From: Tethya wilhelma
Lineage: Eukaryota; Porifera; Demospongiae; Tethyida; Tethyidae
Direction of reading: 5' to 3'
Length of the DNA: 64,000 bases
NCBI GenBank assembly: GCA_964030475.1
Contig: CAXIPT010000014.1
Coordinates: forward strand, 323,596 to 387,595
Shown here: piece after piece, positions 1 through 64,000 of the stretch
How positions within the stretch are numbered: the first letter of the stretch is position 1
Layout: each line of letters opens with the position of its first letter
Made by a program: the position numbers and the translations under genes
The notes under the pieces: model-generated
What the model saw: the letters and a program-made list of their open reading frames with translations, nothing else
Told to the model about the DNA's origin: nothing
Database searches by the model: none

Positions 1-2971
1 GTGTGTAGTGCATTCTAAATGATGCACAACTTTAAAATTGTGTTGAACATGTGTATACCTCCCTGTGGATGTCTTCTTCAGGAAAGCTTTAAGCACTTGC
101 CCAAGCAAAGAAAGGTTGATGAATCTGACCTTAGTGGGCTGCAAGACATGCTACAAACACGACCAAACAAGAAAATTCTGCAAGACCACATAATGAAGAA
201 GACAGGAAAAGTGGTTACCCTGCGCGATCTATCGAATATGAAAGCTAAGCTGAAGCCAAAACCTTCAAACCTGGAACAGATACTTGAAGGACTACAGTCT
301 AGTGAAGGTGAGTATATTGCGGGTTCCTAGCTATATACTCACAGTTTATGTTCACCCATGTACAGATAAAATCGTTCGAGTCGTTACTGACTCTGAGAAT
401 ATGTTGCAAGCAATCTACTATCAAGATCAGACAATGCAAGAGTTATTTGAACTCTATCCTGAAGTACTACTTGTGGATGCAACGTATAAGCTCAACGATT
501 TGCGAATGCCTGTTTTCCTACAACTTGTTGTTGACGGAAATGGTGAAAGTGAGGTTGTTGCAGTATTTGTTGTTGTTGCTGAAGATGGTGTAACAATGGG
601 TTCATTGATTGACATCTTCAAAGAGAATAATCCAGCATGGGACCGTACAAGAACGATCTTGACTGACAAAGACTTCCTTGAGAGAAGTGTGTACGGGAAA
701 GCATTTCCTGATGCTCAACTGCAACTTTGTTTGTTTCATGTCCTGAAATCACTGAAGCGAGAAATTCATGTTGAGAAGATGGGAATAAGACTAGAGCAAA
801 AGAATCTGTGTCTTGAGATCATTCAGAAGATCGCCTATTCCAAGAATGAGGAGGAGTACGAGGCTAATTTGGGCAAGCTCCGTGAAACCCAAATTAAGCC
901 TGTTATCAGCTACTACATGCACTCCTGGCATGACATTAGAAATCAATGGGTGATAGGGCTGAAACCTTCATGCAATTTCGGGAACAACACTACAAATAGA
1001 GTGGAGTCTATCAATCAGAAGCTAAAGCAAGTTATCGAGAAATTCTCGAATCTTCAAGTGTTTTTTCATGATCTGGAGATTACGTTGCAGTGCTTGAGGA
1101 GAGAGCGTGACAGCAGATTTGCTAATATTGTGCTCAAAAGGCCTACACATCAGTTTCAAGAACAGTCCCCAGAAGCTCGTTTTTCAAATCTCCTCACACC
1201 ATACGCATACCAGGTAGTAATTCAGCAGTTCGTGGCTCGTGACAAAGTGAAAATCTCTAATCCGTCTAACGCACAAATGATCACTATTTCAACATCCTCT
1301 GGCGATGTAGAAGTAACTCCTGTTCTCTGCACTTGTCACTTCGTTCGTATGAACCTGCTTCCTTGTCGGCACATCTTCGCAATGCGAGAGTCTCTAGGAC
1401 TGGATTGCTACTTTGAAGAAGCTGTGTCTAGTAGGTGGCTCTTGGACCAGTACAAAGTTCATAGGCATTCCCTGGCCCCTTCCGAGTCCAATCTTGACAT
1501 TGGTGTCACTGTTCAGCCCTCTCGAAGTACACTATCCCAGGCTCAGAAATACAGGAAAGCTTTTGAGATCAGTCAAAAACTGGCAACCATGGCTAGTGAA
1601 GTATCGATGAGCAAGTTTCAATCGAGACTGGATGTTCTGAGCACTTTAAGCAAGCTTTGGGAGAGTGGCCGGGATGGTATAGTCGTCAGCAATATCGATG
1701 AGGATGAAGAGGTTGGTTGAGAGTTTGTCCTCTATCTGTATATTCGGTTGAAGTCGTGCATACCTGTGACCTTACACATGTGTGTACCTGATGTGACTTG
1801 CAGCATATATGTGTGCATACCTCTGACCTTATACATGTACTTGTGTCTATGCACATGTACATGTACAATGTGTACTTTACTACTACATGTACATTGTGTC
1901 TCCAGGAGTCAGGTTCTGATGGAGAGTGTAATGACAGAATTCAGGTGCCCCCTCCCCCAGTTCAACGTGAAGGTCCTGTAATGGACGATGACAGTGAGGG
2001 TATGGACTTGGACACACCTCAGGACCATGCTGGTACAACCTCTCGTTCAGCTGAAGAAATGGACACAGAAACACACACAGAGGACACAGGACAACGGTCA
2101 GAAGCTGATCAGGATCCAGGGCAAACCCCAGATAGTGGAGAAGACGCATCCACACATCATATGGACGTGCAAAGTAGTCAGGTATGTGCTGAAACTCTCA
2201 GTGACCATAGTAAGTATTGATAATCTGATTCTTTTAGCTCTCTCAAGTGAAGTTACCACCTCGAATGAAGCAGAAAGGTAGACCAAAGGGCTCTGGACAA
2301 ACTGTGATCGGTCTTGGTAAAAAGCGTTCAAAAGGTGGGGACAGTAAGAAGCCTGTCAAGTTCTTCAAGAAGACCCCTCAAGAGAAGGATAGAGGCAAGT
2401 GACTACCTACATTATAAAATTCAACTTTACATGTTGTATTTATACAGTCATACTGCAATGGTTTGTTGGGAGGCATGCTGCTGAAGCTGCTCTTCTGGGA
2501 AGTACTTTAACGGAAGATGACATCAAAGACATCAAAGAAATCCCATCAACTTGTTTGGATGAGAACATTGAGCTAACCCGGGTTAGGCAATATTTCACCA
2601 AGGAAGGCTGGATACATGTGTTGGAGGCTGTTCAAGCTGTGAGAGAAATCGGTTGGCTCTGCAAGGTCTGTCGCCAGGACTTGGAAGGAGACCAGATAGG
2701 CTGTGATGGCTGCTGTCAATGGTTTCATTTCCACTGTGCAGGCCTCAAAGTAGCTCCTAGGGCTAAAACTTGGTTTTGTTCTGGTTGCTATACCAATGTG
2801 TAACTGGTTTGTATGTTTCCTAACTGTTTTATAAGTGTAATGTGGCTCTGAACACACAATATCAATCTGTTTGTTTGTGCTGAGCTGGCACTGTTTTGAG
2901 GGTCAAAGTTCAACCTCAAGGACAAATAGCTGCAGCATCTGCAATCCGGTACCGGACAAATATACACTACG
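1..2971 (+). mobile_element. MULE-type DNA transposon, copy 1 (left end outside window)
   Basis: This is the right-hand part of a MULE-like element that is complete at 26649-30238; every base here lies 27267 below its partner. Only three substitutions were noticed between the copies (positions 428, 1047 and 1126). The right terminal inverted repeat is about 2895-2971 and is rich in the GTCCGGTACCGGA core. The element is followed directly by TAAATAAAA (2972-2980), the same nine bases that precede copy 2, so that string is the likely target-site duplication. Nine-base duplications are usual for MULEs. The missing left end prevents a direct check of this copy's own left flank. Confidence 0.88.
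82..2803 (+). CDS. MULE transposase with SWIM zinc finger and PHD finger (5' partial)
   Basis: Predicted exons are 82-307, 366-1711, 1906-2181, 2238-2394 and 2448-2803, with compatible phases throughout; the intron after 2394 would use a GC donor. The large exon carries a MULE-type RNase-H-fold transposase: Asp in LLVDATYKL, Asp in ILTDKDFLE, the CLFH motif and Glu in NRVESINQKL. A SWIM zinc finger follows (CTC, then CRH about 13 residues later). The fifth exon is acidic and rich in Ser and Thr, the sixth is basic with a GRPKG motif, and the last encodes a PHD finger (C-x2-C, CDGC, HFHC, CSGC). The overall plan resembles ZSWIM3-like host proteins, which are thought to derive from such transposases. 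The first two exons are outside the window. As read, this copy has no stop in the transposase exon, unlike copy 2. Confidence 0.85.
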
Positions 2972-3414
2972 TAAATAAAAAGTACAGTATTTTATATCGG
3001 GAGTTTTAAAGTTGCCTAGATTTTGTTTGCTGCCTTTTCGCCAGCAAACGAGTCGAAAAGGACGTACTGTGCATCAAATGAAGTCCCACTATATGGTCAA
3101 AGTTGGCTCAATGCCTTTTGTTTGTCTGGAAATCGCGTTCAAGTAAGTCAGTTTAGGAACTTGAAGGAAGGAAGGGGAGAACAAAATTGCACTGTTGTGG
3201 CTTCTCGCCAGCGCTCTCTACAGAGTGCTCTAGAAACTTTCTGCCAGTTTTCTTATCTGAAACTTTCAGGGAATGAAAGCTAAGCCTTCAAATGCATTTA
3301 ATAGCCTCTCCCAGACAGTTTGCTTACTGTATTAACCATAAGCATGAACATTTTGTATTGTGTCAATGGGACATTCGGCCCATTCCTACTATACGTACTA
3401 CCGTACGTATGATA
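2972..3414 (+). repeat. Right half of ~1 kb interspersed repeat R, split by the MULE
   Basis: Matches the right part of the complete repeat at 9341-10280 and of the copy at 50031-51040. It ends in the same hairpin (ATACGTAC, loop TACC, GTACGTAT, followed by GATA). The first nine bases duplicate the last nine of the left half-repeat at 26113-26648. No open gene is present; a short open frame here is translated repeat. Confidence 0.8.
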
Positions 3415-3476
3415 ACAAGTAAGAATCATGATATTATCAATAAGTGAATAGTGTGTTTTGATGATCTATACACACA

Positions 3477-4390
3477 GTTCCTAATAATGTGGCTGAGCTT
3501 GATATTGTAAGTGGTCTTGCTCAATGGAATGCCGGAAGTGATGGTTCATCTCAGTATGAGATACGATACAACAAAACAGATGCTTCTACGGATGTCTGTG
3601 TCAAACCACTTTAATAGAGTGTACGATGTTGACAATCACGCTCATTATACTGTTCAGGTATAAACACTATGCTACACGTCAAGTGCCACATATTATCCAC
3701 AATGTCATATATTAAATCATGTAGGTTCGTTCAAACAACGAAGATCAATGGAGTACACCAACTACAATCCAGTTCATAGCAAATTCCAATGGGCCAGTCT
3801 CCGCAATCAGTTAGTCATGATCAATATCATAATAGATTTGTTCGTCAATAATGAAATATTATTTTAACATAATTATGTATATTTCCATTGCAGCTCCAGT
3901 ACATGATCAGTCTTGTTTGTCAACTGAACTATAATTATCATAACATTCAGAATCCATCATACGCGTACTTTGAGGATCTCTCAGGCTGTTCTACAGGAAT
4001 TCAAAAATTGTTATTTACCACGATGGAGCCCATGTACTTTCAATACAAGTAACATACTGACTTACAAATAGATCACCATATACAGTGCACCAAGACGTGG
4101 AGATATATATACTAATACTGGACCAAGTGTACATCAAGAACAAATTGACTTAGATGAAGGAGAAAAGATAGTATCCATCTTGGGGGGGGGATTCTCCTGG
4201 TCCAGGTAGACTAACTCAATTCAAGTTCATTACGATGAAGCCTAATGGATCTCATCGCATGTATGGACCTTATGGAGCCAGACAAACTGCATTGGGAACA
4301 TTTGATGTGAAGAATATTAATATCATTGGGTTCTTTGGACTTCATGACCCCTTTATCTACGGCCTTGGTTTCAAGTATCCCCGAAACTAA
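3477..4390 (+). pseudogene. Decayed FN3 plus jacalin-like lectin gene
   Basis: Exon-like pieces at 3477-3658 and 3724-3811 translate to a fibronectin type III pattern (AELDIVSGLAQW, YEIRYN, then VRSNNEDQW) but reach a stop after the first piece. Pieces at about 3990-4390 read as a jacalin/ZG16-like lectin: KIVIYHDGAHVLSIQ, DLDEGEKIVSILGG, GPYGARQTALGTF, IIGFFG and GLGFKYP before a stop at 4390. Nine G residues at about 4182-4190 shift the frame; eight would keep it open. The FN3 unit may be the second FN3 of the Eph-like ectodomain at 24440-26111 if the region is circularly permuted. The jacalin call is by pattern only. Confidence 0.5.
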
Positions 4391-5011
4391 CAATTTTTTT
4401 TGTTTAGTTCAAGCTGTCAGATATAAGATTACATGAACTATATTGTGTCTTAGTGACCTGTAAGCTATGATTACACTACTTAAAATTTGAATATATAGTA
4501 ATTATATCTACAATGAATTAATTTGTTTCTTTTTCCTTTTAGTGGATACCCTGCAATGTATACTGCTTATTCTGTACATGCATGTTCATTAGATTTTGAA
4601 TTAACTGATGTTTTATATCACAATAAAAGAGAATCAATAATTCTATTAATAGATTTCTGAATCTAACGGTTACCCTGCATAATAAAGCCTATCAGGATAA
4701 CATAATTAATTTTATTAACACAAACATTTTTCAGGAGTATAAGTCACTAGAATGATTGAGCTACAATTAAAACGATACTACACTCAGGGCAGAGCCCCTT
4801 CGACTATCATAAGAGTCATGAATACTGTCCTCAAAAAAACTTTCTAATTATAAGCAATTGCTTCAGCCATTCTCTCATCTATAGCTCTTTTGAACAATCT
4901 TTTGGGAACACATACTGTACGTAGTGTACGATACTATACTGCATACCTACTGGATTACAACTGCATGGTTGGTGTTTCATTAGAATACGCATGCACACAC
5001 ACACTCACATA

Positions 5012-5100
<89 letters not shown>

Positions 5101-5195
5101 AACTTTATGAATGATGAAAGTAAACTTTGGCTACTCGTAGTAATATATCTGGAACCTTTCCTCCTCCAATCAAACTGGAACTTAAGTAAACTAAC
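4391..5195. other. Non-coding stretch downstream of POLD1 exon 11
   Basis: AT-rich sequence with a large CA/CT microsatellite and no coding pattern that I recognise. The missing 3' half of POLD1 would be expected to begin on this side, but no exon for the KETDP, SVYGF or DTDS regions of the polymerase is visible here. Confidence 0.6.
4993..5099. repeat. Compound (CA)n(CT)n microsatellite
   Basis: An interrupted CA run leads directly into about 49 bases of pure CT. Open frames across it encode only TH or SL dipeptides and are not genes. Confidence 0.95.
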
Positions 5196-13054
<7,859 letters not shown>

Positions 13055-13129
13055 AGCTGAATGCTAGTATGCTTCAAACGTTCCCTTTGAATCTACTCAC
13101 TGTCTGCATGCGCATATGCAGCTAGCTCA

Positions 13130-13255
13130 GGAACACACGTTACATGTGTCTCAAGTTCCCGCCGGCGCCAATATAGATTTCAAAATTTCACAAAACATTC
13201 GTCAATAAATACGGTCAATTTTTTGCAGTCATAATTCCCAGTACGGTAGTACTGG
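13130..13255 (+). repeat. Left piece of an old repeat, also seen at 23680-24195
   Basis: Shares GTTCCCGCCGGCGCCAATAT, TTTCAAAATTTCACA and ATACGGTCAATTTT-type blocks with 23700-24090. Its continuation (TTATTGCAGTGTCTTTGATG, GGCGCTTTA) appears at 16163-16255, so two other elements appear to have inserted into it. Confidence 0.5.
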
Positions 13256-15110
13256 GTACACAGCCAAAAATTTTGAGAAAATTCGGTCCCGAAACGGGAA
13301 CGATAACAGTACTAAATCAGGATATGAATTTTTAATCGATTCGGGCACTTGGGGCAGCGCTTGCAGCACCCCGTATCGGTAATGTAACCTTCGGTGCTGT
13401 TTCGTGATCGTAAATACATGCACTGTTTTAGTACTGTTGTAGCATCGGTATTGTATCAGTTTTATGATTACATTACTGCTTTGTTTGAAGGCAAAAATTT
13501 AATTTTACATTGAAAAATGTGACAAACAACATAAGAGATTTACAGCACACAGTTGGCAATTCGAGTTCGTTGAATTTTAAAGAACTGGCAGTTTACAGAA
13601 GTGGGAAGTCAGGCTGGTTTTGAAGGCTTCTTTCTTCTCCAGTTTGGCCAATTTAGGTGCTGTATTAGCATCGCAACACTGATGACTTGTACATTTGAGT
13701 GGCCTGGGATAAAATATGTGGGTATTGACGTTCTACCACATGCTGTTATACACCACAATATTAACAGTGATCTGTAGTAAAACAAGGCATTAATGAAAAT
13801 CATTTCTTTACCAATACTGAATTATTTTCTACCAGTATTTCTGGAGAGAAGATGATGAGCAGCTGCAGCGAGTCTCAGGATGGTACTAACAGGATATTGC
13901 CTGACCATTTCTGTATGTATGTGTAACATTATACAAGTCCGTCAATAGTTATCTTTATGTCAATTCATTACTAGTGCTAGCTTACCTTTTCTGAACTTGC
14001 ATGGACATAGTCTAGGACTAGACTAGCATGGACACAAGTCGATAATTTGCTGTCAATAAGCTTCAGAATGCCTAAAAACATGAATGGTAATACATGTATT
14101 GCATCAGTCAAGTGGTTGTTATCTATCAATTCAAAGCTATAGCTTACCTCCAACTTGCATGGGCTTCAGGATAAAATGCAATGCCTAATAAAAAAAAAAC
14201 ATGCTTTTGCTGTTGTGGTGCATACTAGCATTGAGTTTAGCTTACGTAATACCTTCCACTTACAACACAGGTTAGCTTCTGAATGCCTAATAATGGAGAT
14301 GGTAAAGCTAATTATAAGTTGTTTGAGCCAAAAGACTTTCATACCTTGGAGGTTTCCTTGCTCTGTTTTCCCAAGCAAAAATTTCTGAGCGCTGGCCCTT
14401 GAGGTTGCTATGTAATTACGTCATACATTATCGCTCGCGATCGCGCATGCGCAGTAAGCGAAAGCAGAAAATAGAATTTTTTTTTCTTGTGGAGTGCACT
14501 CGGCACAACTTGAGGCTTAATCACTTCCATAATGATGATTTCAAGTCCGGAGAAATGGCTTGTTGTCTATTTAGAGTGTCTACACACCTGCTTGATCAAG
14601 CAAACATCCATAATTTATTCATGTGGCTGGGAGATCAACTGCTGTACTAAGCCTAGTAAATTATAAATTTCAGAGGCTCTCTCGACTGGACAAAGCCAGC
14701 TGTCTTCACATCACAGAGGAATTCAAGTCCAAATAGCGTTAGCCTCGTTCCCAGGCCTCTTTTTGGGTCTGGGAAAGAGGCTAAAATACCGTATGAGCAA
14801 GAGTCATGATAACATGATCTGTACAGTATCGATTTTTCAGCATTGAAAAGATACTGTAAAAATTCGTTGTCATTTCGAGCTCTGAAATCCATTATCGTTT
14901 CACCAACGGGAAGTTACGGGATAGATACAGCCTTGAGAATCCTGTACTGGATCAGTACTGTTCGCTTCGTGATCGAGCCAATCATGTTTATTCGGTAAAG
15001 TATCGTTATCGAAATTTCTTCGTGCCTGTTACGTCATCGTAAATCGATATCAAACTGTCCCCGAAAGGCATTCGGGGTCGAATCAGGACTTGAAATTTTT
15101 GGCTGTGTAC
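13256..15110. mobile_element. 1.86 kb terminal-inverted-repeat element
   Basis: Left end GTACACAGCCAAAAATTT (13256-13273) is exactly inverted at 15093-15110. Both subterminal regions are rich in short TCGGTA/GTACTG/ATCG motifs and differ in base composition from the surroundings. A minus-strand frame at 13609-13803 includes PGHSNVQ, faintly like the GH..N motif of eukaryotic tyrosine recombinases, but it is too short to support a call. No target duplication was identified. The element lies within an older repeat (see 13130 and 16163). Confidence 0.5.
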
Positions 15111-15888
15111 ATAGGAATGGCACGGATGGCCCATTAGCGCAATACAAATATTCACGCTAATAACTCTGCAAAAAAATGAGCGCTTGACACTAAAAGGCTT
15201 CTAAAGCTACTATTTAGCTCTTTCTCTTTCTAACAAGCCTAAAAACATGGCCTAAAACCATCGCTAAAGTACTAAACTAAAATATGCCAAACCTCCAATT
15301 TTCTCCATCTTCTTCTTCTTCTTCTTCTATCTTGATACAACTTTTCTCAAAAAACACTCACTTTCAGAAGTTGATTCTTGAACGAATAGACGTGGTTTCT
15401 TTGTCTTCAGGTCCTTTTGGCATCGTTTTTTCATGTCTCTCATTGAGTCGCTAGATACAAGGCGAAAAGCGCCTTCTCCATATGGCAGCCATTAATTTCC
15501 ACACTCATGCATAATTCATAAGCTACTTGAAAATTCAAAATGACGACCCTTTTCCAGATAGACAAGTGTGCGTTATTTGGAATTCGAGTATTCGCTGCTT
15601 CCTGAAGATGTGCTGAACTCTCTGTAAAATTTCAGTCTTCAATATTTACGAGGTGAATCCTTTGTTACACTTATATGTCTAGTTTTGACTATAAGAAGAT
15701 GAGAAAGCCAATAAAATAATTTGTTAGAATCTAAGAAACAGCTCCAGCCTCCTGAGACGCTTTCAGTACTTTTATACTGCCATGCTGATAGCAAAAATTA
15801 TAATGTCCCTTGCTGATAGTGTACAAGTAACTACCATATACACGCAAACTCAAATATGATTCGTAGAATTATGAAAAAATGAGAACAA
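15111..15888. other. Stretch without recognised gene
   Basis: No splice-consistent coding pattern on either strand. A short TTC trinucleotide run lies near 15310-15330. Probably repeat-derived filler between two transposon insertions. Confidence 0.5.
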
Positions 15889-16159
15889 ACAAGTAAAAAA
15901 AAACATTGGAAATGTATTGAGACATAGGAATGGTTAAATCGTAAAAAGAAAGAAAACAAGATGGAATGGCTGTTTGAGTGTGTAAAGAATTATTCCTATG
16001 GGCAACATGAGGGACTCAACATTGGAAGAGAGTACTACATGCAGCCCACACAGGAAGAATTCTGCACACACTCAAACAGCCATTCCATCTTGTTTTCTTT
16101 CTTTTTACGATTTAACCATTCCTATGTCTCAATACATTTCCAATGTTTTTTTTTACTTG
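15889..16159. mobile_element. Foldback MITE, 271 bp
   Basis: Arms of about 100 bases (15889-15990 and 16058-16159) are almost perfectly complementary, including GGAATGGTTAAATCG and GATGGAATGGCTGTTTGAG, around a loop of about 65 bases. Open frames across it are reflections of the palindrome. Confidence 0.8.
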
Positions 16160-16162
16160 TAA

Positions 16163-16654
16163 TTATTGCAGTGTCTTTGATGTTTGTTTAATAGACTATC
16201 ATGGCGCTTTATTGTTCTTTCAGCTCGCCAATGGACTTCCGGTGATGGGATATATACCTTCAGCCCCTCCAGCTTCTCAAAAACTAATTAATTACATCAG
16301 AAAAATTCTGTTTATTAGAACACAATACAATACAGTCAAAATCAGAATACCACACACTAGTGACATAATATGCATTGTACAAATAATTTTAACAACCTTG
16401 ATCTGCATACAATGAATGTAAAAATAACAAAATTAATTAAAATGCTATAATAATAATACTACAGTGATAATGATAATTATTATACTAAGGGGAAAAAAAA
16501 AAGAAAATTGTATATACACATTAAATTTTTTTAAAATAACATTATAATAAAATATTATTATTATTGAATAATTATTTATATACACATTAATTTTGTTAAT
16601 GATGATTGTACATACCTTTCAGTGTTACACGTACAATCATGTGGACAGTAGGAT
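16163..16654. other. Right piece of old repeat, then AT-rich 3' flank
   Basis: 16163-16255 continues the repeat begun at 13130. From about 16260 to 16654 the sequence is very AT-rich (TAATAATAAT-like) and should include the 3' UTR of the minus-strand gene that ends at 16655. No gene seen. Confidence 0.5.
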
Positions 16655-19600
16655 TTAATCAAGGTTATTGATTAATGGTGTTGTTTCAGTTGGTATCTGT
16701 ACATGTCTTGATCTCACCCTGGGGTTAGGGTTCATGTTTGGGACCACTCGAACTGAATCTAAGTTATTTTGTACATGTTGACTTTCGTGGTCACCATTTG
16801 CTTGCTGAGTTGGTAGTGCATTTTGTACATGTCTTGATCGAAGCCTGGGGTTAGGATTAGAGTTAGGGTTTGGGACCACTTGAACTGGATCTAAGTTGTG
16901 TTGCCTTTCACGATCATTGTTTGTTGGTGGTGTGTCCCTCACATTCTTGTCTCTGTTAATAAAGAAGTAGAGACCAAGTACAAAAATAATGGAGAGAGGA
17001 ATAGAATAGAGAATAATACCAAGAACACTGATATAGTTGAAACCATAATCAAGAAAAGCTATATAGAGCATAGTAAAGAAAGTGAGGAAAGCCATAACTC
17101 CTATCCAAAAGAACAGGTTGAAAAAAATATTAACAAACTTTAAAGCAGTTTGTATAAAATTTCTTGATTTCTCATGCATAATTTGAAACACAGAATAAAA
17201 CATTGCTATGATACAAACAAAGAGTAAGATTGCTAATGTGAGAATAGTTAACATCACTGGTGGATCATTGATAAGCAGAAACACACATACAATACTAATT
17301 GATACTAGTTCATGTACAAAATATAGAATATTACAGAGAGCTAAGGTGTGGAACATTCTAGTGGGCAGTTCGCAGGAATTACCAGAGCAGCAATTCTTTA
17401 TAATATAAACTAAACATGGTATGCACGATAAGACATTGAAGAATACTATCCAAGGCCATAAAAAAAATATCAGAATAACAACAAATAAAACAACACTCAC
17501 TGGCTTAACTTTAACTGACTCACTAGCCTTCCAAGCAATTAATGGCTCAAAAAATGCCATAATCATCGAAACGTATATTTTCATTCCCAACATAATGCTT
17601 TCAGGACCGTCTGTGTCTTCAGGTATATTAACGATATAATAGACAATACTCCAAAAGATCAATGCTGTATTGAATAAGGCTACAAATAAGGAGAGGGACC
17701 AGTAGACATGACTCATCACATGATCATTAGGATTGCTGAGAAAATAGTTTGCGATCTTCTTGAGGAAATAGTAGGCCAACAAAAAAGTTAGAAAATTTAG
17801 AATAAAGAAAATGGAAATGATGATTTTGCAAATTTGGTTTATAGAGTAGAAAGAGGACAATAAATGACCTTTGTTGTCGTTACCCTCTATCCATATTAAA
17901 CCTCGATCATTTTCAGATTTTTCACCAACTGTAAAAGCTGTTCTGCTAGAAGTATCAGCACGTGCATATGTTTTTGCCTGCATGTAATGAACTCAATCAA
18001 GTTGCTGTGCTTATTGTTGTCACTTTGCTTGTATGTATACATGAAAAGGGTGTGAATCCCAGCCCACTAGCTATAGATCTATAATTTTTTTGGCTCTTCA
18101 GTCCTTCATTTACTTTGTCCCCATTGTTATTAACCACAATTTTGTACACTGACAAAGTGAAATCTGGCTCATATAGTCAGTTACTGGTGCAAATCATATA
18201 AGTATTATAGAGTATAGTATTTTTTAGCACCTATACAACTGATCAGCACCTTTAATTGTATTTGTTGCATGAAGCCACATAAAATCAAAGGTGCTGGTGT
18301 GCATGCCATGCCATATGACAATGGGAAACTGTAACATCAAAAGTGCCAGTGTGCCAATATATGCCATTATGATAATTATAGCATGGGAATTGTGTTGATA
18401 GTAACTGATTCTTTTCATGTGCCACGAAACAAGGAAACAAGCCCACAATATGTCGACCACTTCCCTATAATTTATATAGGAACAAGCGGTCCAACCGGAC
18501 ATCAATTTGGATTCGTTTGTTTAAAAACCAGTGAGAAAAAGAGCATGCAGCTAGTAGCTGTGCCTGAAATATGTTTCTTTGTTGCCAAAAAACTTTCTAT
18601 TTTGTCAGAAAACTTAAAATAATGCACTGGGGATCGAGGCTGATAGAATGAAAAGATGTTATTATTCTGAATTTCATACTCTTCCCCAATGATGAGTTCC
18701 TTACAGAAATCAGGCACTCTCATACCCTCACACAAAAGACAAGCTTGGACCAATTTCGTCCTTGATGTTTAGAGTGGTGAGACTCATCATTGTGGCAAAC
18801 CAGTTTATATACAACCCATGCAACATGCTCTCTAAAGCTTGTGGGTTACATAGCCTCGTACCAGGCTCTCTCCTTTGACCTTGCACTAACGGCAAGCAAC
18901 TCTTTTCCTTGCTGTTAGTGCAAGGTCAAAGGAGAGAGCCTGGGTAGGAGGCTATGGGTTAAACTCTAGAATTATTAAGCCTCGGCACGTGCATAGCACG
19001 TGCCGAGGATTACGGTAGTGTGTCTGTCTGTCTGTTACAAAGTTATCTGAAGAATGGCAGCTCAATGCTTATAATCTCAAAAGTTTACCTTATTTTACTC
19101 CCAAACTTTTAGCCCATTATTCTTTTCAGCCAGCCTATTACTTTTATTATTCTCAGACACAAACATAATTATTTTAGTCATCAAATAACAATTTTATAAC
19201 GACATTCAAAGTCCTCAGTGTGTTTTCCAAGAGTTCGATCACACTCCCAATTTACTAGTAAATTTTCATCTATAAAATTGTTGTAATGCATCGTCGCACA
19301 TATATAATTGTATGTAGTTTTCTAAGTAAGATTAGCAATTAATTCTATTGGCTTTCAATCTTAACCCAGAAAGGGCCCAGCCTATTATTCTCAGAGAATC
19401 AATGTGTGCCTATTATTCTCAAATTCTTTCCGGGAATAATTGATTCCGGGAATAATTTGCCAAGGCCTACTTCTTAGCCAGCTCTTTGTGAATTGTTGAT
19501 TGTTCTTGTTTTTTTTGTTGCCTTAATTTTATCTTTAGTTAGCTGTTTTGTGTGTAAGTTATCAGTAACTGTTGTAACAATTCAGTTACTGTATAGTTGT

Positions 19601-20639
19601 TGTCAGTAGAGTTCTTAGGTTGTCATTTGTCAATTGCTTTAACGTCTCTTGTATTGGGTTATTTGTCTGAGTTGCGGTCTGTGTGGCTAACTGTGTTACT
19701 CAATTCAGCTTTGTTCATTTTTTCAGTTACTACAGCTATATAGGAGTTGGGCTGGGATTAGAAAGCTAGGGGCTGGATCGAGAACATGGCGGTTGACTCT
19801 TGCAAGATGTATAAATCAGCAGCACAATGACATTGTATTAAATTGTAACTTACCCACACCAGTAGTACACTTATTGTGTCAATTACATCTTGATCACAAG
19901 GCATGAAGTCAAGTTCAGATATGTTCAATGATACTTTCAGCTGTGGCAATTCATATGCATCATAATCATAAAAAATGTTCCCACCAAGCTGTTGGTAAAA
20001 GCTATTCATCGAAGGTATATTCGAAAACATTGGAATTGCCAATGAATCCAATAATATTAGTGTCCCTAGAATGTCTTTATTCAATAGAAGACTGCTTACA
20101 GTACTTTGGGTACGACTGTGGCTTGTATCAGACCACATAAAGCTGTCTGTAGATGTGGACGTTTCATTAACTTTACTGCTAGTGCGCATCCAACAGTTAC
20201 TGTCATAACACAAGTGATAATTATTGCAAGAATGTGGGCAAATATCTTCCCATGATTCAGGAACAGAGCAATTACTATAGAAAAAACCCACTGAGCTCGA
20301 GCACGAGTCTGAATCAAAACTATCACAATCATTATGAAAGTCAGGCGATCCACACGGCATGTTGCCAACAGTAGTTGTTACATTTATCCTTACTCTTGGT
20401 GGAGATGTGCCAATAGGTGGGAAAAACAACTTCTGAAGATTGTACAAGTTTTGAGGGTTGCTTAGGAGAGCTTGTTCAAATACTTGAAACAATCGTGACT
20501 GTGCAGTTCCTGAACTATAAAAATCGAAACATTCATTGGATGGCGGTCTCTGTAGTTTTGCAAGTCGTAGATGTATCACCATCAAGAATAGGATAATTTT
20601 TACTGACTTGATCATTATAGATCTACGTATACTATACAA
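16655..20639 (-). CDS. Two-exon secreted-then-multi-pass membrane protein, unknown family
   Basis: Exon 1 is 20639-19854 and exon 2 is 17977-16655. Exon 1 ends TGG before GTAAGT and exon 2 follows ATGCAG, both in phase 0, giving about 702 residues. Residues 1-30 (or from the second Met) look like a signal peptide. A Cys-rich ectodomain follows (CGSPDFHNDCDSFDSDSC, then CPHSCNNYHLC and CYDSNC). Exon 2 encodes roughly seven to eight hydrophobic segments starting at IIISIFFILNFLTFLLAYYF, then a hydrophilic tail. The tail holds two imperfect copies of a module with NLDPVQVVPN and PRLRSRHVQ (second copy NLDSVRVVPN and PRVRSRHVQ). I do not recognise the family; a receptor-like role would be a guess. 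The 1.9 kb intron holds a foldback element at 18850 and a short palindrome at 18980. Joining the exons is an inference from phase and topology. Confidence 0.7.
18850..18954. mobile_element. Foldback MITE, 105 bp, in an intron
   Basis: Arms containing GGCTCTCTCCTTTGACCTTG and its inverse, with TAGCC/GGCTA at the outer ends and an 11-base loop. Confidence 0.75.
18980..19008. repeat. Perfect 13-bp palindrome around CACGTG
   Basis: CCTCGGCACGTGC, loop ATA, then the exact inverse. Could be the end of a small repeat or a cruciform; each arm contains an E-box-like CACGTG. Confidence 0.7.
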
Positions 20640-20954
20640 TAAAAAATAATAGCAAAATCAATGTAAAATAGTGATCGAGCGAGCGCTACATGCAGAGCCC
20701 TCTCCGTGAGTCCACACCCACCGGAAATTAAAGTGGTGTGTACGTGTGGAGCCTGATGACAGATGCATAATTTCTACAGCTGAGCTGAGAGTGCTGCATA
20801 AAAAAATTCATGTAAACTAGATTCTAATCATCAATGATCATCATATTACTTTCATATAGACCTTGTGGTACTCCCATCTGAGATAGAGAATGGACAGCAT
20901 CAGTAACCGTATATCTATGATCTAACCTCGTAAACTAGACCCTCCCCTCCGACA
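20640..20954. other. Gap between minus-strand membrane gene and LRR pseudogene
   Basis: Contains the likely promoter of the minus gene starting at 20639. No NACHT-type ATPase exon for the adjacent LRR gene is visible in this gap, which supports a 5' truncation of that gene. Confidence 0.45.
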
Positions 20955-23060
20955 TTGCTCCTTCGTTACTTAAAGGACACAGAGGAATTCGAAGATCTAC
21001 AGATAGATGATTTCATTGATCTACCTCAGCCTGTTTTGGTAAAGTTCCATCAAGTTTGTAAGTTAGCGTATGATGGAGTTACTAAGCCGGTTAAAGAGAT
21101 AATTTTCTCAGGTCTTCCAAAAGATTTTGACTCCCTTGGTCTAATGCAATCAGTTTCTGAGCTTTACATTGACAGGGGACCTGCAGTGTCTCATAATTAA
21201 CTTTCTTCATTTCACAATTCAAGAGTTCTTGGGAGCTTACTATCTTTCTACACTCAGTGAAGCAAGTAACTTTTCTAGAAATGAATTTTGATAGTCAAAC
21301 AATAATGACTAACTTAATAAAGTTCTTCACAGGTCTTTGTGTTCAGAATCCAACACCATTGTGTAAGGTTCTTGAAGAGAGAAAACAGTACACAGAACAT
21401 GGACAGTGGAACATCGCAATGCCTGAGCTTCAGTTGTTGTTTGAACTACATAATCCTCACATTCTGACCAGTATTTTCAAATCACAATCACTTTCTTTTG
21501 GCTATCATTATAGGGAAGGCCATGAGGGTGATGTATACCTTATTATCTGTTCAGAATCACAGAATGTCAGTTCTGCCGCTGCTCTTCTCTTTAACTTTTA
21601 TGTCCTGGGCTACATTATTCTAGTTTCAAATTGTACGTGGACAGTGGGGATTAATACACACTTTGATCATACCTTAACTTTGAACAATGTCTTTGAAGGA
21701 TTTTCCATGCATCAGCCTCATGAGAGTAGTAAACTTGGACCAGCTGTACACATTACTGAATTGATATGTAACAAAATTGATGATAGTGACCTTGCCAGGT
21801 TGGCATTACTTCCAAATCTGGAACGCTTGTCTATTGGGCATCTTAATACTGACATAAGTGAGCTTCTTGCTTTTCTACCAAATCCACAGACCTCACTAAC
21901 AGTGCATAGATTGAGAATGTCTAGTAACAAGGAATGCAGAGTATTAGGAAACTTACTAGAATGTGCACGCTGTAGTGTTAACCAAGGTAACATTACTATT
22001 GAACAAGTTGTGGCTGACAGTGCTCAATACATTTTTGATGGCATTTCAAAAAATCTAGTGAACTCTCTACAATTGCTTGTCATAAGCAATTCAATGTTTA
22101 GCTCATCAAATATATCTAGTCTGGCTGCAATGGTTGAAGTATGCCCCACTGTAACACTCAATATTTATAGTTGTAATTTAGGAATCGATGGTATAGCTTG
22201 CCTAGCGAAGTCAGTGGAAAAGAATACTGTGCTAAAATTTCTTAATGTTGATGAGACTGTTGCAAACAGTGTTCACAATCAAGTCGAGTCAGACATCATC
22301 TCATCTCACACAAGAAAACCAGAAACTAGTGACATTATCTCTCCAAGTGCACATACTAATGCACTATATCACATGCTACTTATGAACAAAACTTTAATTG
22401 AACTCAGTCTGGTCCATTGTGCGTTACACAAACAGGACATTGTTCTCTTGGCTGAAGCACTGAAAAACAATTCTGAATCAATTCTTGAGTATCTGCATGT
22501 GTCTTAATAATAATATGGCTGGCAATGAAGGGGCTACAGCATTAGCTACTATAATAACAAGCAATGCAACACTCAAATTCTTGTATCTAAATGATAATTC
22601 CATCAGCAAGGATGGATTTAAAGCATTACTTGAAGCACTAAATCTCAATACAGCACTCAGAGAGTTGTATCTCAAAGACAACCCTGTTGGTGGTGAATTT
22701 CAGAGTGAACTAGCAGCAATGACTGAACTCCTCACTTGTACATTCAAATGCTATTCTTGGCAGTCAGAACTTGTAACAAATTTTACAAATCATGCCAACA
22801 CTGTAACAGTATATGTTGATGATAGTGCTAAAAAGAAAATACACCAAATTATTGCTGAGGTATATGTACCACTCCCGGAAACTAGTAAGCTACATTCGGT
22901 ACAGAAACTTGGAAGCCCACCTCCTGTACCACCGCGGCCTACTGATCTACCACCCATTTTAGAACCAGTTCAGAATTCAGAGAGATATAATTGGGAACGT
23001 CAAGATTCCACTGTCAGTGACTGCACCTACATATGTATCAATGAGATCAACTATAGCTGA
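20955..23060 (+). pseudogene. NLR-like protein, C-terminal part with leucine-rich repeats, frameshifted
   Basis: The frame opens with a region typical of NACHT-associated helical domains (FDSLGLMQSVSELYI, then FLHFTIQEFLGAYYLS in another frame) and passes into LRRs (LERLSIGHL, LIELSLVHCALHKQDIVLL, LKFLYLNDNSISKDGFKALL, LRELYLKDNPVGG). It ends with a proline-rich stretch (PPPVPPRPTDLPP). Three frame changes occur: near 21197-21202, near 21256 and near 22505, after LEYLHVS. The NACHT domain is missing upstream. Sponges carry large NLR sets. The repeated frame changes favour a pseudogene over sequencing error. No ATG begins the first frame. Confidence 0.7.
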
Positions 23061-23547
23061 TCATGAGGAACTTATCCCTGTATAACAACTCTTGTAACAG
23101 AAATAATTTTAAATTATGCTTAACTTACTAATTTTGTATTGTGCATGATTTGAAAAAAGAATTTTTTAGTATACATTATGTGATCACAAATCAATACAAC
23201 TATTCGATCCGTTTTCATTTTTCTACAAGATTACTTTGTTATTTCAAGTAGGCTGGCAAACAAAAATATCATACTGAAGGTGATAAAATAACAGGAAAAC
23301 GATCATTGTTTTCAAAGCAGAAAAACCAAAGGAAAACTTATTGGTACATTTTTTTACCGGCTGTATTATTATTGACTTGACCAATAGGCTTGAATCATGA
23401 CTGCACTGAGTCTACTGTGTAGTACTCTTCCCATGCACTATAGAAATACGAATTGCTTAATTAAAACCATACAAAACTACACTTGAACTACTACTGTGTG
23501 CATGCCTAGTAACTTCCAACACATTAACACACCAGAGGAGGTACGAC
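23061..23547. other. Stretch without recognised gene
   Basis: AT-rich 3' flank of the LRR pseudogene; no coding pattern or clear repeat was recognised before the foldback at 23548. Confidence 0.5.
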
Positions 23548-23665
23548 AGCCGTGTGTCATGCTGAGCTGGCATTTTTATTGCACATGATCAATTTAGTCC
23601 TCAAGCTCCTAGTGTCACGTGCAAATTGTATGGGCAAAAATGCCAGCTCAGCATGACACACGGCT
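23548..23665. mobile_element. Foldback MITE, 118 bp
   Basis: AGCCGTGTGTCATGCTGAGC at the left is exactly inverted at the right end, with arms of about 29 bases around a loop of about 60. Confidence 0.8.
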
Positions 23666-23679
23666 ACCTTCTCTGCTAA

Positions 23680-24195
23680 CACAGTTTAGGAACACATGTT
23701 ACTTGTGTTTTCAAGTTCCTGCCGGCGCCAATATTGTTTCAAAATTTCACACTACATTTGCTAATCAAGGGGTGGTCACAACTATACCTGCCATAGGACC
23801 GTTTGCGATCGCGGTCAAAGTGCTGGTCAACAGGTCAAAGCCCAAAAATGTGATTGGTCAAAGGGTCAAGACGATAGTCGCTGGGCTAATTAAGAGGTGT
23901 GGCATTACAATATTGGGGACCGCCCATTTTATTGTAGTCAAGTCAAGGAGTCAAGAAGGTTTTTAGCCTATGGTCAAGAGGTCAAGGCCAATTTTGGGTG
24001 GTCAAGATTCTTGACCGCGGTCACAAACGGTCCTATGGCAGGTATGGTTGTGACCACCACTTGCTATCAATACGGTCAATTTTATTGCAGTGTGACCAAG
24101 CTCCTCCCATGCACCCTGTCACGTCATGTCATGTCTTTGATGTTTTTGGCGCTTTTATATTGCTCTTTTAGCTATAATGGCCTCTGTTATTAGAA
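23680..24195 (+). repeat. Old repeat, second copy, interrupted by a MITE
   Basis: Same family as 13130-13255 plus 16163-16255: CCGGCGCCAATAT, TTTCAAAATTTCACA, ATACGGTCAATTTTATTGCAG and GGCGCTTTTA occur in the same order. The 288-bp element 23771-24058 separates its two parts. Confidence 0.6.
23771..24058. mobile_element. MITE with 35-bp terminal inverted repeats
   Basis: Begins GGTGGTCACAAC and ends GTTGTGACCACC; the inverted ends continue through ATACCTGCCATAGGACCGT with one mismatch. The interior is GGTCAA-rich. TTGCT followed by ATCAA occurs on both sides and may be the imperfect target duplication. Confidence 0.8.
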
Positions 24196-24439
24196 CATTA
24201 ATTATTATTTGCAGGTTTGAGCTTTCCATTATACGTGTGATTTGCCATGAGACACACAATAATTTTACTGATATTCTGCCCATGCTTACAACGTAAACTT
24301 GGCAAATTAATTATTATTATTCGGTCTATGCCTACACACGTACATAATTCATTCGCGAATGCGCATCGGACTTGTAAAGTTTGCGCGTGCATGCATTTTC
24401 TGCATATGTGCGTGCGCAATTAAGGCTTTCTTAGACTAG

Positions 24440-26111
24440 TCAAAATGAAGTAGTTTTTGGTTTATGTCTTTCTTCCCTCTGTGTGTTTGTTAGTCTGTGT
24501 CTCTGGAGATGCTCCAGGAGATGAAAACAGATTGTGTCTCAGTCAAAGAGACACTCCTTCTGAGACTGAGATCATTCTTCTCGACTCTTACACCTACATC
24601 AACCTCCTGGGAGGGATGTTAATTCCCACCATTAGGGGTATGGAAGACATTAGCTGCACGGCCTGAAGATGGAGTAATTTATTATAATGCATGCTGGGCA
24701 TAGAATACCCCTCCACTTCACATAATAATTATTATATAATTTTAAATTTTACAGTGGTCGACTGTGAGTGATGGCACAAATGTTATAATAAAGCCAACCA
24801 AATATCCAAGTGTGTGACTATAAAAATACACCTGGAGTCAACAACTGGCTGTTCACTCAGTACTGTAACATAGACTATCTTGATGCTAAAGAAGTGCTCA
24901 TTGATTTATCTTACAGTCTTTCTGAAACCTGTCGTCAAAGTGCCCAATGCTCACAATCATCTACTGACATCCACTACTATACTTTCAATGTGTCTAACCC
25001 ACTGCATTCAACAGAAAGTATGAACTACAAATACATTGGTCAATACAATTTCAGTGTTACATGATTAGAACGGATAATTTCAGGTCAAAAATTTAGTCTT
25101 GGATTTCGAGACACAGGGACTTGTGGAACTTTGAATCGAGTTAGAGTCTACTATAAAGTGTGCTCCAGTAAAATTGATGGCTTAACATACTACGTACCCT
25201 GCTCTCTCATTGCCAGCTCAAAACAGTCAGGAAGCAAATGTTGCTTATGCCTACAATTACTGTTCTTACAATAGGTAGCCTCAGGCTATAGAGCTCACAG
25301 CAATGGACAGTGTGAGTATGGAGCCAGATGTGAGTGTAGACCTGGGTATGAAGAGGTCACCACAGGAACAGCTGCTGCAATTTGTAGAGGTATGCACATC
25401 AAACCAAACATTGGTTTTAAATGTATAACAAACTTTGTGGAGGAATCATTGGTGTTATAATACACTATATCCATGCATGGGTTATGTATAAGTATGTTGC
25501 ATGAATTTAAGAGTCTATATACAAAACTGTTACAGTATTATAATTATATTAATTTTTATCTGTTTATAAGCGTGTCCCAGAGGACAGTACCGATCAGCCT
25601 CAGATGTTTCCCGTCAATCCTGTCCTGCAAACACTGTAACCAGCAGTCTGGCAGTGGGCATATGTCCCTGTCTAGCAGGATATTATAGAGCTATACTGAT
25701 GAAGGACCCGAGATAAATTGTACATGTAAGTTTAGATCATAATAATGCTGATCTTAATTGATACTAGTCAAGTAAATGAATTTTAACACACTATGCGAAT
25801 ACATGCAGCTCCTCCAAATGCTAGTGAAATCTTGTTACTGACAGTAAATTAATCTTCAACTTATAACCAAGTGACAGTGACTTGAAGTCGTCCTGGAAGG
25901 AGTGACTTCTACTACAATATCTACTACAGCAGTTCAGAGCACTCAACACAACACACAGCGATACATTGTCAGCTCAAGTCAAGTGTCCTACACTGTGAGA
26001 GGTCTGAGTCCATTCAGTGACTAGTTACACCATCAGAGTGACTGTTGGTAATGGTGTCAGTGATCAAGACCCAACAGGAAAGAATGACAGACAGTGTGAA
26101 GTCACTACTAT
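24440..26111 (+). pseudogene. Eph-receptor-like ectodomain, decayed and truncated
   Basis: Pieces in order: start of the ligand-binding domain (ETEIILLDSYTYINLLGG, about 24570-24620); its middle (WSTVSDGTN, VCDYKNTPGVNNWLFTQYC, about 24760-25038, with a frame change at 24808); its end (FSLGFRDTGTCG, VRVYYKVCSSK, from 25083); an EGF-like Cys segment (CEYGARCECRPGYEE, about 25310-25390); and a TNFR-like Cys segment (CPRGQYR, SCPANTVTSS, CPCLAGYYRA, about 25570-25690). The start of an FN3 domain follows (APPNASEILLL, about 25808-26105) with several stops. This is the Eph domain order. Transmembrane and kinase exons are absent: repeat R begins at 26113. In-frame stops in the FN3 mark it as a pseudogene. 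Confidence 0.65.
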
Positions 26112-26112
26112 A

Positions 26113-26648
26113 TAATAAAAATTTTATAAAAATGAGAAGTGTAGGAATGGGCAGTGTAGTAAAAAGTAATGAAACAAGGTAAGTCTCTGAATTTCGGCAC
26201 ATGACTACTTCATTTTCATGAGTCAATTGCAAGTTTTAATTCCATCATTCAATGATAATTGTCAGCCATTTGGCTCAATGCAAGCAATCACTTGATTAAT
26301 TTAAATAAAGTAACAAGCATATAGAATGTAGGTACACAGTAAAGTATGAGAGTTGGGTACAAAAATGAAGTAGTCATGTGCCGAAATTCAGAGACTTACC
26401 TTGTTTCATTACTTTTTACTACACTGCCCATTCCTACACTTCTCATTTTTATAAAATTTTTATTATACTTGTTCATTCACTTTTTTAAACACTAAGGTGC
26501 TCAAGTGCGTGAAAACAATCATACAGCAGAGACTAGTCAGTCTCTACAAAAGGCAGCGGAAGTGTATATTTGATGCGCATGCGCATTATATGCATGCAAC
26601 CACGTGGTTTATTGACGACCTTTACCTACGTCAATAGGCTAAATAAAA
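26113..26648 (+). repeat. Left half of repeat R, split by MULE copy 2
   Basis: Matches 9341 to about 9850 of the complete copy, including the 350-bp foldback and the GCGCATGCGCATTATA and CCACGTGG stretch. It stops at TAAATAAAA (26640-26648), directly before the MULE end. The continuing right half is not beyond copy 2 but beyond copy 1 (2972-3414). Confidence 0.85.
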
Positions 26649-29600
26649 CGCACTGTATATTTGTCCGGTACCGGATTGCAGAATTCACGGCTATTTGTCC
26701 TTGAGACTCAACTTTGACCTTTGAACTGCCAGCAGGGGGCACCATGCATGCCACGTGGTTTTAGACACTTAGAATCTTCACGATCACGGTGCCGGAGCAC
26801 GCAAATTATTATGTCATGTCGCAAAGATGGAAATAGGTGACAGCTTTGAATCATTTGAACGCTTTGAAGAAGCAATAAGGACTTTGGAGAGAAGTCAAAG
26901 TATAACTTATTACAGAAGAGACTCAAGAACCATTGAAGGCGCAAAAAGAAGAGTCAATCATGATATCAACCCAGCTCTCAAGACGGTATTATGAAGTGAA
27001 GTACACCTGTATTAAGGGTGGGAAGAAGTACAGTGGCAAGAGTAAAGGACTTAGACCCAACCAGAGGTTAGTGTGCCCCTCTATTGAGCTTTATATGACA
27101 TGTTTCTTCCATTAGAACATTTAGAGATGATTGTGGTTCATTTGTGAGAGCTCGTGCAAGTCTTTGTGGTCAGAAACTCGTGATAACAGACGTAAACTTG
27201 GAGCACAACCATGAAAGTTCCCCAGTGAGCACTGTGTGTACATGTATGCGTGTGTATGTGTGGGTGTGTGTGTAGTGCATTCTAAATGATGCACAACTTT
27301 AAAATTGTGTTGAACATGTGTATACCTCCCTGTGGATGTCTTCTTCAGGAAAGCTTTAAGCACTTGCCCAAGCAAAGAAAGGTTGATGAATCTGACCTTA
27401 GTGGGCTGCAAGACATGCTACAAACACGACCAAACAAGAAAATTCTGCAAGACCACATAATGAAGAAGACAGGAAAAGTGGTTACCCTGCGCGATCTATC
27501 GAATATGAAAGCTAAGCTGAAGCCAAAACCTTCAAACCTGGAACAGATACTTGAAGGACTACAGTCTAGTGAAGGTGAGTATATTGCGGGTTCCTAGCTA
27601 TATACTCACAGTTTATGTTCACCCATGTACAGATAAAATCGTTCGAGTCGTTACTGACTCTGAGAATATGTTGCAAGCAATCTACTATCAAGATTAGACA
27701 ATGCAAGAGTTATTTGAACTCTATCCTGAAGTACTACTTGTGGATGCAACGTATAAGCTCAACGATTTGCGAATGCCTGTTTTCCTACAACTTGTTGTTG
27801 ACGGAAATGGTGAAAGTGAGGTTGTTGCAGTATTTGTTGTTGTTGCTGAAGATGGTGTAACAATGGGTTCATTGATTGACATCTTCAAAGAGAATAATCC
27901 AGCATGGGACCGTACAAGAACGATCTTGACTGACAAAGACTTCCTTGAGAGAAGTGTGTACGGGAAAGCATTTCCTGATGCTCAACTGCAACTTTGTTTG
28001 TTTCATGTCCTGAAATCACTGAAGCGAGAAATTCATGTTGAGAAGATGGGAATAAGACTAGAGCAAAAGAATCTGTGTCTTGAGATCATTCAGAAGATCG
28101 CCTATTCCAAGAATGAGGAGGAGTACGAGGCTAATTTGGGCAAGCTCCGTGAAACCCAAATTAAGCCTGTTATCAGCTACTACATGCACTCCTGGCATGA
28201 CATTAGAAATCAATGGGTGATAGGGCTGAAACCTTCATGCAATTTCGGGAACAACACTACAAATAGAGTGGAGTCTATCAATCAGAAGCTAAAGCAAGTT
28301 ATCGAGAAATTCTTGAATCTTCAAGTGTTTTTTCATGATCTGGAGATTACGTTGCAGTGCTTGAGGAGAGAGCGTGACAGCAGATTTGCTAACATTGTGC
28401 TCAAAAGGCCTACACATCAGTTTCAAGAACAGTCCCCAGAAGCTCGTTTTTCAAATCTCCTCACACCATACGCATACCAGGTAGTAATTCAGCAGTTCGT
28501 GGCTCGTGACAAAGTGAAAATCTCTAATCCGTCTAACGCACAAATGATCACTATTTCAACATCCTCTGGCGATGTAGAAGTAACTCCTGTTCTCTGCACT
28601 TGTCACTTCGTTCGTATGAACCTGCTTCCTTGTCGGCACATCTTCGCAATGCGAGAGTCTCTAGGACTGGATTGCTACTTTGAAGAAGCTGTGTCTAGTA
28701 GGTGGCTCTTGGACCAGTACAAAGTTCATAGGCATTCCCTGGCCCCTTCCGAGTCCAATCTTGACATTGGTGTCACTGTTCAGCCCTCTCGAAGTACACT
28801 ATCCCAGGCTCAGAAATACAGGAAAGCTTTTGAGATCAGTCAAAAACTGGCAACCATGGCTAGTGAAGTATCGATGAGCAAGTTTCAATCGAGACTGGAT
28901 GTTCTGAGCACTTTAAGCAAGCTTTGGGAGAGTGGCCGGGATGGTATAGTCGTCAGCAATATCGATGAGGATGAAGAGGTTGGTTGAGAGTTTGTCCTCT
29001 ATCTGTATATTCGGTTGAAGTCGTGCATACCTGTGACCTTACACATGTGTGTACCTGATGTGACTTGCAGCATATATGTGTGCATACCTCTGACCTTATA
29101 CATGTACTTGTGTCTATGCACATGTACATGTACAATGTGTACTTTACTACTACATGTACATTGTGTCTCCAGGAGTCAGGTTCTGATGGAGAGTGTAATG
29201 ACAGAATTCAGGTGCCCCCTCCCCCAGTTCAACGTGAAGGTCCTGTAATGGACGATGACAGTGAGGGTATGGACTTGGACACACCTCAGGACCATGCTGG
29301 TACAACCTCTCGTTCAGCTGAAGAAATGGACACAGAAACACACACAGAGGACACAGGACAACGGTCAGAAGCTGATCAGGATCCAGGGCAAACCCCAGAT
29401 AGTGGAGAAGACGCATCCACACATCATATGGACGTGCAAAGTAGTCAGGTATGTGCTGAAACTCTCAGTGACCATAGTAAGTATTGATAATCTGATTCTT
29501 TTAGCTCTCTCAAGTGAAGTTACCACCTCGAATGAAGCAGAAAGGTAGACCAAAGGGCTCTGGACAAACTGTGATCGGTCTTGGTAAAAAGCGTTCAAAA

Positions 29601-30238
29601 GGTGGGGACAGTAAGAAGCCTGTCAAGTTCTTCAAGAAGACCCCTCAAGAGAAGGATAGAGGCAAGTGACTACCTACATTATAAAATTCAACTTTACATG
29701 TTGTATTTATACAGTCATACTGCAATGGTTTGTTGGGAGGCATGCTGCTGAAGCTGCTCTTCTGGGAAGTACTTTAACGGAAGATGACATCAAAGACATC
29801 AAAGAAATCCCATCAACTTGTTTGGATGAGAACATTGAGCTAACCCGGGTTAGGCAATATTTCACCAAGGAAGGCTGGATACATGTGTTGGAGGCTGTTC
29901 AAGCTGTGAGAGAAATCGGTTGGCTCTGCAAGGTCTGTCGCCAGGACTTGGAAGGAGACCAGATAGGCTGTGATGGCTGCTGTCAATGGTTTCATTTCCA
30001 CTGTGCAGGCCTCAAAGTAGCTCCTAGGGCTAAAACTTGGTTTTGTTCTGGTTGCTATACCAATGTGTAACTGGTTTGTATGTTTCCTAACTGTTTTATA
30101 AGTGTAATGTGGCTCTGAACACACAATATCAATCTGTTTGTTTGTGCTGAGCTGGCACTGTTTTGAGGGTCAAAGTTCAACCTCAAGGACAAATAGCTGC
30201 AGCATCTGCAATCCGGTACCGGACAAATATACACTACG
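26649..30238 (+). mobile_element. MULE-type DNA transposon, copy 2, complete (3.59 kb)
   Basis: The left end runs CGCACTGTATATTTGTCC and the right end, inverted, CGTAGTGTATATTTGTCC. The inverted repeats continue for about 85 bases through GGTACCGGATTGCAGA and TATTTGTCCTTGAG. The left flank is TAAATAAAA inside repeat R, whereas the right flank is GTTGAGAAA inside the satellite, so this copy has no matching target duplication of its own. Contents are 99.9% identical to copy 1 by eye. Confidence 0.9.
26827..30070 (+). pseudogene. MULE transposase gene, copy 2, with frameshift and nonsense codon
   Basis: Exons 26827-27066, 27116-27224, 27349-27574, 27633-28978, 29173-29448, 29505-29661 and 29715-30070. 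The two exons lost from copy 1 encode an N-terminal FAR1/ZSWIM3-like zinc domain (YYEVKYTCIKGGKKYSG, CGSFVRARASLCGQKL, LEHNH). Two lesions are visible. In exon 1, the frame from the ATG at 26827 (MEIGDSFESF) must shift by one base near 26985 to continue into YYEVKYTC. In exon 4, CAG becomes TAG at 27695, just before the transposase core. The protein would otherwise carry FAR1-like, MULE, SWIM and PHD domains, as in copy 1. As read, the copy is not autonomous. Confidence 0.8.
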
Positions 30239-31166
30239 GTTGAGAAAAGTAAAATATCACAAAAGTGTTTCTTTTGTCCAGAAAAGTGTTTGACAAAATA
30301 AACGTTTTTTGCAAAAAGTGTACTTTGTGGTCTTAGAAAATTTTCTAAGTCCATAATCACTCAAAAACACTAAGTTGTTTATCTCTTCCGTGAAAAAACT
30401 TTTTTTACTAACAGTGTTTTTTTTGTCCTGAAAAGGGTTTTTATAAGACAAAATAAATGTTTTTTGCAAAAAGTGTATTTTATGGCCTTAGAAAATTTAT
30501 TAAGTACTTAGTCACTCAAAAACACCAAGTTCTTTATATCTACCGTGAAAAAAATTTGTTCTTTTAATAACAATGTTTTCTACAAAAATAGAATGTTCCA
30601 TGTGTTGCAAAATAGAAAATTTCAAAACATTGTTTCTTTTGTGCTGAAAAGTGTTTTCGAGGCAAAATAAACGATTTTTGTCAAAAGTGTACTTTATGGC
30701 CTTAGAAAACTTTTTAAGTCCATAGTCACTCAAAAACACTAAGTTCTTTATATCTACTGTGAAAAAACTTTGCTTTTTACTAATAATGTTTTTTTTACCA
30801 AAAGAATGTTCCATATATGGAAAAAAGTAAAATATCACAAAAGTGTTTACTTTGTGCTGAAAAGTGTTTTCAAGGCAAAATAAACGTTTTGTGAAAAAAG
30901 TGTACTTTATGGTCTTAGAAAATTTTCTAAGTCCAAAGTCACTCAAAAAACTAAGTTCTTTATCTTTGCCATTAAAAAACTATGTTTTTTACCAACAATG
31001 TTTTTTACACCAAGAAAATGTTCGATGTGTTGAGAAAAGTAAAATATCACAAATGTGTTTATTTTGTGCTAAAAAGTGTTTTCAAAACAAAATAAACGTT
31101 TTTTGCAAAAAGTGTACTTTACTGTCTTAGAAATTTTTTTAAGTCCATAGTAACTCAAAAACACTA

Positions 31167-31515
31167 TACTCTGTCTGAGCTGAGTTGGCACTCACTTTTG
31201 TGCGAATAACTCACGAACAGAAAATGCAAATTGGACAGAACTTGGATGAATCTGCTCAGCTCTCCAACCCGGACAAAATATATAAAAAGCGCTTTACTGC
31301 TCTTCTTGGAACTTGGAGAAACAAAACTCGCCATACAAAGCTATACGAGCCGTTTAGCATTCTTTCTAATTAACGCTCGCTCTCACCTTTAAATTATGTG
31401 ACATTTACCTTGAGCATCCGTAGAGCTCACGTGCACTTTGTTTATCGCGCTACGCATTCTTCGCATTCAACACATGGACGGTCAACCGGATGGCCAACTC
31501 AGCTCAGACAGAGTA
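31167..31515. mobile_element. TA-flanked MITE inside the satellite (349 bp)
   Basis: Ends TACTCTGTCTGAGCTGAGTT and its inverse, flanked by TA (31165-31166 and 31516-31517). Removing it restores the satellite text AACACTAAGTTCTTTATATC. The TA target points to the Tc1/mariner group. Confidence 0.85.
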
Positions 31516-34500
31516 TAAGTTCTTTATATCTACCGTGAAAAAACTTTGCTTTTTACTAACGTTTTTTTACACCATTACAATGTTCCATGTGTTGAGAAAG
31601 GTAAAATATGACAAAAGTTTTTCTTTTCTCCTGAAAAGTGTGTTTAAGACAAAATAAACGTTTTTTGAAAAAAGTGTACTTTATGGTTTTAGAAAATTTT
31701 CTAAGTACATAGAAACCAAAAAACTAAGTATTTATCTGTACTGTGTGAAAACTTTGTTTTCCAAGCAATGTTTTTTACACCAAGAAAATGTTCCATGTGT
31801 TGAAAAAGGTAAAATTTCATTAATGTGTTTTCTTTTGTGGTGAAAAGTATTTTCAAGACAAAATAAACGTTTTGCGTACTTCATGGCCTTAGAAAAGTTT
31901 CTAAATCCATAGTCACTGAAAAAAACAAAGTTCTTTATATGTACCGTAATAAAACTTTGTTTTTTACTAACAATGTTTTTTACACTAAGAGAATGTTCCA
32001 TGTGTTGAAAAAAGGAAAATTTCACAAAAGTGTTTCTTTTGTGCTGAAGTGTTTTCGACAAAAAATAAACGTTTATTGTAAAAATGGTTCCTTAAAACTT
32101 TCTAATTCCATAGTGACTCAAAAATACAGTTCTTTATCTCTATTATAAAAAGAGAATGTTCCATGTGTTGACAAAAGTAAAATATCACAAAAATGTTTCT
32201 TTTGTGCTGAAACGTATTTTCAGTGAAAAATATATATATGTTTTTTGCAAAAAGTGTACTTTATGGTCTAAGAAAATTTTCTAAGTACATAGTAACCCAA
32301 AAAACTAAGTTATTTATCTCTACCGTGAGAAAACTTCGTTTTCACTAGCATTGTTTTTTACACCAAGAAAATGTTTCATGTGTTGAAAAAAGAAAATTTT
32401 CACAAAAGTGTTTCGCGGCAAATTAAACGTTTTTTGTAAAAAGTGTACTTTATGGTCTTACAAAATTTTCAAAGTGTATAGTCACTTCAAAAATTAAGTT
32501 CTTTATCTCTACGGTGTAAAAACATTGTTTTTCACCAAAAATGTTTTTTACACTAAGAGAATGTTCCATGTGTTGAGAAAAATAAAATAACACAAAAGTG
32601 TTTATTTTGTGCGGAAAAGAGTTTTCAACGAAAAATAAACGTTTTTTGCAAAAAGTGTACTTTATGGTCTTAAAAAATCTATTAAGTACTTAGTCACTCA
32701 AAAACACTAAGTTCTTTATCTCTACCGTGATAAAAATTTGTTTTTTTAATAACAATGTTTTCTACACAAATAAAATGTTCCATGTGTTGCAAAAAGGAAA
32801 ATTTCAAAACAGTGTTTCTTTTGTGCTGAAAAGTGTTTTCAAGGCAAAATAAACAATTTTTGTCAAAAGTTTACTTTATGGTCTTAGAAAACTTTCTAAG
32901 TCCATAGCCAATCAAAAACACTGAGCTCTTTATCTCTACAGTGAGAAAACTTTGTTTTTTACTAACAATGTTTTTTACACTTACAGAATGTTTCATGTGT
33001 TGAAAAAAGTAAAATTTCTCAAAAGTGTTTCTTTGGTGTTGAAAAGTGTTTTCAAAGCAAACTAAACGTTTAGTGTACTTAATGTCTTAGAAAATTTTTT
33101 AAGCCCATAGTCACTCAAACAAACTAACTTCTTTAACTCTACCGTGAAAAAACTTTGTTCTTTACTAACAATGTGTTTTACACCAAGAGAATGTTCCATG
33201 TGTTCAAAAAAATAAAATATCACAAAAGCGTTTCTTTTGTGCTGAAAAGACTTAGTGTTTTCAAGAAAGAATAAACGTTTTTTACAAGTGTACTTTATTG
33301 TCTTAGAAAATTTTCTAAGTACATAGTAACTCAAAAACTTTAAGTTCTTTATCTCTATCGTGAAAAAACTTTGTTTTTAACTAGCAATTTTTTTTTCACA
33401 AAGAGAATGTTACATATGTTGAAAAAAGTAAAATATCACAAAAGTGTTTATTTTGTGCTGTAAATTGTTTTCAAGGCAAAATAAACATTTTATAAAAAAA
33501 GTGTACTTTATGGTCTTAGAAAATTTTCTAATTCCATAGTCACTCAATAAACTAAGTTCTTTATCTTTGCCATGAAAAAACCTTGTTTTTTACCAACAAT
33601 GTTTTTTACACAAAAATACGTTCCATGTGTTAAGAAAAGTAAAATATCACAAAAGTGTTTCTTTTGAGCTGAAAAGTGTTTTTAAAGCAAAATAATGGTT
33701 TTGTGTACTTTATGGTCTTAGAATTTTCTAAGAGCATAGTCTCTCATAATAACTAAGTTCTTTATATCTCCTGTGAAAAAACTTTGTTTTTTACTAACAA
33801 TGATTTTTACACTAAGAGAATGCTCCATGTTTTGAAAAAAAAAATTTCACAACAGTGTTTCTTTTTTGAAGAAAAATCAACGTTTATTGTATAAATTGTT
33901 CTTTACTGTCTAAAAAAATTTTCTAAGTCCATAGTGACTCAAAAAAACAAAGTTCTTTATCTCTATTACATGAAAACTTTGCTTTTAACTAACAATGTTT
34001 TTTACAACAAGAGAATGTTCCATGTGTTGAGAAAAGTAAAATATCACAAAAGTGTTTCTTTTGTGCTGAAAAGTGTTTTCAAAGAAAAATAAACATTTTT
34101 TGCAAAACGTGTACTTTATGGTCTTAGAAAATATTCTAAGTCCATAGTCACTAAAAAACACTAAGTTCTTTATCTCTTCTGTGAAAAAACTTTGTTTTAT
34201 ACTAACAATGTTTTTTTATCAAGAGAATGTTCCATGTGTTGAAAATAGTAAAATTTTTCAAAAGTGTTTCTTTTGAGCTGAAAAGTATTTTCAAAGCAAA
34301 ATAAAGGTTTTGTGTACTTTATGGTCTTAGAAAATTTTCTAAGTCCATAGTCACTCAAAAAATCCAAGTTCTTTATCTCTGCCATGAAAAAACTGTTTTT
34401 TACTAACAATGTTCTCTACACGAAGAGAATGTTCCATGTGTTTAAAAAAGTAATATTTCACAAGTGTTTCTTTTGTGAAGAAAAATGTTTTCAAGCAAAA

Positions 34501-35430
34501 ATAAACGTTATTTGTAAATATTGTACTTCAGTGTCTTAAAAAATTTTCTAGTCCATAGTCACTTAAAAAAAAAAAATTCTTTATCACTACCGTGAGAAAA
34601 CTTTATTTTTATCTACCAATGTTTTTTACACCAAGAGAATGTTCCAAGTGTTGAGAAAAGTAAAATATCACAAAAGTGTTTTTTTTGTGCTGAAAAGTGT
34701 TTTCAAGGAAAAATATACATTTGTTGTAAAAGTGTACTTTATGTTCTTAGAAAATTTTCTAAGTACATAGTAACCAAAAAACTAAGTTATTTATATCTAC
34801 CGTGAGAAAACTTTGTTTTAACTAGCACACCAAGAAAATGTTCCATGTGTTGAAAAATTAAAAATTTCACAAAAGTATTTCTTTTGTGCTGAAATGTGTT
34901 TTCACGGCAAAATAAACGTTTTTTTTAAAAAGTTTACTTTATGGTCTTACAAAATTTTCAAAGTGTATAGTCACTTCAAAAATTAAGTTTATCTCTACCG
35001 TGAGAAAACTTTGTTTTTCACCAAAAATGTTTTTTTACACCAAGAGAATGTTCCATGTGTTGAGAAAAATAAAATAACACAAAAGTGTTTATTTTGTGCT
35101 GAAAAGTGTTTTCAATCCAAAATAAACGCTTTTTGTAAAACGTATATTCAAAGTTCATAGTCCGTCAAAAACACTAAGTTCTTTATCTCTTCCGTGAGAA
35201 AACTTCGTTTTTTACTAACAATGTTTTCTACACCAAGAACATGTTCCATGTGTTGAAAAAGGTAAAATTTCATAAAAGTGTTTCTTTTGTGCTGAAAAGT
35301 GTTTTCAAAGAAAAAGAAACGTTTTTTGCAAAAAGTGTACTTTATGGTCTTAGAAAATTTATTAAGTACTTAGTCACTCAAGAACACGTAAGTTCTCTAT
35401 TTCTACCGTGAAATTAATTTGTTCTTTTAA

Positions 35431-36106
35431 CACTTAGAGGACGATTGTCACGAATCTGTTGACATAATTACAATTACGTACCACTTCCGGAAGACGATTG
35501 TCACGTTTCCGTGACGCGAATAATTATAATACAAAGCTTAGCGTCTTAGGCTTTTTTGTCAGCTAGTTGAACAGAGTTACAAAAGCGATGCTATGGTCAT
35601 ATAGTCTAGTTATTGCTGCAATAACATAGAAAGTACTAAGCCTCTACTAGCTAAGACTGTAGAGAAAACGAGAAACTAAAACCGAAAATCGCGATCACGA
35701 CTAACGCGACCATGACAGACTTATGAGCAAAAAACTAGCAAGCCTAACTGAATCCCAAAAGCGATGGTATAGCCTTATTGCCTAGCTATCCCTGCAGTTA
35801 TATATAAAGTACTAACCTTGTGCTCTGTAGGACTCTGGAGAGAACCAGCTACTAAAAGCGATGGTCGTGATCTTGACCTTTGTCGCTTTAAGAGCCTATA
35901 GCGCCACGCCTATTTCAAGGTTTAAGTTGGAAGTTCATATCTAAGTAGCGCAATACCTTACCTGTCTGCACAGCTAGTTCAAAGTTCACAGATGCAAGCT
36001 TCCTGCCAAAAAAAAGTGCTGAAGTTGCACTTACGCTTGCACGTGTATAATATTTGTACCCGTATTTTGGGTTAAAAGTTCAATAATTTAACCCGTCCGC
36101 TAAGTG
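35431..36106. mobile_element. piggyBac-like non-autonomous element (676 bp), TTAA target
   Basis: Starts CACTTAGAGGACG and ends CGTCCGCTAAGTG (one mismatch), with TTAA immediately on both sides (35427-35430 and 36107-36110). Excision restores the satellite sequence TTCTTTTAATAACAATG. The interior holds two related blocks beginning AAGCGATG at about 35583 and 35758. No transposase frame. Confidence 0.85.
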
Positions 36107-38079
36107 TTAATAACAATGTTTTCTACACAAATAGAATGTTCCACGTGTTGCAAAAAGTAAAATTTCACAACAGTGTTTCTTTTGTGCTGAAAAGTGTTTT
36201 TGAGGCAAAATAAACGTTTTGTAAGTAAAGTGTACTTTATAGTCTTAAAAAATTTTCTAAGTCAAAAGTCAATAAAAAAAACTAAGTTCTTTATCACTAC
36301 CTTGAGACAACTTTGTTTTTCACTAACAATGTTTTTTACACCTACAGAATGTTTCATGTGTTGAAAAAAGTAAAATTTCTCAAAAGTGTTTCTTTTGTGT
36401 TTAAAAGTGTTTGTAAACAAACTAAACGCTTAGTGTACTTAATGTCTTAGAAAATTTTCTAAGCCCATAGTCACTCAAAAAAACAAACTTCTTTAACTCT
36501 ACCGTGAAAAAACTTTGTTTTTTACTAACAATGTTTTTTACACCAAGAGAATGTTCCATGTGTTAAAAAAAAATAAAACTTCACAAAAGTGTTTCTTTTG
36601 TACTGAAAAGTGTTTTCGAGGAAAAATAAACGTTTTTTGTAAAAATTGTTTTTTAGTGTCTTAAAAAAAAATTTTCAAAGTTCTTAGTCACTCAAAAAAA
36701 CAGTTCTTTATCTCTACCGTGAGAAAACTTTGTTTTTAACTAACAATGTTTTTTACACCAAGAGAATGTTCCATGTGTTGAAAAAAGTAAAATATCACAA
36801 AAGTGTTTTTTTTGTGCTGATAAAGACTTAGTGTTTTCAAGGAAGAATAAACGTTTTTTACAAAAAGTGTACTTTATTGTCTTCGAAAATTTTCTAAGTA
36901 CATAGTAGCCCAAAAAATTTAAGTTCTTTATCTCTACCCTGAAAAAACTTTGTTTTCACTAGCAATGTTTTTTACACCAAGAAAATGTTCCATGTGTTGA
37001 AAAAAGTAAAATAGCACAAAAGTGTTTGTTTTGTGTTGAAAAGTGTTTTCAATGCAAAATAAACGTTTTGAGAAAAAAGTGTACTTTATGGTATTAGAAA
37101 ATTTTCTAAGTCCATAGTCACTCAAAAAACTAAGTTCTTTATCTTTGCCATGAAAAAACCTTGTTTTTATTACCAACAATGTTTTTTACACCAAGAAAAT
37201 GTTCGATATAATATTGAGTAAAGTAACAAAAGTGTTTATTTTGTGCTGAATAGTGTTTTCAAGGCAAAATAAACGTTTTTTGCAAAAAGTGTACTTTATG
37301 GTCTTAGAAAATTTTCTCAGTACATAGTAACAAAAAAAACTAAGTTATTTATCTCTTCCGTGAGAAAACTTTGTTTTCACTAGTAATGTTTTTTACACCA
37401 AGAAAATGTTCCATGTGTTGAAAAAAGTAAAATATCACAAGTGTTTCTTTTGTGCTGAAAACTGCTTTCAAGGCAATATAAACGCTTAGTGTTTTTAATA
37501 GTCTTAGAAAATTTTCAAGGTTCATAGTCACTCAAAAAAACTCAAAAAAAACTAAATTCTTTATCTCTGCCATGAAAAACCTTGTTTTTTACCAACAATG
37601 TTTTTTATACCAAGAGAATGTTCCATGTGTTGAGAAAAGTAAAATATCACAAAAGTGTGCTTCGAACAAAAATAAACGTTTATTGTAAAAATCGTTCTTT
37701 ACTGTCTAAAAAAATTTTCTAAGTCCATAGTGACTGAAAAAAAACAAAGTTTTTTATCTCTATTATATGAAAACTTTGTTTTTATCAATGTTTTTTACAC
37801 CAAGAGAATGTTCCATGTGTTGAGAAAAGTAAAATATCACAAGTGTTTCTTTTGTGCTGAAAAGTGTTTTCAAGGAAAAATAAACGTTTTTTGCAAAAAG
37901 TGTACTTTATGGTGTTAGAAAATTTTCGTTTGAAACTTTGTAATGGCTAGTCCGAGTCTATCTTTGGAGACAGCTGCAGGTGGAACAGCTCGAAATGCAT
38001 GATGTGTGTTGTTGATGTGTGTGTTGTGTGCTGTTGATATTCTTGGAATAGTAGACCACTCTAAAGATGAATCAACAAT

Positions 38080-38310
38080 ATTCTTGTTGATGACGAGCGC
38101 ATGGGCCCAAAAAATACAGATCATACCATTTCACTCCTGACATGCTACTGGCACTCATTTCAATGTGAGTATTGCAGGCTAGCCATCTTTCTTGACAATG
38201 CAACTAGTACTAACAAGAATAGGTACTTGTTTGCATGGGCCATGGAGATGGTAGGAAGAGAAGACGTATATATAGATCTCCTTAACCGATTATACGCTGA
38301 ATTCTTTTGA
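38080..38310 (+). pseudogene. Fragment of a DDE-type transposase-like gene
   Basis: The frame to the stop at 38308-38310 reads LAIFLDNATSTNKNRYLFAW and AMEMVGREDVY. The FLDN-x-STNKN pattern resembles the second catalytic Asp region of transposase-like proteins common in sponge and cnidarian genomes. It lies between the satellite and a piece of repeat R and has no start or remaining domains. Confidence 0.35.
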
Positions 38311-38463
38311 AGTGAATGACGTCATACGGCGAAATTAAATTTTAAATTTTTTAGTAGCTACGCCTTCTTTTTGTTTTTCTTCTAAAGTAAAGATTAGGCA
38401 AAGCTTTTTATATGATGCAGCTAAGCAACAATCAAGCTTACTATACTCCAGGTCTTGTTGCTT

Positions 38464-38555
38464 AGTGAAGCTTTTGCTNCTTGTTCCAATACTTTTTACC
38501 GCACTGCCCATTCCTACACTACTTATTTTTTTTGAAATTTTTGCTACTTGTAACA
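38464..38555. repeat. Fragment of the foldback module of repeat R
   Basis: Matches 50380-50445 of the copy at 50031, reading toward TTTTACCGCACTGCCCATTC and a TACTTG end. It contains the only undetermined base in the window (N at 38479). Confidence 0.7.
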
Positions 38556-38936
38556 CATACAGTCTATACTTTTCTAAGGAACAAGTGACATGTGGGTGGT
38601 ACAGTGTAGAACACAATTATCCGGTTTTCAACAAAGTGATGCATTACAAGTGTAACTGTTTGCTGAATTTCAAATCTATAATCCAAACAATATTATTATT
38701 ACCTCTTTCTGGTTAGCTCCTTCATACACCCCCCTGACTTTGGCTTGTGAACTGGCATGACCAGGTTGGTTCGCAGAGCCTATAAATATAGACACATTAG
38801 TAGAACAATACAATGAGTACTAATGGTTATGCATTATCATTGATTGCTAGCCCAAACTTATTTTCTCACCCTAGCAATCCATTACCTAACAGTCAAGTTT
38901 CACAATATAGCTTTATCTACCACTACAAATAACATA

Positions 38937-39160
38937 CCCTAAATGTGGAAATATTGGTGGTGCATTAAAATTTGATGGTTTGGTGGTCGGCGCAAAAACT
39001 GCCAAATTAAATGCATGTAAACTATTTTTCGTTCTATTGCAATACATTGTGCAAGAGAGGAAAATGCAAAACCACCAATATTTTTGTGGGAAGCGGTCTG
39101 AGCAAAACAATTATTGCCAAATTAAATGCCCACCAACATTTCCACGTTTACGTAGTCTTG
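38937..39160. mobile_element. Foldback MITE inside the POLD1 duplicate
   Basis: Left AATGTGGAAATATTGGTGG and right CCACCAACATTTCCACG are inverted, with ATTAAA-rich arms; a second internal pair includes ACCACCAATATTT. Absent from the parental POLD1 intron. Confidence 0.55.
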
Positions 39161-39261
39161 CCATATTCACAGTCAAGTTTTACAGTAGTTTGGTTCAATC
39201 AATCTCAGTATAACATTAATTTCATGCCATTTACATGCACACATGTGCTTCAATGCCTGTG

Positions 39262-39336
39262 AGCTCTTGACTAGTAGCTCAGTGGTAACAGCATTCGACT
39301 AGAACTCAAAGACCTGGGTTTGATTCCCAGCTAGAT
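39262..39336 (+). other. tRNA-like sequence, second copy
   Basis: A box TAGCTCAGTGGT at 39275-39286 and B box GGTTTGATTCC at about 39317-39327. Outer CTAG/CTAG pairing forms part of an acceptor stem. The anticodon stem has a mismatch. Same origin as the copy at 8795. Confidence 0.4.
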
Positions 39337-39617
39337 CTCAAAATTCCACAAAACTTTCACGTACCAGTCTACGACGAGTCTAACTGTTGCCATGCTGTGA
39401 GGGTGTGAGGGTATGAGAGTGTGTTGATGTGAAGGTGTGTGAGAGTGTGAGTGTGTGAGTGTGTGAGTGTGTGAAGGTATGAGAGTGCACATGGATGTGA
39501 ATATTGTATAGTGGGAAATTTTCGCTGGGAAAAATTTGTGAATTCCGAGGTTTGGCTTCATTCCAAGAAAATCCCCCCCCTTGTATGTGTGTGTACATTT
39601 GTTCATTAATTACCAGG

Positions 39618-40080
39618 TTATGTACAAAAGCATTTTAGTTTGAGAGTATAGAAGAACCATTGAACTAGTTAACCCTTGGTGCGAGTAATATGTGTGTATG
39701 TAGCTGCTATCTGTATTGTATGTGATGGATTCTTTAAAAGCCATCAACAAAAATAAACTTCAAAATGAAACACAAATATTAAATTCCTAAACAAACAAAC
39801 AGCTTAATTCATGAGCAATTAAGAACAGTCATGGTAATCACTCCATGCCACGATAATAGACTGCCAATATATAGTATAGTATCTGTTAATACAACAACAA
39901 GAATCACCTGATTCATAAATAATTATTGTACACTACATCATTTTAACATAATATTATCATAGAGTATACAATACCACAGACTGTATACTTACAAAAATCA
40001 ATGAACAACCATCACAATTTGTACCAGTTGCAATTAGCAAAACTTGAACACTAGTGTATAACATTATCAGCTTTAAAATA
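39618..40080 (+). promoter_or_regulatory. Conserved upstream region of membrane-family member 2
   Basis: 39618-39945 is clearly homologous to 45017-45320 upstream of member 4 (shared blocks include AAGCATTTTAGTTTGAGAGT, TAGCTGCTATCTGTAT and AAGAATCACCTGATTCA). The similarity ends about 130 bases before the ATG in one case and 500 in the other. It probably marks the duplicated 5' flank and perhaps the promoter; no specific element is identified. Confidence 0.45.
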
Positions 40081-41871
40081 ATGGTCATAATAAAATTAAA
40101 ATTGCTGCTACTTTGCTTAACAATCACTGAAACAATTTCACAGGACGGTGAATTCCAAGTCACAGAAAAAGCTGAAAGGAATGAGAGTGTACAGATACAG
40201 GACTATGTCGATGGAATGTCAAGGACCAAAAATCAGTTCCACACAAGTTTGAGCCATGGCTATGATTGGATTCAAAACAATGAAGGCAAAACAAATATCA
40301 CACATAAGTGTTTTAGACAAGATCAACTTCATCATTATCCTGAAAAGATACCTTGTCCAGGTAGTGACCACTGTGAAGGAAACCAGAGCTTGGCTGTATT
40401 TACTTATGAAAAGATTTGCGCCAGTTGCCTTGGAAGTCTCAAGGGATGGATTCTTTATCTCTTTCTAGCAACTTTTCCTACTACAGTTTTCCTTGTGGTT
40501 GTATTTGGATGTGGCATCAAGGCCACTTCAGCCCCGATGAATGCATTTGTTTGTATCAGCCAAGTTATAGTGTACACCGCCGATATTTTGGTTAATGACA
40601 ATTCTACTACATTTAAAATTTCACACAATCCCATGTTGATTGTCATTAACTTGTTTAGTATGTGGAATTTGGACTTCTTTAGATACAATATTCGCTTTTT
40701 CTGTATCAACCACCATTTAACAACAACTCACATTTTAGCAATGGAGTACATAGTGGCCCTCTATCCACTGGTTGGCATTGTATTTGTATACATTTGCATT
40801 GAGTTACATGATAGAAATAACAGACTAATAAAACTGCTCCGGACACCATTTCGAATCTGTCTTTCAAACACATGTTTCAACAATTACAACCCCAAAATGT
40901 CTATCATTGAAATTTTTGCGACCTTTTTTGTATTAGCTTACTCCAAGCTAATGTACACATCTTTCAACTTGATGGGGTATACAACCCTTATTGTCAATGC
41001 AACAATGGATAATGGGACAGTTCTAAACTCTACCACTAGTCAAGTGATGTTGTATGATCCGTCAATTCCCTTCCTGAGCTCCAGACACCTTCCTTTCTTC
41101 ATCTTGGCTGTTGTGATTCTCTTTGTCTTCAATATTCTCCCTCTCTTATTTCTACTCCTCTATCCAATTAGACTCTTCCAGAAGGCTCTAGGCTGTTGTA
41201 CAAGAATAAGGTGGCATCCGTTTCATGCATTTGCTGATGCCTTTCAAGGATGTTACAAGAATGGCACAAATGGAACAATCGATTGTCGATACTTTGCTGG
41301 ACTTTATCTACTAGTCAGAGCTCTTTATCGTCTTCCTGCACTTTTCATGTATACTAACACTGTAGAATATTCAGCCTTGTTTATAGTGATTTCATACTCA
41401 CTATCAATTCTCATTGGAACCATTCGTCCTTACAGAAATGATCTCTACAACAAATTGGATTCCTTGGCATTCTTCCTCCTACCTATTGAACAGGTTTGGG
41501 CTATTTCAAGAAAATACAGGAGATTAATGTTACCAACAGAATGCATTCTAATATCCATGTTTATTGGCTACATGATCACTTTAGTAGCATACAAATTTCT
41601 CTCTATTTTTGCTCCAAGGTGTCTTGAACGATGCATACAACATTGCCTAAAGATCAAGTTTTGTGTCTACATTGCATCTGTTGAGATCAGAGCAAGAGAA
41701 AATGATGTAGAGGCAGCAGACAATGATGAAGATGATGATCTCTTCAACAGACTGGACAACAGAGACGAATATCAACCCCTTCAACAATCAATGAGTGGAA
41801 ATGACAGGGAATGTCAAAACAAGCCCTCTGTTTCATCTAAGACATATAACACATATGGTAGCTACAACTAG
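40081..41871 (+). CDS. Multi-pass membrane protein, expanded family, member 2 (intact)
   Basis: Single exon of 596 residues from the ATG at 40081; the frame extends upstream only through a GTG, and this ATG gives a good signal peptide (MVIIKLKLLLLCLTIT). The ectodomain has Cys residues matching member 1 (CPGSDHCEGNQ, CASCLGSLKGW) and N-glycosylation sequons. About nine hydrophobic segments follow, then an acidic tail (DNDEDDDLFNRLDNR) ending TYGSYN. It is the most diverged member by eye, except for the block at 41087-41320, which is nearly identical at DNA level to member 1. Function unknown. Confidence 0.85.
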   Translation: MVIIKLKLLLLCLTITETISQDGEFQVTEKAERNESVQIQDYVDGMSRTKNQFHTSLSHGYDWIQNNEGKTNITHKCFRQDQLHHYPEKIPCPGSDHCEGNQSLAVFTYEKICASCLGSLKGWILYLFLATFPTTVFLVVVFGCGIKATSAPMNAFVCISQVIVYTADILVNDNSTTFKISHNPMLIVINLFSMWNLDFFRYNIRFFCINHHLTTTHILAMEYIVALYPLVGIVFVYICIELHDRNNRLIKLLRTPFRICLSNTCFNNYNPKMSIIEIFATFFVLAYSKLMYTSFNLMGYTTLIVNATMDNGTVLNSTTSQVMLYDPSIPFLSSRHLPFFILAVVILFVFNILPLLFLLLYPIRLFQKALGCCTRIRWHPFHAFADAFQGCYKNGTNGTIDCRYFAGLYLLVRALYRLPALFMYTNTVEYSALFIVISYSLSILIGTIRPYRNDLYNKLDSLAFFLLPIEQVWAISRKYRRLMLPTECILISMFIGYMITLVAYKFLSIFAPRCLERCIQHCLKIKFCVYIASVEIRARENDVEAADNDEDDDLFNRLDNRDEYQPLQQSMSGNDRECQNKPSVSSKTYNTYGSYN

Positions 41872-42124
41872 GCTATATAAGTTCATAATTAATTTTAATA
41901 GTGTTTTAGATTGACAAATGGTGCATAAAGCTGGTGTAAAGAACAGAATACACACAACACATGCATACACACAACTTTAGTCCAATAGTTATTATAGTGT
42001 GTGCATTAGTTTTGGACTAAGCTATAATAATTCGGAAATTTCAATAATAATCCTTGCAATAATAAGTCTTGTGGACAAAAGATTATTTTACCTGATACTA
42101 TATTACATGCAAGTATACATGTAC

Positions 42125-42178
<54 letters not shown>

Positions 42179-42611
42179 GTTAGTGAATTCAATAGCATGA
42201 CCATGAATGTATACATGCATGCTCACAAAATACTACAGCTGTCCAAGGAGAAGGAGCACTAAAGATGCAAGTCATGATTAAAATAATATTATGTTTACTG
42301 CTGGTAGTCATCCTCAGTAGCTAAGCATCATGCATACAAACAAACAACATACATGCATGTACACGTAGTGATATTGAAAGTGCTTAATTCCATTGGGTGT
42401 GGGCATAATAATTATTTGTTATTCTATGGCATATCTCAAACTGTGTTTATGTGTATGTATCTTACATTCATATTACTATATACACAAGTAATGATTGCAG
42501 TTGGAACTGTATACATATACACCATGCCCAAAATAGTTATAGAAAGGGAAAAGCCAACTTAACTTCATAGAAAAACAACTCTAAACTGAATTTTGTAACA
42601 TTCAATCCTTG
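41872..42611. other. Intergenic, with (AG)n microsatellite
   Basis: 3' flank of member 2. A pure AG run lies at 42127-42175. No gene pattern otherwise. Confidence 0.6.
42127..42175. repeat. (AG)n microsatellite
   Basis: About 24 uninterrupted AG units. Confidence 0.95.
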
Positions 42612-42722
42612 TAAGGAATCAGCGAATGCATGTAACGGATGCCTCCTTTTTCTTGTACAACACACTGCAGCCTATAGAGCTTTCTAGAAGAGAATATAGT
42701 TGGATAGAGGAGGAGAAGAGAG
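42612..42722 (-). pseudogene. Inverted fragment of the membrane-protein family
   Basis: The minus strand matches the family's most conserved tract, from CTCCTCTATCCAACTA through AAAGCTCTA and GGCATCCGTTACATGCATTC, with a few indels. It falls entirely inside the tract that is unusually similar between members. No neighbouring family sequence lies on the same strand. Confidence 0.7.
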
Positions 42723-43129
42723 GGGCTACAGGACCTGAGTAGTCAGATGTTGGTTGTGCAGCCTATAGTTATAGTTGTGCACACTGAAAAATTTGTAAAC
42801 ATGTCTAACTCACTACAAATACATACCTAAAAAGCATATAATTTCAGGGATTTGGTCGAAAATCGCTAATAGGACACAAAAATTCATTTCCTATAGCTTT
42901 ATTCATTTATAAAGTAGAACGTGAAATTTTAAATCATTTATTCTGACTTTATAGTCTCACTTAATTCTTGAGGCTTATCTGTATTCAAGTGTATATTCAA
43001 GCTTGAGCTCTTTGTCATATGGTTACATCATAAGTAGCTTCTAAAAGTAAGGTTCACACGCACTGTGTTGCTTAAAAATAGTAAATTCTTTTGCCTGGTG
43101 ATGCAGCATTGTGCAACTCAATGTTACAC
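42723..43129. other. Stretch without recognised gene
   Basis: AT-rich spacer between the inverted fragment and the start of the 5'-truncated family member; nothing recognised. Confidence 0.5.
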
Positions 43130-44229
43130 AGACGCAGATTGCAATCTATACCCTCTTATTTGTATTGTAACAATAATAATTATATGCATGCATTGAACTA
43201 CACGATAGAGACTTTAAGCCATTCATTTTACTATGGAAACCATTCAAAATCTGTCTATCTAGGACTTGCTTAAAAAAACTATAACCCCAAAATATCAATA
43301 ATTAAGATTTTTGCGACTTTTCTCTTACTGGCATATTTCAAACTGATGTTCACTTCTTTCAACCTTATCTCATTCACGACTCTATACACCAAATCTGGTA
43401 ACATGTGCTTAATACTATCTCAAATAATGCTAAACGATATTTCAGTTCCTTATCTTAATTGGCAGAGAGCATCTTCCTTTCTTTATCTTGGCTGTTGTGA
43501 TTCTCTTTGTCTTCAACATTCTCCCTCCCTTATTTCTACTCCTCTATCCAACTAGACTCTTTCAGAAAGCTCTAGGCTGTTGTACAAGAATAAGATGGCA
43601 TCTGTTACATGCATTCGCTGATGCCTTTCAAGGATGCTACAAGAATGGCACAAATGGAACCTCGGATTGTGGATACATTGCAGGACTCTATCTACTAGTC
43701 AGAGCTATTGTTCCATTATATGTGGTTTTTGTGTACACCGATAGTCCAACCTACTTAGTTTTGTTTGTAATTTTATAATGCATACATTTTCAATGTTGTT
43801 TGGAATGGTGAGACCATATCGAGATGAATTCTACAACAAATTGGATCTATTCTTTTTCTTTCTTGCACCTCTTCCTCACATGTGGTTTGCTGTACAGCAA
43901 AACAACATAGGTGTAATATCTGAAGCCACAATTTCAATATTCTTTTTGATGTACTACATCTTTATTGTGAGCTACAAACTGCTATCCATATGTTCACCAA
44001 GACTGCTCGAACACTGCATGCAAGCGTTGTTACAGAGAGAAAAGATTGATCCGTTATGAATTCTGTCCAAAGAGAAGTGGCATTGAAGATGTAAGTGATG
44101 ATGATGATGATTTGATGGATAGGTTGGAATATCAACACAACTATCAGCCAGTGGCTACCATGAACACAATGAAGATAACAGTAAGCCTACTAATATTGAA
44201 AGCTGTTCTAATTATGGAACATTCCATTA
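43130..44229 (+). pseudogene. Membrane-family member 3, 5'-truncated and frameshifted
   Basis: Similarity begins at the segment equivalent to YPLICI and CIELHDRDF of member 1, so the signal peptide, ectodomain and first two or three hydrophobic segments are absent. It then runs to the acidic tail (DVSDDDDDLMDRLEYQHNYQ). Frame changes occur near 43175, 43278 and 43455, a stop near 43775, and another shift near 44035. The order of segments is otherwise kept, and DNA identity to member 1 is high in the central block. Confidence 0.8.
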
Positions 44230-45016
44230 ATTCAGTTCGACAATGCCACGGAATTATGTACATGTAATGTATTATTCAACTTGCATAAAATTTATGTCGT
44301 ATTTTACACAAAACAGTAACATACACTGATGTAGAAATGATTAAAGTTGAACATAATCTTAAAAAAGAATTATCAGATGGTGTACAACCCTCGGTGTACT
44401 TAACTAGCTAGCACACATACTGTTATAGACTTATTGTTAAAGAAAATATATATTTGTGAAGGAATTGTGTAGAGCTGGGAAGTGAGGCTAGCAAATTTAC
44501 AAGTGTATCAATCTTAGCTATTAGTGCATAAAGAAAACTAGCCCAGCTTAGACAAATAACTCTGTGATGAAGCAGCACAAGTCACAGACTATGAGCTACT
44601 CTATGATTATACATATAGTGGAGCGCTCTACTGTTGTCATACCAAGGTCTGAGCTGGCTGTCTTGACAAGCACCACAGATAGACATTGCACAGTAAACAA
44701 TCTAGATCAATAGGTGTGGCTTTGGAGCTAAGTGCTAAAAGCAGCACAAAGTCTGAAATTTCAGGAACCAGTGTTTTTGTATACACGAGTTCTCTTTTGA
44801 AGTGCGGCTTACAAAGGTACACTGTTTAGTTTCATACTTTGTCAACTCATCCCTAAACAATTTACAGCTGTATACCACTGTAGTAATGGGCAAACAAAGA
44901 AGAAAGAACAAAGTCTGGGAGCAAAGCTACACGTACGTGTACTATGCAGGTCGGTATTCAAGTACATTAATTTTGGTTCACAACTATGAATGTACACACA
45001 CCATTATAATTACTAG
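44230..45016. other. Stretch without recognised gene
   Basis: Intergenic spacer with no coding or repeat signal that I could support. Confidence 0.5.
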
Positions 45017-45837
45017 GATATGTACAAAAGCATTTTAGTTTGAGAGTAGAAGAACTATTGAACTACTCAATTAACCCTTGGTGGGCGCAAGTGTGTATGT
45101 AGCTGCTATCTGTATATTGTATGTGATGGATTCTTTGAAAGCCATCAACAAAAATAAACTTCAAAATGAAACATAAATAAATTCCTGAAAAAAACAGCTT
45201 CATGTGAAATTAAGAACTGTCCTGGTAATCACTCCATGCCACGATAATAGACTGTCAATGGTATAGTATACATCAATGCAACAACAAGAATCACCTGATT
45301 CAGAAATAATTATTATAATATTTAAATTACAATAGATCAGTCATGACAGCTAATAATTTTCTAACAGTATGGTTTAGTACATCATACTGAAATTATAGTA
45401 TCTAATAACCGTATAGCTGGAAATATTGACGGCGATTTTAATTTGACCGTTTGACAGTCAAAGTCCAAATTGTCAAATTTAAATCTGCCAATATTTTGGG
45501 CGCCGTATATGAATGTGTATTATGCGCACACGCAAATCATCAAATTTAAATTCGTCAATATTTTTATTTTACGTTCTACAAAGCAAACCATCAAATTTTT
45601 TATCCACAAAATTTAATTTATCTAGAATTCATAAACCAACAAATACAGTCTCTCAAAACTTTCAGCATATTTGCTTGAGGATAGTTCATTTCTGTTATTA
45701 CTGTAACAGTAAACCATACACTAATTTGTTATTTTAATGAAGATATAATTAAGATCATGGTTTCTGAGGGATATCAGGTAAAACAACAGCTATTTCAATA
45801 TAGGTTTGCTGAACAGGCTGATAAATATATTCACAGC
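45017..45837 (+). promoter_or_regulatory. Upstream region of member 4, duplicated from the member 2 flank
   Basis: 45017-45320 matches 39618-39945. At 45409-45520 a small inverted-repeat sequence (GGAAATATTGACGGC, then GCCAATATTTTGGGC) looks like a MITE related to the one at 38937. No defined promoter motif. Confidence 0.4.
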
Positions 45838-47619
45838 ATGCGTTCATTGCTAGTTGTAACAGTGATAGTAGTGGCTTTGGCTCAACTACTACAAGATGAA
45901 GCTCAAGGCTTGACAGAAGATTGTGAGCAAAAGAAAACAACAGACCAGACATTTTTGGGAGGAGAAACTACCTTGGCTACTTCAGATGAAGTACATTGCA
46001 ACACGACCAACCAAAGAACAAAAGAAAGGAATTTTAAAATTCAAAGGTGGTACAATGATGCTCCAAACAATTCAAAGGTATGCTCTGACTCAATAGGGGA
46101 AATATTCTACTGCAAAGATCAACAATGCAGTGGTACCAATGACACTCAAAAGGGTTTGGCAGTGTTTACATACAAGAGAAAGTGTGCTAAGTGTCTTGGC
46201 AGTTTCAGAGGTTGGACATTATACCTATTCCTTGCCACATTCCCTACAACAGTGTTCTTCTTCATAATTTTGGGGTGTGGCATTAAAGCCACATCACCTC
46301 CTATGAATGCATTTGTGTGTCTGATCCACTTAGGAGTCTACACTACAAACAGGAATATAGATGACTATAGAATATACAATACTGCACAAGGAAAAAAATT
46401 GTTAGAAGCTGGTGAAGTTGCACTGGAAATATTCAGTATATGGAATATGGACTTTTTTCGATACAGGATTCCTCTGTTCTGTATTGACAAACACCTAACA
46501 ACTGCTAATATTCTAGCAATGGAATACATAGTTGCAATCTATCCTCTCATTTGTATTGCAATTATATACCTATGCATTGAATTACACGACAGAGACTTTA
46601 AGCCACTTGTTTTTCTATGGAAACCATTCAAAAAGTGTCTATCCAGGACTTGCTTGAAAAACTATAACCCTAAAATGTCAACTATTGAAATTTTTGCAAC
46701 ATTTCTTTTACTAGCATATTCTAAACTGATGTTCACCTCATTTAACATTATTACATTCACAACTTTATATACCAAGTCAGGGAACATGTGCTTTACTGCT
46801 TCTCAAAGAATGCTAAATGATATCTCAGTTCCTTATCTTGGCAGAGAGCATCTTCCTTTCTTCATCTTGGCTGTTGTGATTCTCTTTGTCTTTAACATTC
46901 TCCCTCTCTTATTTCTACTCCTCTATTCAACTAGACTCTTCCAGAAAGCTCTAGGCTGTTGTACAAGAATAAGGTGGCATCCGTTACATGCATTCGCTGA
47001 TGCCTTTCAAGGATGTTACAAGAATGGTACAAATGGAACCTCAGATTGTCGATACTTTGCCGGACTTTATCTACTTGTCAGAGCTCTTGTTCCAATGTTT
47101 GGATTTTTTGTAGACATGGATAGTACAACCTACTCAGTTTTCTTTACAACTTTACTGCATACATTTTCGATGCTGTTTGGAATGGTGAGACCTTATCGAG
47201 ATGAATTCTACAACAAATTGGATCTACTATAATTCTTCTTTCTTGCACCTCTTCCTCAAATGTGGTTTGGTGTGTACCAGAACAATGTGGGGTCAATATT
47301 AGAAGCCACAATTGTAGTTTTTTTCTTGATTTATTACATCTATATTGTGAGCTACAAACTGCTATCCATATGCTCACCAAGACTGCTTGAACACTGCAAA
47401 CGTTGTTACAGAGAGAAAAGATTGATCCGTTATGAAATCTGTCCGAAGAGAAGAGGCCTTGAAGATGTAAGTGATGATGATGATGATTTGATGGATAGGT
47501 TGGAATACCGACACAACCACCAGCCACTCGTGATGACTACCAGCAGTGAACATCTAATTCATGAGGACAACAAAGACACACAGACACACAGTTATTCCAA
47601 CTATGGGACTATCCAATAG
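45838..47619 (+). pseudogene. Membrane-family member 4, complete except for one in-frame TAA
   Basis: The frame opens at an ATG at 45757, but the ATG at 45838 aligns with member 1 and starts a good signal peptide (MRSLLVVTVIVVALAQ). Domain layout is as in member 1, with the acidic tail (DVSDDDDDLMDRLEYRHNHQ) and end SNYGTIQ. A single TAA at 47230-47232 lies between LDLL and FFFLAP and is one codon extra relative to member 1; the frame then continues without further lesions to 47619. It is therefore either a very recent pseudogene, a sequencing or assembly error, or a shortened protein lacking the last one or two membrane segments. Confidence 0.8.
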
Positions 47620-49260
47620 CTCAAACATAAATAAACTTATATAAGCATATTGGTGTAGTATAACACTTAGTGACATATGCAGTTTATAACTAAATATAAT
47701 AATCATTATGTGTAATTTTACATTCTGTAGAAGCCAATAACACTAGTATAATAACTATAGGTGCATACATGTAGAATGCAATTATCTGAAATAAAAATGG
47801 ATTTGCTTTCATAAGTGATAAAAGCTTTTTTAAACCGTTGAAGCTTGTACATATTATATTATCAAAAGGAGTGCAACTTGCTTCACACATCACACTCTTA
47901 TAGTCAATGATCGATGTAGTAATTTAAAATATATGTACACTAGCTTCTACTTCAAATAAGCACTGATTCATTCACACAATTACGTGACTGTCAGACATCA
48001 CAGATGACTATTTACAGATTTTTGCCATTTTTGCAACCAGTTATATAGCTTTGTTTTGGGCTGCTAAAGATGGGGCTAGCAATCATTGAGACATGCAGAT
48101 AACAAAAGACAACAAAAACACCTGATTATCTCGTTAGCTGTGTTTTGTGTATAGTTGTGCAACGGAGAAATAAGCAACTGTGAAAGAAGCTAGCGTGATG
48201 GAGGAACCATGCAATCTTTAATTCGAATATACAGAACCCCTTGGTATGTCTTGTCAGCGATCTAAAAAACAGTCAGCCATTCTTATATAATTGTAGTGCT
48301 TGACATTCTATTCTTGGCTAGCACCTGTGACTGCATGTCTAACTATACATTAGCTAACCTATAATAGCTCTCTAGGAACACTTTTCATAGATTAATCATT
48401 GGATTCTCAGAAAACAAGTACAGCCTTTTAGCTCGCGGTCACACAACTTCCAGTGGCCCTCTGTTATACACACACACACACATTATAGTTGCAAGACCCA
48501 TAAAAGGGGGCACTCAATATGTGGTTGAGTGCCACATACTTAAGGGTATGCAACTATAGTTTGTTTACCATTGACTCATCCAGTAAAATTTTAGTTGCTA
48601 GACAATTTCAAACAAACACCCACACACCCACACCCACACCCATGCACATGCACATATACATACACAACTTTAATTGCCTCCAATAATTCAGATGAAAAAA
48701 CATGGTATAATTATAACTTAGCTAAACAATGTAATACAGAGACTCACAAAATTATTTGCAAGTTAGCCAAATATGTAAATAGGAATATTTCCCAAGAGGA
48801 GGTCGATGACCGCACAAATAAATTATTCTAATACATAACAGTCACCGTCAGTTGTGCATAGTAGTTTAAACTTGTCTTGGGAAAAATATTTGGAAATAAA
48901 CATAGTCCTATAATTACCTAAACATAACCTGCAATTGCAAAGCTCAAGCTCTCCATTTTTTTTTAATCTATACTTATCCTTTTGTGACTTATACATTTTT
49001 ATAAAGTGAGAGAGCAGTCTACACTAAGTATATGCTTCTTTGACAGTCAGATATGCACATCCCATGTATTATAAGTCTTGATTTGTCAGCATACAATGTA
49101 AAAACAGTCAGCCATTCTTGTTGTGCATGTTTTTCTATCTTAGGATAGCACTTAATACCTAAGCAAACTTTCTAGGAATACTTTATAATTATAACTTGCA
49201 TTCTCCATAGTTAAGAGAAAAAGTAGCCTATTGGCTCAAGGTCACATTAATTCCAGTGAC
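47620..49260. other. Intergenic region made of duplicated flanks
   Basis: 48733-49010 is homologous to 61143-61400, the upstream flank of member 5 (shared GACTCACAAAATTATT, CTAAACATAACCTG and CTCAAGCTCTCCA), but no gene follows it here. 48260-48475 and 49080-49290 are related direct repeats (CAGTCAGCCATTCTT, CCAGTG.CCCT near a CA run). No intact gene. Confidence 0.5.
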
Positions 49261-49315
49261 CCTCCACTACACACACACACAAACACACACACACACACAC
49301 ATGTACATACACACA

Positions 49316-49381
<66 letters not shown>
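49261..49381. repeat. (CA)n / (CACG)n microsatellite
   Basis: About 120 bases of CA with a short ACGC segment. Frames through it on both strands encode only TH, VC or AR repeats. Confidence 0.95.
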
Positions 49382-49383
<2 letters not shown>

Positions 49384-49388
49384 GTGTA

Positions 49389-49510
49389 TCATACGTACGG
49401 TAGTACGTATAGTAGGAATGGGTCGACTGTCCCATAGACACAATACAAAATGTTCATGCTTATAAACTTTCAGGGAAAGAAAAAGTGGCGTTAGGGAGAG
49501 AAGGTTAGCC
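49389..49510 (-). repeat. 3'-end fragment of repeat R, inverted
   Basis: Carries the terminal hairpin and GTAGGAATGGG box of repeat R in reverse orientation, followed by CTTTCAGGGAAAGAAA. Confidence 0.75.
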
Positions 49511-50030
49511 AATTAAAAAATTCGCTATTAACCCTTTTCTGACTGTTGAAATTAATCAGTGTGTACTTCACTTACAGCATTATATCTTTTTACTGCAGGC
49601 ATAACTTGTAATATGCATTATTAATTCTCTTGCAATATAATATTTACATTGTCACTGACAACTGATGACCCGGAAGTTAGATGCACATGCCAGTGCATGT
49701 AATTACTGCCCCCCTCTCGCTGGACTTTGATGGTGTCAGATTGTATGACATGCATGCATGGCTAAAAATATTGATCATGCATAGTTTTATTTACTGAGAT
49801 GGATTGTCCAAGTTCACTGGTAGTGAAACATAGCTATACCATGAATGCACTAATATGCTGCGACAATATTAATTTTTAAAACATTGTGAGATTGAGGTAA
49901 GATGCTCCAAAAAGATATTCCTCTATCAGCTAGATATTCATCCTACTCCAGATCAAAACCTGCAAGTTGAAACAGAATTAATGATTATTATATAGCTAGT
50001 ACTAAAAGAACCTGATTATTACAATTACAA
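49511..50030. other. Stretch without recognised gene
   Basis: AT-rich spacer between two repeat R copies; no coding signal. Confidence 0.5.
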
Positions 50031-51040
50031 GTAGTAAAAATTTTGAAAAAATAAGTAGTGTAGGAATGGGCAGTGCGGTAAAAAGTATTGGAACAAGGCA
50101 GGGTCTCAGTTTCAACACATGACTACTTCATTTTTATTTTTTAACCCTCATATGGATTTTTCAGTTTCGTGTTGCAATAATCTGTACACTATTATAGTAC
50201 CATAGCTTATCATAATTATATTGCATTGGTTCACTCATGATTATAATAGTTATTTGGCTAAGCAATGGAGTAAACTATAATAGACAGGTATATAACCCGC
50301 TGGCCAAGAGTTGGGCATAAAAATGAAGTAGTCATGTGCCGAAACTGAGACCCTGCCTGAGACCCTGCCTTGTTCCAATACTTTTTACCGCACTGCCCAT
50401 TCCTACACTACTTATTTTTTCAAAATTTTTACTACTTGTTCATTCACTTTTTTCAACACTACAGTGTGGAAACTATCAGAGACTGGTTAGTCCCTACAAA
50501 AAGCTTGAGTATCAGCTACATGCACTTCATTATGCTAGAGGCTAGTGCGCATGCGCATAATAATGCCACGTGGATAATGACCTGTGAACTCTACCTACAA
50601 AGATGGCTGCATTGTAGTACATGAATTTATACACTAAGTTTCAAAGCTTTCTAGTTTTTGTTCAGGCCTATTTACGATGAAAACGAGTATAAAGGAACGT
50701 ACTACCCAAGAAAAGAACTTACTTTGTGGCGTCAAAGTTGGCTCAACAATTTCTGGTTCTCTGGAAATCGTTTTCAAGTAAGTCAGTTAGAAGGAAGTAA
50801 GTTAGGAGAACAAAATTGCACTAGTGTGGCTTCTCGCAAGCGCTCTCTCTATGAGTGAGCAGAAAAGTTTTGGCAAAGTTTAAGCCTTCAATGCAGTTGG
50901 TTTTCTGTAAAGGAGAGCCTCTGAGCAAGTTTGAAGCCTCTACTTTGTGTTGTTAGATTTTTATGGCGATAAATATTTTGTATTGTGTCTATGGGACAGT
51001 CGGCCCATTCCTACTATACGTACTACCGTACGTATGATAG
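50031..51040 (+). repeat. Complete but diverged copy of repeat R
   Basis: Starts GTAGTAAAAATTTTGAAAAA and contains the inverted-repeat module (about 50031-50130 against 50310-50445). It ends with the conserved CCATTCCTACTATACGTAC hairpin. It is the most diverged of the long copies, so it is probably an older insertion. Confidence 0.75.
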
Positions 51041-51419
51041 CTACATGCAGTAGAACCTCCGACTGGACGATTCTCGGTTGAAGCACTACAAACAGAACCT
51101 CTGAGAAGAGGACAACTTCTCCACAAAGGACAAAAAGAAACGAATTTATATTGTCCCCAAAGTGTCCATTTTGGAGGTTTGAGTGTATGAATGTCTATAG
51201 GCTGGGACAGGCTAAGAACTAGTACAGACGATACTATACAATTTACAGCTGCAGCTGCTTTCCCAGGCTCCTCCAAGCTCATTTGCAAAATTAAACATGA
51301 AAACATTTACAAAGAAGGAATCTGGGCCCGGGACAAGCTAACTCACAATAACACTATGCATATGATGAGATAAACAAGCAATATGCAACATGAGCTTTTC
51401 TACCAAGAAAAAAATCATT
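51041..51419. other. Small repeat fragment and unassigned sequence
   Basis: 51053-51185 has GAACCTCCGACTGGA at the left and TTTTGGAGGTTTGAG at the right, with TTGTCCCCAAAGTGTCC inside; this looks like a degraded inverted-repeat element. The rest, up to the target duplication at 51420, shows no recognisable gene. Confidence 0.35.
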
Positions 51420-51428
51420 CTGTACGAC
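51420..51428 (+). repeat. Left 9-bp target-site duplication of the giant element
   Basis: CTGTACGAC, identical to 59731-59739. It directly abuts the GGTC start of the element. Nine bases fits MULE-type integration. Confidence 0.85.
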
Positions 51429-52087
51429 GGTCAGATAGATCTTTACGTAAAACTACAGAAATTGCCATGATTAACTCATGGGAAGATTTTACGTGACCTG
51501 TCCCATGGGTTAATCATGGGGGAGTTTTACGTCACTTCTACCCTGATTCAATCATGGCATGATTTTACGTAACATGGAAAACATTACCACAATTGTATAT
51601 GGTGCAATATTTATATGGGAAGATTTTACGTCAGTACTTTGACCTCACGTAAAAGCTCCCCATATAATATAGCTATCTGTACTCAAACATGTGGGGATGC
51701 TTTAGTCGAGAACTTTGACCTCACGTAAAATCTCCCCATATAATATCCCTGGCAACTAATGTGGCCACATTATAAGAAACAATAGATTCACTCCAAAGAA
51801 GTGTCCTTTGACCTCACGTAAAATCTCCCCATGTAACATCCCTGGCAACTAATGTGGCCACATTATAAGAAAAAATAGATTCACTCCAAAGAAGTGTCCT
51901 TTGACCTCACGTAAAATCTCCCCATGTAACATCCCTGGCAACTAGGGTGGCCACATTATAAGAAAAAATAGATTCACTCCAAAGAAGTGTCCTTTGACTT
52001 CATGTGACTGAAATCTTCCATTAAATCAAAACTGGTTAGATCAGTGTGAGACCTGTTTAAGGGAGAACTTTAAAAACTCTTCAGGTA
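51429..52087 (+). repeat. Left terminal inverted repeat with 93-bp subterminal units
   Basis: The outer part has five or more ACGTAAAA/TTTTACGT motifs at irregular spacing. Three tandem 93-base units begin at 51714, 51807 and 51900, each TTTGACCTCACGTAAAATCT then CCTGGCAACTA and GTGGCCACATTATAAGAA. A partial fourth starts at 51993. The inner limit (TCAGGTA near 52087) is where similarity to the right repeat ends. Confidence 0.85.
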
Positions 52088-52710
52088 GCTAGCTATATGC
52101 CTTCTAAACAACAACTGGGATGATTTTATATGTGAACTTTATTCTCTCATCAGCTCTCTCCTCTCATCACAACTTGATGATTCATATCTATGTGGGGAAT
52201 GGGACGGTCACCACCAATCCAATCAAAGATCTGCAACATCAGTGGCACGGGCCAGTGGCCAGTCTCTTTGCCATTCTACGTCAGAAACCGTCTTCACATC
52301 ACCTATAAACACTGATCATATTAAATATTATTATTATTACATCAACAGTGATAGCTGTGAACACTGACCACAAGCAACATATAAAATTAAAACTATAGTG
52401 ATAATTATTCTAAATAGATGTACTGTAGGTATATAAATGATGACAATACCTGCATGAGTCATGGTCATCGAGTATCAGGTCTCTAGGCCATTGGCAGACT
52501 GAGTGCATTGACACGTACACTCCAAGAGTGTCCAAGTGGCGATGTAATTACAAGACTTTGACCTTTTGCACATCATTCAGCTCCACCCTTCTAACTAGCT
52601 GCTAATCAGGTATTGTCTTTCTAATCCATGAAGCTGATTGGTTAGTTCTTGCAGAAGACGCGGGATATTCTCAAGTAGATTTGTAACTGCAAGAGACTAT
52701 ACTGTTGATC
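52088..52710 (+). promoter_or_regulatory. Leader region between left inverted repeat and first exon
   Basis: About 620 bases without an apparent exon. It should contain the element's promoter; no specific core promoter motif is visible. A short frame at 52120-52308 has no recognisable domain. Confidence 0.3.
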
Positions 52711-53472
52711 ATGGCTATTTCCAAGTCTACTAGTACAGTGCTCGTTATTTCTATCACAATTTCTCTCTGGTGCACTGCTTCTGGATTGTCTACATGTTCT
52801 TTTCAGAACAGTTTGTTGTGGACAGGGACAAGTACAGCCAACTGGAGTAATGTTGCTCTACCACACTGCTGCAGCCAAGCAAACAGCCTGGTTTCAGCAA
52901 CACCACAGATCAGATTCCAACTGCCACCACTTCAAACGAAGGAAACAGAGTTTATTGACCATATCAAAATTTCTTCCATGAATTCGAAGGATATTTTGAT
53001 GGACCCTCATATGGCATGCTACATAGGAAGCAGGAGAACTGATTTCTATTCCCCTGTCCCCAACATCTCGAAATCAAGTCTTTGCACTAAAACTTTATTT
53101 GCTAAATGTCGGACTCTGTTAACCATTCCAATTTGTATAGTGGTAGCTTCGATCGTCACTATGTTGTTTGCCTGGTATGTGTGTTCAATGCTCACGATTG
53201 GCACCTACCTGATCATGTCAACCATCTGTGAGTCTCCCAAAATGTCACTTTATCCTCTCTTTGAAACTTTCACTAAGAAATTGCAGGTGTTGAAAGACCA
53301 TAACCATGGTAGGTTAATTAGTTTGTGGTTTTAGCATGACATTGTGGTTTTGAAATCATGCCCTTATACAAATGATTATTCATAGTAGCTGATTATCAAC
53401 CTATAGGATCAAACCCTTCCATGGTTTTCAAAATACTAAAGTGTTTCCTATGGAAAATGATGTCCAACAAAG
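52711..53472 (+). CDS. Signal-peptide/transmembrane exons of the giant element
   Basis: Exon A 52711-53308 starts at an ATG with a signal peptide (MAISKSTSTVLVISITISLW). It continues through a Cys-containing ectodomain of about 120 residues with NWSN and NIS sequons, then a long hydrophobic segment (LTIPICIVVASIVTMLFAWY). It ends before GTAGGT. Exon B 53407-53472 has AG and GT borders. Both exons end in phase 1 and fit the start of the ubiquitin-like segment at 53560, so a spliced protein joining a membrane anchor to the helicase is possible. It could equally be a separate gene or captured cargo. No homology recognised. Confidence 0.5.
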
Positions 53473-53559
53473 GTATATAAAGCGATAATCAATAGCAGAA
53501 TCTGTTTTATCATGTTCATTGCTCTATTATGATTAAATTTTTTTGTCTTCACATATTAG

Positions 53560-55350
53560 ACAAATATGATAAGAGGAAGCACCTTTTCATCCACTTTCCT
53601 TCTGGTCAAATTCTTAACGTTTCCTTTGAAAAGTTTAATGGGATTGATCCACTCCAACTCCTCAAGTGTTTTGTTGAAAGTAAAACAGGTATATCCAGCA
53701 AAGTGATCAAATTTCAATGCAACAACAAATGCATTCAAACTGGTGATGATGTATCTTCCTTGCCTTTACATGCTAATATTCATCTAAGATTTGAATTACC
53801 TGGTGGCCAAAATTGTGATGTATGTTTTGCATATGCCTCCTTCCATTGCCAAGAGTGTGAACAATATTTCTGTGAAGAATGCTGTAAACGAGTTCATAAT
53901 CACCCAAAACGTACAAGCCACAACCCTACTCTTATGGATGCAAACCAGAGTACCAAGAGTGATGACAATGCCTTCAGCAGTTCTCATCCCAGTAACAGTA
54001 GTGGGGCTAGCATTAGTTGTACTCAATCTGCAGCCGATGATGATTCATTTTGCCCTCAGTTTGATATATCCTTTCAGGATGCTATGTTAGTTGCAACATT
54101 AGCTGAGAAATTTGGCTTGACTGGATTTAAAAGTTTCCAAAAAAAAATCATCGATGCCACTCTAGATGGACGAGATACCTTAGTCATTCATCCAACAGGA
54201 AGTGGTAAAAGCTTATGCTTCCAGTTTCCACCTGTGTTTCAAGACAAAAAGGTGTTTGTTATCACACCAACTATTAGCTTGATGCCGAGACCAAGTAGAA
54301 AATTTGCAACAATTAGGTATCAACAGCACATTTTTAGGATCTGCACAGTTGGATAAGCAAGCTGAAATCAATGCATTAGATCCAGAAAGTGATGTTCGCA
54401 TTATTTTCATAACACCTGAGTGGATTTCTAAACCTGATAAATTGCACAAAGTGCAAGAATTAGCCACTGCTGGTAAGCTATCACTGTTAGCAATAGATGA
54501 AGCTCATTTAGTATCAGAATGGTCAGATTTTCGAAAGGCATACCTTACTCTTCAAGATCTTCATATTCATTTTCGAAATACACCAATTATGGCTCTTACC
54601 GCAACGGCAACCCCAAAAATCGAGGAAGATATCAAAAAGTTGCTTCGTAATCCCTTAGTGAGTAAAGCATCTATTAATCGACCAAATATTTTTTTGTCTG
54701 CACTTGAAGTGGAAACACATCCTTCTAGTGATTTCTTTCACACATTTGCTAATCATGTTGCTGACATCAGCAATTCTGAGCCTACTATTGTTTACACAGA
54801 TTTTATTGCAGACATAGGTTTGATTGTAAGTTCTCTAGCTGACTTAGATGTAGAAGCAGTTGGTTATTATGGTGAAATGGATCCTAGAGAAAGACAGGAA
54901 TCATATCAGAGATGGAAGTCAGGTGAAGTTAACATCATGGTTGCCACAAAAGCTTTTGGCATGGGGATAAACAAAAGCAATATTCGTCATGTAATACGAA
55001 ATGGTGTACCAGAGAGCATGATATCTTGGACCCAAGAATTTGGTAGGGCTGGTAGAGATGGACAGCAGTCCACTGCAACTATCTTATACCGAAAAAGTGA
55101 TGTGAAACATGCTGATGCTTGGGTTTGGAATAATATTAGAGACAGGAACAAGTGTGAACGAATCTTAAATGACTTTTCTAGATCATGGAGATTTGTTGAA
55201 GCACATTTAGCTGGTTACTGCAGGAGAAAATTGCTGGTGGAAATGTTTGGTGAATCAGACGAGCCTACATTTAATAGTAACTGTTGTGATGTCTGCAATG
55301 GTTGCAAGCGTGAGAATTTTCATCATTTTAACGAAGAACTTAGAATTCTA
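53560..55350 (+). CDS. Ubiquitin-like, B-box and RecQ-type DEAH helicase part (one-base frameshift)
   Basis: Begins after TATTAG with a ubiquitin-like segment of about 85 residues ending NIHLRFELPGG, compare the LRLRGG end of ubiquitin. A B-box-like zinc finger follows (CDVCFAYASFHCQECEQYFC and CC..VHNH), then a Ser-rich linker. The RecQ core has motif 0 (FGLTGFKSFQKKII), Walker A (HPTGSGKS), DEAH (AIDEAHLVSEW), ALTATATP, VATKAFGMGINK and the arginine finger region QEFGRAGRDGQ. A zinc-binding Cys cluster closes it (GYCRRK, CCDVCNGC). One extra C at 54285-54286 shifts the frame after ISLM; reading continues in frame +1 from QQLGINSTFLG. Coding then reaches EELRIL, where the nested MITE begins. 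RecQ helicases unwind DNA 3' to 5'; a role in transposition intermediates is inferred. Confidence 0.85.
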
Positions 55351-56045
55351 CTCAGGACAGTTAAGGACTGGGTCCTGCTAATTAAGTGGTAAAATTATGC
55401 AAGATAGTTATATTTTCTAAACTATGGGTCATACAACTGTCAAAACACATGTATAGATTTACACACTTACCCTAAACATGCTTATAAAATCTGCAGGTCA
55501 TGTGACTAATACTTTATGAATAATTTGAAATTTTCAATTTCTCATGAATAATTAATAATGCGGACGGTTTTTAAGGTTGCCATGGCAACCAAATTTTGTC
55601 ACAAGATTCGTTAAACTGTGGGGTATCCTGATCTGCCCGGTTTTTGGTTATAATATTTATCGTGGTCGAGATAGAGCCAATAAAGTGTCTTCGGCTGGTG
55701 TGCTTTATTTAGAAAATGAGTCGTAATTTTATGCAGCTGGAGTGTTTGCTCAAAAACCGGGCAGTTCATGGTAGCCCATCATGAGACGATTTCAGTGACA
55801 AAATTTGGTTGCCATAGCAACAGTAGAAACCATCCGCCTAATTAATTATTCATGAGAAGCTAATTATGCAAAAACAACAGGTCATGTGACAAAATTAATT
55901 ATATCTACATACTCTAATTAAAAAATTCTATCTATATTTTAATTTCTATTGTTTTATCTTATATATTATTAAAGTTATACAACTTTCGAATAATGTGTAC
56001 CTAATTAAGGTAAACTGCATGGACCCAGTCCTTAATTCACCTGAG
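55351..56045. mobile_element. 695-bp foldback MITE nested in the helicase gene, TA target
   Basis: The ends read CTCAGG..A.TTAAGGACTGGGTCC inverted, with TA on both sides (55349-55350 and 56046-56047). Further inward, TTGCCATGGCAACCAAATTT and its inverse also pair. Deleting it together with one TA joins EELRIL to FDAIHQIGTKGEVKI in one frame, which shows it is an insertion and not an intron. A stop is reached 42 bases inside it. Confidence 0.9.
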
Positions 56046-58618
56046 TATTTGATGCAATTCATCAAATAGGTACAAAAGGTGAAGTAAAGATAGCTGAGTG
56101 GATACGAGGATCAAATGTTTCATGGACGGATGCGTATAACAAAAAATCTATTTCATATGGCAATAGTAGAGGCCACACGTTAGACCAATGGAGGCTTTTT
56201 TTGCACCAATGCCACGTGCTTGGTTTGATTAACTACAGGTTGAAGTCTATGATAAAAGCAAATGGTCATTATGCGGTCATGGGGGTTTACTCTCCTATTG
56301 GGGATAACTGTGAATGCTATCTGAAGAATGAAGCCAATTTAATGTTACCCCCCATGAAGCATTGCATTAGACTTGATGATGTTTCAAGGCGTACAGTTGA
56401 ACCGAGCAGTTCGAATTCAGATTCACAGCATACATTGTTAAATGGTTCAGGAAAGCGAAACAGAATTGGCAAAGGATCAAACATACTCACTGTAATTCGA
56501 AAAATGTTAACTGATAAGGAGAACTGGAAAACAATTACAAACAAAAGTAATTACCATTTCCTTGGAGTATTTTCAGAGCCTACTAGCCAGCAGCTATACT
56601 ATGTACCTGATTTCACATCACTCGAACAAGCAAGTGCTTGTAAGCACTTTTTGTGGAATGACATTCAATTGTCAAAAGGTAAATTAAACAAAGATAGACT
56701 AATTGAGGTAGAAATTGGTACTACCAAAGAGCATGTGTTTTACAGATCTGCCAGTTGTACAGGAGTAAAAATGTGCCCAGTTAAAGGATGTAACTATGTA
56801 GCGCCCATCAGAGAAAGAAGAAACTGTAAGGAGCATAATAATGAAACACTGATAAAGTCTGGTAATTGCCCAGTTGAGTTTGTTTACATCTACCCACAAG
56901 ATTATGAAAATGATAAGAGGAGATGGATTGGTGGTATTGTTCATAACCAAAAGGTTAACACGGACAACTTACATACCCACAAACTACATGGTGCATTCAA
57001 GATTTGCAATCTCGTTCAAGACAAAATAACTGAAGCTGTGCAGGCAAATGTAGGTCTTACTCCAACAGATATCTCACAAGGTAAAGGGATTGGTTTCATT
57101 CCATCAGCTGTTGACACAGCAAGTGCACATCTTGGACGAATCTCAAGAGAAGTTGCTAAAACGAAAGGTGTCATGAACAAAGACACAACAAATTGGTCAC
57201 CATGCTTGTTTGATAGTGTGGCAGACCAAATAGATGAAAATGATAACAAAGTAAGCAATGATAAAATGATGCAACAAAAATACAATGCCTATGGCAGGCC
57301 TTACATTGTATCTGCAGGAATGGAAAATGGCACAAAGTATGCCTTGGCCATGTCACCATTGATGACAAAAATGTTATCAACAGCAGAATTCATTCAGACT
57401 GATATCACGTATAATGACAACCCAAGATACCCTTACTTGTTTAATGCAGCTGTTTTCAATGACGTAACAATGGAATGGATGGTGGTTGCTAGAATGTGGG
57501 TAGATAATCAGAGCGAGGATGCCTACAAACTAGCATTCAAAAAAATGTTTGGCCACTGCACTGATATTCACCATAATCTTGAATTGGGTACAACACTCAA
57601 AGCAATAGTTGTTGATTGGAGTGATGCTCAAATAAATGGACTTAAATCTGCAATTGGAAGAGATCTGGCAACATCCCTTCTTAAAGGGTGCAAAGTACAT
57701 TGGCTGCGTTCTTGCCAAAGAGTGGCTGACAAAGTGTCAATAAGTGCAGCAAACAAGGACTTGGAAAAGGCAATTTTTATGAAAATTGCTAAAAAAATCC
57801 AATCATTGTCAAGTGCCGTGGAAATAATTGCATGTTTTGAAACATTATGTGACGTACGTACAGTAACACAACTCCTGCAAAAATTACCTGACATATGTTC
57901 AAAACAAGAAGCAGAAGAAATAGATTCCTTGAAAGATTGGTCCTGTGCCAAGAGTTGGGCCCAGTGGTGGTCTCGGAGCACACACTTAAAAATGCTATCA
58001 CAAGCATTTACAGAAATGGAAGGTGATATATGGGTAAAGAGTCCCAAGACAACTAATGCAGTGGAGAGAAAAAACAGAGATTGCAAATCTGACGCAGTTT
58101 CAATTAAGCAGCTAATGACTGAAGCCTACAAATTAGATAAAGTGGTGTGCTTCAAACATATCACAGCAGAGGGAGGAAGCAGTATAACCTACAGGTCACG
58201 TACAGTAGAAGCCCGAGCTGCACAGGCCAAGTCTAGACAGAAAAATAGAGCCTCGCACTGGGATCCTGATGATGACATTGAGTTTGGTCCACCAGACAAA
58301 ACTACGAATTTCAATAAGTCTTCCAGTGGTAGCAAGAGGTCTAAAAAAACACCCAAAGGAGCTCCTCCTGCAAAAAAACGCTTGATACAAGTAGAAAATA
58401 AAAAAATAGAATTTGTTCCTAACAAACACCCAGAATTGATTGGGAAAATGGTCAGAATGAGATTCATCACAGAATCTGACAAATCTGACTATCAATGGTT
58501 TAAAGGAGTAATCTCATCATATGATGGAATCTCTCAGAAATATGGTATATACTTTCCCTCTGATGGAGAAACAGTTTTTGCAAAGCTTGATGATGAAGAT
58601 CTTGAGTTAATTGACTAA
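56046..58618 (+). CDS. RQC-like region fused to MULE-like DDE transposase with Tudor-like tail
   Basis: Open from the MITE edge to the stop at 58616-58618, about 857 residues, continuing the helicase frame. The first 100 residues (GTKGEVKIAEWIRGS, QCHVLGLINYRLKSM) resemble the winged-helix RQC region that follows RecQ cores. A zinc-binding segment follows (CTGVKMCPVKGCNY, CKEHNN, NCPVEF). The MULE-like core has Asp in FIQTDITYNDN, Asp in AIVVDWSDAQINGLK, CKVHW in the CxxH position and Glu in TTNAVERKNRDCK. A basic linker (KRSKKTPKG) leads to a Tudor-like tail (GKMVRMRF, YQWFKGVISSYD, YGIYFPSDGE). No lesion is seen in this half. This is the catalytic protein for movement of the element; the fused order helicase-transposase is directly visible in the frame. 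Confidence 0.85.
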
Positions 58619-58984
58619 ACTGCTAGTAAACAAGAAACATTATCACAAACTATTCTTGGAGGAACGTAATAATAGTCACTGTCATTGTAGAAATAGCTGA
58701 AACATCGAAGTGATTCTCTCTTGATTAAAAATATTTCTGATCCTTAAATAATATTATTGTCACTGAGTGTGTGAGTAATTGTTATTCGTGGTTTCATGCC
58801 TCATATCATAATCATCATTATTCCTTAATCATTGTTATTATAATTATTAATCATTATCATAATAATATCATTGATATTTAATCAGTTATGCCCTCCTCAT
58901 CATAGCCATAAGGGGATGTAGTTATACTGCAGGTAAACTTAAATTTTGCATAGAAATCCCCCCTCCCCAGTTGTTTTTAGACAT
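58619..58984. other. 3' flank of the transposase gene inside the element
   Basis: AT-rich, with TCATTATTATAATTATTA-like runs; no gene. Probably contains the 3' UTR and poly(A) signal. Confidence 0.5.
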
Positions 58985-59730
58985 ACCTGGAGAGTTTTAA
59001 ATTACGCAAGGTCAAAGTTCTCACTTAAACAGGTCTCACAATCTAACCTGTGTTGATTTAATGGGGAGATATTACATGAGGTCAGAGGACACTTTTTTGG
59101 AGTTGCTTATAATGTGGCCACCTTAGTTGCCAGCGATATTACATGGGGAGATTTTACGTGAGGTCAAAGGACACTTCTTTGGAATGAATCTATTTTTTCT
59201 TATAATGTGGCAACCCTAGTTGCCAGGGATGTTACATGGGGAGATTTTACGTGAGGTCAAAGGACACTTCTTTGGAGTGAATCTATTTTTTCTTATAATG
59301 TGGCCACATTAGTTGCCAGGGATGTTACATGGGGAGATTTTACGTGAGGTCAAAGGACACTTCTTTGGAGTGAATCTATTGTTTCTTATAATGTGGCCAC
59401 ATTAGTTGCCAGGGATATTATATGGGGAGATTTTACGTGAGGTCAAAGTTCTCGACTAAAGCATCCCCACATGTTTGAGTACAGATAACTATATTATATG
59501 GGGAGCTTTTACGTGAGGTCAAAGTACTGACGTAAAATCTTCCCATATAAATATTGCACCATACAATTGTGGTAATGTTTTCCATGTTACGTAAAATCAT
59601 GCCATGATTGAATCAGGGTAGAAGTGACGTAAAACTCCCCCATGATTAACCCATGGGACAGGTCACGTAAAATCTTCCCATGAGTTAATCATGGAAATTT
59701 CTTTAATTTTACGTAAAAAACTGTAGGACC
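58985..59730 (-). repeat. Right terminal inverted repeat with four 93-bp units
   Basis: Inverse of the left repeat. The GTGAGGTCAAAGGACACTTC landmark recurs at about 59162, 59254, 59347 and 59440, with a shortened unit before 59162. One more unit than on the left accounts for most of the length difference. Confidence 0.85.
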
Positions 59731-59739
59731 CTGTACGAC
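59731..59739 (+). repeat. Right 9-bp target-site duplication of the giant element
   Basis: CTGTACGAC, identical to 51420-51428. Confidence 0.85.
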
Positions 59740-59760
59740 TAATTTAACTTAAACTAACCT

Positions 59761-60158
59761 TTAACTGAGTAAATAGAAGAGCATCATAGCAGCCACAAAC
59801 ATAGACAGCAGGCAAAGACCTGAACTTGACTTTATAGTCTGTGGTGTCTCACAGCCGGTACGATGTATTGATACGGTCACATCAACTGTATTGTGTACTA
59901 GAATAAAAAGATAAACAAGTAAGTAAGCTGTTGTCAATTTGACTCAAGAACTTGAGATATTGACTTGTAGGTTACATAACATCCTATCACAAATTTTATA
60001 TGTAGTTTATACAAGCCATAGATCTTAACTACCTCTGATTTTTATAAGGGCCTGCATTGAATGATCAGCGTTGATCTTCATCACTCTGGATCTCCTGGCG
60101 TACACTAACACAGCCCGAGGGACACAGAGCACAGACAAAGATTCTGCATGGACGGTCA
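59761..60158 (-). CDS. C-terminal exons of a membrane-anchored protein, unknown family (partial)
   Basis: Two minus-strand exons, 60158-60033 and 59897-59761, with GT-AG borders and matching phase. They encode VTVHAESLSVLCVPRAVLVY, a basic stretch, HNTVDVTVSIHRTGCETPQT and a terminal hydrophobic segment (LCLLSMFVAAMMLFYLL) directly before the stop. This looks like the end of a type I membrane or lipid-anchored protein. Upstream exons would lie beyond 60158, but repeat R occupies 60233-61136 and no further exon was recognised before the next gene, so the gene may be truncated. The giant transposon inserted just downstream of its stop. Confidence 0.45.
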
Positions 60159-60232
60159 CTGGTTTACAGAGAAAAAAATTAAATCTCAAACTGATCAGAT
60201 GATTTACGAGTAGAAAAGGGGTTAAATTTTAA

Positions 60233-61136
60233 GTGGCTAACCTTCTCTCCCTAGTGGCTAGTGAAAGAAAGCTAAGCCTTCAAAAGCATTCAATAGCCTC
60301 CCACAGACAGTTTACTTTCTGTATTAACAAAGAAAACTGGCAGAAAGTTTCCAGAGCACTCTGGAGAGAGCGCTGGCGAGAAGCCACAACAGTGCAATTT
60401 TGTTCATCTTCCTTCCTTCCTAACTGACTTACTTGAACGCGATTTCCAGACAAACAAAAGACATTGAGACAACTTTGACCACATAGTAAGACTTCAATTC
60501 ATCTGTAGTACGTCCTTTTCTACTCGTTTGCTGGCGAAAAGGCAGCAAACAAAATCTAGGCAGCTTTGAAACTCTTGATATAAAATACTATACTTTTTAT
60601 TTAGCCATTTTTATGTAGGTAAAGGTCGTCAATACACCACGTGTTTTTTTCATGCCTATAATGCGCATGCGCATCAAATGTACACTTCTGCTTTTTGTAG
60701 AGACTGACTAGTCTTTGTTGTGTGGTTATCTCCATGCAATTGAGCACCTTGGTGTTTAAAAAAGTGAATGAACAAGTAGTAAAAATTTTATAAAAATGAG
60801 AAGTGTAGGAATGGGCAGTGCTGTAAAAAGCAAGGAAACAAGACAAGTCTCTGAATTTCGGCACATGACTACTTCATTTTTTGTGCCCAACTCTCAAACA
60901 TTACTGTGTATCTACATTCTACATGCTTGTCCTTTCATCCAAATTAATCAAGTGATTGCTTGCATTAACTCATGTCCATTGAGCCAAATGGCCGACATTT
61001 AATTCACGTACGTATGCTTGAGTCATGAAAATGAAGTAGTCATGTGCCGAAATTCAGAGACTTGTCTTGTTTCCTTGCTTTTTACAGCACTGCCCATTCC
61101 TACACTTCTCATTTTTATAAAATTTTTACTACTTGT
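60233..61136 (-). repeat. Inverted copy of repeat R, 3' end replaced
   Basis: Contains the 350-bp inverted-repeat module at 60780-61136 and the GCGCATGCGCAT and CCACGTG stretch. Its far end (60233-60280) lacks the terminal hairpin and instead has GGCTAACCTTCTCTCCCTA, which also occurs inverted at 49480-49510. Confidence 0.75.
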
Positions 61137-61481
61137 CATAATATAGACTCACAAAATTATTGGCAAGTATTAGATATGGAAAAAAGAATCTTTTCCAAGA
61201 GGAAATCCCTAATTACACCCCTATACTAGTTCATAACTGTCACTCGTCAGTTGTGTACAGTATATATTAGGGAAATATTTGGGGATAAACAAATAGTATA
61301 ATTGTCTAAACATAACCTGGAATTGAAAAACTCAAGCTCTCCAAAAAAAATCTATACTTACCCTTTTCAAGGATTTTGGACTTGTATACATTTGTATAAA
61401 AGTAAAGTAACTTAATATCTAATCTTTAATAAAAAGAAATATTGTTACTGCTATCGTGAATTGAGTCTAGTTCCATGCAGC
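61137..61481 (+). promoter_or_regulatory. Upstream flank of membrane-family member 5
   Basis: Homologous to 48733-49010, which now has no gene behind it. No defined motif. Confidence 0.35.
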
Positions 61482-63258
61482 ATGCATTTGTTAATGGTTG
61501 TGATGGCAATAGCTATGGTACCACTACTGCAGGATGGAGCTCAGGGGTGGACAGATGGTGATTGTGAGAAAGAGAGTATAACGAACAAGGAGTTTCTTGA
61601 AAGTGATTTAATAAACAGTTTTGGTGCAATATCAGACGACTGCAACATGACCAACAAAAAAACAAAAGAAAGGAATGAGATTATTCAATCGATGTACAAT
61701 AATGCTCCAAACGATTTAGTGGTGTGCTCTGACTCAATAGGGGAAGTATTCTATCGCAGCAATGAACAATGCAATGATACACAACAAGGTCTAGCAGTGC
61801 TTACATACAAGAAGAAATGTGCTAAGTGTCTTGGCAGTTTCAGAGGTTGGACATTATACCTATTCCTAGCAACATTCCCTACAACAGTGTTCTTCTTCAC
61901 AATTTTGGGGTGTGGCATTAAAGCCACATCACCTCCTATGAATGCATTTGTGTGTTTGATCCACTTAGGAGTCTACACTACAAACAGGAACATAAACTAT
62001 TATATAAGAATAGTTAATCAAATTAAACAGTATAACCAAAAATGGATAGAAGTAGGTGAAATCATAATGGAAGTAGTCAGTATTTGGAATATGGACTTTT
62101 TCCGATACAGCATTCCTCTGTTCTGCATCAACAAACATCTACCAACTGCTAATATTCTAGCAGTGGAATACATTGTGGCAATTTACTCTCTCATTTGTAT
62201 CACAACCATATATGCATGCATTGAACTACATGATAGAGACTTTAAGCCATTCATTTTACTATGGAAACCATTCAAATGGTGTCTATCAAGGACTTGCTTG
62301 AAAAACTATAACCCCAAAATATCAATTGTTGAGATTTTTGCAACATTTCTTTTACTAGCATTCTCTTAATTGATGTTCACCTCATTTAACATTATTTACT
62401 ACGCAACTCTATATACTAAGTCTGGTAACATGTGCTTTACTACTTCTCTAACAATGCTAAATGATATTTCAGTTCCCTATCTTAGCAGAGAGCATCTTCC
62501 TTTCTTCATCTTGGCTGTTGTAATTCTCTTTGTCTTCAACATTCTCCCTCTCTTATTTCTACTCTTCTATCCAACTAGACTCTTCCAGAAAGCTCTAGGC
62601 TGTTGTACAAGAATAAGGTGGCATCCGTTACATGCATTCGCTGATGCCTTTCAAGGATGTTACAAGAATGGCACAAATGGAACCTCAGATTGTCGATACT
62701 TTGCAGGACTCTATCTACTAGTCAGAGCTCTTGTTGCAATAATTTTATATATATTATTGTGTATACTGATAGTCCAACCTATTCTGTATGCTTAATAATT
62801 TTAATGCATACTTTTTCAATGCTGTTTGGAATGGTGAGACCATATCGAAATGAATTCTACAACAAATTGGATTTACTCTTCTTCTTGCACCGGCCTCTTC
62901 CTCAAATGTGGTTTGCTGTACAGCAAAACAACATAGGTGTAATATCTGAAGCAACAATTGTAATATTCTTTTTAATGTATTACATCTTTATTGTGAGCTA
63001 CAAACTGCTATTCATACATATGTTCACCAAGACTGCTCGAACACTGCAAGCGTTGTTGCAGAGAGAAAAGATTAATCCGTTATGAATTCTGTCCAAAGAG
63101 AAGTGGCATTGAAGATGTAAGTGATGATGATGATGATCTGATGGACAGGTTGGAATATCGACACAACTATCAGCCACTGGTGATGACTACCAGCAGTGAT
63201 GTTAACATAAACACATAGATACACATGCAGTTATCCCAACTATGGAACATTACAATAG
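61482..63258 (+). pseudogene. Membrane-family member 5 with stop and frameshifts
   Basis: Begins at an ATG with a signal peptide (MHLLMVVMAIAMVPLLQ). It matches members 1 and 4 through the ectodomain (CSDSIGEVFY, CAKCLGSFRGW) and early membrane segments. A TAA at 62367-62369 replaces the codon before LMFTSFN. The frame continues to about 62740, shifts once near 62750 and again near 63015, then reads through the acidic tail (SDDDDDLMDRLEYRHNYQ) to the family's end. At least three lesions make a full-length product unlikely. Confidence 0.8.
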
Positions 63259-63419
63259 CTTTACTGTAATATATACATGATATAAGTAAAAAACTTGAAC
63301 ATCTTGCATTTGTGCAAACTTGTATTTTTTGAAGTAGCAATAGATTATATTACCATGGTTTGACTAATATACTTGTGTTGGGGAGCACTTGAATGATTCT
63401 ACACAGAAGATTAAGATAG

Positions 63420-64000
63420 TATACACTACATTATGTCTCCTGCATCATCAGTGTACAAAAATTTTTGGTGAGAAATCAAAATGAGCCAGGACCGTAAACA
63501 TTGCCAAGTTTTACTATCATGCATCATCATAGGGTAAACTCCTATTGAGATGTGGTACCAAACAGCATCAATTATTAGGTAGGCTCTAAGAGTAGCAAGA
63601 CTATTGGTCAAGATATGGGGAAGTTTGGAGGAGTTCAGTACATCTTGGCACAATGATCAACTCTGTGTTCTGGCACCATGGCTTCTCATAAGAATTAATG
63701 CACCCTGATACAAGTGACATGAACAGGTAAACAATGAGAAAAACAAAACAAAAACTAATTAACAGTAACAAAAACAAGTCTAACAATGTCCACACAGCTA
63801 ACTGATGACAGTTTAGAGAGAGCGAAGGCAGTGCTTAAAGCTAAGAAGTGAACTGGTATGCATGCAGTTGAGTGGAAGGTTGGCTCGGTGAGAAGATGTG
63901 GGCTGGCATTCCTCAAATTGTGATTGGTCAGTAGTCTTCTAACAACAGGTGCATCAGGAAAGGTTAGGTTACCATTCAGGAGTTGATACACGAAGCACAA
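63420..64000 (-). pseudogene. Possible non-LTR retrotransposon fragment at window edge
   Basis: The minus-strand frame entering at 64000 reads FVYQLLNGNLTFPDAP, NLRNASPHLLTEP and further Ser/Ala-rich sequence. This resembles the C-terminal region after reverse transcriptase in non-LTR elements (NLRN, a TEP-like motif, then normally WNxLP, which is lost here). 63426-63653 may be a continuation (LPHILTNSLATLRAYL). Weak, pattern-based call. Confidence 0.3.

Follow-up and report, generated by a model that had tools for sequence, protein, structure and literature searches.

The 8302-bp element at positions 51429..59730 of the window (the whole stretch of 64,000 nt that was analyzed, contig C14:323596-387595) is probably a degraded copy of a MULE/IS256-class DNA transposon that was formerly autonomous, with long inverted repeats of the Foldback type and a gene for a fused RecQ-DDE enzyme whose helicase would act on the same DNA. 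A preliminary description had proposed a MULE-like transposon that is complete, has a 9-bp duplication, and carries a linked RecQ. These points are supported, as are the borders and arms, with the corrections that helicase and transposase are fused in one protein and that a frameshift and a nested insertion break this copy. A transposase covalently joined to RecQ would offer a single-protein test of why DDE transposons repeatedly acquire this helicase, and of whether unwinding is required by Foldback and MULE elements. In some members of the family, a Tudor-like reader and ubiquitin-like/B-box modules are also built into the transposase.

Borders, terminal arms, and other copies

The element lies between perfect 9-bp repeats (CTGTACGAC), the left (51420..51428) and right (59731..59739) copies of the target-site duplication, which are recognized from the sequence and from empty sites. 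The perfect repeat previously noted at 51420 and 59731 recurs nowhere else on either strand of the 64,000-nt window, where 8 of 200,000 random 9-mer pairs are identical by chance. Both ends start inward with GGTC and have TTTACGTAAAA in common, as had been described. The arm alignment likewise bears out the earlier estimate of inverted repeats of about 660 and 745 bp: the Foldback-like left arm is 660 bp long (51429..52088, forward strand) and the right arm 745 bp (58986..59730, reverse strand), with 630 of 652 aligned columns identical (96.6%) and additional repeat sequence in the right arm. Each arm contains 38-bp (51465..51570 and 59589..59694) and 93-bp (51713..52002 and 59106..59448) tandem subrepeats, and internal tandem subrepeats of this kind are found in the arms of Foldback elements.

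The host is an animal, as Wnt genes over cut-off are present in its genome. In searches of the 124.6-Mb assembly, at least 59 stretches match the first 272 bp of the element, in line with the further copies that the preliminary description anticipated. Six copies were read at both ends: that in the window, those on contigs C4, C9, C45, and C2, and a sister element on C181. Of the five outside the window, the C4, C9, and C45 copies and the sister element have GGTC at either terminus, and the C2 copy has one GGTC end and a decayed other end. The prediction of new 9-bp duplications at other loci held in part. The duplication is perfect in three of the six copies (window, C4, and C9), and no matching duplication is present in C45, where one flank starts with N, in C2, or in the sister element, whose flanks agree at 5 of 9 bases when rechecked at the GGTC borders. 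The C4 (3.6 kb) and C9 (0.6 kb) copies are short and gene-less, with the same ends and duplications.

The 400 bp on either side of the window element are part of a dispersed repeat, with at least 58 and at least 43 matches in the genome. Pairing 37 and 32 of the matches listed gave 29 pairs within 60 bp, 26 of which abut exactly: the left-flank match ends with the last nucleotide of the 9-bp target, directly followed by the match to the right flank. These 26 empty sites are evidence for the borders and the 9-bp duplication that does not depend on the inverted repeats. They are paralogous copies of the dispersed repeat rather than the empty-site allele sought in the preliminary description.

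A single gene for a fused RecQ-transposase

Helicase and transposase are both present between the arms, as stated earlier, but as one fused gene rather than as two coding units. The gene lies in three pieces on the forward strand. The first (53577..54284) comprises a ubiquitin-like/B-box-matching region and the beginning of the helicase core with its Walker A motif (TGSGKS), and corresponds to residues 11-217 of the 1418-aa homologue P0063. The second (54208..55365), in a different frame, holds the remaining RecQ core (DEAH, GRAGRD, and RecQ zinc-binding; residues 192-580), and the third (56051..58615) holds the RQC region, a Cys/His-rich region, the DDE transposase, and a Tudor-like end (residues 577-1418). 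P0063, whose transposase part is 60% identical, can be followed along the element in order across these three frames. Since it does so, and since the stop-free homologues are single proteins, a reading as two separate genes was rejected; the stop-free homologues confirm that helicase and transposase are fused in one protein.

The first frame change is a frameshift near 54285, and the second gap holds a nested repeat (55361..56035) that is flanked on each side by TTAA and has inverted ends of 13 bp; at least 14 other full-length copies of it, with 93-98% identity, are present in the genome. The reading frame adjoining this insertion is also disturbed, and the window copy is therefore most likely inactive. 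An open reading frame upstream of the fused gene but inside the element (52705-53334, 209 aa) matches no Pfam family and had no match in the seven related loci tried.

The helicase and accessory domains

The window helicase exceeds the TIGR00614 (RecQ) cut-off, with 237.5 bits against 219.8. The stop-free fused homologues compared here (n = 11, 1145-1430 aa) are the 14 homologues of alignment A1 minus the partial proteins P0006, P0013, and P0030; some fall short of full length (P0045 and P0069 start without a methionine, and P0007 ends early). RecQ core motifs are kept in 11/11, RecQ being N-terminal to the transposase in every one. Pfam matches over 15 homologue rows include Helicase_C (14/15), DEAD (13/15), RQC (9/15), and the ubiquitin family (1/15). 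Among 41 family rows, many of which lack the region concerned, RecQ_Zn_bind is matched in 19 and RQC in 13 at E<=2; RQC is over its cut-off in P0022 and P0021. In the protein search, the lowest family row has 365 bits, and the rows after it are WRN helicases, which begin at 224.

The accessory parts are less constant. The ubiquitin-like/B-box region occurs in 4 and the Tudor-like tail in 7 of the 11 fused homologues, and both parts are absent from many homologues. In the window, the Tudor-like C-terminal domain (58424..58615, forward strand; residues 742-805) matches Spindlin1.

Linkage and co-inheritance

The helicase and transposase parts have been inherited together. Distances between the 11 fused proteins, calculated separately for the two parts, correlate at 0.971, a value reached by 0 of 5000 permutations, and the FastTree trees of the two parts have the same unrooted topology, with some branches weakly supported. 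The frame is kept among homologues whose identity has fallen to 42% in the RecQ part and 35% in the transposase part. A sister element, as looked for in the preliminary description, is present on C181. Of 32 transposase clusters in the genome, 11 have a same-strand RecQ match up to 5 kb upstream; the other 21, many but not all of them short, have no upstream RecQ match within that distance.

The unlinked locus L054 (C6, 2988-5236) is a transposase relative in exon-like pieces at which no RecQ match was found, the first 828 bases of the locus being N. The open reading frame that follows has a sub-threshold match to Ulp1 protease (18.8 vs 20.7 bits). Accessory modules may thus have been exchanged.

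Several RecQ and transposase pieces of the fused family also occur within 80 kb of contig ends (C2:38-65 kb, C3:6-24 kb, C15:42-77 kb, and C26:0-3 kb). At C4:6529663-6577150, several RecQ pieces lie inside 50 kb, one of which (L022) is 49% identical to a Blattamonas protein named putative SGS1.

The transposase

The catalytic core (57401..58066, forward strand) comprises D401 (57401), D472 (57614), a CxxH motif at residues 497-500 (57689), and E622 (58064) of an 805-aa open reading frame. The two aspartates are invariant in alignment A1, and the patterns GCx[VI]H and TN[AG]VER match 11/11 fused homologues. The first-D pattern matches 10/11, the exception being P0064, which has DVTYD in the alignment; in P0063, the second-D pattern matched elsewhere, and the aligned residues are DWSDAQ. 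Upstream of the core, an aligned Cys/His region (56756..56980, forward strand; C186, C192, C197, C209, H212, C223, H258, and H260) is a candidate DNA-binding zinc domain. It is conserved; FLYWCH, the type of N-terminal zinc domain that marks the Phantom subclass of MULEs, does not appear in the 25 of 36 Pfam families listed for the 41 members.

The DDE triad with the C/DxxH motif of the MULE/IS256 superfamily is present, as is an RNase H fold with a helical insertion like that of IS256 transposases. The best fold match is the IS256-family transposase ISCth4, and the target duplication of about 9 bp, perfect in three of six copies, is that of the superfamily. Direct sequence matches are weaker: PF10551 (MULE) is matched in 7 of 41 members (best E 0.01) and PF00872 (Transposase_mut) in 5 of 41 (best E 0.0021), the bit scores listed being below the Pfam cut-offs, for which reason the term “MULE-like” is used. 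In hhalign comparisons with MULE reading frames of the same genome, two single frames scored within the range of 10 shuffles; a four-frame alignment scored above the shuffles and spans residues 375-549, yet at about 1% probability is not significant. Two open reading frames elsewhere in the window (284-1720 and 27701-28987), very similar to each other, have MULE and ZSWIM1-3 RNaseH-like domains over cut-off and, judged by these matches, are ordinary MULEs. Another (12136-12861, reverse strand) matches the N-terminal domain of the DNA polymerase delta/zeta catalytic subunit.

In the PDB, Foldseek returned no hit with E<=0.001, the top rows being foamy-virus integrase. Against a viral fold library, two matches reached E<=0.001, one to the bracovirus protein O92526 (E 4.7e-13), which may be a Phantom element, and one at E 9.0e-4 with a low probability of 0.23. 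A viral or phage origin was rejected, as neither a single viral-contig scan, with P0001, nor one phage search returned a relative. The protein search with a transposase-only alignment listed 33 proteins, with no named RecQ-less relative among them.

Proposed mechanism and alternative explanations

The enzyme consists of a RecQ helicase with zinc and RQC domains, followed by the DDE transposase with its CxxH motif and helical insertion; the window copy and some relatives add a ubiquitin-like/B-box start and a Tudor-like tail. The transposase would bind the repeated ends, cut, and join them to target DNA with a 9-bp stagger. During transposition or its repair, the tethered RecQ motor would work on the same DNA, where it most likely would open or resolve either the foldback ends, which are prone to form hairpins, or a branched intermediate; this helicase role is the weakest step of the mechanism. 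Where present, the Tudor-like and ubiquitin-like/B-box parts may serve chromatin contact or stability. A more specific version, which is tentative and on balance doubtful, is that of a self-contained helicase-transposase in which the tethered RecQ drives strand opening and replication in IS256-like copy-out/paste-in transposition of Foldback elements. RecQ would then have been recruited independently by Academ, Kolobok, and MULE-like elements because hairpin-prone ends or replicative intermediates need it.

It is unlikely that the helicase, ubiquitin-like, B-box, and Tudor-like parts mainly counter host silencing or choose target chromatin instead of processing ends, as many homologues with both RecQ and transposase lack the accessory parts. 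Nor is RecQ at all likely to be captured host cargo with no part in transposition: gene-less copies on C4 and C9 share the ends and duplications, and MULEs are known to acquire host gene fragments (PMC6446971), but the fused frame and helicase motifs persist in 11/11 homologues despite their divergence, and the two trees are congruent.

Assignment to Academ (AcademH-type) rather than to MULE is improbable, although Academ carries RecQ (PMC3627910) and AcademH duplications measure 9 or 10 bp (PMC10045372). Also in its favor, the same genome contains 51 DUF6589 clusters, putatively Academ-like, 15 with RecQ within 5 kb on the opposite strand and 2 with RecQ on the same strand (e.g., opposite-strand pairs at C1:8589742-8591240, C9:4077640-4079222, and C109:37091-38426). 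The ISCth4 fold match argues against it, and DUF6589 is absent from the 25 of 36 Pfam families listed for the 41 members. Two DUF6589 reading frames align with the transposase only in the shuffle range by hhalign. At three DUF6589-linked loci, four RecQ fragments have their best scores against proteins of the WRN/SGS1 type, in one case narrowly, while for the RecQ piece next to the C21 transposase the fused family is the best match; these different best matches suggest separate acquisitions of RecQ. The DUF6589 loci with RecQ on the opposite strand seem to form another transposon group in this genome that carries RecQ and is distinct from the fused family.

Comparison with known transposons

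Kolobok elements duplicate TTAA, in contrast to the 9 bp of the window element. KolobokH, reported from fungi only, resembles the latter as a DDE transposon encoding RecQ, but its RecQ lies downstream of the transposase and not N-terminal to it (PMC9587614). Academ elements also encode RecQ (PMC3627910) and those of AcademH have similar duplications (PMC10045372); in comparisons with the presumed DUF6589 kin, no relationship of their transposase to that of the element was detected, and the RecQ of these kin is a separate opposite-strand gene, unlike that of the fused family. These precedents correct the earlier statement that an element bringing its own RecQ could not be named. In the literature searched, RecQ on a transposase was found in print only for such other kinds of transposon and not in a MULE or MuDR element, and “helicase” has 0 occurrences in two MULE surveys (PMC6446971, PMC13359780).

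The proposal of a distinct giant MULE lineage stands as to a distinct lineage, with its sister element; “giant” was rejected on length, 8.3 kb being unexceptional within the 1.4-10.0 kb spanned by arthropod MULEs (PMC13359780). The Foldback/Phantom MULE Tm1 of root-knot nematodes likewise has 9-bp duplications and composite inverted ends that contain internal repeats, but its transposase has FLYWCH and MULE domains, and RecQ is unmentioned in the available part of its description (PMC3169594). With MULE/MuDR and IS256 (ISCth4) elements, the window family shares the DDE triad with CxxH, the helical insertion, the 9-bp duplication, and long inverted ends. It differs from them in a sequence too distant for the Pfam cut-offs, in the RecQ helicase fused N-terminal to the transposase, and, in some members, in the Tudor-like and ubiquitin-like/B-box parts.
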